Of a stretch of DNA of 64,000 nt, positions 1 to 64,000 are shown piece by piece. This DNA comes from Kutzneria chonburiensis (GTDB taxonomy: Bacteria > Actinomycetota > Actinomycetes > Mycobacteriales > Pseudonocardiaceae). The notes below the pieces were generated by a model. It had not been told where the DNA came from. It worked only from the letters and a program-made list of their open reading frames with translations, and ran no database searches. The position numbers and the translations under genes were made by a program. Positions within the stretch are counted from its first letter, which is position 1. Each line of letters starts with the position of its first letter. The DNA lies in assembly GCF_028622115.1 (NCBI RefSeq), contig NZ_CP097263.1, positions 7,316,001 through 7,380,000 of the forward strand, given 5' to 3'.

Positions 1-874
1 CCACCTGAGGCTTGGGCTTGCGGCGGCTGATGGCCACGCCGGCCAGGCACAGCGCGCCGCCGAGCAGGCCGAGGGCGGTCGGCACCTCGCCGAGCGTCAC
101 CCACGACACCAGCACGGCGATGCCCGGCACGCACAGCGTCGTGGCGGCCATGCGGCCGGCGTCGGTGCGGGCCAGGGCGTAGGCCCACGTGGTGAAGGCG
201 ATCGCGGTGGGTCCGATGCCCAGGAACACGACGCCGGCGATCGCACCGCAGGGGGCGTGAGCGAGTTCGACCACCGCCTGCGGGGCGAACGGCAGCGTGG
301 CGACCAGGCCTGCGGCGCAGCCGACCCAGGTCGCGGTGACCGCGTCCACCGAGCGCAGCGCGACCTTCTGCATCAGCACGCCCGCGGCATAGAGCACGGC
401 GGTGATCAGGCCCAGCACGATGCCCAGCGTGTCGACCACGCCGCCGCCGTCACCGCCCAGGGCGATCACCAGGACGCCCGTGAAGGCGACCAGCATGCCG
501 ATCATGACCGGTCGTGGGAAGCCCTCGCGGAACACGAAGCCGGCGACCACCGCGACCAGGATCGGCGCGACGTTGACCAGCAGCGCGGCCGTGCCGGCGT
601 CGAGGTGCCGTTCCGCCCAGTTGAGGACGACCGTGTAGCCGGCGAACCACAGCACGCCGTAGCCGATCACGAAGGCCAGCGCCCGTCCGCGAGGCAGCGG
701 GCGGCGGTAGCGCAGGGCCACGACCGCCAGCGCGACCGTGCCGACGGCCAACCGCGCGAAGGCCAGCGAGCCCGGTGACAGGTCCTCGCCGACGGCGCGG
801 ATCACCACGAAGGCTGATGCCCAGAGCAGCACGGTCGTCAGCACGGCGGTCAGGGCGCGGTACTTGGTTGGCAT
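1..874 (-). CDS. EamA/DMT-family transporter (3' end cut by window edge)
   Basis: Reading the minus strand from the ATG at 874 gives an uninterrupted frame to the window edge, beginning MPTKYRALTAVLTTVLLWAS. The product is very hydrophobic, with about ten membrane segments in two similar halves, as in EamA drug/metabolite transporters; 'WASAFVVIRA' near the N-terminus and 'TAIAFTTWAYALARTDAG' in the second half are typical of the family. It should act in the cytoplasmic membrane as a small-molecule exporter; the substrate cannot be read from sequence. It is divergent from the LysR-type gene at 957 with 82 bp between, the usual arrangement where the regulator controls the exporter. The C-terminal end is outside the window. 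Confidence 0.85.
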   Translation of the reverse strand, partial: MPTKYRALTAVLTTVLLWASAFVVIRAVGEDLSPGSLAFARLAVGTVALAVVALRYRRPLPRGRALAFVIGYGVLWFAGYTVVLNWAERHLDAGTAALLVNVAPILVAVVAGFVFREGFPRPVMIGMLVAFTGVLVIALGGDGGGVVDTLGIVLGLITAVLYAAGVLMQKVALRSVDAVTATWVGCAAGLVATLPFAPQAVVELAHAPCGAIAGVVFLGIGPTAIAFTTWAYALARTDAGRMAATTLCVPGIAVLVSWVTLGEVPTALGLLGGALCLAGVAISRRKPKPQV

Positions 875-933
875 GCAATCGACGATGACCTCTGAGAAAC
901 GTAAGCACAAGCAATAAAAACTGCCGCATTGTT

Positions 934-956
934 CAGTCTGACTGTAGTGTCGACTC
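934..956 (+). promoter_or_regulatory. Leaderless promoter of the LysR gene with a small palindrome
   Basis: TAGTGT at 945-950 is a TAnnnT-type -10 box ending 6 nt before the GTG at 957, so transcription should start at or near the start codon. Just upstream, CAGTCTGACTG (934-944) is a perfect 5-1-5 palindrome in the divergent intergenic region, a plausible operator for the LysR protein. Operator function is inference. Confidence 0.5.
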
Positions 957-1850
957 GTGGACATTCACCGGCTTCGCGTGCTCCGCGCGGTCGTCGCGGA
1001 CGGCTCGATCCGCGGCGCCGCGACCAGCCTCGGCTACACCCCGTCGGCGATCAGCCAGCACATCACCGCGCTGCAACGGGAAACCGGTCTCACGCTGGTC
1101 CAGCGCACCGGCCGCAGCATCGAGCCCACCGCCGCCGGCCGCACCGTCGCCGCCCAGGCCGCCCGCGTCTTCGAACGCCTGGCCGAGCTCGAGTCCGTCG
1201 TCTCCGACCTACGCGCCGGCCGCGTCGGCGCGCTGTCCGTCAGCTACTTCGCTTCCGCCGGCGCCGTCTGGATCCCACCCATCGTCGCCACGCTCGCCCG
1301 CGAGTTCCCCGGGCTCCGCCTCGACCTGCGCCTCATCGAGCTCGTCGGCGCCGATGCCGGTCCGCCCGACGTCGAGATCTTCGTCGACGGCACCGAACCC
1401 ACCGACCTGCGGGGTTATCGGGTGCGCTCCCTGCTCACCGAGCCCTACTTCGCCGTCGTGCCACGGGGTTCCGCTTTGGCTAGCCGGTCGTCGGTCGACC
1501 TGGCCGACCTTCGCGACGAGGCTTGGGTCGACAACGACGTCGCCCGTGGCGCTTGCCGCCAGGCCGTGCTCGACGCCTGTTCAACCGTCGGTTTCAGCCC
1601 CGTCTTCCACATCGAGACCCAGGACTACCCGACCGCGATCAAGTTCGTCGCCGAGGGCATGGGCATCACCGTCATCCCCCATCTCGGCCTCGGCGCCCTC
1701 CCGGCATCCACCGTCGCCGTGCCGATCGTCAACCCCACCCCGCAGCGCAGCATTTCGGTCCGCGTCCGCGACGCCGTCGTCGACCACCCCGCCGTGATCA
1801 GGCTGCTCGACCTGCTCAACACCCGAATCGCCCTGACAACGCCGGCGTGA
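957..1850 (+). CDS. LysR-family transcriptional regulator
   Basis: 297 aa. The N-terminal 60 residues form the LysR winged helix-turn-helix ('AATSLGYTPSAISQHITALQ', residues about 21-40), followed by a periplasmic-binding-like effector domain (about residues 88-295). No SD is needed for the chosen GTG because a -10 box lies 6 nt upstream. It is divergent from the EamA transporter at 1-874, and LysR regulators commonly activate or repress such divergent exporters. Length is typical of the family. The ligand is unknown. Confidence 0.9.
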   Translation: MDIHRLRVLRAVVADGSIRGAATSLGYTPSAISQHITALQRETGLTLVQRTGRSIEPTAAGRTVAAQAARVFERLAELESVVSDLRAGRVGALSVSYFASAGAVWIPPIVATLAREFPGLRLDLRLIELVGADAGPPDVEIFVDGTEPTDLRGYRVRSLLTEPYFAVVPRGSALASRSSVDLADLRDEAWVDNDVARGACRQAVLDACSTVGFSPVFHIETQDYPTAIKFVAEGMGITVIPHLGLGALPASTVAVPIVNPTPQRSISVRVRDAVVDHPAVIRLLDLLNTRIALTTPA

Positions 1851-1989
1851 TCAGAAGCCCCGCCAGCCGGTTACCCCACAGGTCCTCTGCACGGACCCCA
1901 GGCACCACGGGCCCTCTTCGCAGGCCACATCCGGCCACTCCCCAAGGGCCGCCCCAATAGCCCGCCGCCCCAACTGGCCCCCACCCCAC

Positions 1990-2082
1990 GGCCCGCCGCT
2001 CCCTGGGGTGGCCGCCCCGGGTCCATGCTACCGAGCGGGGGTCACGGCCAGGGGTGACGAAGATCCAGATGTGGACAACTCG
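1990..2082. repeat. Dispersed 93-bp repeat, copy 1
   Basis: This segment aligns without gaps to 55125-55217 with 80 of 93 identical positions (about 86%). Shared blocks include GGCCGCCCCGGGTCCAT, CTACCGAGCG, GTCACGGCCA and GAAGATCCAG, and both copies end in a DnaA-box-like TGTGGAyAA. In both places the left flank is C-rich low-complexity sequence (here 1860-1989). The minus-strand reading is also conserved (copy 1 GRDPRSVAWTRGG, copy 2 GRDLRSVEWTRGG), but no start or full gene is evident. Nature unknown. Confidence 0.75.
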
Positions 2083-2096
2083 GGGGCTGTGGACAA
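2070..2096 (-). promoter_or_regulatory. Pair of DnaA-box-like 9-mers
   Basis: TGTGGACAA occurs at 2070-2078 and again at 2088-2096, 18 bp start to start. Its complement TTGTCCACA is the DnaA-box form preferred in high-GC actinobacteria. The second copy directly abuts the stop codon of the SDR gene. DnaA binding is inference; with 9-mers, some sites arise by chance. Confidence 0.4.
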
Positions 2097-2780
2097 CTAG
2101 TGCGGGCGGGAGCGCACGTTGACGTCGTTGATGTGCGCGTCCGGGGGCGCGAGCAGGGCGAAGGTGACGGCCTGGGCCACGGACTCGGGGGCAAGGTAGT
2201 CGTTGGCGTTGAACTCGCCGCCCTCGCTCTCGCGGACCGATCGCTGCATGTCGGTGGCGGTGCGGCCGGGGTAGACGGTGGTGACGCGGAGCGCGGGCTC
2301 CTCGGCGCGAAGGACGTCGGCGTAGGCGCGCAGGGCGAACTTGCTGGCGGCGTAAGCGCCCCAATTGGGGTTGGCGTGCAGACCGGCGCCGGAGTTGATC
2401 AGGACGACCTGGCCGGCGGCGGCGCGTAGGGCGGGCAGCAGGAGGCGGGTCAGCTCGGCGACAGCGACGACGTTGACCTCCATGGTGGTCCGCCACACGT
2501 CGACAGAGGTCTCAGCGAGCGGGCCGAGGGTGGCGACGCCGGCGCTGTGCACCAGGACGTCGAGCCGATCGATGGCGGCCGCGGCGGAAGCGACGGCGTC
2601 CGCGTCGGAGAGCTCGACGGTCCACGGGGTGGCCGAGGGGAACCGGGCGGCCAAAGTCTTGAGGGCCTCGACGTCGCGGCCACCGAGCAGGAGGTCGTGG
2701 GTGGGGGCGAGGGCGGCGGCCACGGCGGCGCCGATGCCGCGGGAGGCGCCGGTGATCAGGGCGGTCGGTCGAGACGTCAT
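2097..2780 (-). CDS. SDR-family NAD(P)-dependent oxidoreductase
   Basis: 227 aa from the ATG at 2780 (MTSRPTALITGASRGIGAAV). The N-terminal TGASRGIG is the dinucleotide-binding motif of classical short-chain dehydrogenases; the catalytic Tyr-x-x-x-Lys is YAASKFAL, with a preceding Ser-containing strand (VVLINSGAG). A family member of normal, slightly short length, expected to be cytosolic. The substrate is unknown. It is divergent from the metal-binding protein at 2859, sharing a 78-bp intergenic region with an inverted repeat. Confidence 0.88.
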   Translation of the reverse strand: MTSRPTALITGASRGIGAAVAAALAPTHDLLLGGRDVEALKTLAARFPSATPWTVELSDADAVASAAAAIDRLDVLVHSAGVATLGPLAETSVDVWRTTMEVNVVAVAELTRLLLPALRAAAGQVVLINSGAGLHANPNWGAYAASKFALRAYADVLRAEEPALRVTTVYPGRTATDMQRSVRESEGGEFNANDYLAPESVAQAVTFALLAPPDAHINDVNVRSRPH

Positions 2781-2796
2781 GATCCCCAAGCTAACT

Positions 2797-2810
2797 CGTT
2801 CGAGCGAACG
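2797..2810. promoter_or_regulatory. Inverted repeat between divergent genes
   Basis: CGTTCG-AG-CGAACG is a perfect 6-2-6 palindrome 17 bp upstream of the SDR start and 48 bp upstream of the metal-binding gene. Its position fits an operator for a dimeric repressor acting on either promoter. No cognate regulator is identifiable next to it. Confidence 0.4.
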
Positions 2811-2858
2811 GCCGCGCTTCGGATGGACGTGCACAGGTGCGCATATGAGCATCGGAAC

Positions 2859-3194
2859 ATGACCACAGTGACCGAACACAGGCCCGCTGAGCTGCACAGA
2901 CACACGCACGGACCGGGGTGCGGGCACGAGGCGGTGCTGCACGCGGACCACGTGGACTACCTCCACGACGGCCATGTGCACCGCGAGCACAACGCGGGCG
3001 ACGGCGTGCACTACGACGAGTGCTCCACGTGTGCCTGCACCAACTGCACCGACTCCTGCGCGAACTGCACGTGCGCCGACTGCACCTGCGCGACGTGCAA
3101 CCACGCGGCCTGCCAGTGCGGCAACTGCGCGGACTCGTGCGCCAACTGCGCCTGCGCCGACTGCACTTGTTCCACGTGCAACCACGCGGCCTAA
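2859..3194 (+). CDS. His/Cys-rich small protein, metallothionein-like
   Basis: 111 aa from the ATG at 2859. The N-terminal half (about residues 10-50) is His-rich (HRHTHGPGCGHEAVLH, VDYLHDGHVHREH), resembling small actinobacterial proteins often labelled zinc-transport-associated. The C-terminal half holds 19 cysteines as CxC, CxxC and CxxxC spacings in two near-identical units (CTDSCANCTCADCTCATC and CADSCANCACADCTCSTC, each followed by NHAA). One more Cys lies in the N-terminal half. Such cysteine density indicates a soft-metal (Zn, Cu, Cd) binding protein; metal identity and role (storage, buffering, detoxification) are inference. Divergent from the SDR gene. Confidence 0.7.
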   Translation: MTTVTEHRPAELHRHTHGPGCGHEAVLHADHVDYLHDGHVHREHNAGDGVHYDECSTCACTNCTDSCANCTCADCTCATCNHAACQCGNCADSCANCACADCTCSTCNHAA

Positions 3195-3298
3195 CCTGCG
3201 AAAACCCACCCGAAGCGGTGAAAACGGCCGGGCCCGGCCGGTCGGATCCCGGCGGCGGTGCGACGCTCGAATGATCTACCGGCGGGAGGGATTCCGTC

Positions 3299-4279
3299 AT
3301 GGGCACTCGAACACTGGTCGCCGCGACGGTCATCCTGGTCGTCACGGCGCTCGCGGCGCCGGCCGGCGCCGATCCGGTCGCGCCGGCGCCCGCCGTCTCC
3401 GGCGGCTCCGACTACGACTTCTACTACCTCGACGGGTGCTACCGGCAGCCGTACCAGGTCACCGCGGCGTTCGACAAAGCGCCGACGATCATCGCCGTTC
3501 AGCTGGCCGGCATGAAGCGGGCCGGCCAGAACCGGCTGTCCATCGGCGTCTACCACCATCACGGGCCGGACGACGGCACGGCGATGGACTCCACCGGCGG
3601 CCAGCTGCCGCCGCGCGGCCAGGAGAACCTCGCCGGGCTGCTGGGCGACATCAAACAGGCCGGCTTCGCCGAGGTCACCGTGGTGCTGCATCCCTCGGAC
3701 GGCAACAATCCGCGCACCTGGTCGTCCTGGCAGGAGGCGCTGTACCAGGAGAACTGGCAGCTGATCCAGTCGCTGCACCCGATCATCGCCGCCACCGGGC
3801 TGCCGTTCCACCTCGACCTCGGCGCCGACCTGACCGCGTCCACCGACGAATCCCTGGTGCTGCGCTACGACCAGCAGCTGTGGCAGGCCTACACGGCCAA
3901 GTTCGGGCGCGCCGACACCGTCGGCTTCTCCATCGACGTGACCGATCCCGGCCAGGTTCTCAACGTGGGCAAGATGTACGGGTCGACCCAACCGTCCATG
4001 ATGGACATACACAGCTACGGCGACGAATACTCACAATTCGTCTACACCGACGATCGGTTGCGGCAGCAGGGTTTCACCAGCCAGCCGTTGATCATCGGCG
4101 AGGCCTTCTACAACGACAAGGACGCCGCCGCCGGCTTCGCCCAGGGCACCCGCCGGACCGGGCGGCAGATCTACTACCTGACGCAGTGGCCGAAAACCCG
4201 TGCCGGCAACAGCGAATGCGCCCGCGTCGACGTTGCCCCGCCGACCAACTACGCCGAGTACGCCGCCGCCGGCTTCTGA
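3299..4279 (+). CDS. Secreted glycosidase-like (TIM-barrel) protein
   Basis: 326 aa. A clear signal peptide (residues 1-24, MGTRTLVAATVILVVTALA then APAGA) precedes a soluble domain. An SD (GGGAGG) lies 8 nt before the ATG. The body has alternating strand/helix segments with acidic residues at strand ends (HLDLGADL, GFSIDVTD, LIIGEAFYN), suggesting a glycoside-hydrolase-type TIM barrel; I do not recognise the exact family. Expected to be extracellular. Its 3' end overlaps the convergent gene at 4249 by 31 bp. Confidence 0.6.
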   Translation: MGTRTLVAATVILVVTALAAPAGADPVAPAPAVSGGSDYDFYYLDGCYRQPYQVTAAFDKAPTIIAVQLAGMKRAGQNRLSIGVYHHHGPDDGTAMDSTGGQLPPRGQENLAGLLGDIKQAGFAEVTVVLHPSDGNNPRTWSSWQEALYQENWQLIQSLHPIIAATGLPFHLDLGADLTASTDESLVLRYDQQLWQAYTAKFGRADTVGFSIDVTDPGQVLNVGKMYGSTQPSMMDIHSYGDEYSQFVYTDDRLRQQGFTSQPLIIGEAFYNDKDAAAGFAQGTRRTGRQIYYLTQWPKTRAGNSECARVDVAPPTNYAEYAAAGF

Positions 4280-5220
4280 CCCAGCTCCGCCGCCAGCAAC
4301 GGCGAGATCCGCTCGGCCAGCGACTGGTAGCCGTCCGGACCGAGATGCAGGCCGTCCAGCAGGAGATCCGCGTAGACCAAGTCCCGTCCGTCGATCACGC
4401 TCACGCCGTCGGCCGCTTCCGCCACCAGGCCACGGATGTCGGCCAGCGTCAGTCCGACGGCATTGACCTGCTGCTCACGGGCCGGTGCCAGCGGCGGCGT
4501 GATCACCACGACCGGCTGATCCGTCAGCACGTCCAGGAATCCGGTCAGCGCCGGGCCCAGTGTCCGCCGGCTGAAACTCGCCGCGTGGTGGATGTCCACG
4601 CCGACGCACAACGTCACCAGGTCTGGCCGCTGCTCACGGATCGTCTGCGCGACAACGGGATCGAGGTGGCACTCGCCGGAGAAGCCCAGGCAGGTCAGCC
4701 GCCAGCCGTGCCGGCGGGCCAATTCCGCCGGCCACGTCTGACTCGGGCCATCGACCAGCCGGCACTGCGTGAGCGCGCTGCCGTAAGCCACCCAGTGCGG
4801 GCCCGTACGGCTCATCGGCCGGACCATGCTGTGCGCCGCCAAACGCAGCCGACCGACCTTCGTGCGCCCGTAGTTGGGCAGCCACACGTCCACGTTGGCC
4901 GGCTGCCCCGGCAGCGCCACCGTCAGCGTCTGCTCGCCCGGACGAACCGCCATCCGGTGCGCCAGCTGGCCGTCCACCAGCACGTCCACCGGCGTCGAGT
5001 AGTCCGGGTCGCCGAACAGCGGCACCGATAACAGGCGAGCGTCCGTGCGCATGCCCACCCGCACTCCCGCCGGCATCCGGGCCAGTTCACTGAGCCGCGC
5101 CGTCGGGATCCGGTCCGCCGGCAGGCGCCACGGCTGCCACCAGTCGCCCGCGCGTCGAAGGTCGACCAGGCCGTCCCAGCTCAGCTGCGGGTCGTCCGGG
5201 TCGAGCCACACCTCACGCAC
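4249..5220 (-). CDS. SGNH-fold hydrolase with altered block I
   Basis: 323 aa from a GTG at 5220. The first about 130 residues form a beta-rich accessory domain like that of SsfX3-type SGNH proteins; the SGNH domain follows. The C-terminal catalytic Asp/His motif is intact (DGLHLGPDGY, about residues 294-303). Block I, however, reads YGSALTQC (about residues 147-154), where relatives have GSS[IL]T, so the nucleophile serine appears replaced by alanine. The gene starts one base after the TGA of the DJ-1 gene at 5222, implying translational coupling. No signal peptide is seen. Activity as an esterase is therefore doubtful. Confidence 0.75.
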   Translation of the reverse strand: MREVWLDPDDPQLSWDGLVDLRRAGDWWQPWRLPADRIPTARLSELARMPAGVRVGMRTDARLLSVPLFGDPDYSTPVDVLVDGQLAHRMAVRPGEQTLTVALPGQPANVDVWLPNYGRTKVGRLRLAAHSMVRPMSRTGPHWVAYGSALTQCRLVDGPSQTWPAELARRHGWRLTCLGFSGECHLDPVVAQTIREQRPDLVTLCVGVDIHHAASFSRRTLGPALTGFLDVLTDQPVVVITPPLAPAREQQVNAVGLTLADIRGLVAEAADGVSVIDGRDLVYADLLLDGLHLGPDGYQSLAERISPLLAAELGQKPAAAYSA

Positions 5221-5221
5221 G

Positions 5222-5941
5222 TCAGGTCGTCAGCAGCTGGTCGAACCGACGCGCGAACAGGTAGGCGTCGCCCGGCCAGCGGGCCGAGACGTAGTTGCCG
5301 TCCTGCACCGTGAACGCCGGGCCGTCGTCCGTCGCCGTGCCTCTGGCCGTCGAGACCGGGCCTCTCTCGAACTTCGCGCCGGTCGCCCGGACCTCGTCCT
5401 CCACGTAGGCCGGGTACGTGCGGTAGTAGCGGCCCAGCTTCCACGCCGTCGCGTAGTAGGCCATGCGCTCCATGTACTTGGGCAGGCACGTCGTCCGCCG
5501 ACCTTCGAGCACTCCCGCCCGGGCCAGCACGATCACGCCGTGGCAGATCGCCCCCACCGGACGCTCCAGCCGCCAGAAATCCGCGACCTTCGTCCGCAGC
5601 ACCTCGCTGGCCAGGTACTGCCGCATACCCGGCGCGTGGCCGCCGGCCAGGATCAGACCGTCGTACTCCGACGGCTCGATCGCCTCCCACGCCACCGTCG
5701 CCGCGAACGCCGGGTCGTTCGTCAGGTCCCCGTAGAACCGCTTCGGCTCCGGATCAGCCCCCAGCTGCCCGAAGATCACCCCCGTGAGCAGCCGCGGATC
5801 CGCCGCCGGTCTCGTGCCGGCCCGCGCCGTCGCGAAGACCACCTGGTGACCGGCGTCGGTCAGCAGCCGCCACGGCACCGCCACCTCGGTGACGTCGAAG
5901 TCGTGATCCGGCAAGGGCATCAGGATCCGCACCCCGCGCAT
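5222..5941 (-). CDS. DJ-1/PfpI-family protein
   Basis: About 239 aa from the ATG at 5941 (MRGVRILMPLPDHDFDVTEV). The nucleophile elbow is present as AICHG with the Cys following a strand, and an upstream Glu/Asp region (MPLPDHDFDVTEV) fits the family. Proteins of this fold act as chaperone/deglycase-like enzymes, amidases or proteases; the specific activity here is unknown. An in-frame upstream start at 6010 would add 23 residues without similarity and leave almost no room for the divergent promoter, so I prefer 5941, although its SD is poor. It is translationally coupled to the SGNH gene. Confidence 0.78.
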   Translation of the reverse strand: MRGVRILMPLPDHDFDVTEVAVPWRLLTDAGHQVVFATARAGTRPAADPRLLTGVIFGQLGADPEPKRFYGDLTNDPAFAATVAWEAIEPSEYDGLILAGGHAPGMRQYLASEVLRTKVADFWRLERPVGAICHGVIVLARAGVLEGRRTTCLPKYMERMAYYATAWKLGRYYRTYPAYVEDEVRATGAKFERGPVSTARGTATDDGPAFTVQDGNYVSARWPGDAYLFARRFDQLLTT

Positions 5942-6017
5942 CCTGCCAGCACCCGAATGGGCGACACCAGTTACTGTGTCCGGCCGCCCGCCCGAGCGGA
6001 TCGAACTCACATTCGAC

Positions 6018-6029
6018 TAGGATGAGCCG
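6018..6029 (+). promoter_or_regulatory. Leaderless promoter of the DprA-like gene
   Basis: TAGGAT (6018-6023) is a good -10 hexamer ending exactly 6 nt before the GTG at 6030. No SD is present, so the start codon should be at the mRNA 5' end. Confidence 0.5.
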
Positions 6030-6911
6030 GTGGTGGACAACCTCGAGCAAGCGGCCCTCTTGCTTGCGTTGCGGCACAGCGACCGAGGATGGGGCCCCGT
6101 TACCTCTGCCGTCGAGGACGCCGGGTCGGCGCTGGACATTCTCGACGTCCTGCTCGCCCCGAGCACGCCAACCCTGGACCACGTCGACCGTGATGTGGAC
6201 ACCGACCTGAAACTCGTCGCCGCGGAGATCGACAGCTGGCGCGCGGAGGGCATCCGGCTGGTCACGGTCTTGGACGAGGAGTTTCCGGTCCAGCTGTTGC
6301 TCGTGCACCAACGGCCGCCGTTCCTGACCTACCGCGGCGTTCTCGACGGCGAGGACGTCACTGCCGTCTCCGTTGTCGGCAGCAGGCAGGCGAGCGCGGC
6401 CGGGCTACGTCGGGCCAGGGCCGTTGCCAGCACATTGGCCAACAACGGTTTCACGGTGATGAGCGGCCTCGCCGCCGGCATCGACACCGCCGCACATCGA
6501 GCCGCCATCGACGCCGGCACGCGCACCGTCGCCGTGGTCGGGACCGGCCTGCGGCACTGCTATCCCGCCGAGAATCGGGACCTGCACGGCGAAATAGCCC
6601 GAACCGGTGCAGTGCTGTCCCAGTTCTGGCCTGACGCCGGACCGGCGAAACATCAGTTCCCGATGCGCAACGCCGTCATGAGCGGATGCAGCATCGCCAC
6701 CGTAGTTGTCGAGGCAGGCGAACACAGCGGAGCACGGATTCAGGCCCGGATCGCCGTCGAGCACGGCCGACACGTCTTCCTACTGCCCGAGGTGCTGGCC
6801 AACCAGTGGGCGGTCGACCTGGCCCGGCGGCCGAACACGACCGTGCTGGACGGGCCGGAGCACCTGCTCCGCGTGCTCGGCGAGCTGACCGCGGAGCTGG
6901 TCCAGCTCTGA
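6030..6911 (+). CDS. DprA/Smf-family (SLOG Rossmann) protein
   Basis: 293 aa. After a roughly 90-residue N-terminal helical region comes the DprA Rossmann domain: VSVVGSRQAS (about residues 113-122), the loop MSGLAAGIDTAAHRAA, then VAVVGTGL, YPAENRDLH, and the late VVVEAGEHSGARIQARIAVEHGR. DprA binds single-stranded DNA and loads RecA during transformation, but this copy is not beside topA/xerC-type genes and has a partner gene downstream encoding a ComF-like phosphoribosyltransferase. That pairing suggests a dedicated two-gene nucleotide- or DNA-handling unit rather than the housekeeping dprA. Role uncertain. Confidence 0.82.
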   Translation: MVDNLEQAALLLALRHSDRGWGPVTSAVEDAGSALDILDVLLAPSTPTLDHVDRDVDTDLKLVAAEIDSWRAEGIRLVTVLDEEFPVQLLLVHQRPPFLTYRGVLDGEDVTAVSVVGSRQASAAGLRRARAVASTLANNGFTVMSGLAAGIDTAAHRAAIDAGTRTVAVVGTGLRHCYPAENRDLHGEIARTGAVLSQFWPDAGPAKHQFPMRNAVMSGCSIATVVVEAGEHSGARIQARIAVEHGRHVFLLPEVLANQWAVDLARRPNTTVLDGPEHLLRVLGELTAELVQL

Positions 6912-6952
6912 GCCCGCTCACCTGGGTAGCGGAAAGCTACCGAAACATCCTC

Positions 6953-7663
6953 GTGCCCGTGCCACCAGGCGGCCCAGGCGTGTGCTCGACCTGCCACCGC
7001 AACGCTCCTGCGCAACATCAGCGGTGCTTCCAGTGTCACTCGCATCTCAACGGTACCGCCGACCTGCTCGCGGATGTCGTGGTACCGATATCGATCGCGT
7101 TCGCCGGTCAGCAGTTCGCCCATGACCTGCGTCAGTACAAGCGCTCTCCCAGCGAAGCAGCCCGCAAGGAGAAACAGCGCCGAATGGCAACGGTGCTGGA
7201 GAACTTCCTGCGCGCGCACGAGACATGCGTGGCCGGCGCGTGCGGTGTCACGGACTTCGACGTCGTGACCTCGGTGCCGAGCACGAAGGGGCTCGACCCA
7301 CACCCGCTGAGCGCAATGCTCAGTCGCACCATCGGACAAACCGCCCAGCGCTACCGTGACCTGCTGCGGATCGGCACGGACCATGGCAATCGGGTATTTC
7401 ACCCGCACCGCTTCGATACGACAGACGATCTCAGAGAGCAACGGGTCCTGCTCGTGGACGACACCTGGACCACCGGCGCGAACGCCCAGTCCGCCGCAGC
7501 CCGGTTGCGGCTGGCCGGCGCCGAACACGTCGCCGTCGTGGTGCTCGGGCGATGGTTCGACGCCAGCCATGAGGCGGCGACGGCATACGTGACCGCAGTC
7601 CGTGGTGAGCCATTCGACTGGTTCACCTGCTGCCTGGACCGGTCACCCCACGGGGTCCTCTAG
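6953..7663 (+). CDS. Zinc-ribbon phosphoribosyltransferase (ComF-like)
   Basis: About 236 aa if started at the GTG at 6953; coding similarity may begin a little earlier, at the dprA stop, but no usual start codon is found there, so the 5' end is uncertain. Two CxxC knuckles (CSTC and CFQC, within the first 30 residues) suggest a zinc ribbon as in ComF. The PRPP-binding loop is [12 protein letters not shown] (about residues 164-175), characteristic of type I phosphoribosyltransferases. It follows the DprA-like gene closely and is probably co-transcribed. Its stop codon overlaps that of convergent ino1 in a shared CTAG. Confidence 0.75.
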
Positions 7664-8736
7664 CGCTCCAGCTCGCCGCGGATGAACTGCTCCACGGCGT
7701 CGCGGGCCTCGGAGTCGGAGTACTGCTCCGGCGGCGACTTCATGAAGTAGGACGATGCGGACAGGATGGGGCCGCCGATGCCGCGGTCCAGGGCGATCTT
7801 GGCGGCGCGGACGGCGTCGATGATGATGCCGGCGGAGTTGGGGGAGTCCCAGACCTCGAGCTTGTACTCGAGGTTGAGCGGGACGTCGCCGAACGCGCGG
7901 CCCTCAAGGCGCACGTAGGCCCACTTGCGGTCGTCGAGCCACTGGACGTAGTCGGACGGCCCGATGTGCACGTTGCGGGCGCCGAGGTCGCGGTCGACCT
8001 GGGAGGTCACCGACTGGGTCTTGGAGATCTTCTTGGACTCCAGCCGGTCGCGCTCCAGCATGTTCTTGAAGTCCATGTTGCCGCCGACGTTGAGCTGCAT
8101 GGTGCGGTCCAGCAGCACGCCGCGGTCCTCGAACAACTTGGCCAGCACCCGGTGGGTGATGGTCGCGCCGACCTGGGACTTGATGTCGTCGCCGACGATG
8201 GGCACGCCGGCCTCGGTGAACTTCGCGGCCCAGGCGGGGTCGGAGGCGATGAACACCGGCAGCGCGTTGACGAACGCCACGCGAGCGTCCAGGGCGCACT
8301 GGGCGTAGAAGCGGTCGGCGTCCTCGGAGCCGACCGGCAGGTAGGAGACGAGCACGTCGACCTGGGCGTCACGCAGCGCCTTGACCACGTCGACCGGGTC
8401 CTCGTCGGACTCCTCGATGGTCTCGCGGTAGTAGCGGCCGAGCCCGTCGAGGGTGTGCCCACGCTGAACCGGCACCCCGAGCGGCGGCACATCGGCGATC
8501 TTGATGGTGTTGTTCTCGCTGGTCAGGATGGCCTCAGACAGGTCTAGGCCGACCTTCTTGGCGTCCACGTCGAACGCGGCGACGAACTCCACGTCCCGCA
8601 CGTGGTAGTCGCCGAACTGGACGTGCATCAGGCCGGGCACCCGCGTCCCCGGCTCGGCGTCCCGGTAGTAGTGCACCCCCTGAACCAGGGATGCGGCGCA
8701 GTTGCCGACACCCACAATGGCCACCCGCACACTCAT
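7660..8736 (-). CDS. ino1: Inositol-3-phosphate synthase
   Basis: 358 aa from the ATG at 8736, with a strong SD (GGAGGAG). The N-terminal [16 protein letters not shown] is the NAD-binding glycine motif; [27 protein letters not shown] and KISKTQSV are the catalytic-core motifs of actinobacterial myo-inositol-1-phosphate synthases. The enzyme converts glucose-6-phosphate to inositol-3-phosphate in the cytosol, feeding phosphatidylinositol, mannosylated lipids and mycothiol. Length equals that of M. tuberculosis Ino1 (Rv0046c), and the position next to the DUF5318 gene and ponA is conserved, though the PadR-type gene usually next to it is missing. Confidence 0.95.
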
Positions 8737-8757
8737 CCGGACTCCTCCTCGGTGTGA

Positions 8758-8776
8758 TTGGCAGTACCAGTGCCAA
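8758..8776. promoter_or_regulatory. Inverted repeat upstream of ino1
   Basis: TTGGCA-N7-TGCCAA is a perfect 6-bp inverted repeat centred about 30 bp upstream of the ino1 start. It is well placed for an operator overlapping the promoter or 5' UTR. Inositol synthase genes are regulated by LacI-type factors in corynebacteria; whether that applies here is not shown. Confidence 0.4.
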
Positions 8777-8941
8777 CGCGGCGCTGCGCACGTGCTGTTC
8801 CATCGCTGGTCAGCCCGGCTTTCCAGCCTCTCATGGCCAGCTGTCCGCGACCTGTTCCTGTGGCGTGGGTGACACAGCGTGGCCGGGCGCTGCCCTGAAC
8901 GGCCCATTGGGCCCCAACGGGCGCCACGTACCCTGTTCCGT

Positions 8942-9345
8942 GTGCGGACCCAGAGGCAGGTGGTGGACTACGCGTTGCAGCGCCGTGCGCTGCTGGCCGA
9001 GGTCTACTCGGGCCGGGTCGGCACGATGGAGGTCTGCGACGCCAGCCCCTACCTGGTGCGGGCGGCGAAGTTCCACGGACAGCCGACCGAGACGAGCTGC
9101 CCGGTGTGCCGAAAGAGCAGCTCACGCTGGTCTCCTGGGTATACGGCGACGAGCTCAAGCATGTGGCAGGCTCGGCCCGCACACCGGACGAACTGGACCG
9201 CATGAGTTCCCTGTACGAGGAGTTCACGGTCTACGTCGTCGAAGTTTGCCGCACATGTAGTTGGAACCACCTGGTGCAGTCATACGTCCTGGGGACGGGC
9301 GGCTTGCGCGCACGCAAGCCGCGTCGGCGTACTGCCGCGGAGTGA
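8942..9345 (+). pseudogene. DUF5318 protein, interrupted by a 1-bp frameshift
   Basis: The reading frame from the GTG at 8942 ([20 protein letters not shown]) runs through SCPVCRK and then turns to nonsense, while the expected continuation, KEQLTLVSWVYGDELKHVAG and CRTCSWNHLVQSYVLG, is in another frame ending at 9345. Restoring one G in the AAAGAG at 9112-9117 (AAG GAG) gives a continuous protein of about 134 residues with two CxxC motifs, matching the actinobacterial DUF5318 family (Rv0049 in M. tuberculosis). A -10 box (TACCCT, 8929-8934) 7 nt upstream indicates a leaderless mRNA. Either a real pseudogene or a sequencing indel. It lies directly upstream of ponA as in mycobacteria. Confidence 0.85.
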
Positions 9346-9439
9346 ACGCTCCGCTGCGGTCGCGGCGTCTAGCAGTACAGACGATGGACTAGCACGACTG
9401 GTTGCCTACCTGGTGGGTACCGATCTGGAAGGCCGTTTG

Positions 9440-12178
9440 GTGAGTGACGAGCGTGGTGACGAGGCCCAGTGGCCGAGCTTCGACGAATCGGAGCAGCCCG
9501 GCCGCCGGGGCGGCGGTCAGCCGGCTTGGCCCGGTGAGCCGCCGACGAGTCGGGGGCCCGGCGGTCGACCGCCGGTGCCGCCGAACCAGCAGCCGCCGAT
9601 GCGGGGTGGTCCGAACACCCCGCCGCGCGGCTATCCGCCCCAGCAGCCGCCACGGCGGCCGATGGGCCCCGGTGGCCAGGGCGGTCCCCCGCCGCCGATG
9701 AACCGCGGCGGGCGGCCCGGTCCGGGCGGCCCCAACGGCCCAGGCGGCCGTCCGGTCCAGCCCGGCATGAACGGGCCGACCCAGCGGACGCCGTTCAACC
9801 AGCCGACGGACATGCTGCCGCCGGTGCACGAGGAGTACCAGCGTGAGCCGGAGCTCATGACGCACCGCGAGCACGACCTGCCGCCGGACCCGCACTACAT
9901 CGAGCCCGACGAGTACCTGGACGACGAGTACGACGAGGCGACGCTGCGCAAGAAGCGCATTTGGCGCCGCGTCCGCCGGGGCGCGTACATCATGGCCGCG
10001 GTGGGCTTCGTCGGCCCGGTGGTGGCGTTCATCATCACGTACTTCATGGTCGAGCCGCCGTCCCCGCAGCAGGTGCTCAACCAGCAGCAGACCATGACCA
10101 TCTACTACGCCGACGGCAGCGTGATGGCCACGCTCGGCCCGACCGGCGGCGGCGACCGCACGATCCTGCCGATCGACAAGATCCCGACGGTCGTGCAGCA
10201 CGCGGTCGAGGCAGCCGAGGACGAGACGTTCGAGACCAACAGCGGTTTCGACATCAAGGGCATCGGCCGCGCCGTGTACAGCCAGCTCAAGGGCGGCGGC
10301 GGTGGCGGCTCCGGCATCACCCAGCAGTACGTGAAGAAGGCCACCGGCAACGAGGACCACACCCTCACGCGTAAGTGGACCGAGCTGGTCAAGGCGATCA
10401 AGATGAGCCAGCAGCAGTCCAAGCCGGAGATCCTCGGCGCGTACCTGAACACGGTGTACTTCGGCCGCGGCGCCTACGGCATCCAGGCCGCCGCCCAGGC
10501 CTACTTCGGCAAGAACATCGACCAGGTCGACCCGTCGCAGGCGGCATTCCTGGCCGGCTGCATCAACGTGCCCGGCAACAACGAGGACCCGAGCTGGACC
10601 AACCAGCGCTGGACCTACACGATGGGCCGGATGGTCGCCAACGGCTGGCTCAGCCAGGCCGACCGGGCCAAGTACCCGGCACAGCCCACGCCGAAGGCGA
10701 ACGAGAGTGAAGGCGCGCTGGACGCCCCGACCACCTTCGTGGTGCGGCAGGTCAAGAAGGAAGCTGGCCTGGCGGACTTCGCCAACATCCAGGAGCAGGA
10801 CCTGGAGAAGATGGGCGCGCAGATCCACACCACCATCGACAAGAAGGCCATGGAGCAGGCGGTCCAGGCCAACAAGACGGTGATGGCCAAGGACAAGCAG
10901 AACGATCCGAACATGTCGTCGGCGCTGGTGTCGATCGATCCGAAGACCGGCGGCATCGTGGCCTGGTACGGCGGCGACGATCTGAAGGCGTCCACCTTCG
11001 ACATGGCCGACACGCCGAACCAGCCGGGCTCGTCGTTCAAGCCGTACGTGTTCATGGCCGGCATGCAGCAGAACCCGCAGATCGGCCTCAACTCGCTGTA
11101 CAACGGCAAGGGGCCGCAGGACTTCCACGGCGTGCCGATCAACAACTCCGACGGCGAAGAATGCCCGAGCGAGCCCTGCACGGTGAGGCAGGCGATGACG
11201 CTGTCGATCAACACGGTCTTCTACAAGATGACCGACGACATCGGCCCGAAGGCTGTGCAGGACGCGGCGTTCGCCGCCGGTATCTCGAAGACCCAGGTCG
11301 TGGCCGGCAACAAGATCGGCGCACTTGCCCCGGCCGACGGCAGCCCGCCGGCCGACGGTATCGCGCTCGGCCAGTACGAGGTCCGGCCGCGGGACCAGGC
11401 CCAGGGCTACGCCACGCTGGCCAACAACGGCATGTACATCCCGTCGCACTTCATCACGTCGATCAAGGACAGCACCGGGAACGTCCAGTACGACGCGGCG
11501 GCGAACCCCAAGCTGACGCCGGTGCAGGCATTCGACAAGACGGACTCGAACAAGAACGCCCAGCTGGCGCGCAACGTCACCGAGTCGATGCTGGACGTCG
11601 CGAAGAGCTCCTGCGCGGACCCGGCCCACACCCAGTGCGCCAACGTCGGCACCCGGCCGCTCGCCGCGAAGACCGGCACCGCGCAGTACGAAAACACCAG
11701 GCACAACGCGAACGCCTGGATGGTGGGCTACACGCCGCAGATCGTCACGGCGGTCTGGGTCGGCCACAACAACGGCGTCTCGCCGATCTACGGCTACTAC
11801 CTCAACAAGATCGGTCCTGGAACGAAGTACGACATCTACGGTCGTGAGGAGCCTGCCTACATCTGGAAGGCTTACATGTCCGACTACCTCCAGGACAAGC
11901 CGACCGAGCAGTTCCCGAAGTTCAAGGATCTGGGTGGCAAGGGCAACTACAGCGGCCTGACCACCACGACCACGCCGACCTTCACCACCACGACCGGGTC
12001 CACCACGACGACCGACACGACGGACCCGACCGACCCCACGACGAAGACGCATCGCACGACGACGGAGAACACGTGTCCGTTCGGCATCTGTCCGCCGGAC
12101 ACTTCCACCACTACGCCGACCAAGAAGGGCGGCCCGCCCGGCGGCGGTGGGGGAGATCCAGGAGTAGGCGGAGGCTGA
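9440..12178 (+). CDS. ponA1: Class A penicillin-binding protein
   Basis: 912 aa from a GTG with an ideal SD (GGAAGG, 7-nt spacing); an earlier GTG at 9413 is less likely. Order: Pro/Gly-rich acidic cytoplasmic tail (about residues 1-180), one membrane anchor (183-205), GT51 glycosyltransferase (about 250-375, with AAEDETF, GSGITQQYVKKA and LNTVYFGRGAYGIQ), then transpeptidase with SSFK (Ser 531), SIN (589) and KTGT (744), all intact. A Thr-rich, then Pro/Gly-rich tail of about 80 residues ends the protein. It polymerises and cross-links peptidoglycan outside the membrane. It corresponds to M. tuberculosis PonA1 by content and neighbours. Confidence 0.93.
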   Translation: MSDERGDEAQWPSFDESEQPGRRGGGQPAWPGEPPTSRGPGGRPPVPPNQQPPMRGGPNTPPRGYPPQQPPRRPMGPGGQGGPPPPMNRGGRPGPGGPNGPGGRPVQPGMNGPTQRTPFNQPTDMLPPVHEEYQREPELMTHREHDLPPDPHYIEPDEYLDDEYDEATLRKKRIWRRVRRGAYIMAAVGFVGPVVAFIITYFMVEPPSPQQVLNQQQTMTIYYADGSVMATLGPTGGGDRTILPIDKIPTVVQHAVEAAEDETFETNSGFDIKGIGRAVYSQLKGGGGGGSGITQQYVKKATGNEDHTLTRKWTELVKAIKMSQQQSKPEILGAYLNTVYFGRGAYGIQAAAQAYFGKNIDQVDPSQAAFLAGCINVPGNNEDPSWTNQRWTYTMGRMVANGWLSQADRAKYPAQPTPKANESEGALDAPTTFVVRQVKKEAGLADFANIQEQDLEKMGAQIHTTIDKKAMEQAVQANKTVMAKDKQNDPNMSSALVSIDPKTGGIVAWYGGDDLKASTFDMADTPNQPGSSFKPYVFMAGMQQNPQIGLNSLYNGKGPQDFHGVPINNSDGEECPSEPCTVRQAMTLSINTVFYKMTDDIGPKAVQDAAFAAGISKTQVVAGNKIGALAPADGSPPADGIALGQYEVRPRDQAQGYATLANNGMYIPSHFITSIKDSTGNVQYDAAANPKLTPVQAFDKTDSNKNAQLARNVTESMLDVAKSSCADPAHTQCANVGTRPLAAKTGTAQYENTRHNANAWMVGYTPQIVTAVWVGHNNGVSPIYGYYLNKIGPGTKYDIYGREEPAYIWKAYMSDYLQDKPTEQFPKFKDLGGKGNYSGLTTTTTPTFTTTTGSTTTTDTTDPTDPTTKTHRTTTENTCPFGICPPDTSTTTPTKKGGPPGGGGGDPGVGGG

Positions 12179-12213
12179 GCAACTCCCCCGACATGACCGG
12201 CGTCTGACCTGAT

Positions 12214-14151
12214 GTGGCGCAGGTACAGGGGGATAGCAAGAAACGGGACTGGCGGCGGATCCGGCGCGCGTTGTACGCGCTGGTGTCCGCCGCCTTTCTC
12301 GTTCCCGTGGTGGCGTTCGTGATCACCTACTTCGTGGTCGACGTGCCCGATCCGGACGCGATCGCGGCACAGGAGACGCAGACGGTCTCGCTGTACTACG
12401 CCGACGGCTCGAAGATGGTGGACATCGCGCCCGGCGGCACCCGGTCGAAGGTGAGCTACGACCAGCTGCCGGACGTGGTCAAGCACGCGGTGTTCGCCGC
12501 GGAGGACGCGACCTTCGAGGAGAACGCCGGCTTCGACATCAAGTCGATCGTGCGGGCGGTGTGGATCCAGCTGACCGGTGGGCAGAGCGGCGGCTCCGGC
12601 ATCACCCAGCAGTACGTCAAGAAAGCCACCGGCGACGACGCACCGAACCTCGGGCGCAAGTGGGTGGAACTGGTGTCGGCGTTCAAGATGAACAACGAGC
12701 GGTCCAAAGAGGACATTCTCACCGCATACCTCAACACCGTCTACTTCGGACGCGGCGCGTACGGGATCAGGGCCGGTGCGCAGGCCTACTTCGGCAAGGA
12801 TCTCGACCAGCTGAACCCGTCCGAGGCAGCGCAGCTGGCCGGCATGATCCAGGGGCCGAGCAAGAGCGAGGACGCGTCCTACCGGAAGCGGCGCTGGACC
12901 AATGTGATGACGCAGATGGTGGACAAGGGCTGGCTGTCGGCCGGCGAGCGGGCCGACTTCAAGGAGCCGCCGGCGTTGATCGACCGGGACAAGGCCCGTC
13001 CGACCTCGCTGTCCGGACCGCGGCAGGCGATCGAGGACCAGGTCTTGGACGAACTGGCCCAACAGCCCTTCGGGCTCAGCGAGGACCAGGCCGAACGCCA
13101 GGGCGTGAAGATCTACACGACCATCGACCCCAAGGCGCAGGACGCCGCCGAGCAGGCCGTGAAGTCGGTGATGGACGGCCAGCCGCTGGCGCTGCGGCAG
13201 GCGCTGGTCGCGGTGAACCCGAAGACCGGCGGCGTCACCGCCTACTGGGGCAACTCGGGTCCGGGCACCACCGACAACGCGCAGACCCTCCAGCAGCCGG
13301 GCACCGTCTTCCAGCCGTTCGACCTGATCGCCGCGCTACAGCAGGGCATCGGCACGAACTCGGTGTTCAACTCCGCCTCGCCGCAGACCTTCGACGCCCG
13401 GCAGATCATCAACGGCGAGGAGCACTACCCGTGCAAGGCGTCGTGCACGCTGGCCCAAGCACTCCAGTACTCGATCAACACCGAGCTGGCCAACCTGGTC
13501 TACAACCGGGTCAGCACCAAGGCGGTGGCCGACGCCGCCCACCAGGCCGGCGTGCCGGCCGATGTCGACGGCACCAAGCTGCTGGTCGGCGAGAACGGCG
13601 GCAATCCGGACATCAGCATCGCCAACGGCGGCGGCTCCACCCAGGTCCGCCCGATCGACCTGGCCGCCGCCTACGCCACGCTGGCGGCCGACGGCCAGCG
13701 CCGGTCGCCGCACTTCATCAGCAAGATCACCTTCGGTGACGGCCGCAGCTTCGACCGTCCCGACGACACGGCCGCCGCGTTCGGGCCGAACAGCCAGCAG
13801 ATCGCCAACTCCGTCACCGCCGCCATGGCCGGTGGGGCCCAGCAGAACGGCCTTGGCCTCAACGGCCCGTGGCCGACCGCCGTGAAGACCGGCGCCCAGC
13901 CGATCAGCGGCCCGGACAACGCCAAGGCCTGGACCGTCGGCTACACCCGTTCGCTGGCCGCATCGGTCTGGGTCGGCTCCGACCGGTACGAGCCCATCCA
14001 CGACAAGGACGGCAATCCGATCGCCGGCAACGGCCTGCCCGGCAAGATCTGGCAGTCGTTCATGAACGGCTACCTCAAGGCCGTGAACGCGCCGCCCGAG
14101 GCCTTTCCACCAGCCGCGGCCGATCTGCCGCACGCGCCGACGACCCGCTGA
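12214..14151 (+). CDS. Class A PBP paralogue with a dead transpeptidase motif
   Basis: 645 aa, GTG start 35 bp after the first PBP gene. It lacks the long N- and C-terminal low-complexity tails. After a membrane anchor (about residues 18-40) the GT51 domain is intact (AAEDATFEENAGFD, GGSGITQQYVKKA, LNTVYFGRGAYGIR). In the penicillin-binding domain, the SxxK motif is replaced by TVFQ (Thr 364, Gln 367), so both the acylated serine and the general-base lysine are lost, although SIN (420) and KTGA (558) remain. It probably acts as a glycosyltransferase or scaffold. It clearly arose by tandem duplication of the preceding gene. Confidence 0.9.
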   Translation: MAQVQGDSKKRDWRRIRRALYALVSAAFLVPVVAFVITYFVVDVPDPDAIAAQETQTVSLYYADGSKMVDIAPGGTRSKVSYDQLPDVVKHAVFAAEDATFEENAGFDIKSIVRAVWIQLTGGQSGGSGITQQYVKKATGDDAPNLGRKWVELVSAFKMNNERSKEDILTAYLNTVYFGRGAYGIRAGAQAYFGKDLDQLNPSEAAQLAGMIQGPSKSEDASYRKRRWTNVMTQMVDKGWLSAGERADFKEPPALIDRDKARPTSLSGPRQAIEDQVLDELAQQPFGLSEDQAERQGVKIYTTIDPKAQDAAEQAVKSVMDGQPLALRQALVAVNPKTGGVTAYWGNSGPGTTDNAQTLQQPGTVFQPFDLIAALQQGIGTNSVFNSASPQTFDARQIINGEEHYPCKASCTLAQALQYSINTELANLVYNRVSTKAVADAAHQAGVPADVDGTKLLVGENGGNPDISIANGGGSTQVRPIDLAAAYATLAADGQRRSPHFISKITFGDGRSFDRPDDTAAAFGPNSQQIANSVTAAMAGGAQQNGLGLNGPWPTAVKTGAQPISGPDNAKAWTVGYTRSLAASVWVGSDRYEPIHDKDGNPIAGNGLPGKIWQSFMNGYLKAVNAPPEAFPPAAADLPHAPTTR

Positions 14152-14186
14152 TGAGGACGCTGACCGCACGCACACGCGGGTGCCCG

Positions 14187-14199
14187 TAGCATGCCCCGA
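14187..14199 (+). promoter_or_regulatory. Leaderless promoter of the GT87 gene
   Basis: TAGCAT (14187-14192) is a -10 box 7 nt before the GTG at 14200. This argues for starting translation at 14200 rather than at the ATG at 14191, which would lie inside the -10 element. Confidence 0.5.
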
Positions 14200-15777
14200 G
14201 TGTCAGGTGAACCGGATGGGAACGAGTCCGTGCAGCCGACCGGCACCTCCCTGCTGGAGGACACCGAGTCGCTGGGGCCGGACGAGCGGGTCGCGCCCAC
14301 CTGGACGGAGTCGCTGGTCAGGTCGCTGAGCCGGCCGTTCGGCGGGCCGCTGGGGCGGCACGCCTCGGTGGGGCGGCAGTGGTTCTGGACGGCGGCGCGC
14401 GTCATCCTGCTGCTGGCGGTGGTGGTGCTGGCGCTGGGCTGGCTGCAGAAGTCGCCGTGCGTGCAGACGTACAAGGACGACAAGGGCGTGCTCCAGCTGG
14501 ACTGGAGCGGCAACCGGCAGTACGTCGCCATGTGCTACTCGGACGTCATCCCGCTGTACACCGCGGAGCGGCTGGACCAGCCGGGCATGTTCCCGTACCG
14601 CACGTCCTGGGTGGACGGCGAGGGCACGCCGCAGGCCCACATCCGGTACATGGAGTACCCGGTGCTGACCGGCGTGTTCCAGTGGTTCAACGCCAAGCTG
14701 GCCCAGGGCTACATCTCGATCGCGTCGAGCGGCATCCTGCCGTTCACCATGACGGTGGTCGCCTACTTCGACTTCATCGCCTTCTTCCTGTCACTGGCCT
14801 GGCTGGTGGTGGTGTGGTCGGTGATGCGAATAGCCGGCCGGCGAATGTGGGACGCGGCCCTGGTGGCGGTGTCGCCGCTGGTCATCGTGCAGGCGTTCAC
14901 CAACTTCGACACGCTGGCGGTGGCGTTCGCGACGGCCGGCCTGCTGGCCTGGGCGAAGAAGAAACCGGTGCTGGCCGGCATCCTGCTCGGCCTCGGCGGC
15001 GCGGCGAAGCTCTATCCGCTGTTCCTGCTGGGACCGCTGCTCCTGCTGTGTTGGCGTGGCGGCCGGATGAAGCAGGGCCTGACCACGACGTTGTCGGCGC
15101 TGCTGATGTGGGCGGCGGTCAACGCGCCGATCTACATCCTCTACCGGCCCGGCTGGTGGGAGTTCTTCCGGCTCAACACCGAACGCGGCGTCGACCCGGA
15201 CACGCTGTACAACGTGGTCCAGTACTTCACCGGCTGGCTCGGCTTCGACGGCATCCTGGCGCAGAACCAGGTGCCGACGATCCTCAACACGGTCAGCGCG
15301 GCCCTGTTCCTGCTCTGCTGCGCGGGCATCACCTGGGTGACGATGACGGCCCCGCTGCGGCCGCGCCTGGCTCAGGTCTGCCTGCTGGTGGTGGCGGCGT
15401 TCCTCGTCACCAACAAGGTGTGGAGCCCGCAGTATTCGCTGTGGCTGGTGCCGCTGGCCGTGCTGGCCATTCCGCGCTGGAAGCCGTTGCTGGCCTGGAT
15501 GACCATCGACGCCCTGGTGTGGGTGCCTCGCATGTTCTTCTACCTGGGCACCGACAAGAAGGGCCTGCCGGCCGGACCGTTCCTCACCTTCGTGGTGGCC
15601 AGGGACCTGGCCGTGATCGGCCTGTGCATCCTGGTGATCCGCGAGATCTACCGGCCGGAGCTGGACCTGGTGCGCCGCCCCGGCGACGACGACCCGATGG
15701 GCGGCTTCCTCGACGGCGCCGCCGACAGGTTCACGTTCCGGCGGCGTCAGCGCTTGATGACGGCATCGGTGAGCTGA
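14200..15777 (+). CDS. GT87-type membrane glycosyltransferase
   Basis: 525 aa from GTG 14200 ([17 protein letters not shown]). A soluble N-terminal stretch of about 65 residues is followed by about ten membrane segments, with an extracytoplasmic loop rich in aromatic and charged residues ([32 protein letters not shown]). This is the pattern of GT-C fold mannosyl/arabinosyltransferases of the DUF2029/GT87 group, which use polyprenyl-phosphate sugars. Position after ponA and before rpsF matches M. tuberculosis Rv0051. The exact sugar donor and acceptor are unknown, but a role in cell-envelope glycans is likely. Its 3' end overlaps the convergent gene by 31 bp. Confidence 0.85.
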
Positions 15778-16217
15778 CCGGCGCCGACCGGGTCCAGCAG
15801 CCGGTGCAGCGCGACGAGGAAGTTGTCGGTGCGCAGCCACCACGTGTACAGCAGCACCGTCGTGGCCACCGCCGCGAACAGCGGCGTCTGGTCCCAGAAC
15901 ACCACGCCGACGACCAGGCCCACGATGATCACGACCTCACCGGTGAACAGCCGCGCGAAGATCATCGTCCGGGCCAGGTCGACCACCGCCTTGCGGTCGG
16001 GCCGCTTGGCCGGGGCCTTGCGCTGGTCGAGCAGGCCGATCACGTAGACGCTGAGCAGGCCGACCACCGGCAGGATCAGCGCCGCGGGCGTCAGCGTCAC
16101 CGGCGCCCCGGGCAGCAGCAACAACACGCCGACCACCACGAACAGCAGGCAGCCGAGGAACACCGACTGCGCCAGCCGCCGGAACGCGCCGAACGCCGAG
16201 GTACTCGGTTCGAACAT
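15747..16217 (-). CDS. Small four-helix membrane protein, unknown function
   Basis: 156 aa from the ATG at 16217 ([19 protein letters not shown]), which has a GAGGA SD about 9 nt upstream; a start at 16262 adds 15 unlikely residues. Four hydrophobic segments are visible: [48 protein letters not shown] and an amphipathic C-terminal one, with a basic loop ([13 protein letters not shown]) between the second and third. I do not recognise a family. Convergent with the GT87 gene. Confidence 0.65.
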
Positions 16218-16270
16218 GCCGAGATCCTCGCACCCGGCCTTCCGGTGGACGCAGTCACCCATTCGTGGCT

Positions 16271-16289
16271 ACATTCGTCCCGCGAATGT
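16271..16289. promoter_or_regulatory. Probable operator of the Phd-type antitoxin gene
   Basis: ACATTCG-TCCCG-CGAATGT is a perfect 7-5-7 inverted repeat ending 20 bp before the antitoxin start. ATTCG repeats around it (also at 16261). Phd/YefM proteins autoregulate by binding palindromes in their own promoters, so this is a likely self-operator. Confidence 0.5.
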
Positions 16290-16309
16290 GGCGACGGTAA
16301 AAAAACGTC

Positions 16310-16564
16310 ATGAATGTCGGAGTCCGAGAGCTGCGAGACAAGTTGAGTCGCTACTTGGCCGAAGTCCGTGCGGGTCGCACGCTCACCGTCACCCGCCGTG
16401 GCAGGCCGATCGCGCAGATCGTGCCCGTTCAGCGGCCGACGACACTGGATCAACTCATTGCCGAGGGCCAGGTCCGTCCGTCGCGGTCGTACGAGTCAGA
16501 TCTACCGCCGCCGGCCGAGGGAACCGGATCAGGCAGTGAGCTGGTGGTTGGTCAATGGCGGTGA
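16310..16564 (+). CDS. Phd/YefM-family antitoxin without a visible toxin
   Basis: 84 aa. The N-terminal about 50 residues (MNVGVRELRDKLSRYLAEVR ... TVTRRGRPIAQIVPV) are the prevent-host-death fold that binds DNA and is normally followed by a toxin-neutralising tail, here Pro/Ser-rich (about residues 60-84). No PIN, Fic, RelE or Doc gene follows: a strong terminator hairpin comes 35 bp downstream, and the flanking genes are convergent. It is therefore an orphan antitoxin or a solitary regulator. A palindrome just upstream suggests autoregulation. Confidence 0.8.
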   Translation: MNVGVRELRDKLSRYLAEVRAGRTLTVTRRGRPIAQIVPVQRPTTLDQLIAEGQVRPSRSYESDLPPPAEGTGSGSELVVGQWR

Positions 16565-16598
16565 TCGGCAGCTGGGCATGACCACTGCCGACACCAAC

Positions 16599-16624
16599 GC
16601 GGCGCTCGGCTGAGCGAGCGCCGC
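16599..16624. terminator. Bidirectional terminator hairpin
   Basis: GCGGCGCTCG pairs perfectly with CGAGCGCCGC across a 6-nt loop (10-bp GC-rich stem). It lies between the 3' ends of the antitoxin gene (plus) and the GDSL hydrolase gene (minus), so it can serve both. There is no U-tract, as is usual for actinobacterial I-shaped terminators. Confidence 0.6.
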
Positions 16625-16635
16625 GTCCGCGCGGG

Positions 16636-17835
16636 TCAGAGCGAGTTGAGGTCGACGGCGCGGGCCATGACCTGGTAGCCGGCGTCGCCGGGGTGCAGGT
16701 GGTCGCCGCAGTCGTAGGCCGGCAGCATGCGCTGCGGGTCGGCCGGATCGCGGGTGACCTGGTCGAAGTCGACGACGGTGTCGTAGACGTGGCTGGTGCG
16801 GATCCAGTCGTTCACGGCCTGGCGCACGGACTCCAACTGCGGGGTCCACGAGCCCCAGCCCTTGAACGGCAGGATGGTGGCGGCGATGGTGCGGATGCTC
16901 CTGGCCTGCGCCCGCTCGGCGATCTCCTGGAGCGCCCCCTCGATCTTGGTGGGGTCGAACTGGTGCGGCTCCTGCTGGATGTCGTTCACGCCGAGCAAGA
17001 CGATCACGCTGTGCACGTTGGTGCGGGACAGCACGTCCTCGTCGAGGCGCTTGGTCGCGGCCTCGCCGCCGGCGCCGCCGTCGAGCAGCAAACGGTTGGC
17101 GCTGATGCCGGCGTCGTCGACGCCGAGACGCTGCCCGAGCCGCTCCGACAGGTAGTTGGGCCAGCGGTGGTTGGCGTCGGGCGTGGAGCCGTAGCCGTCG
17201 GTGATGGAGTCGCCGAGCGTGACGACGCTGCCCTGGGACGTCGAATTGAGCACGTCGACGCCGGTCACGTAGTACCAGGACGGGGTCTTCTCGGTGAACG
17301 CGGTGCCCCAGGTGTCGGCGGAGTGGTCGCCGTCGCGGGTGAAGTACGAGGTCTGCATGGCCAGCGGGTGGTACGTGGCCGGCCCGGACGGTGTCGGCAC
17401 GAAGGTCGTGACCAGCAGGTTCGAGTTGGACGGCACGCGCAACGACACCGGATCGCTGACGATGTCGGCCCCGGCGGCGACGGTGGTGGAGACCTGGCCA
17501 TGGAACTTCACGGTGACCGTGGACGCGGCGTCAGCGGTGCCGACTCTGGCCTGCACACCGATCGTGACGTGCCCGAACGTGATGGGCGAGGTCCCGTAGC
17601 GGTTGCTCAGCCGGATCCGGGCCTTGCTGCCGCCGACACTGGTGTGCACGACGTTGCGGATGGAGAAGTTGGGAAAACCGTCACCGGTGTTGTCCTGGCC
17701 GGACGCCGGCGCGGCCTCCCAGGTCCCGGACCAGGTGGCGGCGGCGCTGTCTGAGGTCTCCGCGGTCGCGAGTCCCGCGGGACCGCCGAGCACAAGCACG
17801 GCGGCCAGGGCGATACGTCCGATTCGGGTTCGCAT
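16636..17835 (-). CDS. Secreted SGNH/GDSL hydrolase
   Basis: 399 aa from the ATG at 17835, with GGGGAG 7 nt upstream. A signal peptide (about residues 1-26, ending GLATAE) is followed by a beta-rich domain of about 160 residues and then an intact SGNH domain: LGDSITDGYGS (block I nucleophile Ser), LLGVNDIQ (block III Asn), and DHLHPGDAGY (Asp/His). It should be an extracellular esterase or lipase; substrate unknown. Unlike the SGNH-like gene at 4249, all catalytic residues are present. Confidence 0.88.
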   Translation of the reverse strand: MRTRIGRIALAAVLVLGGPAGLATAETSDSAAATWSGTWEAAPASGQDNTGDGFPNFSIRNVVHTSVGGSKARIRLSNRYGTSPITFGHVTIGVQARVGTADAASTVTVKFHGQVSTTVAAGADIVSDPVSLRVPSNSNLLVTTFVPTPSGPATYHPLAMQTSYFTRDGDHSADTWGTAFTEKTPSWYYVTGVDVLNSTSQGSVVTLGDSITDGYGSTPDANHRWPNYLSERLGQRLGVDDAGISANRLLLDGGAGGEAATKRLDEDVLSRTNVHSVIVLLGVNDIQQEPHQFDPTKIEGALQEIAERAQARSIRTIAATILPFKGWGSWTPQLESVRQAVNDWIRTSHVYDTVVDFDQVTRDPADPQRMLPAYDCGDHLHPGDAGYQVMARAVDLNSL

Positions 17836-17944
17836 GGGCACGCTCCCCTCAACGGCGGCGGATCTCCACCATCACGCCGGAAGGAGCTCCCCGGTATAGC
17901 CCACTGGGGTGGTGCCGATCACAAACAACGGAGCATCGCTCAGC

Positions 17945-18715
17945 TCAGCCGCCGAGCTTGGCCCGCAGGAACTCGATGTCGGCGGCCTGCCCCTCGTCCG
18001 GCGTCTCGACCACGGCCGGCGCCTGCGCGGCGGCCAGCACCGCGACCAGCTGCTCCGGCTCGATCGTGCCGTCGGCGATGTTGGCGTGCCGGTCACGGGC
18101 CGAGTTGAACTCGTCGCGCGAGCTGTTCAGGTGCACCAGGTCGATCCGGCCGGTGATGGCCTTGACCCGCTCGACGATGCCGACCAGGTCCTCGCCGGCC
18201 GCGAACGCGTGGCAGGTGTCCAGGCAGAAACCGGCGCCGAACTCGCCGACCGCGTCCCACAGCCGGGCCAGCGCGTCGAACCGGCGGGCCATGGCGTTGT
18301 CGCCGCCTGCGGTGTTCTCGATCAGGATCGGCACGTCGAAGCCGCCCGACTCGGCCTGCCGCTCGAACAGCTTGCGCCAGTTCTCGAAGCCGACCGCGGC
18401 CTCCTCGCCCTTGGTCACGTGGCCGCCGTGCACGATCAGGCCCTTGGCCCCGACCTTCTTGGCCGCGGTGGCGTGCTGCTGGACCAGCTTGCGCGACGGG
18501 ATGCGGATCCGGTTGTTGGTCGAGGCCACGTTGATGATGTACGGCGAGTGCACGAACACCTCGATGTCCGAGGCCAGCAGCTCGTCGGTCTGCGGATGGG
18601 CCTTCGGCGCCTTCCAGCCCTGCGGGTCGGCCAGGAAGAACTGCACGACCTCGGCGCCGCGCTCCTTGGCGGCCCCGATCGGATCGTCGTCGCGGACGTG
18701 GGCTCCGATGCGCAT
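17945..18715 (-). CDS. nfo: Endonuclease IV (AP endonuclease)
   Basis: 256 aa from the ATG at 18715. TIM-barrel AP-endonuclease family 2 with the metal-ligand motifs visible in order: HSPYIINVAS, GLIVHGGHV, ILIENTAGG, FCLDTCHAFAAG, VHLNSSRDEFNSARDRHANI and VVETPDE. It cleaves DNA 5' to abasic sites in base-excision repair, using a trinuclear Zn centre. A -10 box (TACCCT on the minus strand, 18723-18728) 7 nt before the ATG indicates a leaderless transcript. Confidence 0.93.
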   Translation of the reverse strand: MRIGAHVRDDDPIGAAKERGAEVVQFFLADPQGWKAPKAHPQTDELLASDIEVFVHSPYIINVASTNNRIRIPSRKLVQQHATAAKKVGAKGLIVHGGHVTKGEEAAVGFENWRKLFERQAESGGFDVPILIENTAGGDNAMARRFDALARLWDAVGEFGAGFCLDTCHAFAAGEDLVGIVERVKAITGRIDLVHLNSSRDEFNSARDRHANIADGTIEPEQLVAVLAAAQAPAVVETPDEGQAADIEFLRAKLGG

Positions 18716-18808
18716 GACCAGCAGGGTAGTCCAAGATCGAACACGAATTGGGTATGGCATCGCGTCACCGATCGGACGTACCGTCGTTCTCCTATTTGAA
18801 AGTTACCG

Positions 18809-19852
18809 ATGAGTCACCGGCTGGACGGGGTGGGCATGCGAGGGCGGATCGGCACGCTGACGACGGCGGCGGCGCTCGTGCTGGCCACCAGCTCGCTCGG
18901 CCTGGCCGCGACGGCCGGCACCGCCAGCGCCGCGACACCCATCGTCATCGGCAGCTGCGCCACGTCAGTGCAGGGCGAGCCCGGGCAGCCGGTGTCGCTG
19001 AGCCCCAGCGCGGTCGTGCAACCCGTCACCAACGTGCTCAACGCCATCCCGCTGCTCGGCCCGCCGCTGGCCCAGCCGTTCCAGAAGGCGTTCACCGCGC
19101 TGCCGCCGATCCCGATCGGCGCGCTGCCCAACGGCAGCGGCTACATCTCCGGCGGCACCATCGCCAACCAGGTCGTCGCCCAGCTCAAGAACATCCCCCT
19201 GCTCGGCCCGGTCATCGGACTGCTGGTCGGCGGCGTGCAGCAGGCGCTGACCGCCGGCTGCGGCGTGGCCGTGCAGGGCGCGAACGCCGTGTCCGCGCCG
19301 ATCCAGAACGGCACCGCGGCGCTCGGCGGGGCCACCAGCGGCGGCGGTGGCACCGGTGGGACCGGTGGCGGCGGGACCACGGGCGGTGGCTCGACCGGCG
19401 GAACCGGAGGTGGCGGCACCGGCGGTTCGACCGGGGGCGGCACCACCGGCGGCACCGGCGGGGGCGGCAGCGTGAACTTCCCCACGTCCGGCGGCGTGTC
19501 CAACGGCGGCGTGCAGCTCTACCAGTTCAACGGAACGAACAGCTACGACTACGGCCGCGTGCCGCTGTTCTCGTACACCAACCTGCCGTTCGCGGTGCCC
19601 GGCGACTTCGCGCCGTCGCCCGGCGTGCTCTACGGCGGCAACGTCTCCGGCTACGCCCCGCAGGTCGGCAGCCTCAGCGGCATCAGCTCGGCCGCCGACG
19701 GCGTGCAGACCGCCGGCCGCGCGCAGGCCCTGCCCGGCTCCGGCTCGGGCTCCGGCGTGGCCGCCCCGGTGCTCATCGCCGTGCTGGCGCTGGCCGGTGT
19801 GACCGCCGCCCTGGTGCGCACCTGGGTGCTGCGCCGAGTGGCCGTCATCTGA
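18809..19852 (+). CDS. Secreted, C-terminally anchored Gly/Thr-rich protein
   Basis: 347 aa (338 if started at the ATG 18836). Signal peptide about residues 10-42 (LVLATSSLGLAATAGTASA). A hydrophobic domain with two Cys follows, then a low-complexity Gly/Thr/Ser segment (about residues 172-228) built of GGTGGGG/GGST units, a Tyr-rich soluble part, and a C-terminal membrane helix (APVLIAVLALAGVTAALVRTW) with basic end. This is the layout of a surface-exposed, membrane-anchored protein with a flexible wall-spanning linker. No family recognised. Just upstream of the ribosomal operon. Confidence 0.7.
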   Translation: MSHRLDGVGMRGRIGTLTTAAALVLATSSLGLAATAGTASAATPIVIGSCATSVQGEPGQPVSLSPSAVVQPVTNVLNAIPLLGPPLAQPFQKAFTALPPIPIGALPNGSGYISGGTIANQVVAQLKNIPLLGPVIGLLVGGVQQALTAGCGVAVQGANAVSAPIQNGTAALGGATSGGGGTGGTGGGGTTGGGSTGGTGGGGTGGSTGGGTTGGTGGGGSVNFPTSGGVSNGGVQLYQFNGTNSYDYGRVPLFSYTNLPFAVPGDFAPSPGVLYGGNVSGYAPQVGSLSGISSAADGVQTAGRAQALPGSGSGSGVAAPVLIAVLALAGVTAALVRTWVLRRVAVI

Positions 19853-19882
19853 CGCGATTTCGGCCGACCGGACCCCGGCTGT

Positions 19883-19968
19883 TACCCTCTCCAGGTTGCT
19901 GACGCAACAGGCCCTCCTGCCACGGAACGACCGTGGCCGCGCCAGTCCACAGGAGGTGAGTGGTCTTC
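19883..19968 (+). promoter_or_regulatory. rpsF operon promoter and structured leader
   Basis: TACCCT (19883-19888) is a probable -10 box, giving a leader of about 75 nt. The leader contains two hairpins: GTTGC/GCAAC (19895-19908) and a perfect 7-bp GCCACGG/CCGTGGC stem (19919-19937). An SD (AGGAGG, 19951-19956) follows. S6:S18 dimers autoregulate such operons in many bacteria by binding a leader structure; whether the second hairpin is that site needs covariation analysis. Confidence 0.45.
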
Positions 19969-20265
19969 ATGCGTCATTACGAAGTGATGGTCATCCTGGA
20001 CCCCAGTCTCGACGAGCGCACCGTCGCTCCGACCCTGGACACCTTTCTCAACGTGATCCGCACGTCCGGCGGCAACGTGGAGAAGGTCGACGTCTGGGGC
20101 AAGCGCCGCCTCTCGTACGAGATCAAGAAGCAGCCCGAGGGCATCTACGCGCTGCTCGACGTGAACGCCGAGCCGGCCGCGGTCAAGGAGCTCGACCGCC
20201 AGCTGTCCCTCCAGGACACGGTGCTGCGCACCAAGGTCCTGCGTCGCGACGCCGCCAGGGGCTGA
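19969..20265 (+). CDS. rpsF: 30S ribosomal protein S6
   Basis: 98 aa from the ATG at 19969 ([20 protein letters not shown]); the earlier GTG at 19960 sits too close to the SD and adds residues absent from homologues. Motifs [20 protein letters not shown] and [18 protein letters not shown] are S6 signatures. S6 binds S18 in the small-subunit platform. First gene of rpsF-ssb-rpsR-rplI; ssb follows after 4 bp. Confidence 0.96.
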
Positions 20266-20269
20266 TCCC

Positions 20270-20770
20270 ATGGCGGGCGAGACGACGATCACCGTGGTCG
20301 GGAACCTGACCGCCGATCCCGAGCTCCGCTTCACGCCGTCCGGCGCCGCTGTCGCCAGCTTCACCGTCGCGGCCACGCCGCGCACGCTGGACCGGCAGAC
20401 CGGCGAGTGGAAGGACGGCGACGCGCTGTTCATGCGTTGCAACATCTGGCGCCAGGCCGCCGAGAACGTCGCCGAGTCCCTCACCCGGGGCGCTCGCGTG
20501 ATCGTGACCGGCCGGCTGCGCCAGCGGTCCTACGAGACCAAGGAAGGCGAGAAGCGCACCGTCGTCGAGCTCGAGGTCGATGAGGTCGGCCCGTCGCTGC
20601 GGTACGCCAACGCCAAGGTCAACAAGGTCCAGCGCGCAGGTGGCGGCGGTGGCGGTGGCGGTGGTTTCGGCGGCGGTGGCGGCAACAGCGCCCCGGTCGA
20701 CGACCCGTGGGGCTCCGCGCCCCCGGCCAGCTCGGGCGGCGGCGGTTTCGCCGACGAGCCGCCCTTCTAG
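20270..20770 (+). CDS. ssb: Single-stranded DNA-binding protein
   Basis: 166 aa. N-terminal OB fold ([21 protein letters not shown] ... [21 protein letters not shown]) over about residues 1-110; a Gly-rich linker (about 121-140) and the acidic tail ending DEPPF, which recruits partner repair and replication proteins. Homotetrameric in the cytosol. Four bases after rpsF, suggesting coupled translation. Confidence 0.96.
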
Positions 20771-20821
20771 AGCGCGGCTCCGACGACCTCATTCACGTAG
20801 AAGTATCCAGGAGAAGACCTC

Positions 20822-21064
20822 ATGGCGAAGCCGCCTGTGCGCAAGCCCAAGAAGAAGGTTTGCGTTTTCTGCAAGGACAAGGCCAGCGCGAACCTGATCG
20901 ACTACAAGGACACCACGCTGCTGCGCAAGTACATCTCCGACCGCGGCAAGATCCGCGCGCGTCGGGTGACCGGCAACTGCTCGCAGCACCAGCGTGACAT
21001 CGCCATCGCGGTGAAGAACTCGCGCGAGATGGCGCTGCTGCCCTACACCTCGACCGCTCGCTGA
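20822..21064 (+). CDS. rpsR: 30S ribosomal protein S18 (zinc-binding form)
   Basis: 80 aa. The N-terminal CVFC together with the Cys in VTGNCSQHQ (and the His) makes the C+ zinc-binding form of S18. Core motif [19 protein letters not shown] is characteristic. Actinobacteria often have a second Cys-less copy elsewhere, used under zinc limitation; only this one is in the window. An SD (GGAGAAG) precedes the ATG. Confidence 0.95.
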
Positions 21065-21081
21065 CGAAGGGAGTCGCACCG

Positions 21082-21537
21082 ATGAAGCTCATCCTCACCA
21101 CCGATGTCAGCGGTCTCGGCGGCCCCGGCGACCTGGTCGAGGTCAAGGACGGCTATGGCCGCAACTTCCTGCTGCCCCGCGGCTTCGCCATTCTGGCGAC
21201 CCGTGGCGCGCAGAAGCAGGTGGCCACGATCCGCCGGGCCCAGGAGACGCGCCGCGTGCGCGACCTGGACCACGCCAAGGAGATCAAGAACGCGATCGAC
21301 AACCTCGGTCCGATCACGCTGAGCGCGAAGGCCTCGGCCAACGCCAAGAAGCTGTTCGGCTCGGTCACCTCCGCCGACATCGTCGCCGCCGTGAAGTCCG
21401 CGGGCGGCCCGGTGCTCGACAAGCGGACCGTGGACACCGCCGGTCACATCAAGACCACCGGCAAGCACACGGTCAACGTCCGGCTGCACCCGGACGTGAC
21501 GGTGGCGCTGACCCTTTCGGTCGTGCCCACCGCCTGA
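21082..21537 (+). CDS. rplI: 50S ribosomal protein L9
   Basis: 151 aa, start 17 bp after rpsR with SD GAAGGGAG. N-terminal domain has the L9 signature [19 protein letters not shown]; a long connecting helix (about residues 42-75) and a C-terminal domain ([20 protein letters not shown]) follow. Binds 23S rRNA near L1. Last gene of the operon, followed by a strong terminator. Confidence 0.96.
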
Positions 21538-21546
21538 TTCACACGG

Positions 21547-21578
21547 AAGCTCCGCCCGGGTCGCCTCGGGCGGAGCTT
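21547..21578 (+). terminator. Terminator after rplI
   Basis: AAGCTCCGCCCG pairs perfectly with CGGGCGGAGCTT (12 bp) across an 8-nt loop, 10 bp after the rplI stop, with TTTCGCTCGTT following. It should end the rpsF operon transcript and separate it from dnaB. Confidence 0.8.
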
Positions 21579-21611
21579 TCGCTCGTTCAGAGCAGTCTCG
21601 CCCCGAACGGC

Positions 21612-21825
21612 TGTGGACAGCCCCGACGGACCGGCCGGCCGCGACACGCCGAAGAGGCAGTCGAACGCGACACGCCGGGTCGTACTGAGGCGAGTTTTTC
21701 CACACCTTACCCACAGCCTCTGACCAGCGGGTTTCTGCGGACCCCCGGCAGTTGTCCACAACTTGTCCCCAGCCTTGGTCCGGCCTGTGCCCCCTCGTTG
21801 CGGGGCCGTCCACAAGTTGTCCACA
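21612..21825. promoter_or_regulatory. DnaA-box cluster upstream of dnaB
   Basis: The 405-bp gap between rplI and dnaB holds two perfect TTGTCCACA boxes (21752-21760 and 21817-21825) and several one-mismatch boxes: TGTGGACAG (21612-21620, opposite orientation), TTTTCCACA (21696-21704), TTACCCACA (21707-21715), TTGTCCCCA (21763-21771); CCGTCCACA (21806-21814) has two mismatches. Seven sites in about 215 bp is far above chance. It could regulate dnaB or titrate DnaA. No AT-rich unwinding region is obvious, so it is not an evident origin. The rest of the gap (to 21942) shows only the dnaB leader with its SD GGGGAG. Confidence 0.6.
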
Positions 21826-21942
21826 GCTGCCTCCACAGGCTGGTTTGCCTGCTCCGGACGGGGGACCTAGCGTGCACGCGCGGAACTGTCAGGGGTGCCC
21901 GGTACAAACGAGCACGACAACCTTCGACTTGGGGAGTTCGCG

Positions 21943-24549
21943 GTGGCGTTGGTGGACGACCGTGGCATGAGCGAGCCCGGCTTCGAACGGCAGCCGCCCC
22001 AGGACCTCGCCGCCGAGCAGTCCGTGCTGGGCGGCATGCTGCTGAGCAAGGACGCCATCGCCGACGTCGTCGAGGTGCTCAGCCCCAACGACTTCTACCG
22101 GCCCGCGCACCAGGCCGTGTACGACTGCGTGCTCGACCTCTACGGCCGGGGTGAGCCCGCCGACCCCATCACCGTCTCCGCCGAGCTCGAACGCCGCGGC
22201 GAGCTCATGCGGGTCGGTGGCGCGCCGTACCTGCACACCCTCATCGCCACCGTCCCCACCGCCGCCAACGCCTCGTACTACGCCGAGATCGTCGCCGAGA
22301 AGGCCGTGCTGCGACGCCTCGTCGAGGCCGGCACCCGCGTCGTGCAGCTCGGTTACAACGGCGCCGACGGGGCCGACGTCGACGAGGTCGTCGACCGCGC
22401 CCAGGCCGCCATCTACGAGGTGACCGAGCGCCGCACGTCCGAGGACTACTCGGTGCTGGAGGACATGCTCCAGCCGACCATGGACGAGATCGACGCCATC
22501 GCCTCCCGCGGCGGGCAGTCGCTCGGCATCCCCACCGGCTTCACCGACCTCGACTCCGTCACCAACGGCCTGCACCCCGGCCAGATGATCATCGTCGCGG
22601 CCCGTCCTGGCGTCGGGAAGGCGCTGGCGCTGGACACTCCGCTGCCGACCCCGTCCGGGTGGACGACCATGGGCGAGGTCCAGGTCGGCGACGAGTTGAT
22701 CGACGCCGCCGGTCGACCGACCCAGGTGGTGGCGGCGACCGACGTGATGCACGGGCGTCCGTGCTACGAGGTCGAGTTCTCCGACGGCAGCGTGATCGTC
22801 GCCGACGCTCAGCACCAGTGGCTGACCGAGACCCGTGCCTCTCGGCGATCGGCTCAGCAGGCTGCCACCGGCTACAACCGACACCGCAACCAGAGGACCT
22901 TCGCGGCGATCCGCACGACGGAGGAGATCGCCGCGACGCTGCGGTGCGACACCGCCGACGCCCGGCTGAACCACTCCGTCACCAACGCCCGACCGCTCGA
23001 CCTGCCCGACCGCGAGCTGCTGCTGCCGCCGTACGTGCTCGGTGTGTGGCTGGGTGACGGCCACTCCGCCTCGTCCCGCTTCACCACTGCCGACCCCGAG
23101 ATCGCCTGGTATATCGAGGCCGATGGCATCGACGTGATCCCGCGTGGCGATCTCCGGTACAGCCTGCGGCTGCCGATCCGCGACGGCATTCCGGTCCGTG
23201 AGTGCGTCGTCTGCGGAGCCGGCTTCCAGCCGCAGACCAGCCAGGTCCGCACCTGTGGCCGGTCATGCGGTGGCAAGGCCAGGTTCGTCTCGGCCGCGGT
23301 GCCGGCCCCGACCTGCATGGACTGCGGTGGGCCGTCATGTGGCCTTGCGCAGTGCCAGCGGTGTCGCAACCATCACGGCACCGTCCAGGCGATCCTCCGC
23401 ACGCTCGGCGTTCTGGGCGACAAGCACATCCCCGCCGAGTATCTGCGCGCTTCGCGGGCACAGCGGCAGGCACTGCTGGCCGGCTTGCTCGACACCGACG
23501 GCACGGTCACCGCCGGCGGCAGCGTGCAGTTCGCCGTCACCAACAAGCGGCTGGCCGATGACGTGCACGAGCTCATCACAAGCCTCGGCTATCGCAGCAC
23601 CATGACCACGAAACCGGTGCGCGGGCGCAGTGCGGAGTCGTCCATCTCGTACACGATCACCTTCGGCACCGAGGACGACGTGTTCCGGCTGGAGCGCAAG
23701 CGCCTGGTGCACAAGGACCGCCGACGGACGGCAAGCACGGCGAGGACCGGGTCGAGGTACATCATCGATGTCCGGCCCGTGCCCGCCGTGCCCGTGCGCT
23801 GCGTCGAGGTGGACAACCCGGAACACCTCTACCTGGCCGGGCGGGCGATGATCCCGACCCACAACTCGACCTTGGGACTGGATTTCGCGCGGTCGTGCTC
23901 TATTCGGCACGGGTTGACCAGCTGCATCTTCTCGCTGGAAATGAGCAAGACCGAGATCGTCATGCGCATGTTGTCGGCCGAGGCCAAGATCCGGCTGGGC
24001 GACATGCGCGGTGGGCGGATGACCGACGACGACTGGACGCGGCTGGCCCGGCGGATGAGCGAGATCAGCGAGGCGCCGCTGTTCGTGGACGACTCGCCCA
24101 ACCTGACCATGATGGAGATCCGGGCCAAGGCCCGTCGGCTCAAGCAGCGCAACGACCTGCGGCTGATCGTGGTGGACTACCTCCAGCTGATGACCTCGGG
24201 CAAGCGCACCGAGTCCCGGCAGCAGGAGGTCTCGGAGTTCTCCCGACACCTCAAGCTGATGGCCAAGGAGCTGGAGGTGCCGGTGATCGCGATCAGTCAG
24301 CTCAACCGTGGGCCCGAGCAGCGCACCGACAAGCGGCCGATGCTGTCCGACCTGCGTGAGTCGGGCTCACTGGAGCAGGACGCGGACGCGGTCATCCTGA
24401 TCAACCGGCCGGACGCGTGGGAGCGGGACGACCCGCGCGCCGGCGAGGCCGACCTGATCCTGGCCAAGCACCGTGCCGGCCCGACGGCGACGATCACCGT
24501 GGCCCACCAGCTGCACTACAGCCGCTTCGCCGACCTGGCCCAGGGCTGA
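21943..24549 (+). CDS. dnaB: Replicative DNA helicase with intein
   Basis: 868 aa precursor from the GTG at 21943 (MALVDDRGMSEPGFERQPPQ), which has SD GGGGAG 6 nt upstream and matches mycobacterial DnaB starts. The N-terminal primase-interacting domain starts at QPPQDLAAEQSVLGGMLLS. The RecA-like ATPase is split inside the Walker A loop, between GVGK and STLG, by a 415-residue intein; excision leaves a 453-residue helicase. Later motifs include DLRLIVVDYLQLM (Walker B region) and SQLNRGPEQR. It unwinds DNA at the fork as a hexamer. Production of active helicase depends on splicing. Confidence 0.96.
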   Translation: MALVDDRGMSEPGFERQPPQDLAAEQSVLGGMLLSKDAIADVVEVLSPNDFYRPAHQAVYDCVLDLYGRGEPADPITVSAELERRGELMRVGGAPYLHTLIATVPTAANASYYAEIVAEKAVLRRLVEAGTRVVQLGYNGADGADVDEVVDRAQAAIYEVTERRTSEDYSVLEDMLQPTMDEIDAIASRGGQSLGIPTGFTDLDSVTNGLHPGQMIIVAARPGVGKALALDTPLPTPSGWTTMGEVQVGDELIDAAGRPTQVVAATDVMHGRPCYEVEFSDGSVIVADAQHQWLTETRASRRSAQQAATGYNRHRNQRTFAAIRTTEEIAATLRCDTADARLNHSVTNARPLDLPDRELLLPPYVLGVWLGDGHSASSRFTTADPEIAWYIEADGIDVIPRGDLRYSLRLPIRDGIPVRECVVCGAGFQPQTSQVRTCGRSCGGKARFVSAAVPAPTCMDCGGPSCGLAQCQRCRNHHGTVQAILRTLGVLGDKHIPAEYLRASRAQRQALLAGLLDTDGTVTAGGSVQFAVTNKRLADDVHELITSLGYRSTMTTKPVRGRSAESSISYTITFGTEDDVFRLERKRLVHKDRRRTASTARTGSRYIIDVRPVPAVPVRCVEVDNPEHLYLAGRAMIPTHNSTLGLDFARSCSIRHGLTSCIFSLEMSKTEIVMRMLSAEAKIRLGDMRGGRMTDDDWTRLARRMSEISEAPLFVDDSPNLTMMEIRAKARRLKQRNDLRLIVVDYLQLMTSGKRTESRQQEVSEFSRHLKLMAKELEVPVIAISQLNRGPEQRTDKRPMLSDLRESGSLEQDADAVILINRPDAWERDDPRAGEADLILAKHRAGPTATITVAHQLHYSRFADLAQG
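22621..23865 (+). other. Class 3 intein with LAGLIDADG endonuclease domain
   Basis: Intein residues 1-415 (precursor 227-641). It begins with Ala rather than Cys/Ser (ALALDTPLPTPSGW) and ends THN before Ser+1. The class 3 WCT set is present: Trp 67 (AQHQW, block B), Cys 394 (RCVEV, block F) and Thr 413 (PTHN, block G), so splicing should start from the block F Cys. Both endonuclease motifs keep their acidic residues: LGVWLGDG (about 140-147) and LLAGLLDTDG (about 284-293). Between them lie two Cys-rich knuckle groups (CVVC with RTCGRSC; CMDC with CQRC) resembling zinc ribbons. Insertion point is the P-loop, as in M. tuberculosis DnaB. Confidence 0.92.
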
Positions 24550-24556
24550 GGCACGG

Positions 24557-25138
24557 TCAACGGCGCACCTGATAGCGCAGGTGCAGCACCCGGTTGCCCT
24601 GAAGCGCCACGTCCGGGTCGGTCAACAGGTGCTGCGCGTGGACCGACCCGAAGTAGCGCTTGCCGGACCCGAACACGACAGGCACGACGTCCATTCGGAC
24701 CTCGTCGACCAGGCCCGCGGCGAACACCTGGCCACCGACGTCGCCGGCGGCGACCTCGACCACGCGGTCACCCGCGAGCTCCTGGGCCTTGGCCACGGCG
24801 GCCTCGACGCCGTCGACGAAGTGGAACGGCGCCTCGGGGTCCCAGCCGTCGGGCAGTCCCCGGTGCGTCACGACGACCACGTGGTCGACCCCGGCCGGCG
24901 GCGTCCCGTCCCAGCCGTCCGTCAGGTCGAAGACGTGGCGGCCGACGATCGTCACCCCGATCTGGTCCCAGTACGGCCGGGTGTAGTCGTACGAGGTCTG
25001 CGACACCGTCAGCTGGCCGCTCTCGTCCAACGGGACGTCACCGCTGGACAACCAGTCGAACAGCGGTCCGGGCTGGTCGTTCTCGTCCGCGACGAAACCG
25101 TCCATCGACACCGAGCTGTACATGACGACCTTGCCCAC
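24557..25138 (-). CDS. Dihydrofolate-reductase-fold protein (RibD C-terminal type)
   Basis: 193 aa from the GTG at 25138 (SD GGAGG 8 nt upstream). MYSSVSMDGFVAD is the N-terminal signature of the RibD-C/DHFR-like family; later motifs VTIVGRHVFDLTDGW, VVEVAAGDVGGQVFAAGLVDE and VVFGSGKRYFG fit NADPH-dependent reductases of this group. These are common stand-alone reductases of unknown substrate. Same orientation as the AraC gene upstream (66-bp gap). Convergent with dnaB, 7 bp from its stop. Confidence 0.85.
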   Translation of the reverse strand: MGKVVMYSSVSMDGFVADENDQPGPLFDWLSSGDVPLDESGQLTVSQTSYDYTRPYWDQIGVTIVGRHVFDLTDGWDGTPPAGVDHVVVVTHRGLPDGWDPEAPFHFVDGVEAAVAKAQELAGDRVVEVAAGDVGGQVFAAGLVDEVRMDVVPVVFGSGKRYFGSVHAQHLLTDPDVALQGNRVLHLRYQVRR

Positions 25139-25204
25139 GAGGCTCTCCTCCGCTTTGGGGTGCCCCAAATTAGCCGGTGCTGAGCGGTCGGCTCTTGTAA
25201 GAAA

Positions 25205-26050
25205 TCAATCGGCCGGCAGCGGCCAGCCGTCCATCGCGTGGCCGGGATGCTCGCGGAGGAACCGCCGCCGGACCTCGATGTACCGGGTCGGCGTCAGCCC
25301 GGTGAACTCCCGGAACTCGTGGCCGAAGTGGGCCTGGTCGAAGTAGCCGGCGCCGCCGGCGAGGTCGCTCCAGTCGACCGGTCCGGCGGGATCGATCGCG
25401 AACACGGTGGCGGTGAAGCGGTAGGTGCGAGCCAGGCGTTTCGGCGTGACGCCGATGAGCTCCTTGAACCGCTGCGTCAGATGAGTGCTGCTGACACCGG
25501 CGGCCACGGTCAGATCGCCGATCGCCATCGATCCGTTGGTCGCCGCGATGACACTGCTCGTATGGCGGACCAGTCCGAGGCCGGCAGTCTCGGACAGCCG
25601 TCGCAGCAACTCCGCCTCGAGCAGCGTCAGCATCTCGTGCGGTCCGTCCGCGGTGGCCAGTCGGTCTTGCAGCTCGGCGATGGCGTGCCGGCCCCAGACC
25701 TGCTCTATCGTCACCGGCCGGTCGCACAGCTCGGCCGCGGGCATCGGCAGGAACGGCGCCAGGCCCCATGGCTTGAAGTGCACGCCGACGGACCGGGTGC
25801 GGAGTGGGTAGCCGAACTCGTACGCCCGGGTGGGCATGGTGATCACGCAGCCGTCGGCGTAGTCGGCCGTCTCGATGTCGGTGCCGGCGCGGATACGGAA
25901 CGGCGGCCCGAGGTTGACGATGAGCAACGCCGCCGGCATCGGCGGCAGCGTCAGCCGGGCGTACGGCGGCGCGCCCGCCAGGTAGTAGAGGTCGTCGATC
26001 AGCCCGTCCAGCGGCGGTCGCGGCACTCTGGACACGTACTCCACGTGCAC
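25205..26050 (-). CDS. AraC-family transcriptional regulator
   Basis: 281 aa. The C-terminal about 100 residues carry two helix-turn-helix units: TVAAGVSSTHLTQRFKELIG and DLAGGAGYFDQAHFGHEFRE followed by FTGLTPTRYIEVRR, the AraC signature. The N-terminal about 170 residues form a cupin-like sensor with 'GVHFKPWGLAPFL', typical of the DUF6597 type. Cytosolic DNA-binding protein; likely regulates a neighbour such as the downstream reductase gene, which lies in the same direction. Confidence 0.87.
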   Translation of the reverse strand: MHVEYVSRVPRPPLDGLIDDLYYLAGAPPYARLTLPPMPAALLIVNLGPPFRIRAGTDIETADYADGCVITMPTRAYEFGYPLRTRSVGVHFKPWGLAPFLPMPAAELCDRPVTIEQVWGRHAIAELQDRLATADGPHEMLTLLEAELLRRLSETAGLGLVRHTSSVIAATNGSMAIGDLTVAAGVSSTHLTQRFKELIGVTPKRLARTYRFTATVFAIDPAGPVDWSDLAGGAGYFDQAHFGHEFREFTGLTPTRYIEVRRRFLREHPGHAMDGWPLPAD

Positions 26051-26084
26051 AGCATCGCCGACGCCCGCCGAAAGCGCCTCTGTG

Positions 26085-26984
26085 TCAGCCGACCTTGCGC
26101 AGCCAGATACTGCCGGGCAGCAGGTCGGCGGCCTGGGGAAGGGCGGCGCGAACGGAGGCGTTCTCCGTCTCCCAGAACCACGAGTTGAACAGCAGGATCT
26201 CGAACGCGGTGTTGTGCGTGAGGAAGGCGCGCAGCAGGTAGTTCTCGGTCCAGTTGCGGCCTTCGCGCAGCCACTCGGCCGGGTACTCGAACGGCCAGAA
26301 GATGTCGTGCACGTGGATGACGACGCCGTCGGCCAGGCGGGGCAGGACCTCGAAGAACAGGTAGTTGACGTCGCTGCCGGCCTTGCTGACGTGTGTGGAG
26401 TCGATGAACAGCAGGTCGCCGGAGCGGAGCTGGTCGAAGGTGCTCAGCGGCACCTCCTGCACCCCGTGACGGATCAGCTCGCAGCGCTGTTGGTCGGCGG
26501 GCCGCAGGATGCCGAGCAGGCGGTCGGGGTAGGGCTCGACGAAGGTGAACGACGTGTCCGGGGCGAAGCGGTCGGCGGCGTCGAGGCCGATCGCCGAGGA
26601 GAACCCGGAGCCGACCTCGATCACCCTGGATGGCTTGAGCTCGCGGAACATCGAGTAGTAGACGGCGGCGTCGGCCAGCCCGAACATCGGGTTGTCCGCG
26701 TAGTACCGCCAGTCGTCGCGCCGGCTCGTCGGGACGTCCGCCCAGCAGGGCGCCAACTTGGCGACGAGGTCCCGCTGCTGTTGCGCGCGCAGGTCGATCC
26801 CCGGCAGGTCGGTACGGCCGCGGGCGGTCTCGGCCGCGCGTAACAGGTCGGCCTGGGCCGGGATCGGCGAGTAGAAATGGCCCGGCGGCACGAACAGCGG
26901 GTTCCGCAGCGCCGCCGACGCTCCCCTCGCGCCGCGCACCGCCGACCGTACGGCGCCCATCGTTACCCGTTCCAGTGCAGACAT
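26085..26984 (-). CDS. Class I SAM-dependent methyltransferase
   Basis: 299 aa from the ATG at 26984 (MSALERVTMGAVRSAVRG); an upstream in-frame start adds a low-quality extension. SAM-binding motif I is VIEVGSGFSSAIGLDAA, motif II FTFVEPYP, and motif III region DLLFIDSTHVSKAGSDVNYLF with VVIHVHDIFWPFEYP contains the metal-binding acidic residues seen in Methyltransf_24 / macrocin-O-methyltransferase-like enzymes. Substrate unknown, possibly a sugar or polyketide hydroxyl. It is transcribed toward the AraC gene with a 34-bp gap. The 228 bp upstream to the monooxygenase holds a possible -10 box (TAGGCT, 27079-27084) but no gene. Confidence 0.82.
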   Translation of the reverse strand: MSALERVTMGAVRSAVRGARGASAALRNPLFVPPGHFYSPIPAQADLLRAAETARGRTDLPGIDLRAQQQRDLVAKLAPCWADVPTSRRDDWRYYADNPMFGLADAAVYYSMFRELKPSRVIEVGSGFSSAIGLDAADRFAPDTSFTFVEPYPDRLLGILRPADQQRCELIRHGVQEVPLSTFDQLRSGDLLFIDSTHVSKAGSDVNYLFFEVLPRLADGVVIHVHDIFWPFEYPAEWLREGRNWTENYLLRAFLTHNTAFEILLFNSWFWETENASVRAALPQAADLLPGSIWLRKVG

Positions 26985-27212
26985 GGTGGCCCCATCTCCA
27001 ACCGACCGCGGACCTTCGGAAGCTAGCAGAGCCGGCCGCGCCGCCGGGCCCGTTCGGGCGGGCAAACGGGTGGCCCGGGTAGGCTGGCCGAGGTAAGTCA
27101 GGACGCACGAAAAGTCTGCCGAGAATGGTGTTTCCGGCAGGGCGCGCGGCAGCGTGCTTCATCCCTCGCGGATCCGGTGCTTCCTTCGTGATCGACGCGA
27201 AGGCAGTGGACC

Positions 27213-28337
27213 GTGGGTATTCGTGTAGTTGTCGTTGGCGCGGGGCTGGGTGGACTGGCGCTGGCGCAAGGGTTGTCCCGGCAAGGCATCGACGTGGTGG
27301 TGTACGAGCGCGATGCGGCGAACGGGCGCCGGCAAGGGGATCGGGTGCAGCTGGGCCCGACGGGGCTGGCGGGGCTGCGGCGGGTGCTGTCGCAGGAATT
27401 GCACGATCTGTGCCTGGCCACGGCGAGCCGGCCCTTGGCGCCGCCGCGGATGCTGGACCAGAAACTGAACCCCACGGCGGAAAACGCCTGTCTGCCGCGG
27501 GAGTACACGCCCGAGACCCAGACGTATGCGGTGCACCGGGCGACGCTGAGGGAGATCCTGCTGACGGGCGTGAATGTCCGGTACGGCAAGGAGTTCACGG
27601 CGTACAAGCTGGTCGGCGACCGGGTGAAGGCGCGCTTCGAAGACGGCCACGAAGACGAAGCGGATCTGCTCGTGGGGGCGGACGGCGTGGGCTCGGCGGT
27701 GCGCCGGCAACTGCTGCCGCACGCCGAGGTGAACGACGCGGGCCTGCGCCTGATCTACGGCCGGATTCCGCTGCACCGAAGGAATGAACTGCCGGCGTGG
27801 GTGTTCGAACGCGTCTTCACGCTGGTCAGGGGACCACAAGCCCATGTGGGCCTTGGGCCGGTGATCCTCCGCAATCGCCCGACTGACCGGCTTTCACCGG
27901 TGGACGACTACGTGGCCTGCATGGTCGGAACGAATCGGCTGCCGTTCGATGAACTGCGCGGGATGAACGGCCAGGAGCTGCACCACGCGGCCGTGAGCCT
28001 GATCGGCGACGACTGGCACCGGGACGTGCGCTGCCTGCTTGATCGCTGGGACACCGAGTCGCTGTTCCCGCTGCGCATCGCCAGCGCGGCGGAGGTGGAG
28101 GACTGGTCCACGCCGGGCGTCACCCTGCTCGGCGACGCGGTGCACGCGATGAGCCCGACGCTGGCCATGGGGGCCAATACGGCGCTGCGGGATGGTGCCG
28201 AGCTGAGCCACGCGATCGCCACGAGTGCCTCGCTGCGCGAGGCGGTGAGTCGCTACCAGGCCCGGATGCTCGCCTACGCGATGCCGCTGGTGCAGGAGTC
28301 ACGCCGGATCGGCCGGGCCCGGATCGGCCAACGCTGA
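27213..28337 (+). CDS. FAD-dependent monooxygenase
   Basis: 374 aa, GTG start. Three class A flavoprotein hydroxylase motifs are present: GAGLGGLALAQGLSRQG (FAD Rossmann, residues 9-25), the DG motif LLVGADGVGSAVR and the GD motif VTLLGDAVHAMSP. It probably hydroxylates or epoxidises a small aromatic or polyketide-like substrate using NAD(P)H and O2. Not in an obvious biosynthetic cluster, though an exporter-P450 unit lies 1.6 kb downstream. Confidence 0.87.
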   Translation: MGIRVVVVGAGLGGLALAQGLSRQGIDVVVYERDAANGRRQGDRVQLGPTGLAGLRRVLSQELHDLCLATASRPLAPPRMLDQKLNPTAENACLPREYTPETQTYAVHRATLREILLTGVNVRYGKEFTAYKLVGDRVKARFEDGHEDEADLLVGADGVGSAVRRQLLPHAEVNDAGLRLIYGRIPLHRRNELPAWVFERVFTLVRGPQAHVGLGPVILRNRPTDRLSPVDDYVACMVGTNRLPFDELRGMNGQELHHAAVSLIGDDWHRDVRCLLDRWDTESLFPLRIASAAEVEDWSTPGVTLLGDAVHAMSPTLAMGANTALRDGAELSHAIATSASLREAVSRYQARMLAYAMPLVQESRRIGRARIGQR

Positions 28338-28363
28338 GCCATCGCCGCAGGTCAGCAGCATGA

Positions 28364-28468
28364 TGGCACCGGTGTGGCACCAACGCCGGCACCGTCCAGT
28401 GCCACAGCGGTGCCAAATTGAGCCAACATGGCTTGCACTGGTGCCACACGTGTGCCATATTGGTGCCA
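28364..28468. promoter_or_regulatory. Helically phased GTGCCA operator array
   Basis: Seven exact GTGCCA hexamers occupy 105 bp: two on the minus strand (TGGCAC at 28364 and 28375) and five on the plus strand (28399, 28410, 28441, 28452, 28463), with a one-mismatch GAGCCA at 28420. Most spacings are 11 bp, one DNA turn, and the last copy overlaps the ATG of the ribbon-helix-helix gene. This is the expected pattern for cooperative binding of an RHH repressor to one face of its own promoter. Confidence 0.7.
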
Positions 28469-28989
28469 TGGACCTCACCACGTACGTCAGCAACCTCGGG
28501 CGAGAGTTCGCCACCCTGGCCGAGGCCAACGGCGAGGAAGCCCGTGCGCTGGTCGAGCGCCTGACCGGCTCGCTGGAATCGGCGATCCGGATGACCCTGC
28601 TGGAGGCCCTGTCGGCGGCCAGCGACGAGATCACCCGCGACCTCGCGCCCGGCTCGGTCGAGCTGCGCCTGCGCGGCCGCGACCCGCAGTTCGTCGTGTC
28701 CGTGCCGGAACGGGCCGCGGACACCGTCCAGGAGACCTCGGGGATCGAGCCGGCCGAGGCCGGCGTGCCGATCTCCGAGGACGGCCCCAGCTCACGGATC
28801 AACGTGCGGCTGCCGGAGGCGCTCAAGGCGGCGATCGAGGAGGCCGCCGCCAAGGAGGGCCGCTCGGTCAACGCCTGGCTGGTCCGGGCCGCGTCCACGA
28901 GCCTGCAGCGGGCCGACCGCGAGGGCCGACCGCAGCCGCGGGCCACCGCCAACAAGAGCACGCAGCGGCTCACCGGCTGGGTCCGCTGA
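28468..28989 (+). CDS. Ribbon-helix-helix (HicB/Arc-like) regulator
   Basis: 173 aa from the ATG at 28468; an upstream in-frame ATG at 28360 would translate the operator array and is rejected. The C-terminal segment SSRINVRLPEALKAAIEEAA ... GRSVNAWLVRAAS (about residues 110-150) is a canonical RHH DNA-binding domain. The N-terminal about 100 residues contain helical, acidic sequence (LTTYVSNLGREFATLAEANG) of unknown role. Often annotated as a HicB-family antitoxin, but no HicA partner is near; instead it heads a DUF4097-ABC exporter-P450 unit, so it is more likely the local repressor, autoregulated via the phased operator. Confidence 0.8.
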   Translation: MDLTTYVSNLGREFATLAEANGEEARALVERLTGSLESAIRMTLLEALSAASDEITRDLAPGSVELRLRGRDPQFVVSVPERAADTVQETSGIEPAEAGVPISEDGPSSRINVRLPEALKAAIEEAAAKEGRSVNAWLVRAASTSLQRADREGRPQPRATANKSTQRLTGWVR

Positions 28990-29062
28990 CACCGCACCTT
29001 CTTTCACCCACACGTCTCTGACCTGCGGAGACGCCTCACCGACACACTTCTAGGGGACAGCC

Positions 29063-29908
29063 ATGCCTACTTTCGCCACGCCCGAGCCCATCTCCGTCAC
29101 CGTCGAACTGTCCGTCGGCAACATCCAGGTCATCGCCGGCGACCGCGCCGACACCGTGGTCGACGTGCAGCCGAGCACGCCGTCCGACCAGTCGGACGTG
29201 GACGCCGCGCAGCGGGTCCGCGTCACCTACGCCAACGGCGCGCTGCAGGTGATCGGCCCCAAGATCGGCATGTTCAACTTCTCCAACAAGACCCGCTCGG
29301 TCGACGTGACGATCGAGCTGCCGGCCGGCTCCAGCGTCGACGGCCACGTCTCGGTCGGCGACCTGCGCGGCACCGGCCGGCTCGGCCGCTGCGAGTTCAA
29401 GACCTCGGCCGGCAACGTGCGGCTGGAGCGCACCGGCGCGCTGGTCCTGCACACCTCGACCGGGCACATCACGGCCGGCGACGTGGCCGGCAACGCCGAG
29501 GTCCACACCAGCTCGGGCCGGATCCAGCTCGGCGACGTCGAGGGCTCGCTGGAGGTCAAGAACTCCAACGGCGACACCGAGATCGGCGCGGCCGACGGCG
29601 ACATCCGGGTGCGCGCGTCCAACGGCTCGATCAGCGTCAACCGGGCCGGCGCCAGTGTGGACGCGAAGTCCTCCAACGGCAGCATCCGGCTCGGCCGGGT
29701 CGCCCGCGGCAACGTCTCGCTGAGCACGGCCATGGGCGACCTGGAGGTCGGCATCGCCGCCGGCACCGCCGCGTGGCTGGACGTGAACACGTCCTTCGGC
29801 CAGGTGCGCAACGAGCTCACCGACGCGGTCAGCCCCGAGGAGTCGGACGAGACCGTCGAGGTCAGGGGCAACACCTCCTTCGGCACCATCACCATCCACC
29901 GCGCCTGA
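29063..29908 (+). CDS. DUF4097 beta-strand repeat protein
   Basis: 281 aa, no signal peptide or membrane segment. It consists of short repeating strand motifs with G-[DS] turns (SAGNVRLERTGALVLHTSTG, ASNGSISVNRAG, SSNGSIRLGRV, TSFGTITIHRA), predicting a right-handed beta-helix. Family DUF4097 has no established biochemical role; intracellular members often sit beside ABC transporters. Placed 73 bp after the RHH gene and 27 bp before the ABC ATPase, all in one direction, so probably one operon. Confidence 0.85.
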   Translation: MPTFATPEPISVTVELSVGNIQVIAGDRADTVVDVQPSTPSDQSDVDAAQRVRVTYANGALQVIGPKIGMFNFSNKTRSVDVTIELPAGSSVDGHVSVGDLRGTGRLGRCEFKTSAGNVRLERTGALVLHTSTGHITAGDVAGNAEVHTSSGRIQLGDVEGSLEVKNSNGDTEIGAADGDIRVRASNGSISVNRAGASVDAKSSNGSIRLGRVARGNVSLSTAMGDLEVGIAAGTAAWLDVNTSFGQVRNELTDAVSPEESDETVEVRGNTSFGTITIHRA

Positions 29909-29935
29909 CCGGCTGACACCAGGAGGGGGACTCTC

Positions 29936-30871
29936 ATGTCGGCGATCACCGTCACCGGACTGCGCAAGTCATACGGCGACCACGTCGTGCTGGACGGGCT
30001 GGACCTGGACGTGCCGCAGGGCACCGTCTTCTCGCTGCTCGGCGCCAACGGCGCCGGCAAGACCACCACCGTCCGCATCCTGTCCACGCTGATCAACGCG
30101 GACGGCGGCCGGGCCCGGATCAACGGGCACGACCTGGCCGCCGAGCCGGACGCGGTGCGGGCCAGCATCGGCGTCACCGGCCAGTTCTCCGCGGTGGACA
30201 GCCTGTTCACCGGGGAGGAGAACCTCCAGCTGATGGCCGACCTGCACCACCTTGGCCGGTGGGAGGGCCGGAACAGGGCGGCCGAGCTGCTGGAGCGGTT
30301 CGACCTGACGGAGGCGGCGCGCAAGCCGGCGTCGACCTACTCCGGCGGCATGCGCCGCCGGCTGGACCTGGCGATGACGTTGATCGGCCGGCCACGGGTG
30401 ATCTTCCTCGACGAGCCGACCACCGGGCTGGATCCGCGCAGCCGCCGCAACATGTGGCAGATCGTGCGGGAGCTGGTGGCCGACGGCGTGACCATCTTCC
30501 TGACCACCCAGTACCTGGACGAGGCCGACGAGCTGGCCGACCGGATTGCCGTGCTGGACAACGGGAGGCTCGTCGCCGAGGGGACCGCGGACGAGCTCAA
30601 GCGGCGCATCCCCGGCGGCCACGTCCGGCTGCGTTTCGCCGACGAGGTCGGTCTGGACGCGGCCGTGGGCCTGCTGGCCGATGCCGTGCGGGACAACGAA
30701 TCGCTGACCCTGCGCGTGCCCAACGACGGCAGCATGCGTGCGCTGAAGACACTGATCGACCGGCTGGACGCCAGGGCCGTCCAGGTCGAGGAGCTTTCCG
30801 TGCACACGCCCGATCTCGACGACGTCTTCCTCGCCCTGACCGGCGACCAGCAGAAGGTGACCGCACGATGA
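29936..30871 (+). CDS. ABC transporter ATP-binding protein (DrrA-like)
   Basis: 311 aa with SD AGGAGGGGG. Walker A GANGAGKTT (about residues 39-47), Q-loop GQFSAVD, signature YSGGMRRRL, Walker B VIFLDEPTTGLDP and H-loop-like TTQYLDEADELADRI are all present. The roughly 80-residue C-terminal extension is typical of daunorubicin-resistance DrrA proteins. It energises export by the membrane partner encoded immediately downstream (ATGA overlap). Substrate unknown; association with a P450 suggests a natural product or its mimic. Confidence 0.93.
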   Translation: MSAITVTGLRKSYGDHVVLDGLDLDVPQGTVFSLLGANGAGKTTTVRILSTLINADGGRARINGHDLAAEPDAVRASIGVTGQFSAVDSLFTGEENLQLMADLHHLGRWEGRNRAAELLERFDLTEAARKPASTYSGGMRRRLDLAMTLIGRPRVIFLDEPTTGLDPRSRRNMWQIVRELVADGVTIFLTTQYLDEADELADRIAVLDNGRLVAEGTADELKRRIPGGHVRLRFADEVGLDAAVGLLADAVRDNESLTLRVPNDGSMRALKTLIDRLDARAVQVEELSVHTPDLDDVFLALTGDQQKVTAR

Positions 30872-31659
30872 GCACCCTCGACCTGAGCTTCCACCCGCTG
30901 CGCGACTCGGTGACCATGTTGCGCCGCAACCTCAAGCACATGCTCCGCTATCCGTCGATGACGGTGATGCTGGTCGGCATGCCGGTGATCTTCCTGCTGC
31001 TGTTCGTGTACGTCTTCGGCGGCACGATGGGCGCCGGCATCGGCGGGGACCGCGCGGCCTACGTCAACTACGTCACGCCGGCGATCATCCTGATGGCCGT
31101 CACGTCGATCGTGCAGGGCACCGCGATCTCGGTCGCGATGGACATGACCGAAGGCGTGATAGCACGGTTCCGGACCATGCACATAGCCCGGGTCTCGGTG
31201 CTGACCGGGCACGTGATCGGCAGTGTGCTCCAGGCGGTCTTCGTGATGGCCGTCGTGATCGGGGTGGCGCTGCTGGTCGGTTTCCGGCCGGACGCGACGG
31301 CCGGGGCCTGGCTGGCCACCGCCGGCTTCCTGGTGCTGCTGACGTTCGCGCTGGTGTGGTTCGCGGTGGCGATCGGCCTGGTGGCCAAGACCGTCGAGAG
31401 CGCGAGCAACCTGCCGATGCCGCTGATCCTGTTGCCGTTCCTGGGCAGCGGCTTCGTGCCGACCGACACGATGCCGGCCGGGCTGCGCTGGTTCGCCGAG
31501 TACCAGCCGTTCACGCCGGTCATCGAGACCCTGCGCGGACTGCTGATGAACCGGCCGCTCGGCGACAACCTGTGGCTGGCGCTGGCCTGGTGCGCCGTGA
31601 TCGCCGTCGGCGGCTACGTCTGGTCGAAGCGACTGTTCAACCGCGAATACGCCCACTGA
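30868..31659 (+). CDS. ABC transporter permease (DrrB-like)
   Basis: 263 aa with six membrane segments in the ABC2 pattern (MTVMLVGMPVIFLLLFVYVF first). The segment RFRTMHIARVSVLTGHVIG is the conserved cytoplasmic coupling region, and 'LPFLGSGFVPTDTMPAGLRW' is characteristic of DrrB-type permeases. Its ATG overlaps the ATPase stop (ATGA), so the two are translated as a coupled pair and form an exporter in the cytoplasmic membrane. Confidence 0.92.
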   Translation: MSTLDLSFHPLRDSVTMLRRNLKHMLRYPSMTVMLVGMPVIFLLLFVYVFGGTMGAGIGGDRAAYVNYVTPAIILMAVTSIVQGTAISVAMDMTEGVIARFRTMHIARVSVLTGHVIGSVLQAVFVMAVVIGVALLVGFRPDATAGAWLATAGFLVLLTFALVWFAVAIGLVAKTVESASNLPMPLILLPFLGSGFVPTDTMPAGLRWFAEYQPFTPVIETLRGLLMNRPLGDNLWLALAWCAVIAVGGYVWSKRLFNREYAH

Positions 31660-31671
31660 CAGGAGCCGAGG

Positions 31672-32856
31672 ATGTCTCACCTGAGCGAGTTCCCGCTGGC
31701 CCGTCCGACCGGCTGCCCCTTCGACCCGCCCACCGCGCTCGGCGCGCTGCGCGCCGAGGAACCGTTGGCCCGCATGACCTATCCCGACGGACACGAGGGC
31801 TGGGTGGTCACCGGCTACGCCGAGGCCCGAGCCGTGCTGGCCGACAGCCGCTTCAGCTCACGGCAGGAGCTGCTGCGCATGCCGTACCGGATGCCCGGCA
31901 TGGAGCAGATGACCGAGATGCCGCCGGCGGCGGTCGGCGACATGACCGGCATCGACGCCCCCGAACACACCCGCTTCCGACGGCTGCTGGCCGGCAAGTT
32001 CACCGTCCGCCGGATGCGCCAGCTGACCGAGCGCGTGGCCGCGGTGACCGACGAGCACATCGAGGCCATGCGGGAGCTGCGCCCGGAAGTGGACCTGGTG
32101 CAGGCCTTCGCCCACCCGGTGCCGGCGGTGATGATCTGCGAGCTGCTCGGCGTGCCGTACGCGGACCGCGAGACGTTCCAGCGCTACGTGTCGCTGTTGT
32201 TCTCCGCCGACGCGCTGCCGGAAGAACGCTACGAGGGCGTCGTCAAGCTGCACGAGTACGTGGGCGAACTGGTGCAGGCCAAGCGAAGCAAGCCGACCGA
32301 CGACCTGTTCAGCGACCTGACCAGCACCGACATGACCGACGACGAGCTGGCCGGCATCGGCGGGCTCCTGCTCGCCGCCGGGCTCGACACCACCGCCAAC
32401 CAGATCGCACTCGGCAGCTACGCCCTGCTGCGTCACCCGGCGCAGATTCCCCTGCTGCTCAAGGATCCCGATCGGGCCATCGAAGAACTGCTGCGCTACC
32501 TGACCATCACGCACACCAACGTGCGGTCGGCGCTGGAAGACGTGGAGATCGGCGGCCAGCTGATCAAGGCCGGGGAGGCCGTCACCGTGTCGTTGCAGAC
32601 CGCCAACCGCGACCCGCTGCGCTTCCCCGACCCGGACGAGCTGGATCTGACCCGGGACGCCATCGGGCACGTGACCTTCGGACACGGCGTGCACCAGTGC
32701 CTCGGGCAGCAGCTGGCGCGGGTCGAGATGCGGGTCGCCATGCCCGCGCTGTTCACCGCGTTCCCCACGTTGCGGCTGGTCGGCGAGCCGGCGCTGCGAC
32801 CCGGCCACCAGAGCATCTACGGCGTGCAGTACCTGCCGGTCACTTGGGACAGCTAG
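31672..32856 (+). CDS. Cytochrome P450
   Basis: 394 aa, SD AGGAG 12 bp after the permease gene. I-helix oxygen-activation motif LLLAAGLDTTAN, ExxR motif EELLR, and heme-binding loop FGHGVHQCLGQQLAR with the ligand Cys at about residue 343. Soluble bacterial type of normal length, similar in motif detail to CYP105/107-like enzymes; family assignment is tentative. Needs a ferredoxin from elsewhere. Clustering with the exporter suggests oxidation and export act on related compounds. Confidence 0.93.
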   Translation: MSHLSEFPLARPTGCPFDPPTALGALRAEEPLARMTYPDGHEGWVVTGYAEARAVLADSRFSSRQELLRMPYRMPGMEQMTEMPPAAVGDMTGIDAPEHTRFRRLLAGKFTVRRMRQLTERVAAVTDEHIEAMRELRPEVDLVQAFAHPVPAVMICELLGVPYADRETFQRYVSLLFSADALPEERYEGVVKLHEYVGELVQAKRSKPTDDLFSDLTSTDMTDDELAGIGGLLLAAGLDTTANQIALGSYALLRHPAQIPLLLKDPDRAIEELLRYLTITHTNVRSALEDVEIGGQLIKAGEAVTVSLQTANRDPLRFPDPDELDLTRDAIGHVTFGHGVHQCLGQQLARVEMRVAMPALFTAFPTLRLVGEPALRPGHQSIYGVQYLPVTWDS

Positions 32857-32918
32857 GCGCAAGGGTCGACCGGAAAACCGCTGGGGCGAAGCAGCCGCAA
32901 GGCCGGACACTGCGCGGT

Positions 32919-34019
32919 GTGCTGAAGAGCGAGGGGTTCGCCGCCGACCGATACGCGGCGGTGCGGGAGACGTTCGAGGGCAACGACGAGGTGGGCGCGT
33001 CGGTCTGCGTCACGGCCGAGGGGGAGACGCAGGTCGACCTGTGGGGCGGGTTCGCCGACGAGGAGCGGACCCGCCCCTGGGGGCGGGACACGATCGTCAA
33101 CGTCTACTCGGTGACGAAGACGATGACGGCCCTCACGGCGTTGCTGCTGGCCGACCGGGGCGAGCTGGAGTTCGAGGCCCCGGTGGCGAAGTACTGGCCC
33201 GAGTTCGCGGCCGCCGGCAAGGAATCGGTGCTGGTCAGCCATCTGATGAGCCATTCTTCGGGATTGGCCGGCTGGCGTGAGCCGATCACCGTGGACGACC
33301 TGTACGACTGGGAGAAGGCGACCGCGCTGCTGGCCGTGCAGGAGCCGTTCTGGGCGCCGGGCACGGCCTCCGGCTATCACGCCGTGACCCAGGGCTACCT
33401 GGTCGGCGAGGTGGTCCGGCGGATCACCGGCCGCACGCTCGGCACGGTGTTCCGGGAGGAGATCGCCGAACCGCTCCAGGCGGACTTCCACATCGGCCTG
33501 CCGGCCTCCGAGGACGACCGAGTGGCCGAGCTGATCCCGCCGCCCGAGCGGTCGCCGTTCACCGACGGCACCGAGCTCCAGGTCAACGTGTCGACAAATC
33601 CGCAGGTAGACCCGGCGGCCATCGGCACGAGGGCGTGGCGCGCGGCGGAGATCCCGGCCGGCAACGGGCACGGCAACGCCCGGTCGGTGGCGCAGGTCCT
33701 CGCGGTGCTGGCCAACGGCGGCGCCGTCGGCGACAAGCAGCTGCTGTCCGAGGCGGGCTGCCGGCGGGCCCTCGAGGTGCAGGTCGAGGGCCGGGACCTG
33801 GTGCTCGACATGCCGATCCGCTGGGGCCTCGGCTTCGCCGTGAACTCGGGTTGGCTGCCCAATCCCAACACAATCAACTGGGGCGGCGCGGGCGGTTCGC
33901 TGGCGGTGGTCGACATGGACGCGCACGTCACGTTCGCGTACGTGATGAACAAGATGGCCGGCGGCACCACCGGTGACGAGCGCGGCATCGGCCTGCTGAT
34001 GGAGGCGCTCACGACGTGA
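32919..34019 (+). CDS. Serine hydrolase of the class C beta-lactamase/EstB type
   Basis: 366 aa from a GTG at 32919, 62 bp after the P450. SxxK active-site motif is YSVTKTMTA (about residues 64-72), the YxN-like motif is SGYHAVTQG, and the third box is the WGGAGGS region near the C-terminus. No signal peptide, so it is likely a cytosolic esterase rather than a resistance enzyme. The start codon lacks a strong SD and is uncertain by a few residues. Could be co-transcribed with the P450. Confidence 0.85.
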   Translation: MLKSEGFAADRYAAVRETFEGNDEVGASVCVTAEGETQVDLWGGFADEERTRPWGRDTIVNVYSVTKTMTALTALLLADRGELEFEAPVAKYWPEFAAAGKESVLVSHLMSHSSGLAGWREPITVDDLYDWEKATALLAVQEPFWAPGTASGYHAVTQGYLVGEVVRRITGRTLGTVFREEIAEPLQADFHIGLPASEDDRVAELIPPPERSPFTDGTELQVNVSTNPQVDPAAIGTRAWRAAEIPAGNGHGNARSVAQVLAVLANGGAVGDKQLLSEAGCRRALEVQVEGRDLVLDMPIRWGLGFAVNSGWLPNPNTINWGGAGGSLAVVDMDAHVTFAYVMNKMAGGTTGDERGIGLLMEALTT

Positions 34020-34190
34020 CGAAAAAGGCTTGCCGCCACGGCTAGGGTGACAACGTGATCACCGGACCGGCCTTCGGCCATGCACGGGAAGGCGATCCGG
34101 TGGATCGCTGACCGGGCGCTCGCGTGGACCTCCGCATCGGGGACGACAACCCCGAATCCGTGAGTCCACCGACGAAAGCGAGCTACCGAC

Positions 34191-34568
34191 ATGCCAGTCA
34201 CGTTCAACCACACCATCATCCCGTGCCGGGACCGCGAGGCCACGGCCCGGTTCTACCGGGATCTGTTCGAACTGCCCGAGGCGCCGTCCTGGGGCCCGTT
34301 CACCAACATCCAGATGAGCGACGGGGTGCTGATCCAGTTCGCCGCGCCGCCGCTGGACGAGATCCAGATGCACCACTACGCGTTCCTCGTCGACGACGAG
34401 CTGTTCGACCGGGCCCGTCAGCGACTGCTCGACCAGGGCGTGCGGACCTGGGCCGACCCGTTCCAGCAGCAGCCCGACAAGATCAACACCGAGCACGGCG
34501 GCCGGGGCGTGTACTTCTTCGACCCGGCCGGCCACGGCCTGGAGATGATCACCCGGCCTTATCTGTGA
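34191..34568 (+). CDS. VOC-family (glyoxalase/dioxygenase-fold) protein
   Basis: 125 aa. Two beta-alpha-beta-beta-beta modules with the family's metal-ligand-like positions: NHTIIPCRDREATARFYRDL at the N-terminus, HHYAFLVDDE in the middle and GVYFFDPAGHGLEMITRP at the end. These may be dioxygenases, isomerases or antibiotic-binding proteins; the function here is unknown. Overlaps the convergent SDR gene by 20 bp. Confidence 0.85.
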   Translation: MPVTFNHTIIPCRDREATARFYRDLFELPEAPSWGPFTNIQMSDGVLIQFAAPPLDEIQMHHYAFLVDDELFDRARQRLLDQGVRTWADPFQQQPDKINTEHGGRGVYFFDPAGHGLEMITRPYL

Positions 34569-35457
34569 ACCGGTAGACCACGCTGGTCAGGCGCTCCGAC
34601 TTGGCCCACAGCCGGCGCGCCGCGGCCAGGTCGTGCGAGCGCGGGGCCGACGCGGTGCGAACGGGATGGCCCTTGAACCCGTTCCACCCGTCGGGCCCGT
34701 AGTAGTCGCCGCCGCGCACGGCCGGATCGGTCGCCGCCCGCAGCGACGGCAGCGCGGCCTGGTCGCTGTCCTGGAGCATCCACGACATCAGCGGCGAACC
34801 CAGCAGCCACTGCACCGGGCGCGGGCTCTCCCGGACCAGCTGGGTACGGGCCGAGCCGGGATGCACGGCCACCGAGATCGGCAACGCCCTGGCCGCGGCC
34901 AGCCGGCGCTGGAGTTCGTACGCGAACAGCAGGTTGGCCAGCTTGGACTGGGCATAGGCGGCGATCGCCCGGTAGCGGTCGCGGGAGTTCAGGTCGTCGA
35001 AGTTGATCTCGCCGGCCCGGTGCGCGTTGCTGGACACGGTGACGATGCGCGAGCCGGCCACGTCCAGCATCGCCGGCAGCAGCAGGCCGGTCAGGGCGAA
35101 GTGGCCCAGGTGGTTGATGCCGATCTGGAGCTCGAACCCGTCCTGAGTGCGGCCGCGCGGCGTCATCATCACGCCGGCGTTGTTGATCAGCAGGTCGATC
35201 CGGGGGTGCTCGGCGGTGATCCGCTCGACGCCGGCCCGCACCGAGGCCAGCGAGCCGAGGTCCAGCAGCACCGGCTCGCCGCCGGTCTCCGCCGCCGCGG
35301 CGTCGGCCCGGTCCTGGTCACGGCAGGCCAGCACCACCGTCGCGCCGGCCCGGACCAGCGCACGGGCGGTGGCCAGGCCGACCCCGGTGTTCGCCCCGGT
35401 GACCACGGCGACGCGCCCGCTCTGATCGGGCATGTCGGCCGTGGTCCACCTGGTCAT
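34549..35457 (-). CDS. SDR-family oxidoreductase (retinol-dehydrogenase-like)
   Basis: 302 aa. NAD(P) motif VVTGANTGVGLATARAL (residues 18-34), structural NNAGVM, catalytic YAQSKLAN and the Ser in IVTVSSNAHRAG. The long form with C-terminal 'GGDYYGPDGWNGFKGHPV' is typical of the WWOX/retinol-dehydrogenase-like bacterial SDRs. Cytosolic, substrate unknown. It lies 10 bp downstream of nothing on its strand except the DJ-1 gene to its right, which points the same way out of a different start region. Confidence 0.88.
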   Translation of the reverse strand: MTRWTTADMPDQSGRVAVVTGANTGVGLATARALVRAGATVVLACRDQDRADAAAAETGGEPVLLDLGSLASVRAGVERITAEHPRIDLLINNAGVMMTPRGRTQDGFELQIGINHLGHFALTGLLLPAMLDVAGSRIVTVSSNAHRAGEINFDDLNSRDRYRAIAAYAQSKLANLLFAYELQRRLAAARALPISVAVHPGSARTQLVRESPRPVQWLLGSPLMSWMLQDSDQAALPSLRAATDPAVRGGDYYGPDGWNGFKGHPVRTASAPRSHDLAAARRLWAKSERLTSVVYRFTDKAG

Positions 35458-35467
35458 ACCCCCAACA

Positions 35468-36157
35468 CTACGAGCCGATCAGCTCGCTGAGCAGCTTCGG
35501 ATGATCGGCGAGTCCCGCGTGCAGCCAGCCGTCGAGCAGCGGCCGGCGGGCGGCGATGTCCACCTCGGTCCAGTCGATGCCGCCCAGCGGCGGCTGCGGG
35601 TCGTACTCGATCATCAGCTGCACCTGGCGGGCGATCTCCTCGCCGGCCAGCTCCTGCACCAGGTGCAGGGCCAGGTCGATACCGGCGGAGACACCGGCCC
35701 CGGTCAGCACCTTGCCGTCACGGACCCAGCGCTCGGCCACCGGCGTCGCCCCGAACTTGGCCAGCAGGTCCCGGCACATCCAATGGGTGGTAGCCCGCCG
35801 GCCCTCCAGCAGCCCGGCGGCGCCGAGGATGAGCGAGCCGGTGCAGACCGAGCCGACGATCTCGGCGTGCTCGGCCATCGACCGGATGCGGGCGAGCAAC
35901 TGCTCGTCGGCCATCGCGGTGATCGTCGGGACGGTGCCGCCCGGCAGGAACACCGCGTACGGCTCAGGGACCTCGTCGAAGGTGTGGCTGGCCAGCACGC
36001 CCAGCGGGGTGTCGGTCGGCACCGGCGACTTGCCCTCGCCCAGCACCACCACCCGGTACTCCGGGGCGAACGCGGGCAGCGCGCTCAGCACCTGGAGCGG
36101 GCCGACCATGTCCAGCACGGTGAAGCCCGGGTACAGCACGAATGCGATGTCCTTCAT
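35468..36157 (-). CDS. DJ-1/PfpI-family protein
   Basis: 229 aa from the ATG at 36157 (MKDIAFVLYPGFTVLDMVGP). The nucleophile elbow is VGSVCTGSLILGAAGLL with the Cys after a strand, as in isocyanide-hydratase-like and GlxA-type proteins. 10 bp upstream of the SDR gene and in the same direction, so they may form an operon. It is divergent from a GlxA-type regulator whose N-terminal domain is the same fold, suggesting a shared origin or regulatory partnership. Confidence 0.86.
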   Translation of the reverse strand: MKDIAFVLYPGFTVLDMVGPLQVLSALPAFAPEYRVVVLGEGKSPVPTDTPLGVLASHTFDEVPEPYAVFLPGGTVPTITAMADEQLLARIRSMAEHAEIVGSVCTGSLILGAAGLLEGRRATTHWMCRDLLAKFGATPVAERWVRDGKVLTGAGVSAGIDLALHLVQELAGEEIARQVQLMIEYDPQPPLGGIDWTEVDIAARRPLLDGWLHAGLADHPKLLSELIGS

Positions 36158-36246
36158 GCCGTCGACGATGTCCCCGGTCGAAACGCTTCGGCAATCGACG
36201 GCCGCGGCCGTGTCCTGAATCCTGGTATCCCTGTCTTTCGGACGGG

Positions 36247-36259
36247 TATCGTCGCCGCC
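36247..36259 (+). promoter_or_regulatory. Leaderless promoter of the GlxA-type gene
   Basis: TATCGT (36247-36252) ends 7 nt before the ATG at 36260, with no SD, indicating a leaderless mRNA. The 102-bp divergent region also carries the promoter of the DJ-1 gene. Confidence 0.45.
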
Positions 36260-37207
36260 ATGCGCAGGGTGGTGATCGTCGGATACCCGCAGGTCGAGCT
36301 GCTCGACGTGGCCTGCGTGTCGGACACCTTCGACACCGCCAACCGGCACGGCGCGAATCCGCCGTACTCCATCGAGTTCGCCACGCTCGGCGCGCAGCCG
36401 GCCACCAGCGGCTCAGGTCTCGTGCTGGCCGGACAGCACGCGTTGGAGCGGATCACCGGTCCGCTGGACACGATCGTCGTATCGGGCGGGTACGGGCACG
36501 AGCAGGCCGCCGCGGATCCGGTGCTGGTGGCGCATGTCCGAAGGCTGGCCCGGGAAAGCCGCCGCGTGGCCTCGGTCTGCTCGGGCACGAGCGTGCTGGC
36601 CGCGGCCGGCCTGCTCGACGGGCGGCGCTGCACCACGCACTGGTTCGTCGCCCGCAGCCTCCAGGAGCGCTACCCCCGCATCGAGGTCGACCCGAAACCC
36701 TTGTACATCAAGGACGACAACGTCTACACGTCCGCAGGCGTGACGAGCGCGCTCGACCTGTCGCTGGCCCTGGTCGAGGAGGACCACGGCGCGGCGCTGG
36801 CCCGGGCGGTCGCCCGCGGGCTGGTGACGTACCTGCAACGGCCGGGCAATCAGGCCCAGGTGAGCATGTACGTGCAGGCCCCGGCGCCGGAGAACTCGGT
36901 GGTACGCAAGCTGGTCACGCACATCGCGGCCAATCTGGACGAGGACCTCGGCACCACCGCGCTGGCCGATCGGGCCGGCGTCAGCGAACGGCACCTGACC
37001 CGGCTGTTCCTCGACCACATCGGTCGCCCGCCGGCGAAGTACGTGCGGGAGACCAGAACCGAGGCCGCCGCCCGGCTGCTCACCGGCACCCCGCTGCCGC
37101 TGGCGGCGATCGCCCGGCGCTGCGGCTTCGGCTCGGCCGAGACGCTGCGGCAGGCCTTCGTCGGCCAGTACGGAATTCCACCGTCCCGCTATCGAAACCT
37201 GACATAA
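36260..37207 (+). CDS. GlxA-family transcriptional regulator (DJ-1 fold plus AraC HTH)
   Basis: 315 aa. The N-terminal about 190 residues are a DJ-1/PfpI domain (VVIVGYPQVELLDVACVSDT; elbow VASVCSGTSVLAAAGLLDG; then RRCTTHW). The C-terminal domain has two AraC helix-turn-helix units (LADRAGVSERHLTRLFLDHIG and IARRCGFGSAETLRQAF). The DJ-1 domain probably senses a metabolite. Likely controls the divergent DJ-1/SDR pair and itself. Confidence 0.9.
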   Translation: MRRVVIVGYPQVELLDVACVSDTFDTANRHGANPPYSIEFATLGAQPATSGSGLVLAGQHALERITGPLDTIVVSGGYGHEQAAADPVLVAHVRRLARESRRVASVCSGTSVLAAAGLLDGRRCTTHWFVARSLQERYPRIEVDPKPLYIKDDNVYTSAGVTSALDLSLALVEEDHGAALARAVARGLVTYLQRPGNQAQVSMYVQAPAPENSVVRKLVTHIAANLDEDLGTTALADRAGVSERHLTRLFLDHIGRPPAKYVRETRTEAAARLLTGTPLPLAAIARRCGFGSAETLRQAFVGQYGIPPSRYRNLT

Positions 37208-37238
37208 CCTGTCAGGTATGGCTGGCAGGGTGACGGCC

Positions 37239-37598
37239 ATGAGCACGTTCCGATACACCCGCTGGGATGAGAAGGTCGTCGCCGAGGCCGAGGGTGGCCC
37301 CAAGGTGGCGCACGCCGATGTCGACTTCGTCTACGAGGGCCCGCTGAAGGGCGAGAGCCGGGCCCAGCTGCTGCTGCACTACCGCCCGGACGGCACCGGC
37401 ACCTTCGTCGGCTACGAGCTGCTCACCGGCTCGTTCGACGACGAGGCCGGCAGCTTCGTGTTGGCGCACAACGGAACCTTCGACGCCGCCGGCATCGAGT
37501 CGGCCTTCGAGGTGCGCCTCGGCGACAAGGTCGTGGCCACCGGGACCTACAAGTCGGGGCCCAGCCAGGAGGTGCCGTACACCATCACTTCCCGGTGA
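37239..37598 (+). CDS. DUF3224 domain protein
   Basis: 119 aa from the ATG at 37239 (MSTFRYTRWDEKVVAEAEGG); an ATG at 37218 would add seven residues. The sequence pattern, a beta-barrel-like fold with YEGPLKGESRAQLLLHY and SFVLAHNGTFD, matches the allene-oxide-cyclase-like DUF3224 family of unknown function. Soluble. Its 3' end overlaps the convergent gene by 14 bp. Confidence 0.8.
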   Translation: MSTFRYTRWDEKVVAEAEGGPKVAHADVDFVYEGPLKGESRAQLLLHYRPDGTGTFVGYELLTGSFDDEAGSFVLAHNGTFDAAGIESAFEVRLGDKVVATGTYKSGPSQEVPYTITSR

Positions 37599-37887
37599 GC
37601 AGGTGCACGACCACGATGCCGATCACCGGCCCGGTGGCCAGCGCGCCCACCGTGAACAGCACCCGGGTGACGATGTGGTTCTGCTCGCGGACGAGATCGC
37701 GGCCGCAGTTGCCGCACGCCTTGAGCCCGCTCCACGGCGTGCCGCAGTAGGGGCAGCCCTTGCCTTCCAGCGCCGCCTTCTCGCGCGGGCGGATCAGCAG
37801 GAACTCGAAGAGCCCGGCCGCCACCCAGCACACGATCACCGCGATCAGCCACGGTGTGGACGCTTCGAGCCACCTCACGCGAGCCAT
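37585..37887 (-). CDS. Small zinc-ribbon membrane protein
   Basis: 100 aa. Two membrane helices (PWLIAVIVCWVAAGLFEFLLI near the N-terminus and VLFTVGALATGPVIGIVVVHLL at the C-terminus) flank a zinc ribbon with CPYCGTPW and CGNCGRDL. No recognised family. It is divergent from the exonuclease gene at 37914, with start codons 26 bp apart, so both promoters overlap. Confidence 0.72.
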   Translation of the reverse strand: MARVRWLEASTPWLIAVIVCWVAAGLFEFLLIRPREKAALEGKGCPYCGTPWSGLKACGNCGRDLVREQNHIVTRVLFTVGALATGPVIGIVVVHLLTGK

Positions 37888-37913
37888 CGTGGCACAGCTA
37901 GTAACTTCGCTGC

Positions 37914-38789
37914 GTGTCGGATGGCTATGCGGTCGTTGACGTGGAGACGACGGGATTCGCGGCCGCCGGCCGTGATCGGGTGGTCGAAGTGGCCGTGGTG
38001 GCGGTGGACCGGACCGGGGTGGTCACCGACGAGTGGTGCACCGTGGTCAACCCGGGCCGCGATCTCGGGCCGCAGCACATTCACCGGATCAGCGCAGGGG
38101 ATGCCCGCCGCGCGCCGTCCTTCGTGCAGGTGGCCGGCGCGCTGGCGGCGCGGCTGGCCGGCCGGGTCATGGTGGCGCACAACCTGTCCTTCGACGCCCG
38201 GTTCATCGCCGCCGAGTTCGACCGCATCGGGCTGCCGGTGCCGGTGTCGGCCGAGTTGGGCCTGTGCACGATGGCGCTGGGCGCGGCCTATCTGCCGCAG
38301 CGCGACGGACGTTCGCTCAAGGCGAGTTGCGATGCGGCCGGTGTCGATCTGCGTGATGCACACTCCGCTTTGGACGACGCCCACGCCGCGGCCGGCCTGC
38401 TCACCCACTACCTGTGCCAGGCTGGCCGACCGGAGCCGTGGACGGATCTCCTTGCCGCGGCGTCAACCTGGGCCTGGCCGACGCTGCCGGCCGACGAGGT
38501 CGCCGAGTACCGGCGGGGCAGCTGGGTGCCGCCGATTCCGACAGGTGAGGTTCCCTCACTGCGTATCGGCGATCTTGTCGTGTTCACCGGGCAGGCCGCA
38601 CAACCTCGCGGTGAGCTGGTCGAACGGGCACTCGCGGCGGGACTGCGGGTCAATGCGGGCTATGTCACAAGGCAGACCGCGCTGCTGGTGGCGGCCGACC
38701 CGGAAACCATGTCCAGCAAGGCCCGCACCGCTCGCCGGTACGGCGTGCCCATCGTCTCGGCCGACGCGTTCGAGACGCTGATCACCTGA
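37914..38789 (+). CDS. DEDDh 3'-5' exonuclease with C-terminal BRCT domain
   Basis: 291 aa, GTG start with a -10 box (TAACTT, 37902-37907) 6 nt upstream. Exonuclease motifs: DVETTG (Exo I, residues 9-14), HNLSFDARF (Exo II) and HSALDDAHA (Exo III, the HxAxxD form), as in DnaQ. The last about 75 residues (DLVVFTGQAAQPRGELVERALAAGL ... LLVAADPETMSSKARTARRYGVPIV) form a BRCT domain of the NAD-ligase type. Likely acts in DNA repair; distinct from the replicative proofreading subunit. Confidence 0.87.
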   Translation: MSDGYAVVDVETTGFAAAGRDRVVEVAVVAVDRTGVVTDEWCTVVNPGRDLGPQHIHRISAGDARRAPSFVQVAGALAARLAGRVMVAHNLSFDARFIAAEFDRIGLPVPVSAELGLCTMALGAAYLPQRDGRSLKASCDAAGVDLRDAHSALDDAHAAAGLLTHYLCQAGRPEPWTDLLAAASTWAWPTLPADEVAEYRRGSWVPPIPTGEVPSLRIGDLVVFTGQAAQPRGELVERALAAGLRVNAGYVTRQTALLVAADPETMSSKARTARRYGVPIVSADAFETLIT

Positions 38790-38898
38790 AACCGGTCAAA
38801 GATCACCGGTACGGGTGGACCGGGCCCCTTGTTAACCGGCCACCTCCGGGGGCAGGCTCACTGGAGAAACCTCCCTGCTCCAGGAAGGTGCCAGGCGG

Positions 38899-39753
38899 AT
38901 GAGTGCCGTGGACACGGCGGCGCCGATCACCACCGGGACGGTCTGGGACGAGCTGGTCTCCGAACTTCCCGTCGGGGTGCTGCTGCAGGACGAACATGGG
39001 GCGGTGCTGGCGGCGAACAGCCTGGCCGGGCACCTGCTCGGGTTGAGCCGGGCCCAGTTGCTGCGCAACACCAGGCCCGACGGCTGGCAGGTCTGCGACG
39101 ACTCCGGCGCGCCGCTGCCGCAGGGCGCCGAGCTGGCCGCGCAGGTGCTGCGGGGCAACGGCCGGCTGGCCGTGCCGCTGGTGGTCGTGCGCAACGGGAT
39201 CGCCGGCTCGCGGCTGTGGGCCGATTTCCACGCGGTCAACCATCGCGGCCGGCCCAGCGTGCTCACCGTGCTCCAGCCGGTGCACACCGACGTGCCGCAC
39301 AGCCGGGGACTGATCGACCCGCTGACCGGGCTGCCCAGCCGGGCGCTGCTGCTCGATCGGCTGGAGCAGTCGCTGACCCGGTCGCGGACCAACGGCTCGC
39401 TGAGCACGTTCGTGCTGGTGGACGTGCGAAAACTGGCCGAGGTCAACGCCGAGCACGGCTTCGACGTCGGCGACGGGCTGCTGACCGTGCTGGCCGGGCG
39501 GCTGCGCCAGGGCCTGCGCGACGACCACACCGTGGCCCGCTACGGCGGCGACGAGTTCGCCGTGGTGGCCGAGCATCCGTGCGGCACGGGCGAGCCGATC
39601 GCCGCCCGGGTGCGGGAGCTGACCCAGCGGGCCGTGCTGGTCGGCAAGGTCCGGCTGCATCCCAAGGTCCGGGTCTGCTGGGCGACCAGCGACGGCTCGG
39701 CGCCGGCGCACACCGTGATCGGGCACGTCGAGAAACGACTTCGCACCGCATAG
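38899..39753 (+). CDS. Diguanylate cyclase with PAS-like sensor
   Basis: 284 aa, no membrane segments. A PAS-like domain (about residues 20-125, ELPVGVLLQDEHGAVLAANS) is followed by a GGDEF domain with intact active site (ARYGGDEFAVV, about 213-223) and the entry motif DPLTGLPSRALLLDRL. It should make cyclic di-GMP from GTP in the cytosol. Followed by a strong bidirectional terminator. Confidence 0.87.
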   Translation: MSAVDTAAPITTGTVWDELVSELPVGVLLQDEHGAVLAANSLAGHLLGLSRAQLLRNTRPDGWQVCDDSGAPLPQGAELAAQVLRGNGRLAVPLVVVRNGIAGSRLWADFHAVNHRGRPSVLTVLQPVHTDVPHSRGLIDPLTGLPSRALLLDRLEQSLTRSRTNGSLSTFVLVDVRKLAEVNAEHGFDVGDGLLTVLAGRLRQGLRDDHTVARYGGDEFAVVAEHPCGTGEPIAARVRELTQRAVLVGKVRLHPKVRVCWATSDGSAPAHTVIGHVEKRLRTA

Positions 39754-39754
39754 A

Positions 39755-39789
39755 AAGAACCCCGGGCTGGCTGCCCGGGGGTTCTTTCG
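39755..39789. terminator. Bidirectional terminator with A/T flanks
   Basis: AAAGAACCCCGGGC pairs with GCCCGGGGGTTCTTT (one bulged G) across a 5-nt loop. A runs on one side and T runs on the other make it an intrinsic terminator on both strands, ending the cyclase gene (plus) and the chaplin-like gene (minus). Confidence 0.8.
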
Positions 39790-39806
39790 TGCTAGCTGGT
39801 CAGACC

Positions 39807-42800
39807 TCAGCCCAGGTGCAGGCCCTCGGTCATCGAGGTGAGGCCGGTCAGCAGCTGCTGACCGGGCAGCTCACGGGCGCCACCGGCCACGTTCGGCGTC
39901 ACGCGAACGCCGTCCAGGGTCGGCAGCTGAGCCAGGTGCGCACCCGGGACCAGGTTGTCCGTGGGCAGCAGACCCGACATGGAGGGCAGGTCGCGCTCCT
40001 GCGCGGGCAGGCCCGGCACGGCGTGGGCCAGCCCGGCCAGCGGGGCGGCCAGCGTCATGAGGCTGTCCACACCCAGACCGGCCAGCGGCAGGCCGGCGTT
40101 GGTCGGCAGCGCCGACAGGCTCGGCATCGACGGCAGCTCACGGGCGCCCATCAGGCCGCGGCTGGTGATCGGCAGGTCCAGGGCCGGCTTCTCCTCGCCG
40201 ACGACCGCGGAGGTCAGGTTGGCGCCGTGCGCCAGCGCGGTGCCGAACACCTCGACCGGCACGTTGAAGACCTGCACCAGCGCGCCGACCGGCAGGTGGC
40301 CGTTCAGACCCGACAGCGTCTTGGTCACGCCGGCGGTGGACTGGCTGCCGCCCGAGGCCACGTCGGTGACGTTGATGCCCTTGGTGGCGGCGATGCCGCC
40401 GACGGTCACGGCGTCGGTGAACACACCGGCGATCGCGGCCACCGGGACCTGAAGCAGGTCACCGGAGATGGAGCCGCCCGTGCCGTTGGTCTTGACGTCG
40501 CCACCGGCCAGGTCGACGACCTTGTTGGCGCCGGCGTGGAACGCCTGGCCCGCCGCGGACACGGCGTCCTGCGTCACCTGCGCGTCGGCCACGACCGGCA
40601 CCGAGGCCAGGTTGCCGGCCACCGAGCCGAGCACGCCCGAGGTCGTGGCCTCGCCACCGGCGGTGTTGATCGCCGAGGTCGAGCTCTTCTCGAAGGCCAG
40701 GCCCCCGGCGCCGACGGCGTCGTCCAGCACCTCGGCGTTGCCCACCAGCGGCACCTGCGCGAGGTTGCCCGAGATGGCGCCGAACATGCCCGTGGTGTGC
40801 GTGTTGCCACCGGCGAAGTTGCCGGTCCACGAGGTGGTGTCGTCGGCGGCGTTGCCGAGCGCGCCGACCGAGTCGGCCAGCACCTGGGCGTTGGCCGCGG
40901 CGGGCACCTGCGCGACGTTGCCGGCCACCGAGCCGAGCTTGCCCGAGGTCGTGGTGTCGCCACCGGCCGACGGGTCGGTGTAGCTGTGCGCCAGGGCGTT
41001 GGCGATACCGCCCAGGGTCACGGCGTCACCCAGCACGTCCGCGGTCGCGGCGGCGGGCACCTTGGCCACGTTGCCGGAGATCGCGGCCTCGGTGCCGTCG
41101 GTCACGACGTCCTTGCCGGCGGTGTCGAACACCTTGTTGTCGGCGACGGAGCTGCCGACACCGGCCGCGGTGACGGTGTCACCCAGCACGCCGACGACCG
41201 GCGCCAGCGGCACCTGCGCGACGTTGCCGGCGACCGAGCCGCCCCAGCCGTTGGTGATGTCGGTGCCACCGGCGTTGGAGCTGGTCAGGTTGGCGGCGGT
41301 GGCGTTGTCGACACCGGCGCCGGCGATGGCCGCACCGAAGCCCTGGATGGCGCCGGCCACCGGGACGTCGGCGATGTTGCCGGTGAGGGAGCCGCCCTTG
41401 CCCGACGCGTCGACGTCGCCGCCGGCGGTGGAGCTGGTGATGCCCTGGGCGATGGCGTCGCCGTTGCCGACCAGGGTGGCGGTGTCGCCGAACAGCTGCG
41501 TGGGCAGCGAGACCGGGACCTGCGCGGCGTTGCCGGACGCGCTGCCCTTGTCGCCGTTGGCCTGCACGTCGTGGCCGGCCGTGGTGGTGGTCTGCGACTT
41601 GGCGCCACCGGTGACGTTGGCGACCAGGCCGGCCGCGTCACCGAAGACCTGCACCGGCGCGGTGACCGGCACCGAGGCGATGTTGCTGCTGACCGTGCCG
41701 CGGTCGTCGTTGGTGTTGACCTTGTCGCCGGCCTCGACGTCCTTGACCTCCTTGGCCAGGCCGTCGGCGTTGCCGGCCAGCGAGGCGCCGGCGCCGAAGA
41801 TCTCGGCCGGCAGGGCCACCGGCACGGCGGCGATGTTGCCGCCGCCGACCGCGCCGTTGCCCAGCGTGCCGTTGTAGCCGCCGTCGACGACCGAGGAGTC
41901 GTTGGCGCCGGTGCCGCTGGCGTTGCCGATCAGCGAGCCGGCCGAGCCGAACGCGTCGACCGCGCCGGCGATCGGCGCGACCACGTCGTTGCCGCCCAGC
42001 GTCGACTTGTCGCCGTTGGTGTAGGTGTTGCCGCCGGCCAGCGCGGTGACCTTGTTCAGGTCGGCCGCCTCGGCGGTGCCGATCCAGGTGACGCCGTCGC
42101 CGAAGACCTCGACGGGCAGCGCGACCTCGGGGTCGATGATGTTGCCGGAGCCGGTCGACTTCACACCGGTGGTGCCGGCCTGGCCGCCCGACACCAGGTG
42201 GTTGTCGGTGACGCCCAGCGCGGTGGTGTTGCCGATCCAGGACACGGCGTTGCCGGCCAGCAGGACCTTGCTGACGATCGGCGCCTGCACGATGTTGCCG
42301 GACAGCGTCGACGGGTCGCCCGCGGTCAGCGCGTACCAGCCGTCGTCGGTGTCGCCGGCCTGGACGGCGCCGGTGCTGTGGTTCTTGGCGTCGGCGTTGC
42401 CGACCCAGGAGATGGCGTTGCCGTTGGCCTCGACCGGCAGGCCCAGCGGCACCCCGATCAGGTTGCCGGCCAGCGTGCCGCCGTTTCCGTTGCTCTGCAG
42501 CGAGCCGCCGGTGGCGACGTCGGTGCTGGCCTTGTTCGCGGTGGCCGAGTTGCCGCCGACGCCGATGGCGTTGCCGGTCAGCTGCACCGGGGTGCCCAGC
42601 GCGGCGTCGACGATGTTGCCGGTCAGCGTGCCCTTCTCACCGTTGGTGACGAAGGGGGTGGTGCCGGTCGCGGTGTACGCGTCGGCGGTGCCGGCGGCGA
42701 ACGCGTTGCCGAGTGCGGCGATCGCGTTGTTGTCCAGCTGGATCGGCAGGCCGTAGTCGACGCCGATGATGTTGCCGGCGATCGAGCCGCGCTTGCCGTC

Positions 42801-43247
42801 GGTCGTGGTGACCGACTGGGCCTCGCAGCCGACCTTCGAGCTGTTGTACGTGGCCGCGTCGCCGGTCGCGCCGATGGCGTTGCCGGAGATGTCGACCGGC
42901 ACGCACACGTCGAGCGGGATGGTGTTGCCGCGGCTGATGTTCTGCGGCACGGCGACCGGGATGTTCTTCTGCGTCGCCAGCGGGTGCGGGGCCAGCTTGC
43001 CGGTGAGCTCGCGGGTGCTCACGGTCTGGCTGATGCCGGGCAGGTTGGTCTTGCCCAGGATCGTGCCGAGCTGGTTGTTGGTCTCGTGGATCGGCACCTT
43101 GACGTTGACATCGACCAGGTCCGTCGCGGGCACACCCAGCGGGTGGGCCGGCTGGTCCGTGGAGGCGTTGGCGATGCCGGTGCCGACGGCGATGAAGCCA
43201 CCGGTGAGGAGCGCGGCCTGAAGTCCGCGCTTCGCCCACGTCTGCAT
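39807..43247 (-). CDS. Giant secreted chaplin-like repeat protein
   Basis: 1146 aa. Signal peptide (residues 1-29, MQTWAKRGLQAALLTGGFIA then VGTGIANAS) resembles chaplin leaders. After a roughly 80-residue spacer, about 18 tandem units of about 51 residues (about 108-1020) each start SGN and follow the pattern GNxxxVPxxxPVxVxGNAxxxxGNA then an Ala/Gly/Thr-rich stretch with GGD. This pattern is that of the chaplin domain; unit 1 keeps two Cys (VCVPVDISGNA ... VGC). A unique Leu/Pro-rich tail (about 1027-1146) ends the protein with no LPxTG or membrane anchor. Probably assembles on the cell or hyphal surface. Function beyond that is inference. Confidence 0.82.
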   Translation of the reverse strand: MQTWAKRGLQAALLTGGFIAVGTGIANASTDQPAHPLGVPATDLVDVNVKVPIHETNNQLGTILGKTNLPGISQTVSTRELTGKLAPHPLATQKNIPVAVPQNISRGNTIPLDVCVPVDISGNAIGATGDAATYNSSKVGCEAQSVTTTDGKRGSIAGNIIGVDYGLPIQLDNNAIAALGNAFAAGTADAYTATGTTPFVTNGEKGTLTGNIVDAALGTPVQLTGNAIGVGGNSATANKASTDVATGGSLQSNGNGGTLAGNLIGVPLGLPVEANGNAISWVGNADAKNHSTGAVQAGDTDDGWYALTAGDPSTLSGNIVQAPIVSKVLLAGNAVSWIGNTTALGVTDNHLVSGGQAGTTGVKSTGSGNIIDPEVALPVEVFGDGVTWIGTAEAADLNKVTALAGGNTYTNGDKSTLGGNDVVAPIAGAVDAFGSAGSLIGNASGTGANDSSVVDGGYNGTLGNGAVGGGNIAAVPVALPAEIFGAGASLAGNADGLAKEVKDVEAGDKVNTNDDRGTVSSNIASVPVTAPVQVFGDAAGLVANVTGGAKSQTTTTAGHDVQANGDKGSASGNAAQVPVSLPTQLFGDTATLVGNGDAIAQGITSSTAGGDVDASGKGGSLTGNIADVPVAGAIQGFGAAIAGAGVDNATAANLTSSNAGGTDITNGWGGSVAGNVAQVPLAPVVGVLGDTVTAAGVGSSVADNKVFDTAGKDVVTDGTEAAISGNVAKVPAAATADVLGDAVTLGGIANALAHSYTDPSAGGDTTTSGKLGSVAGNVAQVPAAANAQVLADSVGALGNAADDTTSWTGNFAGGNTHTTGMFGAISGNLAQVPLVGNAEVLDDAVGAGGLAFEKSSTSAINTAGGEATTSGVLGSVAGNLASVPVVADAQVTQDAVSAAGQAFHAGANKVVDLAGGDVKTNGTGGSISGDLLQVPVAAIAGVFTDAVTVGGIAATKGINVTDVASGGSQSTAGVTKTLSGLNGHLPVGALVQVFNVPVEVFGTALAHGANLTSAVVGEEKPALDLPITSRGLMGARELPSMPSLSALPTNAGLPLAGLGVDSLMTLAAPLAGLAHAVPGLPAQERDLPSMSGLLPTDNLVPGAHLAQLPTLDGVRVTPNVAGGARELPGQQLLTGLTSMTEGLHLG
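40188..42926 (-). repeat. About 18 tandem coding repeats of roughly 153 bp
   Basis: At the protein level the units diverge in a gradient: N-terminal units keep GN ... GNA twice per unit, the C-terminal ones drift to VPVAA... and lose the second GN. Shared phrases such as SGNVAQVP and GSVAGN recur exactly in neighbouring units (for example units 12-14), suggesting recent local duplications. Nucleotide conservation is high enough that assembly collapse or expansion is possible. Confidence 0.75.
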
Positions 43248-43281
43248 TACTTCTCCTTCGGATTGTCCCTTGCGGGGCTAA

Positions 43282-43349
43282 CGGGTGGCCGGGGGCAACG
43301 GCCACCCGGGGAGTGGGATGCACCTGGCTGAGGGGGTCGGGTGCATCCC
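43282..43349. terminator. Two strong hairpins upstream of the chaplin-like gene
   Basis: CGGGTGGCCG/CGGCCACCCG (43282-43308) and GGGATGCACC/GGTGCATCCC (43315-43349) are perfect 10-bp stems. They lie downstream of the secreted-protein gene at 43444 and 35-100 bp before the chaplin-like start, so they may terminate the former or structure the 5' UTR of the latter. Confidence 0.55.
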
Positions 43350-43443
43350 GGGTCGTTAGCGCGGCTGGAAGGGCGCAGAAAAATGCGCACGGACCGAAAC
43401 GGTGCGGGCGTCAAAGCCCTGCGACCGCCAGCCGCGCGCGAAA

Positions 43444-44324
43444 TCAGTCAGGCGTGATGCCGGCTTGCTTGCCGGTCAGCACGGACACCGACTGCGAGGT
43501 GGCCACAACGGACCTGTACGCAGCGGCACCGAGGGTGGAGCCGAAAGGAAGCTGCTCGGGGTTGGGGACGCCGGCCGAGCCGGGGCCACCCGTTCCGAAG
43601 CAGCACGGGGCCGGCGGCACCTGGGCAGGCACGACCGGCAACGGCATGGAGTTCCTCGGGCCGGACAGGTCCGAGCTCCGGTACGGCGGCAACGGGTGCC
43701 GCACGGTGAGCGCGGTGGCGGCAGGCGCGCCGGCGACGGTCGAGTGCAGGGTGGAGCCGGCGTCGCCGGCCGGGGCGAACCCGGTCGGGTCGGTGGACTG
43801 CCTGCCGTCGGTCGTCGAGGACGCGCCGGAGAGCACGCCGATCACCGGGATCGGCAGCCGCACCGGCAGCGTGGCCAGCGGGAACTGGACCACGTGGCGC
43901 ACCAGGGTCACCGAGTCGCCGACCAGTGCGGACGGGGCCGGCTTGGCCACGTGCCGCCCTACCTGGACGAAGTCGTCCTGGACCTGGTGGGCGAACCGGT
44001 CGAAATCGGCGGAGGAGGGCAGGCTCGCCCCACTCGCCAGGCTCTGGTGCTCGGTTGCGATGGAGCCAGCGGTCGGCTTGCTCGCGGTCGCGACCGCGCG
44101 GGCCATCTCGTGCACCCCGTTGTCCGCTGATGCGGTTTCCGGCGAGTGGCCGTGCGTCGCGACCGTGTGGTTGACCGAGTCGACCACACTGTGGTCGCCG
44201 ATGGTCCCCGCGGACGCGCAGGCGGTGGAGAGGCACCACGCGGCGGCCGTCAGGCCGACCACGCCGCCGACGGTGAGCACCGCACGGGTGAGCGCGCGGC
44301 GTAGCCGCCGGCCCCCGTGATCAT
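43444..44324 (-). pseudogene. Secreted Pro-rich protein, start separated by a 1-bp frameshift
   Basis: The minus-strand frame encoding RRLRRALTRAVLTVGGVVG, an evident signal peptide (cleavage after STACASA), then about 250 soluble residues rich in Pro/Ser/His, has no usual start codon nearby except a TTG at 44466. The ATG at 44324 is out of frame by one base; adding one base to the five-base G run (plus-strand CCCCC, 44312-44316) yields MITGGRRLRRALTRAVLTVG, an ideal signal peptide. I therefore give 44324 as the likely start with a frameshift or sequence error. Function unknown; upstream of the chaplin-like gene in the same direction. Confidence 0.6.
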
Positions 44325-44523
44325 GTGCCCGTCCGTCGACAAAGAAGATCCTCTTCCGCTCGCCTGGGGAAACGCCGACATCGGTGAAGGGGCGCGAGAG
44401 GCGTCCGTGATGTCGACGCCGAGAGATAATCAGTTTCGGGCGGCCGGCGCAGCCTTGACACCGCAACTTCCCCTGAACGTGTGAACGGTGCCTTTCTGTC
44501 GGCGCCGCCGCTACGGTGATCGT

Positions 44524-45660
44524 GTGACTTCGCCCCGGCCAGGCCGCCCCGAGGACGTCAGCCAGTCCGTGCCCAAGGTGCTGCGGGTCAGCGCCGCGCT
44601 GAGCTGGCGGCTGCTGGCCGTCGCCGGCGCGGTCTGGCTCATCTCGTGGATCGTCGGCTACCTGGCGGTGGTGATCATCCCGGTGGCCATCGCGCTGCTG
44701 CTGACCGCGCTGCTCGCCCCGGCGGTCGGCCAGCTGGCGCGGTGGAAGGTGCCGCGCGGGCTGGCCACGGCGATCGTGGTGGTCGGCGGCATCGCCGTGG
44801 TCGGCGGCGTGCTCTACGGCGTGATCAGCGCGTTCGTCGGCGGCCTTCCCGACCTGCAGAAGCAGGTGGCCAGCTCGGTCGACCAGATCAAGCACTGGCT
44901 GGAGGGCCCGCCACTGCGGATCCCCGACTCGCAGCTGCTCGACCTGCCCAACCAGCTCATCAAGCTGATCCAGGACAACCAGCTGAGCATCACCACCAGC
45001 GCGCTGTCCACCGCCGCCACCCTCGGCGAGGTGCTCACCGGCGTGCTGCTGGTGCTGTTCACCACGATCTTCTTCCTGCACGACGGCGGCGGCATCTGGT
45101 CGTTCCTGACCAAGATCATCCCGGCTGACGTGCGGCCGCGGGTCGACCTGGCCGGCCGCCGCGGCTTCGCCTCCCTGGTCCGCTACGTGCGGGCCACCGC
45201 CGCGGTGGCGGTCGTGGACGCGGTCGGTATCGGTGTCGGCATCGGTGTCATCGGCGTGCCGCTGGCGGTGCCGCTGGCCGCGCTGGTGTTCCTCGGCGCG
45301 TTCATCCCGATCATCGGCGCGGTGATCGCCGGCAGCGTCGCGGTGCTGGTGGCACTGGTGGCCAAGGGCTTCTTCTGGGCACTGATCGTGCTGGTCATCG
45401 TGATCGCGGTGATGCAGCTGGAGAGTCACATCCTGCAGCCGCTGCTGCTCGGCCGGGCGGTGCAGCTGCACCCGCTGGCCGTGGTGCTGGTGATCGCGGC
45501 CGGCTTCACCTTCGGCGGCATCGCCGGCGCGCTGATGTCCGTGCCGATCCTGGCCGTGCTGAACTCGGGCATCCGGTCGCTGCTGCACGACCAGGGCATC
45601 GATCCGTCCGAAGTGGACCCGACCCGGCCACCCAAGGTGGAGCCGGGCCACGGCAAGTAG
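44524..45660 (+). CDS. AI-2E family (PerM/YdiK) permease
   Basis: 378 aa from the GTG at 44524, with a -10 box (TACGGT, 44512-44517) 6 nt upstream. Seven to eight membrane helices with the family's central soluble region (about residues 105-180) and the motifs FIPIIGAVIAGSVAVLVAL and LQPLLLGRAVQLHPLAVVLVIAAG near the C-terminus. Members transport diverse small solutes or ions; AI-2 export is shown only for a few. Substrate unknown. Confidence 0.88.
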   Translation: MTSPRPGRPEDVSQSVPKVLRVSAALSWRLLAVAGAVWLISWIVGYLAVVIIPVAIALLLTALLAPAVGQLARWKVPRGLATAIVVVGGIAVVGGVLYGVISAFVGGLPDLQKQVASSVDQIKHWLEGPPLRIPDSQLLDLPNQLIKLIQDNQLSITTSALSTAATLGEVLTGVLLVLFTTIFFLHDGGGIWSFLTKIIPADVRPRVDLAGRRGFASLVRYVRATAAVAVVDAVGIGVGIGVIGVPLAVPLAALVFLGAFIPIIGAVIAGSVAVLVALVAKGFFWALIVLVIVIAVMQLESHILQPLLLGRAVQLHPLAVVLVIAAGFTFGGIAGALMSVPILAVLNSGIRSLLHDQGIDPSEVDPTRPPKVEPGHGK

Positions 45661-46923
45661 CTAGGCCATCGCGACCAGGTTGCGACCGTAGCCCTTGGCC
45701 GACAACAGGGCCGAGTCGGCGGCGACGAGCAGGGTGGACACGTCGTAGCCGTAACGGTCCGAAGTGGACACTCCGATGCTGACGGTCAGGCCGTCCAACA
45801 CATGGGCGTGGCCGTCGGCCGCGGTCGTCGCCACCCGCAGCAGCGAGATGGCGTGCCGGACCCGCTCGGCCACCGACTCGGCCACGCCGGGACCGGTGTC
45901 CGGCAGCAGCACCACGAACTCCTCGCCGCCGAACCGCCCGACCACGTCGCCGTGCCGCACGGTGCCCCGCAGCTCACGGGCAACGGCGGCCAGCGCGGCA
46001 TCACCGGCGAGGTGCCCGACCTTGTCGTTGACCCGCTTGAAGTGGTCGAGATCCAGCAGCATCATCGCGACCGGCCGCTGCCGCGCGTTGGCCTTGGCCA
46101 GCTCGTCACGGGCTCGGAGGTCCCAGTGCACGGCGTTGGACAGCCCGGTCTTGGCGTCACGCTGGGCCGAGCGCCGCCACTGCGGCAGCTGCGCGGCCCG
46201 CTCCAGCAGGAACATCGGCGGACCGGCCAGCAGCGCGCGGATCGGGTCGGTCAGCACGGCCATCGCCATCAGCCCGCCGGTGCTGGCCGCGACGATGCCC
46301 AGCACGATGTCGATCGGCTCGCCGAACACCTCGTCCGCGCCGGCCGTCGGGGCCCGCAGCCGCAGGCCGACCGCGACCAGCACGGCCCGCGTCATCAGCA
46401 GCACGAAACCGGCCAGCACCAGCATGCCGAAGTCCCAGCTCGGCTGGTTCCAGCCGACGGTGGCTCTCGCCGCGAACACCGACAACGTGGTGGCGGCCAG
46501 GGTGAACAGCCAGCGATGGGCCTCCGGGCCCGGACCGAGCACGCCGTAGAGGGCGGGGCCGAGCAGGAGCAGCAGCGTCAGGTTGGGCGGCAACACCAGC
46601 AGGCCGGCCGACAGGTAGCAGATGTGCAGCGCCCAGGGGTTGCGGCGGGTCTCGTTGGACAACTGCGTTGCGATGGCCGTGATGACCACGACCACCAGGC
46701 CGGTGCCGGCGACCGCGCCGAAACGGCCGAGCTCGGCCAGCGTGGGCGGGGCGGTCGCGGCCAGTACGTAGCCGCCGACGGCCAGCGCGGCGAGGTCCAC
46801 TGCGATCCAGTAGACCAACGCGGGCCTCGGCAGGGTCCACATCGACCAGTCGCGCACAGCGAGTCCGTTCGTCACCCGAGGTCCGCCAGCGTCGCACACA
46901 CCGTGACGCCAGCAGAAGTCCAC
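45661..46923 (-). CDS. Membrane diguanylate cyclase
   Basis: 420 aa from GTG 46923 (a -10 box TATCCC sits 6-7 nt upstream on the minus strand); an alternative GTG is at 46875. About eight membrane helices (residues about 35-255) precede a GGDEF domain with active site GRFGGEEFVVLLPD and substrate-site DLDHFKRVNDKVGHLAGD. Expected to make cyclic di-GMP in response to a membrane signal. It abuts the AI-2E permease gene (stops adjacent) and is divergent from the histidine kinase. Confidence 0.88.
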   Translation of the reverse strand: MDFCWRHGVCDAGGPRVTNGLAVRDWSMWTLPRPALVYWIAVDLAALAVGGYVLAATAPPTLAELGRFGAVAGTGLVVVVITAIATQLSNETRRNPWALHICYLSAGLLVLPPNLTLLLLLGPALYGVLGPGPEAHRWLFTLAATTLSVFAARATVGWNQPSWDFGMLVLAGFVLLMTRAVLVAVGLRLRAPTAGADEVFGEPIDIVLGIVAASTGGLMAMAVLTDPIRALLAGPPMFLLERAAQLPQWRRSAQRDAKTGLSNAVHWDLRARDELAKANARQRPVAMMLLDLDHFKRVNDKVGHLAGDAALAAVARELRGTVRHGDVVGRFGGEEFVVLLPDTGPGVAESVAERVRHAISLLRVATTAADGHAHVLDGLTVSIGVSTSDRYGYDVSTLLVAADSALLSAKGYGRNLVAMA

Positions 46924-47060
46924 CGGTCAGGGATACCGGTCACCACTCGGTCACAGGCCCACCTCGCTGACGCTCGGCGGGTCTGCGACCCAGGTCCCTG
47001 TGCTGAATGGTTCCCTCGCAAGCTCGGTCACGGGAGGATGGGCCCGGGGAGGAGCACGTG

Positions 47061-48215
47061 GTGAACCGCAGACCAGCCATTCCGGGGATCACTCCGGACG
47101 ACGATCCGGCCACGCCGTTCTGGCGGGGCCTGATCGTGCTACGCATCGTGACCTTGGTCTTCGCCCTGGTCAGTATCTGGCTCTACCGGGGTCACTTCAA
47201 TGTGGAGTGGGCGGCCTGGGTTGTCGCCGGCGTGATGACGGTGTGGACCGGAGTGCTCACGTTCTTCTACCTTTCGCCGCCCGGCCGCCGTCCGCAGCTG
47301 GTGATCGCCGACCTGGTGCTGAACACCGTGCTGATGCTGCTGTCGGTGCCGATCGTCGGCCCGTCGCCGATGCAGAGCGGCGCGCAGACGATCACCACCC
47401 TGTGGTCCAGCGGCGCCCCGGTCGGCGGCGCGATCTACGGCGGCCGGTACTGGGGTCTGTTGTTCGGCGGCATCACCGCCGTGGCCAACATCCTGCCGCG
47501 CGGCTATTTCAACATCTACCTCGCCGAGGACACCGTCCTGCTGATCGGCGTCAGCTTCGTGGTCGGCGTGGCGTCGGAGGCGACGCGTAACTCCGCGGCC
47601 CGGGTGCGGCAGGCGCTGCGCACCGAGGCCGCGACGGCGGAGCGCGAACGGCTGGCTCGGTCCATTCACGACGGCGTGCTCCAGGTGCTGGCCCGGGTGC
47701 GCAAGCGTGGACTCGAGGTCGGCGGCGAGGCGGCGGAGATCGCCGAACTGGCCGGCGAGCAGGAGATCGCGCTGCGGTCGCTGATCGCTTCCGGGCCGCT
47801 GGAGTCCACTATGGACGGCGACACGGACCTGCGGCAGTGGGTGCAACTGCTGGCCACTCCGACGATTTCCGTGGCCGCACCGGCCACGCCGGTGCTCGTG
47901 CCTCAGGTGACCGCGGGCGAGCTGAGCGCCGCCGCGCGGGAGGCGCTGTCCAATGTGGACCGCCATGCCGGGTCGGCCGCGCGGGCCTGGGTGCTGCTGG
48001 AGGACCTCGGCGCCGAGGTGGTGCTGAGCATCCGTGACGACGGTGTCGGCATTCCCGACGGCCGGCTGGCCATCGCCGAGGCCGAGGGCCACTTGGGCGT
48101 CTCGCAGTCGATCCGGGGACGGATCGCCGACCTGGGTGGCACCGTTGAGCTGACCACGGCGCCCGGCGAGGGCACCGAGTGGGAAATGCACGTGCCGACA
48201 GGGGGAGCAGCGTGA
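47061..48215 (+). CDS. MacS-like sensor histidine kinase
   Basis: 384 aa from the GTG at 47061 (SD GGGGAGGAG). Five to six membrane helices (about residues 20-175) form the sensor; the phospho-acceptor His lies in RERLARSIHDGVLQVLARV, the NarL-type kinase H-box, and the ATPase domain has NVDRHAGS (N-box) and RDDGVGIPDG (G1). The sensor plus H-box style resembles the MacS/MadS group that Streptomyces uses for cell-division and antibiotic control. GTGA overlap with its response regulator gene. Confidence 0.88.
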   Translation: MNRRPAIPGITPDDDPATPFWRGLIVLRIVTLVFALVSIWLYRGHFNVEWAAWVVAGVMTVWTGVLTFFYLSPPGRRPQLVIADLVLNTVLMLLSVPIVGPSPMQSGAQTITTLWSSGAPVGGAIYGGRYWGLLFGGITAVANILPRGYFNIYLAEDTVLLIGVSFVVGVASEATRNSAARVRQALRTEAATAERERLARSIHDGVLQVLARVRKRGLEVGGEAAEIAELAGEQEIALRSLIASGPLESTMDGDTDLRQWVQLLATPTISVAAPATPVLVPQVTAGELSAAAREALSNVDRHAGSAARAWVLLEDLGAEVVLSIRDDGVGIPDGRLAIAEAEGHLGVSQSIRGRIADLGGTVELTTAPGEGTEWEMHVPTGGAA

Positions 48216-48865
48216 CCGTCCGGGTGATGGTGGTCGACGACCATCCGATGTGGCGGGCCGGCGTGGCCCGCGACCTCGAGGAACGGGGCTTCGAGGTGGT
48301 CGCCACGGCCAGCGACGCGCCGTCCGCCGTGCGCATCGCCGGCACCGTGCGGCCTGACGTCGTGCTGATGGACCTCAACCTCGGCGCGCAGACCGGCGTG
48401 GAGGCGACGCAGCAGATCGTCGCCGCCCGGCCGGAGACCCGAGTGCTGGTGCTGTCGGCGTCCGGCGAGCACACCGACGTGCTGGAGGCGGTGAAGGCCG
48501 GTGCCTCCGGCTACCTGCTGAAATCCGCCTCGGTCGAGGAGCTCGTCAACGCGGTCAATCGCACCGCGGAGGGTGCGGCCGTGTTCACCGCCGGGCTGGC
48601 CGGCCTGGTGCTGGGCGAGTACCGGCGGATGGCCACCGAGCCGGCCGGGCGCGAGCCCGCGCCGGAGCTGACCGGCCGGGAGACCGAGGTGCTGCGCCTG
48701 GTGGCCAAGGGGCTGACGTCCAAGCAGATCGCCACCCGCCTGGACATCTCGCCCCGCACCGTGGAGAACCACGTCCAGTCCACGCTGCGCAAGCTCCAGC
48801 TGCACAACCGGGTCGAGCTGGCCCGCTACGCCATCGAGCACGGCCTCGACGCGGACCACCACTGA
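48212..48865 (+). CDS. NarL/LuxR-family response regulator (MacR-like)
   Basis: 217 aa, GTG overlapping the kinase stop (GTGA), so the pair is translationally coupled. Receiver domain has acidic pocket VVDDHP, phospho-acceptor Asp in VVLMDLNLG and Lys in YLLKSAS. The C-terminal LuxR helix-turn-helix is TGRETEVLRLVAKGLTSKQI followed by ISPRTVENHVQSTLRKL. Regulates transcription when phosphorylated by the kinase. Confidence 0.93.
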   Translation: MTVRVMVVDDHPMWRAGVARDLEERGFEVVATASDAPSAVRIAGTVRPDVVLMDLNLGAQTGVEATQQIVAARPETRVLVLSASGEHTDVLEAVKAGASGYLLKSASVEELVNAVNRTAEGAAVFTAGLAGLVLGEYRRMATEPAGREPAPELTGRETEVLRLVAKGLTSKQIATRLDISPRTVENHVQSTLRKLQLHNRVELARYAIEHGLDADHH

Positions 48866-48903
48866 CCCCGCCCAAACGTCACATGCGCGTCGTACTTGCC
48901 TCT

Positions 48904-48934
48904 ATTCGGCACATCCGGTCCGCATGTGCCGAAT
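48904..48934. terminator. Perfect inverted repeat between convergent genes
   Basis: ATTCGGCACAT and ATGTGCCGAAT form an 11-bp perfect stem with a 9-nt loop, between the 3' ends of the response regulator (plus) and PTS enzyme I (minus) genes. Likely a bidirectional terminator; its well-conserved look also fits a dispersed repeat element, which cannot be tested here. Confidence 0.6.
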
Positions 48935-48938
48935 GGGG

Positions 48939-50597
48939 TTAGTGCTGGCGGCGTGGGGTCAGGGCGGCGCGGGCGGCCAGGCGAGCGTGCTCGGGGTCGT
49001 GGGTGGCCAGCGCTGCCTTGGCTGCCAGCTGGCACTGGTCGAAATGCACCTCGGCCAGGCCCGCGCCGACCCGGTTGAGGGCGCCGGCGTTCATGGACAG
49101 GCTGGTCATGCCCAGGCCGACCAGCACCGCCGCCAGATGCGGGTCCGCGGCCGCCTCCCCGCAGACGCCGGCCGGCTTGCCGACCTCGCCGGCCGCCTTG
49201 CCGACCAGGGCGATCAGCCGCAGCAGGGCCGGCTGCCACGGGTCGTTGAGCGCGGCCACCGCGCCGACCTGCCGGTCCGCGGCGAAGGTGTACTGGGCCA
49301 GGTCGTTGGTGCCGAGGCTGACGAAGTCCACCGCGTCGAAGATCTCGCGGGCGGTCAGCGCGGCCGCCGGCACCTCGATCATCACGCCGGCCTTGGCGAT
49401 GCCGGCCGCGCGAACCCGTTCGGCGAACCAGGACGCTTCCTCGGCGGTGGCCACCATCGGGGCCATCACCTGCACAAGCGCGCCGGTCTCGGCGGCTGCG
49501 GCGGCGATCGCCTCGAGCTGCCGGTCCAGCACGTCGGTCCGGGTGAACGCGACGCGCAGCCCGCGCACGCCCAGCGCCGGGTTGGGCTCCGGCTCCGGCG
49601 CGAGGAAGGCCAGCGGCTTGTCCGCGCCGGCGTCCAGCGTGCGGACCGTGACGGGCTTGCCGGCGAACGGCTTGAGCACCGCACTGTAGGCGGCGGTCTG
49701 CTCGGCCACACTCGGCTCGTTGGTCGCCGACAGGTAGCAGAACTCGGTGCGGAACAGGCCGACGCCCTCGGCGCCGTTGGTCGCGGCGGCGGTCGCGTCG
49801 GCGGCCGAGCCCACGTTGGCCAGCACCTTGATCCGGTTGCCGTCGAAGGTGATGCCCACGCCGTTCCAGTGGAATTCCTTGCCCGCGCCGGCCGCGAGCA
49901 CCTGGACCTGGCCGGCCGGCACCTCGACCACGCCGGTGTCGCCGTCCACGATCAGGCCGCGGATCTCGCCGAGCGCCAGCAGGCCGGTGGTGGCGACCAC
50001 GGCCGGAATGCCCAGCGAGCGGGCCAGGATCGCGGTGTGGCTGGTCGGACCGCCCTCTTCCGTGACCAGCGCCAGCACCTTGGTCGGGTCGAGGCCGGCG
50101 GTGTCGGCTGGCGCGAGGTCGCGGGCGATCAGCACGGTCGGGCCGGTCAGCGTGGGCACGCCGGGCGGCTCAACGCCCATCAGCTCGGCGACGATGCGGT
50201 CGCGCACGTCCCGGATGTCCTTGACCCGCTCGGCCATGTAGCCACCGGCCGCGGCGAGCGCGGCCGCGAAGGTCTCGGCCGCTTCGAACACGGCGCGGGC
50301 CGCTGGCAGCGACCTGGCCGTGACGAGCTTCTCGGCCTGGCTGGCCAGCGACGGGTCGGCGGCCATCATCGCGGTCGTCTCCAGCACCGCCTTGGCCTCG
50401 CCCGACGCTGCCTCGGCCCGTTCGTTCAGCCGAGCCGCGACCGCCTCGGCCGCCGGCTTGATCCGGGCCGCCTCGGCCGCCGGATCGGCCGGCGCGGGCG
50501 TCGCCGCCGGCTCCGGCAGCGGGTCCGCGACCCGTACCACCGGGCCGGAGGCCCGGCCCGCACTCACCCCGACACCCTTGAGTCGCGCGCTCGACAT
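48939..50597 (-). CDS. ptsI: PTS enzyme I (phosphoenolpyruvate-protein phosphotransferase)
   Basis: 552 aa. Phospho-His domain: TEEGGPTSHTAILARSLGIP, with the active His at about residue 188. The PEP-binding TIM barrel contains GVGLFRTEFCYL, LDAGADKPL and GLRVAFTRTDV plus the late FVSLGTNDLAQYTFAADR. It starts the sugar phosphotransferase relay by passing phosphate from PEP to HPr in the cytosol. It starts 3 bp after the sugar kinase stop; a DasR-type palindrome overlaps its start codon. Confidence 0.95.
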   Translation of the reverse strand: MSSARLKGVGVSAGRASGPVVRVADPLPEPAATPAPADPAAEAARIKPAAEAVAARLNERAEAASGEAKAVLETTAMMAADPSLASQAEKLVTARSLPAARAVFEAAETFAAALAAAGGYMAERVKDIRDVRDRIVAELMGVEPPGVPTLTGPTVLIARDLAPADTAGLDPTKVLALVTEEGGPTSHTAILARSLGIPAVVATTGLLALGEIRGLIVDGDTGVVEVPAGQVQVLAAGAGKEFHWNGVGITFDGNRIKVLANVGSAADATAAATNGAEGVGLFRTEFCYLSATNEPSVAEQTAAYSAVLKPFAGKPVTVRTLDAGADKPLAFLAPEPEPNPALGVRGLRVAFTRTDVLDRQLEAIAAAAAETGALVQVMAPMVATAEEASWFAERVRAAGIAKAGVMIEVPAAALTAREIFDAVDFVSLGTNDLAQYTFAADRQVGAVAALNDPWQPALLRLIALVGKAAGEVGKPAGVCGEAAADPHLAAVLVGLGMTSLSMNAGALNRVGAGLAEVHFDQCQLAAKAALATHDPEHARLAARAALTPRRQH

Positions 50598-50609
50598 GGT
50601 CTAGACCAT
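50596..50609. promoter_or_regulatory. Perfect DasR-type (dre) palindrome
   Basis: ATGGTCTAGACCAT is a 14-bp perfect palindrome containing TGGTCTAGACCA, the core of the dre site bound by the GntR-type regulator DasR in streptomycetes. It covers the ribokinase stop codon and the enzyme I start codon. DasR controls PTS genes in Streptomyces, so a role in repressing ptsI, possibly as an intra-operon roadblock, is plausible. Confidence 0.6.
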
Positions 50610-51494
50610 ACCCTCCGTCGAATCCACTTCACCACGGGTCGGGTACGACGCCTGCGCGCCCGGCCGCGTCACCGACACCGCCGCCACCCGGACCGCCCTT
50701 CGCGCCGCCGCGACCAGGTCGTCCCCGGCCGCGAGCTGCGTGACCAGCGCCCCGGCGAACGCGTCGCCGGCGCCGGTCGTGTCCACCGCCGTCACCTTCG
50801 GCGAGGCCACCTCCGTCGTCCCGTCCCTCTCGATGACCAGCGCCCCGGCACTGCCCAGCGTCACCACCGCCGAGCGCGGGCCAAGGTCCAGCAGCTTGCG
50901 CAGGTCCGTCTCGCCGTCCAGCAGCCACTGCGCCTCATGCTCGTTCACCACCAGCGGGTCCAGCGCGGCAAGCGTTTGCGGCGACAGCTCGGCCACCGGC
51001 GACAGGTTCAGCACCGCCCTCGTGCCGGCTTCGTGGGCCAGCGCCACCGCTCGTTCGATCGCTTCCAGCGGCACCTCCAGCGAGGCCAGCAACACCTTCG
51101 CCCCCGCGATCGCTTCCCGTGCCCCTTCGACCTGCTCGACGTCCACCGCCGAGTTCGCGCCGGGGGAGACGACGATCGTGTTCTCCCCGTCCGGCGTGAC
51201 CGTGATGTAGGCGGCCCCGGTCGGCCTGTCCGTCGTACGGACCAGGTCCAGGCGCACCCCGGTTCCGCTCATCGAGCCTCGCAGCAGCTCCCCGTGTTGG
51301 TCGTCGCCCAGCGCCCCCAGCAGCGCGACCTGCGCTTCCTGCTTCGCCGCCGCCACCGCCGCGTTGGCCCCTTTGCCGCCCGCCGCCAGCACCGTGTCCG
51401 AACCCAGCACCGTTTCGCCCGCTCCCGGCCGGCGCTCCACCCGCACCACCACGTCGGCATTGGCCGACCCGATCACCACCACCTCAACAGTCAC
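50601..51494 (-). CDS. Ribokinase-like PfkB sugar kinase
   Basis: 297 aa. PfkB motifs: N-terminal GSANADVVVRVERRPGAGET, GGKGANAAVAAAKQ (substrate side) and C-terminal DTTGAGDAFAGAL with the catalytic Asp. The set matches ribokinases; sugar specificity (ribose or another pentose/hexose) is not certain. Stands first in an operon with ptsI, 3 bp apart. Confidence 0.88.
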   Translation of the reverse strand: MTVEVVVIGSANADVVVRVERRPGAGETVLGSDTVLAAGGKGANAAVAAAKQEAQVALLGALGDDQHGELLRGSMSGTGVRLDLVRTTDRPTGAAYITVTPDGENTIVVSPGANSAVDVEQVEGAREAIAGAKVLLASLEVPLEAIERAVALAHEAGTRAVLNLSPVAELSPQTLAALDPLVVNEHEAQWLLDGETDLRKLLDLGPRSAVVTLGSAGALVIERDGTTEVASPKVTAVDTTGAGDAFAGALVTQLAAGDDLVAAARRAVRVAAVSVTRPGAQASYPTRGEVDSTEGMV

Positions 51495-51561
51495 ATCACA
51501 ACCCTGCCACGTGAGTAGTGCTACGGATCCATTCGGCGAGGTCAGGACTCATCCTTTCGGC

Positions 51562-53382
51562 ATGACCACCTCGGAACCACTGGCCCGGCTGGCCGCCGAG
51601 CTGGACTTCATCGGCCGGCGGCTCCAGGTCGTCAGCCAGGAGTTGCAGCACGCCCAGCTCGCCGCGCCGGCCCCAGCGCCGATGCACCAGCCGATGCCGG
51701 CACCCATGCCTGTGCCGATGCACCAGCCCATGCCTGTGCCGCCACAGATGGCCCCGCCGCCGCAGGCCGCATGGCCTCAGCCGCAGCCCACCTATGTTCC
51801 CCCGCCGCCGCTGCCCGAACGCCTCGGTCGTGAGGGCGCCGGCAGCAAGCTCGTGGCCTGGATCGGCGGCTCCGTCACGCTGCTGGGCATCGTGCTGCTC
51901 ATGGTGCTGGCCGTGCAGCGCGGCTGGCTCGGACCGGAGCCGCGCGTGCTGGTCGGCGGCGGACTCGGCCTGGCCCTGATCGCCGGCGGCCTGTGGGTAC
52001 ACCGAAACCCGGCCGGCCGCAGCGGCGCGTATGCCCTGGCGGCGACCGGTATTGCCGTCCTCTACCTGGACGTCGCCGCCGCCACCTCGCTGTACGACCT
52101 GATGTCTCAGTGGGCCGGGCTGCTCGTCGCGCTGGTCGTCGCCGGCGGCGGACTGCTGCTGTCGGCTCGGTGGAACGCCCAGTTCATCGCCGTGTGGGTG
52201 ATCATCGGCTGCGCGCTGTGCGACCCGTTCCTGACTCATGGCTTCACGCCGCTACTGGTGTCGTTCCTGGTCGTCCTCCAGATCGGCGCCATGCCCGTGC
52301 AGCTGGTGCGGAGCTGGCCGTCGCTGGCGCTGGTCGCCGGCGTGCCGCCGGTGCTGGCCAGCTTGTTGACCACGTCGTTCACCCTGCGTACCGGCGGCGA
52401 GCCGCTGCAGACCGCCGGGGCCGCCCTGGCGTCCACGATCGTCGGCGTCACCATCGCCGTGGTGATCACGTTGCGGGACCAGCGTGACCAGTCGTCGCCG
52501 GTGATCCTGCTGGCCACCGCCCCCATCGCCGCGCTGGTCGCCGGATTCGCGCTGACCCGGCCCGAGGCCGCGTGGCTGGCGGCGATCGTCGCGGCGCTGA
52601 TGCTCGTGGTGGTGCTCTGCGACCGTTGGCTGACCGTGCCGGTCACCGTGACCGCCGCCGTGCTGGGGTCGGTCGCCATGGTCGACGCCACCGTGAATGC
52701 GCTCAGCGGCCCGACCCAGGCCATCACCCTTCTGGGTGAGTCTTTGGTGCTCGCCTTGGCCGCCGATCTCGCCCGGCACCGGGCCGCGCTGCTCGCCTCG
52801 CTGCTGAGCGGCGTGTTCGGCCTGCTCTGGGCCCTGTCCGTGGTGAAGCCGGCGACGCTGGTCGTCTTCCTGTCCGGCGCGAACATGTCCGTCGACGGCA
52901 TCGCCACCGGCCTGCTCATGACCGGCGTCGCCATCGCGATTCCGCTGGTCGGATACCGGTTGGACGTCATCGGATCGCCGACAAGCAAGGCCGGGCCGTG
53001 GATCGTCGCCGGGGTGGTGATGCTCTACGGCGCCGCCGCGACCGTGCTGACCACCGCCCTGCTCATCTCGCCCGACCGCTCCGGGTTCGTGTTCGGACAC
53101 ACCGTCATCACGGTGTCGTGGACCGTGGCCGCCATCGCCCTGCTGCTGCGCGGAATCCGCTCCGCCGCCCTGCGCGCCGTCGGGTTGGTGCTGGTCGGGG
53201 CGTCCGTCCTGAAGCTCGTGCTGTTCGACCTGGCCGCGCTGGACGGACTGGCCCGGGTGATCGCCTTCCTCGCCGCCGGCCTGCTACTGCTACTGGCGGG
53301 CACGCGATACGCCCGTCTGGTTCAACATGGAGGAGTCATAACGGATGAGTCGCGAGGCGTAACAAATCAGCTGCCGGACTGA
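51562..53382 (+). CDS. DUF2339 polytopic membrane protein
   Basis: 606 aa from the ATG at 51562. A short coiled N-terminus (LARLAAELDFIGRRLQVVSQ) is followed by a Pro/Met/Gln-rich linker (about residues 34-84, MHQPMPAPMPVP-type repeats) and about 16 membrane helices. The segment GREGAGSKLVAWIGGSVTLLG entering the first helix and the late LKLVLFDLAALDGLARVIAF are DUF2339 hallmarks. Function unknown. Weak -10 candidate (CATCCT) 6 nt upstream of the ATG. Confidence 0.82.
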   Translation: MTTSEPLARLAAELDFIGRRLQVVSQELQHAQLAAPAPAPMHQPMPAPMPVPMHQPMPVPPQMAPPPQAAWPQPQPTYVPPPPLPERLGREGAGSKLVAWIGGSVTLLGIVLLMVLAVQRGWLGPEPRVLVGGGLGLALIAGGLWVHRNPAGRSGAYALAATGIAVLYLDVAAATSLYDLMSQWAGLLVALVVAGGGLLLSARWNAQFIAVWVIIGCALCDPFLTHGFTPLLVSFLVVLQIGAMPVQLVRSWPSLALVAGVPPVLASLLTTSFTLRTGGEPLQTAGAALASTIVGVTIAVVITLRDQRDQSSPVILLATAPIAALVAGFALTRPEAAWLAAIVAALMLVVVLCDRWLTVPVTVTAAVLGSVAMVDATVNALSGPTQAITLLGESLVLALAADLARHRAALLASLLSGVFGLLWALSVVKPATLVVFLSGANMSVDGIATGLLMTGVAIAIPLVGYRLDVIGSPTSKAGPWIVAGVVMLYGAAATVLTTALLISPDRSGFVFGHTVITVSWTVAAIALLLRGIRSAALRAVGLVLVGASVLKLVLFDLAALDGLARVIAFLAAGLLLLLAGTRYARLVQHGGVITDESRGVTNQLPD

Positions 53383-53472
53383 TACACAGAGGTGTACCGG
53401 TCGATTCGTCCGCCGGTGAGGTGCCCTGGCGCCGGTCGCGTAGCCCCCGAGCGACCCGGCACCAGGGCATCT

Positions 53473-53497
53473 ACGTTTCCCGGCCGGGCGGAAACGT
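53473..53497. terminator. Hairpin between DUF2339 and beta-propeller genes
   Basis: ACGTTTCC and GGAAACGT form an 8-bp perfect stem across 9 nt, 90 bp after the DUF2339 stop and about 50 bp before the next gene. Could be a terminator or an operator. Confidence 0.4.
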
Positions 53498-53547
53498 TCA
53501 CCCGTCCCGGGTGCGCGGGTGGCCGGGACCATGGTCAAAATGCTCCC

Positions 53548-54585
53548 ATGCGGCTTGTGACCACCACGCGCTGCCAGCGCCGCCTCGGCGCTCGGCGACT
53601 GCGAGCCTTGGTGGCGGCCGGAATCGCGCTGGCGATGCTGACCGCCGGGGTGGTCGCCGAGCAGCCCCTGCAGATCCGGCCCGCGGTCAGCGCCGCCGCC
53701 GTGCACGCGCTGGTCGCCGGCGAGAACGGTGAGCTGCGGATCGTCGACGTCGCCGCCGGTCAGGTCACCGCCGTCGTCGACACCGGCGCCCCGGTCACCG
53801 GCCTCACCCTCAGCCCCGACGGCCGCACGGCGTTTGTCATCAACGGCTGGGCCGGCACCGTCGCCGTCGTCGACCTCCGCACCGCGTCGATCGTCAAGCG
53901 CATTCGGGTCAAAGCCGAGCTCGACTCGGCCGTCGTCCGTCCCGACGGCAAGCGGCTCTACATCTCCGGCACCGCCAACGGTCAGGGCGTGGTGCTCGGT
54001 TTCGACACGACCACCAATTCGCTGGCCGCCGTCATCCAGGTCGGCGTCACCCCCACCGGCATCGCCATCACTCCCGACGGCTCGCACCTGTACGTGGTCA
54101 ACAACCAGGGCGCCAGCATCACCGTGATCGACACCCGGATCGCCACCGTCACCAAGACCGTGCCCGTCGATGTGCTGCCCCAGTACGTCGCCGTCAGTCC
54201 CGACGGGGCGTTCACCTACGTCTCGCACACCAGCCGGCTGGCCAACACCAACGGTTCCGTCACCGTTGTCGACAACCGCACCAACCAGGTCGTCGCCCGC
54301 ATCCCCGTCGGCGTCGGCGCTTGCCAGCTCGCCGTCGGCGGTGACCGGCTCTACGTCATCAACCTCCAGGACGGCACCGTGTCCGTTGTGGACACTTCCT
54401 CCCGGCGCATCGTGCAGACCCTCGTGCTCACCGCGCACGGCATCGCCGTGTCCCCTCGGGACCACAGCGTCTATTTCGCCGGTCGTCGTTCCGTCGCCGT
54501 TGTCGACGGCGGCACCGGTCAGCTCACGGCCACGATCGACCTCGCCAGCGACAAGGCCGCCGGCGTCATCGCCGTCGCCGGCTGA
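53548..54585 (+). CDS. Secreted YncE-like beta-propeller protein
   Basis: 345 aa from the ATG at 53548. A basic N-terminus plus hydrophobic stretch (ALVAAGIALAMLTAGVVAEQ) predicts export. The body repeats LSPDGRTAFVINGWAGTVAVVD-like blades about seven times (TPDGSHLYVVNNQGASITVID, SPDGAFTYVSH, VVDGGTGQLTATIDL), the YVTN/YncE propeller. Role unknown, perhaps scaffold or quinohemoprotein-related. Convergent, 3 bp from the mycoredoxin-like gene. Confidence 0.83.
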   Translation: MRLVTTTRCQRRLGARRLRALVAAGIALAMLTAGVVAEQPLQIRPAVSAAAVHALVAGENGELRIVDVAAGQVTAVVDTGAPVTGLTLSPDGRTAFVINGWAGTVAVVDLRTASIVKRIRVKAELDSAVVRPDGKRLYISGTANGQGVVLGFDTTTNSLAAVIQVGVTPTGIAITPDGSHLYVVNNQGASITVIDTRIATVTKTVPVDVLPQYVAVSPDGAFTYVSHTSRLANTNGSVTVVDNRTNQVVARIPVGVGACQLAVGGDRLYVINLQDGTVSVVDTSSRRIVQTLVLTAHGIAVSPRDHSVYFAGRRSVAVVDGGTGQLTATIDLASDKAAGVIAVAG

Positions 54586-54588
54586 GCC

Positions 54589-54855
54589 TCACTGCTGCGG
54601 CAGCAACTCCGGCGCCTCGGCCTTCACGGCCGCCAGCACCTGGTGGATCGACGGGTTGACCATCCACGTGCTGCCCACGTTCACCGTCGGCACCGTCTCG
54701 TTCCCGTTGGCCGCCGCCCGCACCGCCGCCGCCGCATCCGGGTCCTGCCAGATGTCCAGCTCGCGGTACTTCAGCCCGCTCCGCTTCAGGTTGGCGCGCA
54801 GCATGTCGCAGAACGGGCACCCCGGCCGCACGTGCACAAGCACTTCAGTGGTCAC
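54589..54855 (-). CDS. Glutaredoxin/mycoredoxin-like protein
   Basis: 88 aa from the GTG at 54855 (MTTEVLVHVRPGCPFCDMLR). The redox motif is CPFC, with cis-Pro in ETVPTVNVGS; C-terminal SIHQVLAAV helix. In mycothiol-using actinobacteria such proteins reduce S-mycothiolated proteins; ino1 in the window is the first step toward mycothiol. The SD (GGGAGAGG) is about 11 nt from the GTG, so the start is slightly uncertain. Confidence 0.85.
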   Translation of the reverse strand: MTTEVLVHVRPGCPFCDMLRANLKRSGLKYRELDIWQDPDAAAAVRAAANGNETVPTVNVGSTWMVNPSIHQVLAAVKAEAPELLPQQ

Positions 54856-55124
54856 GCCAACGCCAACCTCTCCCACGATCCCGATATTCCGGGCCACAAC
54901 ACCCAGCCCACCACGCAGCCCCGCGCCTAGCCCACCACACGCAGCGCAAGCGCGGGCCCCATGCTCGGCCTCCATGGTTGGCCCCCATGCTTGGCCTCGG
55001 GCGGCCCAGCCCCGACGCCGGCCCAAGCCCGACTTACCCGTCCCCCGGCCCTCCCGGTCCCAAACCCGACCACCCGGCCCCCCGATCCACCCGGCCCAAG
55101 CCGGACCCGCCCGGCCCCACACCC
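54856..55124. other. C-rich low-complexity intergenic stretch
   Basis: No gene supported. The plus strand is extremely rich in CCC and CCCGG runs (54890-55124). The same kind of C-rich block precedes repeat copy 1 at 1860-1989, so it seems part of the same composite element. Beyond 55217 and up to 55320 nothing recognisable is seen. Confidence 0.5.
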
Positions 55125-55217
55125 AGCCCGCCGCTCCCTGGGGAGGCCGCCCCGGGTCCATTCTACCGAGCGCAGGTCACGGCCAATGGGAGTGAAGATC
55201 CAGGTGTGGATAACTCG
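55125..55217. repeat. Dispersed 93-bp repeat, copy 2
   Basis: Gapless match, about 86% identical, to 1990-2082. Ends with TGTGGATAA (55205-55213), whose complement TTATCCACA is the E. coli-type perfect DnaA box, while copy 1 has TGTGGACAA. Orientation relative to the window is the same in both copies. Confidence 0.75.
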
Positions 55218-55337
55218 TTGCCGGTCGGCAAGCGTCCAGATGATCACGATCCAGCGGCGTCGGTGCACCACCGTTGTCCGGGACGCGAACATCAGCCCCG
55301 CCGTCGTTGTACCGTTCCCCCTAGGACAGGCGCCGGT

Positions 55338-55368
55338 AAACACCGTTAATGGGTGGTCAGCGGTGTTT
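55338..55368. promoter_or_regulatory. Operator-like inverted repeat at the tetR promoter
   Basis: AAACACCG (55338-55345) and CGGTGTTT (55361-55368) are perfect inverted arms 15 bp apart, overlapping a possible -10 (GTTAAT, 55345-55350) about 20 bp before the TetR start. This is the usual position of a TetR autoregulatory operator. Confidence 0.55.
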
Positions 55369-55388
55369 GCAACACGATGGGGTGAACT

Positions 55389-56138
55389 ATGACGGAGACC
55401 ACGCGACGTGATCGGCCCCGGGCCGACACCGAGCGAGAGATCCGCCAGCAGGCGCGCAGGCTACTGGTGGAGCAGGGCCGCGAGGCCGTCACGCTGCGGG
55501 CGATCGCCCGCGAGCTGGGCATCACCGCGCCGGCGCTGTACCGGTACTACGACTCGCGCGAGGACCTGCTGCGCCGCGTGATCGACGACATCTGCGGCGA
55601 CCTGGCCGCGGAGCTGACCGCCGACCTCACCCGGGTCGACGAGCACGACGCGATCGGCGGCGTGCTGGCGGCCTGCCGCGGCTTCCGCCGCTGGGCGCTC
55701 AACCACCCGCAGGAGTTCACGCTGGTCTTCGCCTCGCCCGACGACTCGGCCCACTGCGAGGTCGACGAGGCGACCGGCGAGCTGATGCGCCGGCCCAAGG
55801 ACCAGTTCGGCCGGATCTTCCTGAACATGGCCGGCAAGCTGCTGGCCACGCACAGGCTGCTGGTGCCGGACGAGGAGAACGTCCCCGACGAGCTGCGCAC
55901 CGACCTGGTCGCCTTCCGCAGCCACCTGCTCTCCCAGATCGAGCAGGAGGGCATCCAGCTGCCGGAGGAGGCCCTCAACCTCTCCGTGGTCTACACCATG
56001 CTGCAGTTCTGGGTCCGCCTGTACGGCCAGGTGGCGCTGGAGGTCTTCGGCCGCTTCCCGTTCGCGGTGTCCAACGCGGAGCCGCTGTTCGAGTCCATGC
56101 TCACGGAGCTGTTCGAGGACATCGGCCTGACCAACTGA
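55389..56138 (+). CDS. TetR-family transcriptional regulator
   Basis: 249 aa. N-terminal helix-turn-helix: QQARRLLVEQGREAVTLRAI ... LGITAPALYRYYDSREDLL (residues about 20-65). The C-terminal ligand-binding domain (TetR_C_13/WHG type, with FRRWALNHPQEFTLVFASP) is typical of the family. Alone in its transcription unit and flanked by terminators and its own operator; target genes not evident. Confidence 0.92.
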   Translation: MTETTRRDRPRADTEREIRQQARRLLVEQGREAVTLRAIARELGITAPALYRYYDSREDLLRRVIDDICGDLAAELTADLTRVDEHDAIGGVLAACRGFRRWALNHPQEFTLVFASPDDSAHCEVDEATGELMRRPKDQFGRIFLNMAGKLLATHRLLVPDEENVPDELRTDLVAFRSHLLSQIEQEGIQLPEEALNLSVVYTMLQFWVRLYGQVALEVFGRFPFAVSNAEPLFESMLTELFEDIGLTN

Positions 56139-56169
56139 TCGGGGGTCCTCCGAGGAGGACCCCGATCAG
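56135..56169. terminator. Bidirectional terminator between tetR and leuS
   Basis: CTGATCGGGGGTCCTC pairs with GAGGACCCCGATCAG (one bulged G) with a 4-nt loop. It contains the tetR stop codon and sits 3 bp from the leuS stop on the other strand. Confidence 0.75.
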
Positions 56170-56171
56170 CG

Positions 56172-58976
56172 TCACGCCACGATGTTGACCAGACGGCCCG
56201 GCACCACGATGACCTTGCGCGGCTCCTTGCCGCCCAGCAGCTCGGCCACCTTGGCGTCGGCCAGCGCCAGCGCCTTGACCTGCTCCTGGCCGGCGTCGGC
56301 GGCCACCGTCACGCGGGCCTTGACCTTGCCGTTGACCTGGATCGGGTACTCGACGGTGTCGGCGACCAGGTAGCGCTCCTCGGCGACCGGGAACGGACCG
56401 TGGGCCAGCGACTCATCGTGGCCCAGCCGCTGCCACAGCTCCTCGGCGATGTGCGGGCACAGCGGCGCCAGCATCAGCACCAGCGACTCGGCCACCGACC
56501 GCGGCGTGGAGCCGGCCTTGGTCAGGAAGTTGTTCAGCTCGATCAGCTTCGCGCCGGCCGTGTTGTAGCGCATCTCCGCGTAGTCCTCGCGGACGCCGGC
56601 GATGGCCTTGTGCAGCGCCCGCAGCGTGTCCTCGTCCGGCTCGACGTCGGTGACCCGCAGCTGCCCGGTCTCCTCGTCGACCAGGTTGCGCCACAGCCGC
56701 TGCAGGAAACGCTGCGCGCCGACGACGTCCTTGGTCGCCCACGGCCGCGAGACCTCCATCGGCCCCATGGACATCTCGTACAGCCGGAAGGTGTCGGCCC
56801 CGTAGGTGTCGCACATCTCGTCCGGGGTGACGACGTTCTTCAGGCTCTTGCCCATCTTGCCGTACTCGCGGTTGACCTCTTCGTCGTTCCAGAAGTACTT
56901 GCCGTCCCGCTCGACGACCTCGTCGGCCGGCACGTACACGCCGCGCGCGTCGGTGTAGGCGTAGGCCTGGATGTAGCCCTGGTTGAACAGGCGGCGGTAC
57001 GGCTCGTCCGAGCTGACCTCGCCCAGGTCGAACAGGACCTTCTGCCAGAACCGGGAGTACAGCAGGTGCAGCACGGCGTGCTCGACGCCGCCGATGTACA
57101 GGTCGACGCCGCCCGGGTCGGTGGAGCCGTGGATCTCCGGGCGCGGGCCCAGCCAGTACTTCTCGTTGACCGCGTCGACGAAGCGCTCGCTGTTGTCCGG
57201 GTCCACGTACCGCAGCTGGTACCAGCAGGAACCGGCCCAGTTGGGCATGGTGTTGGCGTCGCGGCGGTACATCTTGGGCCCGTCGCCCAGGTCCAGCTCG
57301 ACGTTGATCCAGTCGGTGGCCCGGGACAGCGGCGGCGACGGCTCGGTGTCGGGGTCGTCCGGGTCGAAGGTCCGCGGCGAGTAGTCGTCCACCTCGGGCA
57401 GCTCGACCGGCAGCTGGTCGACGGGGATGTCATGGGCGACACCGTGCTCGTCGTAGACGATCGGGAACGGCTCGCCCCAGTAGCGCTGCCGGGAGAACAG
57501 CCAGTCGCGCAGCTTGTACTGCACGGTGCCCTCGCCGGCGCCCTGCTCGGTCAGCCACTCGATGATCGTCTTCTTGGCCTCGACGACGTCCATGCCGTCC
57601 AGGAACCCGGAATTGACGGCCGGCCCGTCGCCGGTGAAAGCCTTGCCCTCGAAGCCTTCCGTCGGCTGCACGGTGCGGATGATCGGCAGCCCGAACACCT
57701 CGGCGAAGTCCCAGTCGCGGGTGTCCTGGCCGGGCACGGCCATGATCGCGCCGGTGCCGTAGCCCATCAGCACGTAGTCGGCCACGAACACCGGGACCTT
57801 GGCCCCGTTGACAGGGTTGACCGCGTACGAGCCGGTGAAGACGCCGGTCTTGTCCTTGTTCTCCTGACGGTCCAGATCGGACTTCCGGGACGCCGCCAGC
57901 CGGTACGCCGCAACGGCTTCCGCCGGCGTCGCCGCGTCAGCGGTCCAGCGACCGTCCACATCGGACGGCCACTCGGCGGTGGTCAGCGAGTCGACCAGCG
58001 GGTGCTCGGGAGCCAGCACCAGATAGGTGGCGCCGAACAGGGTGTCGGGCCGGGTGGTGAAGACCTCGATCGACTCCGAGCCGGCGGCGAAACGCACCCT
58101 GGCGCCGTAGGAACGGCCGATCCAGTTGCGCTGCATGGACTTGACCTTCTCCGGCCAGTCCAGCCGCTCCAGGTCGTCGACCAGCCGGTCGGCGTAGGCG
58201 GTGATGCGCATCATCCACTGGCGCAGGTTGCGCCGAAACACCGGGAAGTTGCCGCGCTCGCTGCGGCCGTCCGCGGTGACCTCCTCATTGGACAGCACGG
58301 TGCCCAGGCCCGGGCACCAGTTCACCGGCGCCTCGGACAGGTAGGCCAGCCGCCGCGAGTCGATCTTCGCCCGGCGCTCGTCGGCCGACAGCGTGGCCCA
58401 GGACGGGTCCTTGGCGTACTCGGCCTCCAGCTCGGCGATCGGCCGGGCCCGACCGGCCGACTCGTCGTACCAGGAGTTGTAGATGCGCAGGAAGATCCAC
58501 TGCGTCCAGCGGTAGTACTCCGGGTCGATGGTCGAGATCCGGCGCCGCTCGTCGTGACCAAGGCCCACCCGGCGGATCTGCCGCAGGTAGGTGGCGATGT
58601 TGTCCTCGGTCGTCTTGCGCGGATGCTGGCCGGTGGCGACGGCGTACTGCTCGGCCGGCAGGCCGAAGGCGTCGAAGCCCATGGTGTGCAGCACGTTGCG
58701 GCCGTTCATCCGGTGGAACCGGGCGAACACGTCGGTGCCGATGAAGCCCAGGGGGTGGCCGACGTGCAGGCCCGCGCCCGACGGGTACGGGAACATGTCC
58801 TGCACGAACATCTTGTCGGCGGGCAGCGGCGCGTCGCTGCTCAGCGGGCCGACCGGGTTGGGCGCGTGGAAGGTTCCGCGCTCGTCCCAGTAGTGCTGCC
58901 AGCGACGCTCGAACTCGCCGGCCAGTTCGGCGGTGTAGCGGTGGGCCGGCGCCGCCTCGGCGGTCTGCTCGGTCAT
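56172..58976 (-). CDS. leuS: Leucyl-tRNA synthetase
   Basis: 934 aa class I synthetase. HIGH motif as HVGH (residues 71-74, in [15 protein letters not shown]), KMSKS as KMGKS (about 706-710), editing domain in the middle ([19 protein letters not shown] and [20 protein letters not shown]). C-terminal domain ends with [15 protein letters not shown] ... [12 protein letters not shown]. Charges tRNA-Leu with leucine in the cytosol. The leader region upstream (59010-59114) looks like a transcription attenuator with a Leu-codon leader peptide. Strongly similar in motif order to M. tuberculosis LeuS (Rv0041). Confidence 0.97.
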
Positions 58977-59009
58977 CGGAAGATCCCTCTCGTCGTACCT
59001 GCCCCTGAC

Positions 59010-59046
59010 AACACAAAACCCTCCAGCCCCATACGGGCATGGAGGG
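59010..59046 (-). terminator. leuS attenuator terminator hairpin
   Basis: On the minus strand, CCCTCCA pairs with TGGAGGG with an inner GCCC/GGGC extension (59019-59046), followed directly by TTTTGTGTTGT. It is an intrinsic terminator placed in the leuS leader, about 35 nt before the SD/start region, and would stop transcription before leuS. Confidence 0.75.
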
Positions 59047-59047
59047 C

Positions 59048-59087
59048 TAGCCGCGCCGACCGCTTCGTCAGGAGGTCAACGCGGCTA
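59048..59087 (-). promoter_or_regulatory. Pause hairpin of the leuS attenuator
   Basis: TAGCCGCG pairs with CGCGGCTA (8 bp), with an inner GACC/GGTC stem. The TAG closing the leader peptide is in the 5' arm, so a ribosome that reaches the stop would melt this hairpin, while one stalled at the Leu codons would not. Its loop-side CCTCC can pair with GGAGG of the terminator, giving a candidate antiterminator. Confidence 0.55.
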
Positions 59088-59114
59088 AATAAGGAGCAGG
59101 CGGACCGTGCTCAT
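59085..59114 (-). CDS. leuS leader peptide MSTVRLLLI
   Basis: A nine-codon frame, ATG to TAG, encodes MSTVRLLLI with three consecutive Leu codons (CTG CTC CTT, 59099-59091) followed by Ile. A -10 box (TAAACT on the minus strand) ends 6 nt upstream, so the peptide should be translated from a leaderless transcript. Followed by a pause hairpin and terminator, as in classical amino-acid attenuators. Confidence 0.7.
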   Translation of the reverse strand: MSTVRLLLI

Positions 59115-59144
59115 GGGCCGAGTTTAGCGCACACTCTTTAGGTC

Positions 59145-60492
59145 ATGCGCTGGGTTTGGATCGGCCTGGTTCTGTCGGTGGCGGCCTGCACCGCGACGCC
59201 CCCGCCACCCTCTTCCCGCCCCCTCCGCGACCACCAATGCCGTGGTCGCGCCGGTGCCGATGGGCGACTGGCAGACGTTCAACCGGACCAATCAGCGCGA
59301 CGGCGCGCAGCCCGATCTCGCGCCCGTGAGCACCCTGTCCCTGGCCTGGCACACCAAGCTGGACGGCGCGGTGTACGGCCAGCCGTTGATCGTCGGCGCG
59401 CTGGTCCTGGCCGCCACCCAGAGCGACACCGTCTACGCGCTGGACGCGGTCACCGGCAAGATCAGATGGCAGACCCACTTAGGCACCCCCATGCCCCGCA
59501 AGGGCCTGCCCTGCGGCGATATCGATCCGGTCGGCATCATCGGCACGATGGCCTACGACCGGTTCACCGGCCGGGTGTTCGCGGTGGCCGAGACCGCGGG
59601 CGGCAGCCATACGCTGGTCGGCCTGGATCTGGACACCGGCACCGTCGAGGTGCGGGCCAACGTGGATGCGCCGAAGGGCGACACCACCGCCTACCTCCAA
59701 GCCGGCGCGCTGACGGTGGCTGACGGCCGGGTCTTCATCCCCTACGGCGGGCTGGCCGGCGACTGCGGCAACTACGTGGGCACGGTCCTGTCGATAAGAA
59801 CCGACGGCACCGACGCCCACAGCTACACGGTGCCGACCCGGCGCAAGGGCGGCTTCGACGGCCCGGCCGGCGGCGTGCAGGACAACTCGCGGCTGCTCTA
59901 CGCGGCCGCCGGCGGTGCGTCGACCGGCGGCGAGTACGACGACAGCGACTCCGTGCTGGCGCTGGCCACCGAGAAGCTGAACCGGATCGACATCTTCACG
60001 CCGCCGACCTGGGGCGAGGACAACGGCCACCATTTTGACCTCGGTGCCACCAGCCCCGCGATGATCGGCTCACACGTGGCCGTGACGGGCATTCGCGGCA
60101 TCACCTACGTGCTGGACCAGTCCGACCTGTCGCACGTGACGTCACAGCTGAACACCTGCCCGTCCCAAGGCGCGCCGGCCGCGCTGGACAACCTGCTGGT
60201 CATCCCATGCGCCAACGGCGGCCCAAAGGCGTTCATCGCCGACAACGCCGGGCAGCTGACCCCGCGCTGGGCCGCCGCGGTCACCGCGACCGGTTCACCG
60301 ACCGTCAGCTTCGACTCGGTCTGGGTCGTCGATCCCGCCGGCGGCATCCTCTACGCCCTGGACATCGGCAAGGGCACGGTGCGGGGCCAGGTGCAGATCG
60401 GCCCCGCACCGGACTACGCCTCGGCGTCGCTGTCCAAGGACCACGCGTACGTGGGCGTGATGGACGGCGTCTCAGCCGTAGCCGGCGCCTAG
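59145..60492 (+). pseudogene. PQQ-repeat lipoprotein, frameshifted near the N-terminus
   Basis: The ATG at 59145 encodes a lipoprotein signal (MRWVWIGLVLSVAACTATP, lipobox LSVAAC) but this frame is lost after about 30 residues. The mature protein, GDWQTFNRTNQRDGAQPDLA onwards, continues in the next frame to 60492. Adding one C to the CCCCC run at 59219-59223 joins them as SSRPPSATTNAVVAPVPMGD. The mature part (about 410 residues) has PQQ-type beta-propeller blades (AWHTKLDGAVYGQPLIVGAL, VYALDAVTGKIRWQ). Would be an anchored extracellular propeller. Frameshift is real or a sequence error. Confidence 0.8.
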
Positions 60493-61649
60493 CGCACGGC
60501 CAGCGCGATCACCTGGGTGATCTGGCTGGGGTTGAAGTTGTTGTCGCTGACCAGCAGCAGCGTCCGCTCCCCACTCGGCAGCGTCGGCCCCCAGGTGATG
60601 CCCTCGATGTTGTCCACCTTGGGCAGGCCGAGGGTGTCCAGGTCGACCAGCAGCTTCTTGCTCACCGGCTTGATCTTCTTGCCGGCGATCGAGGCCACGT
60701 CCTTGATGTTGGTCGCGCCCCTGGTGTCGATCTCGTAGACCCGGACCTTGTTGCCGACGCCGGTGACGAAGGCCCGCTCCACCATCAGGTAGCGGGTCGG
60801 ATCGATCGGGTCGTAGGCCACCATGCTGGACACGCCGTTGGTGTCGTTGGCGCTGGGCGACGGCGCGAACAGCGGGTCGATCGGGTACGCGTACTGGGCC
60901 AGCACCGGGCCGAAACGGCTCTGCACGGTGATCCGGGTCAGCGCCCCGGACGTGGCGGTCGGGTTCGCGCCGTCCTGGAGCAGCGGGTCCTCCAGCTCAC
61001 TGACCAGCAGCGTGCCGGCGGCCGCGTAGGTGATGCCCTCCAGCGTCTGGTTCTGCCGTGGGCCGACGTTGTCGGTGCTCATCCGCTCGTCGACCGGCAG
61101 CGGGTACTGGCCGACGTAGCTGCCGTCCGGCCGGACCTGGCGGATCGACGGGTCGAGCAACACGGGCTGCGGGCTCAGGATCCGCTCGCCCTCCTGGCTC
61201 CACGTGATGTTCCCGGTCCACGGGTCGACCCGCAGCTCCTCCGGGTCCACGGTGCCGTCCCGGTCGCAGTCCTCACGGGAGGCGGTGCACGGGGTGGCGG
61301 TCCAGTCCTTGATCGTCGGATACGTCTTGCCGTCGGGACGCAGGAACGGGTGCGTCCCGGTGAAGTCGACGGAGTGGATGCCGGCGGCGTCCACGTCGAT
61401 CTTGGCCGTGTAGAACCGGGCCGGATTGATCGCCGACCGGTCGTCACTGATCAGCACGTACTGGCCGGTGCGGGGATCACGGTCGATGGCCGACAGACCG
61501 CCGACGGTCGTGCCCTGGAACGGCAAGTTGAGCGGCACGATCTGCTCGCCGAGCAGGCGAACCCGTGACGGGCTCGCGGCGGCCGCCCCCGCGGTCAGCC
61601 CGGTCGCCAGCAGGGCCACCGCGGCGATGGTGAAGCTGCGTCTGAACAT
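60489..61649 (-). CDS. Secreted phytase-like esterase
   Basis: 386 aa from the ATG at 61649 (MFRRSFTIAAVALLATGLTA); a start at 61691 would add 14 residues. Signal peptide ends near AAAASPS. Body matches the esterase-like phytase family: GGLSAIDRDPRTGQYVLISDDRS at the N-terminal and VDNIEGITWGPTLPSGERTLLLVSDNNF at the C-terminal part, a beta-propeller. Substrate unknown. Stop codon shares CTAG with that of the convergent lipoprotein gene. Confidence 0.85.
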   Translation of the reverse strand: MFRRSFTIAAVALLATGLTAGAAAASPSRVRLLGEQIVPLNLPFQGTTVGGLSAIDRDPRTGQYVLISDDRSAINPARFYTAKIDVDAAGIHSVDFTGTHPFLRPDGKTYPTIKDWTATPCTASREDCDRDGTVDPEELRVDPWTGNITWSQEGERILSPQPVLLDPSIRQVRPDGSYVGQYPLPVDERMSTDNVGPRQNQTLEGITYAAAGTLLVSELEDPLLQDGANPTATSGALTRITVQSRFGPVLAQYAYPIDPLFAPSPSANDTNGVSSMVAYDPIDPTRYLMVERAFVTGVGNKVRVYEIDTRGATNIKDVASIAGKKIKPVSKKLLVDLDTLGLPKVDNIEGITWGPTLPSGERTLLLVSDNNFNPSQITQVIALAVR

Positions 61650-61715
61650 GGCGTGCAGCACATACGACCGGGGTGAAGTCCTGGTGGCCATCGAATAACG
61701 CCTACCCTCCACGGT

Positions 61716-62120
61716 GTGAACCTCGCAGTCACGACGGTATCGGTGGTTGTCCTGATCGTCGGCTTGTCCTTCGGCGTGGTCGGCGCGCTCGGCCTGCGCG
61801 GCGCGCTGCGCCGCAACCGGTTCTTCGGCGTGCGCACGGAAGCGGCGATGCGCAGCGACGAGGCCTTCACCCTGGCCAACCGCGTGTCCGGGCTGCCGAC
61901 CGTGGTCGCGGGCGTCGTCGGCATCCTCGGCGCGGCCACCTCGCTGGCCCTGCTGTCGATCGTGCCGCTGGCCGTCGGCGTCGTCGGCATGCTGGCGATC
62001 GTGGTCGCCGGCGCCGCCACCGGCACGAAGGCCGCCGACGCCCTGCCGGAACCGGAGCCGACGCTACCGGCGGGCTGCGCCGGCTGTGCCTGCGGTGGCT
62101 GCAGCCTGGTCAAACGCTGA
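61716..62120 (+). CDS. SdpI-family membrane protein
   Basis: 134 aa, GTG start with a -10 box (TACCCT, 61703-61708) 7 nt upstream: leaderless. The segment RNRFFGVRTEAAMRSDEAFTLAN is the SdpI/YhfL signature; three membrane helices surround it. The C-terminus has a Cys-rich tail (CAGCACGGC) that may bind a metal and is not usual in the family. SdpI protects Bacillus from a toxin, but most family members have unknown roles. Confidence 0.75.
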   Translation: MNLAVTTVSVVVLIVGLSFGVVGALGLRGALRRNRFFGVRTEAAMRSDEAFTLANRVSGLPTVVAGVVGILGAATSLALLSIVPLAVGVVGMLAIVVAGAATGTKAADALPEPEPTLPAGCAGCACGGCSLVKR

Positions 62121-62139
62121 CCGCGGCCTGCCCGAAAGA

Positions 62140-62712
62140 TCAGTTCCGCAGCACGTCGCCGGGATGGCTGGCCTGGAGCGCCAGCGGCATGCCCTGGCGG
62201 CGCAGCACCCGTCCCCACAGGTCGACGCCCGGCGGCGTGAGCACGTCACCGGGCAGCCCGGCCACCACGAACCAGTCGCCGCGCTCGATCTCCCCGCCCA
62301 GCTGGTCGACGTCCCATCCGGCGTAGCCGGCGAACACCCTTAACCCGCGCACCTTCGAGACCAGGGTCTCCGGGTCGGAGTCGAGGTCGACCATGGCCAC
62401 CGGGCCACGCACGGCGATCACGCCGTCGGTGCTGCCGACGTCCTCGCCCGTGTTCAAGGCGGCCAAGCACAGCGCGGTCTTCTGCTCCACCGGGCCGCCC
62501 ACGAACACCGCCTGCGGCCGGCTGACGTACGGACCCCAGGCCGGCAGCACGTCGTGCACGGCAACCTCGCTCGGCCGGTTCAGCACCACGCCGAGCGTGC
62601 CCGCGCCCCGGTGGTCGATCACGTAGACCACGGTGCGGCGGAAGTTGGAGTCGAGCAGCTTCGGCGAGGCCACCAGCAGTGAACCTGGCTCGACGTCGCG
62701 GTCGGGGCGCAC
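62140..62712 (-). CDS. YqgE/AlgH family protein
   Basis: 190 aa. Family motifs: PGSLLVASPKLLDSNFRRTV at the N-terminus, GTLGVVLNRPSEV, FVGGPVEQ, LRVFAGYAGWDVDQLGGEIE and GDWFVV. Function in actinobacteria is not known; found near leuS as M. tuberculosis Rv0038. Cytosolic. Divergent from the MFS gene with 72 bp between. Confidence 0.9.
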   Translation of the reverse strand: MRPDRDVEPGSLLVASPKLLDSNFRRTVVYVIDHRGAGTLGVVLNRPSEVAVHDVLPAWGPYVSRPQAVFVGGPVEQKTALCLAALNTGEDVGSTDGVIAVRGPVAMVDLDSDPETLVSKVRGLRVFAGYAGWDVDQLGGEIERGDWFVVAGLPGDVLTPPGVDLWGRVLRRQGMPLALQASHPGDVLRN

Positions 62713-62784
62713 GCCGTCATGATCCCACTAAGCGGGAGCTGGATATCGGGTACCGCGCCGATCTCCGCAACGTAGTCTGCTGCC

Positions 62785-64000
62785 GTGGTCGCGGACGGAC
62801 ACGCCGTGCGCAGAATGCTGGCTGATCCGGGGTTCCGGCGGCTGCTGTTCTGCCGGCTCGCCTCGCAGTGGGCCGACGGCCTTTTCCAGGCCGGGTTGGC
62901 CGGCGCGGTGCTGTTCAACCCCGAGCGCCAGGCCGATCCGCTGGCCATCGCCGGCGGTTTCGCGGTGATCCTGGTGCCGTACTCGGTGGTCGGCCCGTTC
63001 GCCGGCGCGCTGCTGGACCGGTGGGACCGGCGGCGGCTGCTGATCGTGGCGAACTTCCTTCGGGTGATTCTGGTCGTGCTGGCCGCCGCCGCGGACGGTT
63101 TCGGCTTGAGCAACGGCCCGCTGTACGCCGCCGCGCTGCTGGTGATGGGCACGAGCCGGTTCATCGGCGCGGGTCTGTCGGCGGCGCTGCCGCACGTGGT
63201 CGAGCCACGGGATCTGGTCACCGGTAACTCGATGGTGGCCACATTGGCTTCCGCGGCGGCGGCGATCGGCGGCGCGACGGCGTTCGGGCTGCGCAACGTG
63301 CTCGGCGCCGGCAACGTCGGTTCCGCCCAGGTGACGGCCGTGGCGATCGTCGGCGCGCTGGTGTCGGCGCTGTTCGCGGCCCAGTTTGCCGCCGGTGTGC
63401 TTGGTCCGGACGAGGTGGACGAGCCGAGCGAGGCGTTCGTCGCGGTGGCCAAGGGCATGATCGACGGCGGCCGAGCCGCACTCCGTGTGCCGAGCGTCGC
63501 CGCCGGCTTCATCGCGCTGGCCGCGCACCGCATCGCCTACGGCGCGTCCCTGCTGGTCATCGTGCTGTTGATGAAGTACACGCTGCACAGTCACGGGATG
63601 CTCCGCGCCGGCGCGGGCGGGCTGACCGAAGCCGTCGCCGCCGGTGCCGCCGGGCTGGTTCTGGCCGGCTTCTTCACACCGGGACTGGTCCGCCGATTCG
63701 GCCGGCCAACGGTGGTCAGCGCCGGGTTGGTCGTTGCCTTCATCGGTCTGACGGCGTTCGGTCTGCCGATGACCGTGCCGTCACTGCTGGCCGCGGCGTT
63801 CGTCGTCACGTTCTGCGGGCAGACCGTGAAGCTGAACGTGGACGCGGCCATCCAGCGCGACGTGGCCGACCAGTCTCGCGGCCGGGTGTTCGCGGTGTCC
63901 GACACGGTGTTCAACGCGGCCATGGTGGTCGGCGTGGCCGTGGTCGCCACGATCGTGCCGACCAACGGCCAGTCGCCGGGCGTGGTGATCGGCACCGCCG
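62785..64000 (+). CDS. MFS transporter (3' end cut by window edge)
   Basis: Continuous frame from the GTG at 62785 (MVADGHAVRRMLADPGFRRL) to the window end, at least 405 residues. A -10 box TAGTCT (62773-62778) 6 nt upstream points to a leaderless mRNA. About twelve membrane segments are predicted, with VVGPFAGALLDRWDRRRLLI as the MFS motif A between helices 2 and 3. Similar in position to M. tuberculosis Rv0037c. Likely an efflux permease of unknown substrate. Confidence 0.88.
   Translation, partial: MVADGHAVRRMLADPGFRRLLFCRLASQWADGLFQAGLAGAVLFNPERQADPLAIAGGFAVILVPYSVVGPFAGALLDRWDRRRLLIVANFLRVILVVLAAAADGFGLSNGPLYAAALLVMGTSRFIGAGLSAALPHVVEPRDLVTGNSMVATLASAAAAIGGATAFGLRNVLGAGNVGSAQVTAVAIVGALVSALFAAQFAAGVLGPDEVDEPSEAFVAVAKGMIDGGRAALRVPSVAAGFIALAAHRIAYGASLLVIVLLMKYTLHSHGMLRAGAGGLTEAVAAGAAGLVLAGFFTPGLVRRFGRPTVVSAGLVVAFIGLTAFGLPMTVPSLLAAAFVVTFCGQTVKLNVDAAIQRDVADQSRGRVFAVSDTVFNAAMVVGVAVVATIVPTNGQSPGVVIGTA

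Follow-up and report, generated by a model that had tools for sequence, protein, structure and literature searches.

The leucyl-tRNA synthetase gene (leuS) of Kutzneria chonburiensis is very probably controlled by ribosome-mediated transcription attenuation that responds to charged leucyl-tRNA, as judged from a leader comprising a short open reading frame (ORF) with a run of Leu codons, a first hairpin (P1) and a terminator-like hairpin (P2). The leader lies in a stretch of 64,000 nucleotides (contig NZ_CP097263.1, positions 7,316,001 to 7,380,000), which is referred to as the window and whose coordinates are used throughout. Control of this kind is known in actinobacteria; the window element extends the control described for leuS to Kutzneria, and the main value of the analysis lies in a shared two-hairpin design and in the missing antiterminator. 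The same leader-P1-P2 design precedes ilvB, cimA and leuA, which is the addition of this analysis, and it probably precedes ilvA as well. It is tentatively proposed, as a claim somewhat more likely to fail than to hold, that one non-competing design controls leuS, leuA, ilvB, cimA and probably ilvA across actinomycetes, with P1 antiterminating by abutment; if true, the abutment design would place these ribosome-mediated attenuators in a mechanistic class of their own.

Organisation of the leuS leader

The preliminary description of this DNA had listed a -10 box, an ORF at leaderless spacing, a hairpin bearing the stop codon, a terminator and leuS, and the sequence contains each of them on the minus strand as described (Table 1); the peptide MSTVRLLLI with its three Leu codons (CTG-CTC-CTT) is likewise present. 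Six nucleotides separate the last T of TAAACT from the leader ATG at 59114, so the predicted transcription start is the A of this ATG or a neighbouring base, which would give a leaderless RNA. The claim of a terminator with a T-tract held for hairpin P2 and for the presence of a tail, but the tail (UUUUGUGUUGU) has only a moderate U content, and a simple promoter and terminator pattern scan was blank there, reporting neither a consensus terminator nor a sigma-70 promoter at the leuS leader.

The core of P1 (GCCGCGTTGACC...GGTCGGCGCGGC) corresponds to 59085-59050, and the UAG stop codon lies inside its 5' arm. The 145-nt leader as a whole folds at -75.2 kcal/mol, as against -54.9 +/- 4.3 for shuffled sequences (z -4.76; 0/200 as good). 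The leuS ATG (58976) is situated 31 bases 3' of the U-rich tail, and the gene product scores well above the cut-off of TIGR00396 leuS_bact (892.8 bits vs 548.4), with PF13603 also matched; its first four named matches are all from Kutzneria (95, 94, 95 and 85% identity).

Table 1. Parts of the leuS leader and related elements (window positions)
Feature	Position	Strand	Basis
-10 box TAAACT	59121..59126	minus	sequence
Leader peptide ORF MSTVRLLLI* (ATG ... CTG CTC CTT ATT TAG), ATGAGCACGGTCCGCCTGCTCCTTATTTAG	59085..59114	minus	sequence; homologous ORFs in relatives
Putative regulatory run, three Leu codons CTG-CTC-CTT	59091..59099	minus	sequence
Hairpin P1	59048..59087	minus	fold and covariation
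Predicted terminator hairpin P2	59018..59047	minus	fold and covariation; abuts P1 directly
U-rich tail of predicted terminator, UUUUGUGUUGU	59008..59018	minus	sequence
GGGGCAGG, downstream of terminator, complement of CCUGCUCC in Leu run	58998..59005	minus	paired in MFE fold
leuS, leucyl-tRNA synthetase, presumptive regulated gene	56172..58976	minus	TIGR00396, PF13603
Elements upstream of cimA in other genomes: L220, L223, L225, L229, L232, L233, L255, L264, L267, L269, L279, L284, L288, L296			

In the MFE fold, the Leu run (59101-59092) pairs with AGGGGCAGGU at 59006-58997 of the minus strand, and the partner chosen in this nested fold is not the ribosome site beside the leuS ATG. A motif similar to GGGGCAGG/AGGGGCAGGU is located 3' of the terminator in many of 29 aligned leaders, and the Leu run and GGGGCAGG are both nearly invariant across leaders. 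A long-range helix between the two, formable only in read-through RNA, is a possible further element of the leader.

Conservation and distribution

Leader, P1 and P2 were homologous in 29 of the 30 leuS loci of the first set, in which six further genomes fall in Kutzneria; the locus without them was L010. Addition of 149 further leuS loci brought the total to 179, and a leader pattern search covering 177 of them (L150 and L155 had no tblastn anchor) gave 97 matches, which were reduced to 95 leaders (88 distinct) after L091 and L137 were dropped by eye. The Leu content of the leuS leaders is partly by construction, because a Leu-codon pattern was used to find them. CTT is the final codon of the Leu run in 69 out of 73 distinct leuS leaders.

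A covariance model of leader, P1 and P2 was built from 34 leaders, the window's included, and run on 173 of the 179 leuS loci, six duplicate loci being left out. It matched 95 of the 173 (50/56, 3/48 and 42/69 in three sets, two of the 42 being weak at E 2e-4 and 0.0075); since 34 of these matches are model builders and arise by construction, the independent matches amount to 61/139. The 78 loci without a model match include 45 of the 48-locus set, in which the three matches are Micromonospora and 40 of the 45 unmatched loci belong to Mycobacterium or allied genera. In the 56-locus set, the leuS loci without a model match are L010, L035, L037, L047, L048 and L052. As a separate observation, L010 carries a -10-like box just 5' of the leuS start itself, as if leuS were leaderless in this organism.

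At the level of the class, 111 of 148 genomes had a model match at E 0.01, either before leuS or before another gene. Within its own genome, the window element is the sole significant match (E 4e-27, by construction; next 0.1), and its score of 109.1 bits is not independent, as the element helped to build the model.

Start spacing and end of the leader peptide

All of the 88 distinct leaders but L145 and L153 have a TANNNT box whose end lies 6-7 nt ahead of an in-frame ATG or GTG (86/88), a count in which any in-frame start within ten codons was allowed and no -10 filter was applied. A -10-like box is also present in 73/73 parsed leuS leaders, partly by construction, as the leader filter required the box. 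When the sequence upstream of these 73 leaders was shuffled, 2.7% had a TANNNT ending 5-8 nt ahead of the chosen start, under a stricter setting than that of the 86/88 count. The spacing is that expected of a leaderless transcript, and the start of the leader RNA in the window is predicted from it.

Most relatives have a sense codon in place of the early UAG and stop three codons further on (...LLLIQPR*). MSTVRLLLI* is accordingly a shortened version; within the genus it occurs in L001-L004 and is absent from L005, L006 and L009. The majority leader, ending in ...LLLxxPR*, has its last codons and its stop inside the P1 5' arm. A stop follows directly after CCG-CGN in 78 of 79 in-frame leaders without an early TAG before CCG (duplicates kept) and is retained in 3/12 leaders with an early TAG (two of the 12 being duplicates); the window has both stops. 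Four leaders of Pseudonocardia (L059-L062) are shifted in frame relative to P1 (...RLLxEAAxx*), with the P1 sequence kept and the peptide end changed.

Covariation of the hairpins

The check proposed in the preliminary description, namely the alignment of leuS leaders, was run, and the Leu codons are conserved and the stems covary. When the 34 leaders were aligned with MAFFT, pairing held in 94.3% of cells, nine pairs had changed on both sides as against 3.1 expected (0/500 shuffles), and none of 500 shuffles and no slide reached the covariation score. Of the five pairing measures, four beat all 500 shuffles, and the fifth (further pair types) was equalled by 30/500. Among 20 further elements, 17 of which stand before other genes, 18 pairs have changed on both sides (8.3 expected; 0/500), a result that leans towards structure since this alignment was fitted to the model; kinship among the elements inflates both covariation figures.

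These observations bear on two readings in which the peptide has no role. Intergenic regions often contain terminator-like hairpins, and P2 might be a constitutive promoter-proximal terminator preceded by a chance ORF, but conservation across families, covariation and the trade-off between the two stop codons make this scarcely credible. Sensing by a tRNA (as in a T-box) or by a protein, with the ORF incidental, deserves slightly more credit, as synthetase genes in other phyla are often T-box controlled; nevertheless, it is highly improbable, because the end of the ORF is conserved and codon identity is either conserved or matched to the gene. None of the Rfam families, including T-box and Leu_leader, reached the gathering threshold in the window, and extension of the search up to E 10 over 58960-59180 gave two microRNA-type matches only, far below their gathering scores. 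A T-box or other Rfam family was rejected as the identity of the element on the basis of these searches. The claim of Leu-codon attenuation from a leaderless transcript is well supported by comparison, through the Leu run, the stop within P1, the covariation and the -10 spacing, and it gains further from the Ile or Ile/Val/Leu codons that occur where the RNA precedes cimA or ilvB.

The same design before other branched-chain genes

The class-wide search gave at least 150 matches, of which one is the window element, 108 others were fetched (L227, a duplicate of L211, being left out) and 15 more adjoin leuS coordinates. The 108 fetched matches lie before leuS (47), ilvB (40), cimA (14), ilvA (3) and leuA (3), with one unreadable at a contig end. 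Genes were assigned by tblastn to a few references, with these genes only as queries, and every readable stretch matched one of them; L230 was assigned to leuA by eye. The cimA reference (L233) scored above the TIGR00977 cut-off and the ilvB reference (L217) above the NF005860 cut-off, and the ilvA reference (L234) did not reach the cut-off of the model that it matched best.

The codons of the leader follow the gene. Leaders of leuS and leuA contain Leu runs, those of ilvB contain mixtures of Ile, Val and Leu codons, and those of cimA contain at least two adjacent Ile codons in 14/14 cases; in front of the probable ilvA (threonine ammonia-lyase) genes L234, L276 and L278, a leader ending in LMVIT* is followed by the same hairpin pair. 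Because the leader filter favours Ile/Val/Leu-type residues collectively, what is informative is how Leu and Ile differ between genes. Such an exchange of codons on one RNA scaffold is the strongest evidence for the codons as the sensor. The adjacent Ile codons before cimA suggest isoleucine attenuation of citramalate synthase, and this predicted control, in several actinomycete lineages, would bear on the supply of precursors for branched-chain metabolites. Among the literature matches listed (titles and abstract openings, with subscription journals largely outside), none described a cimA or ilvA leader of leader-P1-P2 design.

The genome of the window itself has an ilvB leader (MLRDTGLVLPRRADA) and a cimA leader (upstream of 5936922, L298) that ends in LHTVIIIAQRAG, each followed by a similar hairpin pair as judged by eye. 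Neither was among the eight matches that the leuS-built model returned from this genome up to E 10; thus, the match counts given for genes other than leuS are to be read as minima.

For the genes L249 and L251 (~300 residues each), the highest-scoring models are those of 2-isopropylmalate synthase, though short of the whole-protein cut-off, and their treatment as distant cimA was dropped for this reason. Both carry LLL leaders of the leader-P1-P2 design, unlike the LEU element of actinobacterial leuA.

The shared architecture with product-matched codons would provide a clean genetic test of actinobacterial attenuators, for which the published models differ as far as the accessible portions of the reports show (PMC11857589, PMC4833913). 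A finding that counts against attenuation is that codon changes in the ilvB leader of S. coelicolor had no effect on regulation, according to the accessible part of PMC1262725.

Geometry of P1 and P2 and the proposed mechanism

A total of 124 distinct elements were parsed automatically, with the loss of 11 leuS loci (in which the terminator pattern failed) and six others (no leader passed the filter); removal of five mis-parsed elements (L013, L027, L053, L055 and L230) left 119 for the analyses of folding, base sharing and abutment. The gap from P1 to P2 is 0 nt in 109/124, 1 nt in 12 and more in 3. When both helices were extended outward, they shared no base in 106/119, one in 11 and two in 2, among them the window (59048 and 59047); extension of P1 alone, which is too lenient, gave an overlap of 0 nt in 120/124 and 1 nt in 4. 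With P2 left intact and the stretch before it dinucleotide-shuffled, a gap of 0-1 nt appeared in 41.9% of 2380 folds vs 116/119 observed. Abutment of P1 and P2 is enriched, but chance alone yields it fairly often, and kinship links the elements to one another.

Folding of the 119 elements in different ribosome states gave a mean pairing probability for P2 of 0.970 when the ribosome stood at the first regulatory codon, 0.978 at the last, 0.973 at the stop and 0.973 with the ribosome absent, with values below 0.5 in 2, 2, 1 and 2 elements, respectively. The outer six pairs of P1, in the same order, averaged 0.90, 0.10, 0.00 and 0.93; given the 0.10 at the last codon (inner pairs unscored), only stalling at an earlier codon would free all of P1. 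In 56/73 leuS elements, the distance from the start of the last Leu codon to that of P1 is 8 nt. If the ribosome is assumed to cover about 12 nt beyond its A-site codon, a stall at the first Leu codon (59099) would bring its front edge to 59087 and leave the P1 core from 59085 free, and at the UAG the edge would lie at about 59075 and the P1 5' arm would be covered. P1 thus appears, in these models, to report the position of the ribosome while being hardly linked to P2 by base competition.

Beyond two terminal bases of P2, no competing antiterminator was detected by ribosome-state folding (nested pairing) and outward helix extension of the 119 elements. As P2 is stable in every ribosome state, equilibrium folding predicts no switch, and no textbook antiterminator is visible. 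The layout given in the preliminary description is accurate for the ORF, P1 and P2 but incomplete, as it includes no antiterminator. The folding without a switch counts against attenuation, as do the lack of a leader model match in many lineages and the blank result of the terminator pattern scan.

The mechanism proposed is as follows. RNA polymerase would begin transcription at the leader ATG, and translation would be initiated by a ribosome on the leaderless 5' end. With ample Leu-tRNA, the ribosome would proceed to the stop and cover the P1 5' arm; P1 could then not form, P2 would form and transcription would end. With scarce Leu-tRNA, it would wait at the Leu codons (its front edge ending just before P1 in a stall at the first of them), P1 would form and the polymerase would continue into leuS. 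Since the helices abut and share at most two terminal bases, antitermination is proposed to be steric or at the boundary: P1 may hinder closure of the P2 base at the polymerase exit, without replacing P2. An untranslated leader should, by the same scheme, read through too.

A doubtful though appreciable alternative retains the same sensor and lets P1 oppose P2 by exchanging bases where the two helices meet, or by a pseudoknot or triplex that would be hidden from nested folding. The helices of the window could indeed share 59048 and 59047, the antiterminator in the model of C. glutamicum ilvBNC overlaps the terminator at a boundary trinucleotide (PMC11857589) and RNA triplexes were required to model the trpE attenuator of S. 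venezuelae (PMC4833913), as stated in the accessible portions of both reports. Boundary exchange is opposed by the sharing counts given above, with 106 of 119 elements sharing nothing, and by the P2 probability of about 0.97 in every ribosome state under nested folding.

P1 might also be chiefly a pause hairpin for RNA polymerase that gives the ribosome time to draw level, with antitermination arising from the stalled ribosome or from lost coupling, which is considered unlikely. A UG with its U 10 nt after P1 is found in 58/73 leuS leaders and at 11 nt in 5/73, a spacing near that of the his and trp pause hairpins; before ilvB, on the other hand, it is at 10 in just 5/38 and at 11 in 7/38 even though the abutting design is kept. 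Furthermore, pausing alone leaves read-through upon starvation unexplained.

Comparison with known attenuators

The enterobacterial trp, his and leu attenuators operate by mutually exclusive 2:3 and 3:4 pairings. The window leader resembles this classical three-segment type in its leader ORF with cognate codons and in its terminator, but differs in that an antiterminator excluding the terminator by base sharing was not found with nested folding.

For leuS itself, classical attenuators were predicted in S. avermitilis and S. coelicolor by Seliverstov et al. 2005 (PMC1262725). In the part of that report considered, the likeness comprises a Leu-codon leader peptide, a hairpin and a terminator directly before leuS, whereas an antiterminator hairpin is named there and the taxonomic range is wider here. 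An RNA-seq report on S. lividans TK24 further classes leuL2 (MRAVRLLLSEPR), which precedes leuS, as leaderless, together with the thrS and trpS leaders, and that report, in its accessible portion, also describes a hairpin followed by a terminator with a U stretch (PMC8079986). Both systems have a (V/A)RLLL peptide followed by xxPR* or an earlier stop, on the same strand upstream of leuS, but the window form ends three codons earlier, at UAG; the leuL2 peptide MRAVRLLLSEPR is encoded in eight loci of the present collection (L135, L138, L159, L162, L169, L172, L174 and L175). The unusualness that had been claimed for leaderless attenuation of a synthetase gene is contradicted by these Streptomyces reports, insofar as they were accessible.

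The closest published model, judged from the available part of its report, is C. glutamicum ilvBNC, where a leader peptide is likewise encoded on an almost leaderless transcript and antiterminator and terminator nearly abut; that system, however, is described with hairpins that share a boundary trinucleotide and with a proposed third hairpin, as against 0-2 bases and two hairpins here (PMC11857589). The LEU element of actinobacterial leuA also combines a Leu-codon leader with a Leu run that complements a downstream stretch, but in that element the partner of the Leu run is the Shine-Dalgarno box of leuA, whereas the complement here lies between the terminator and the leuS ribosome site (PMC1262725, in the portion available).

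The divergent neighbouring gene

A divergent gene on the plus strand (window 59145-60492) begins 30 bases from the start of the leuS leader. It has a lipoprotein-like N-terminus in ORF 59145-59723 and a PQQ-type beta-propeller domain (PF13360) in ORF 59242-60492; as these two segments are in different frames, the gene may be frameshifted or may start downstream.
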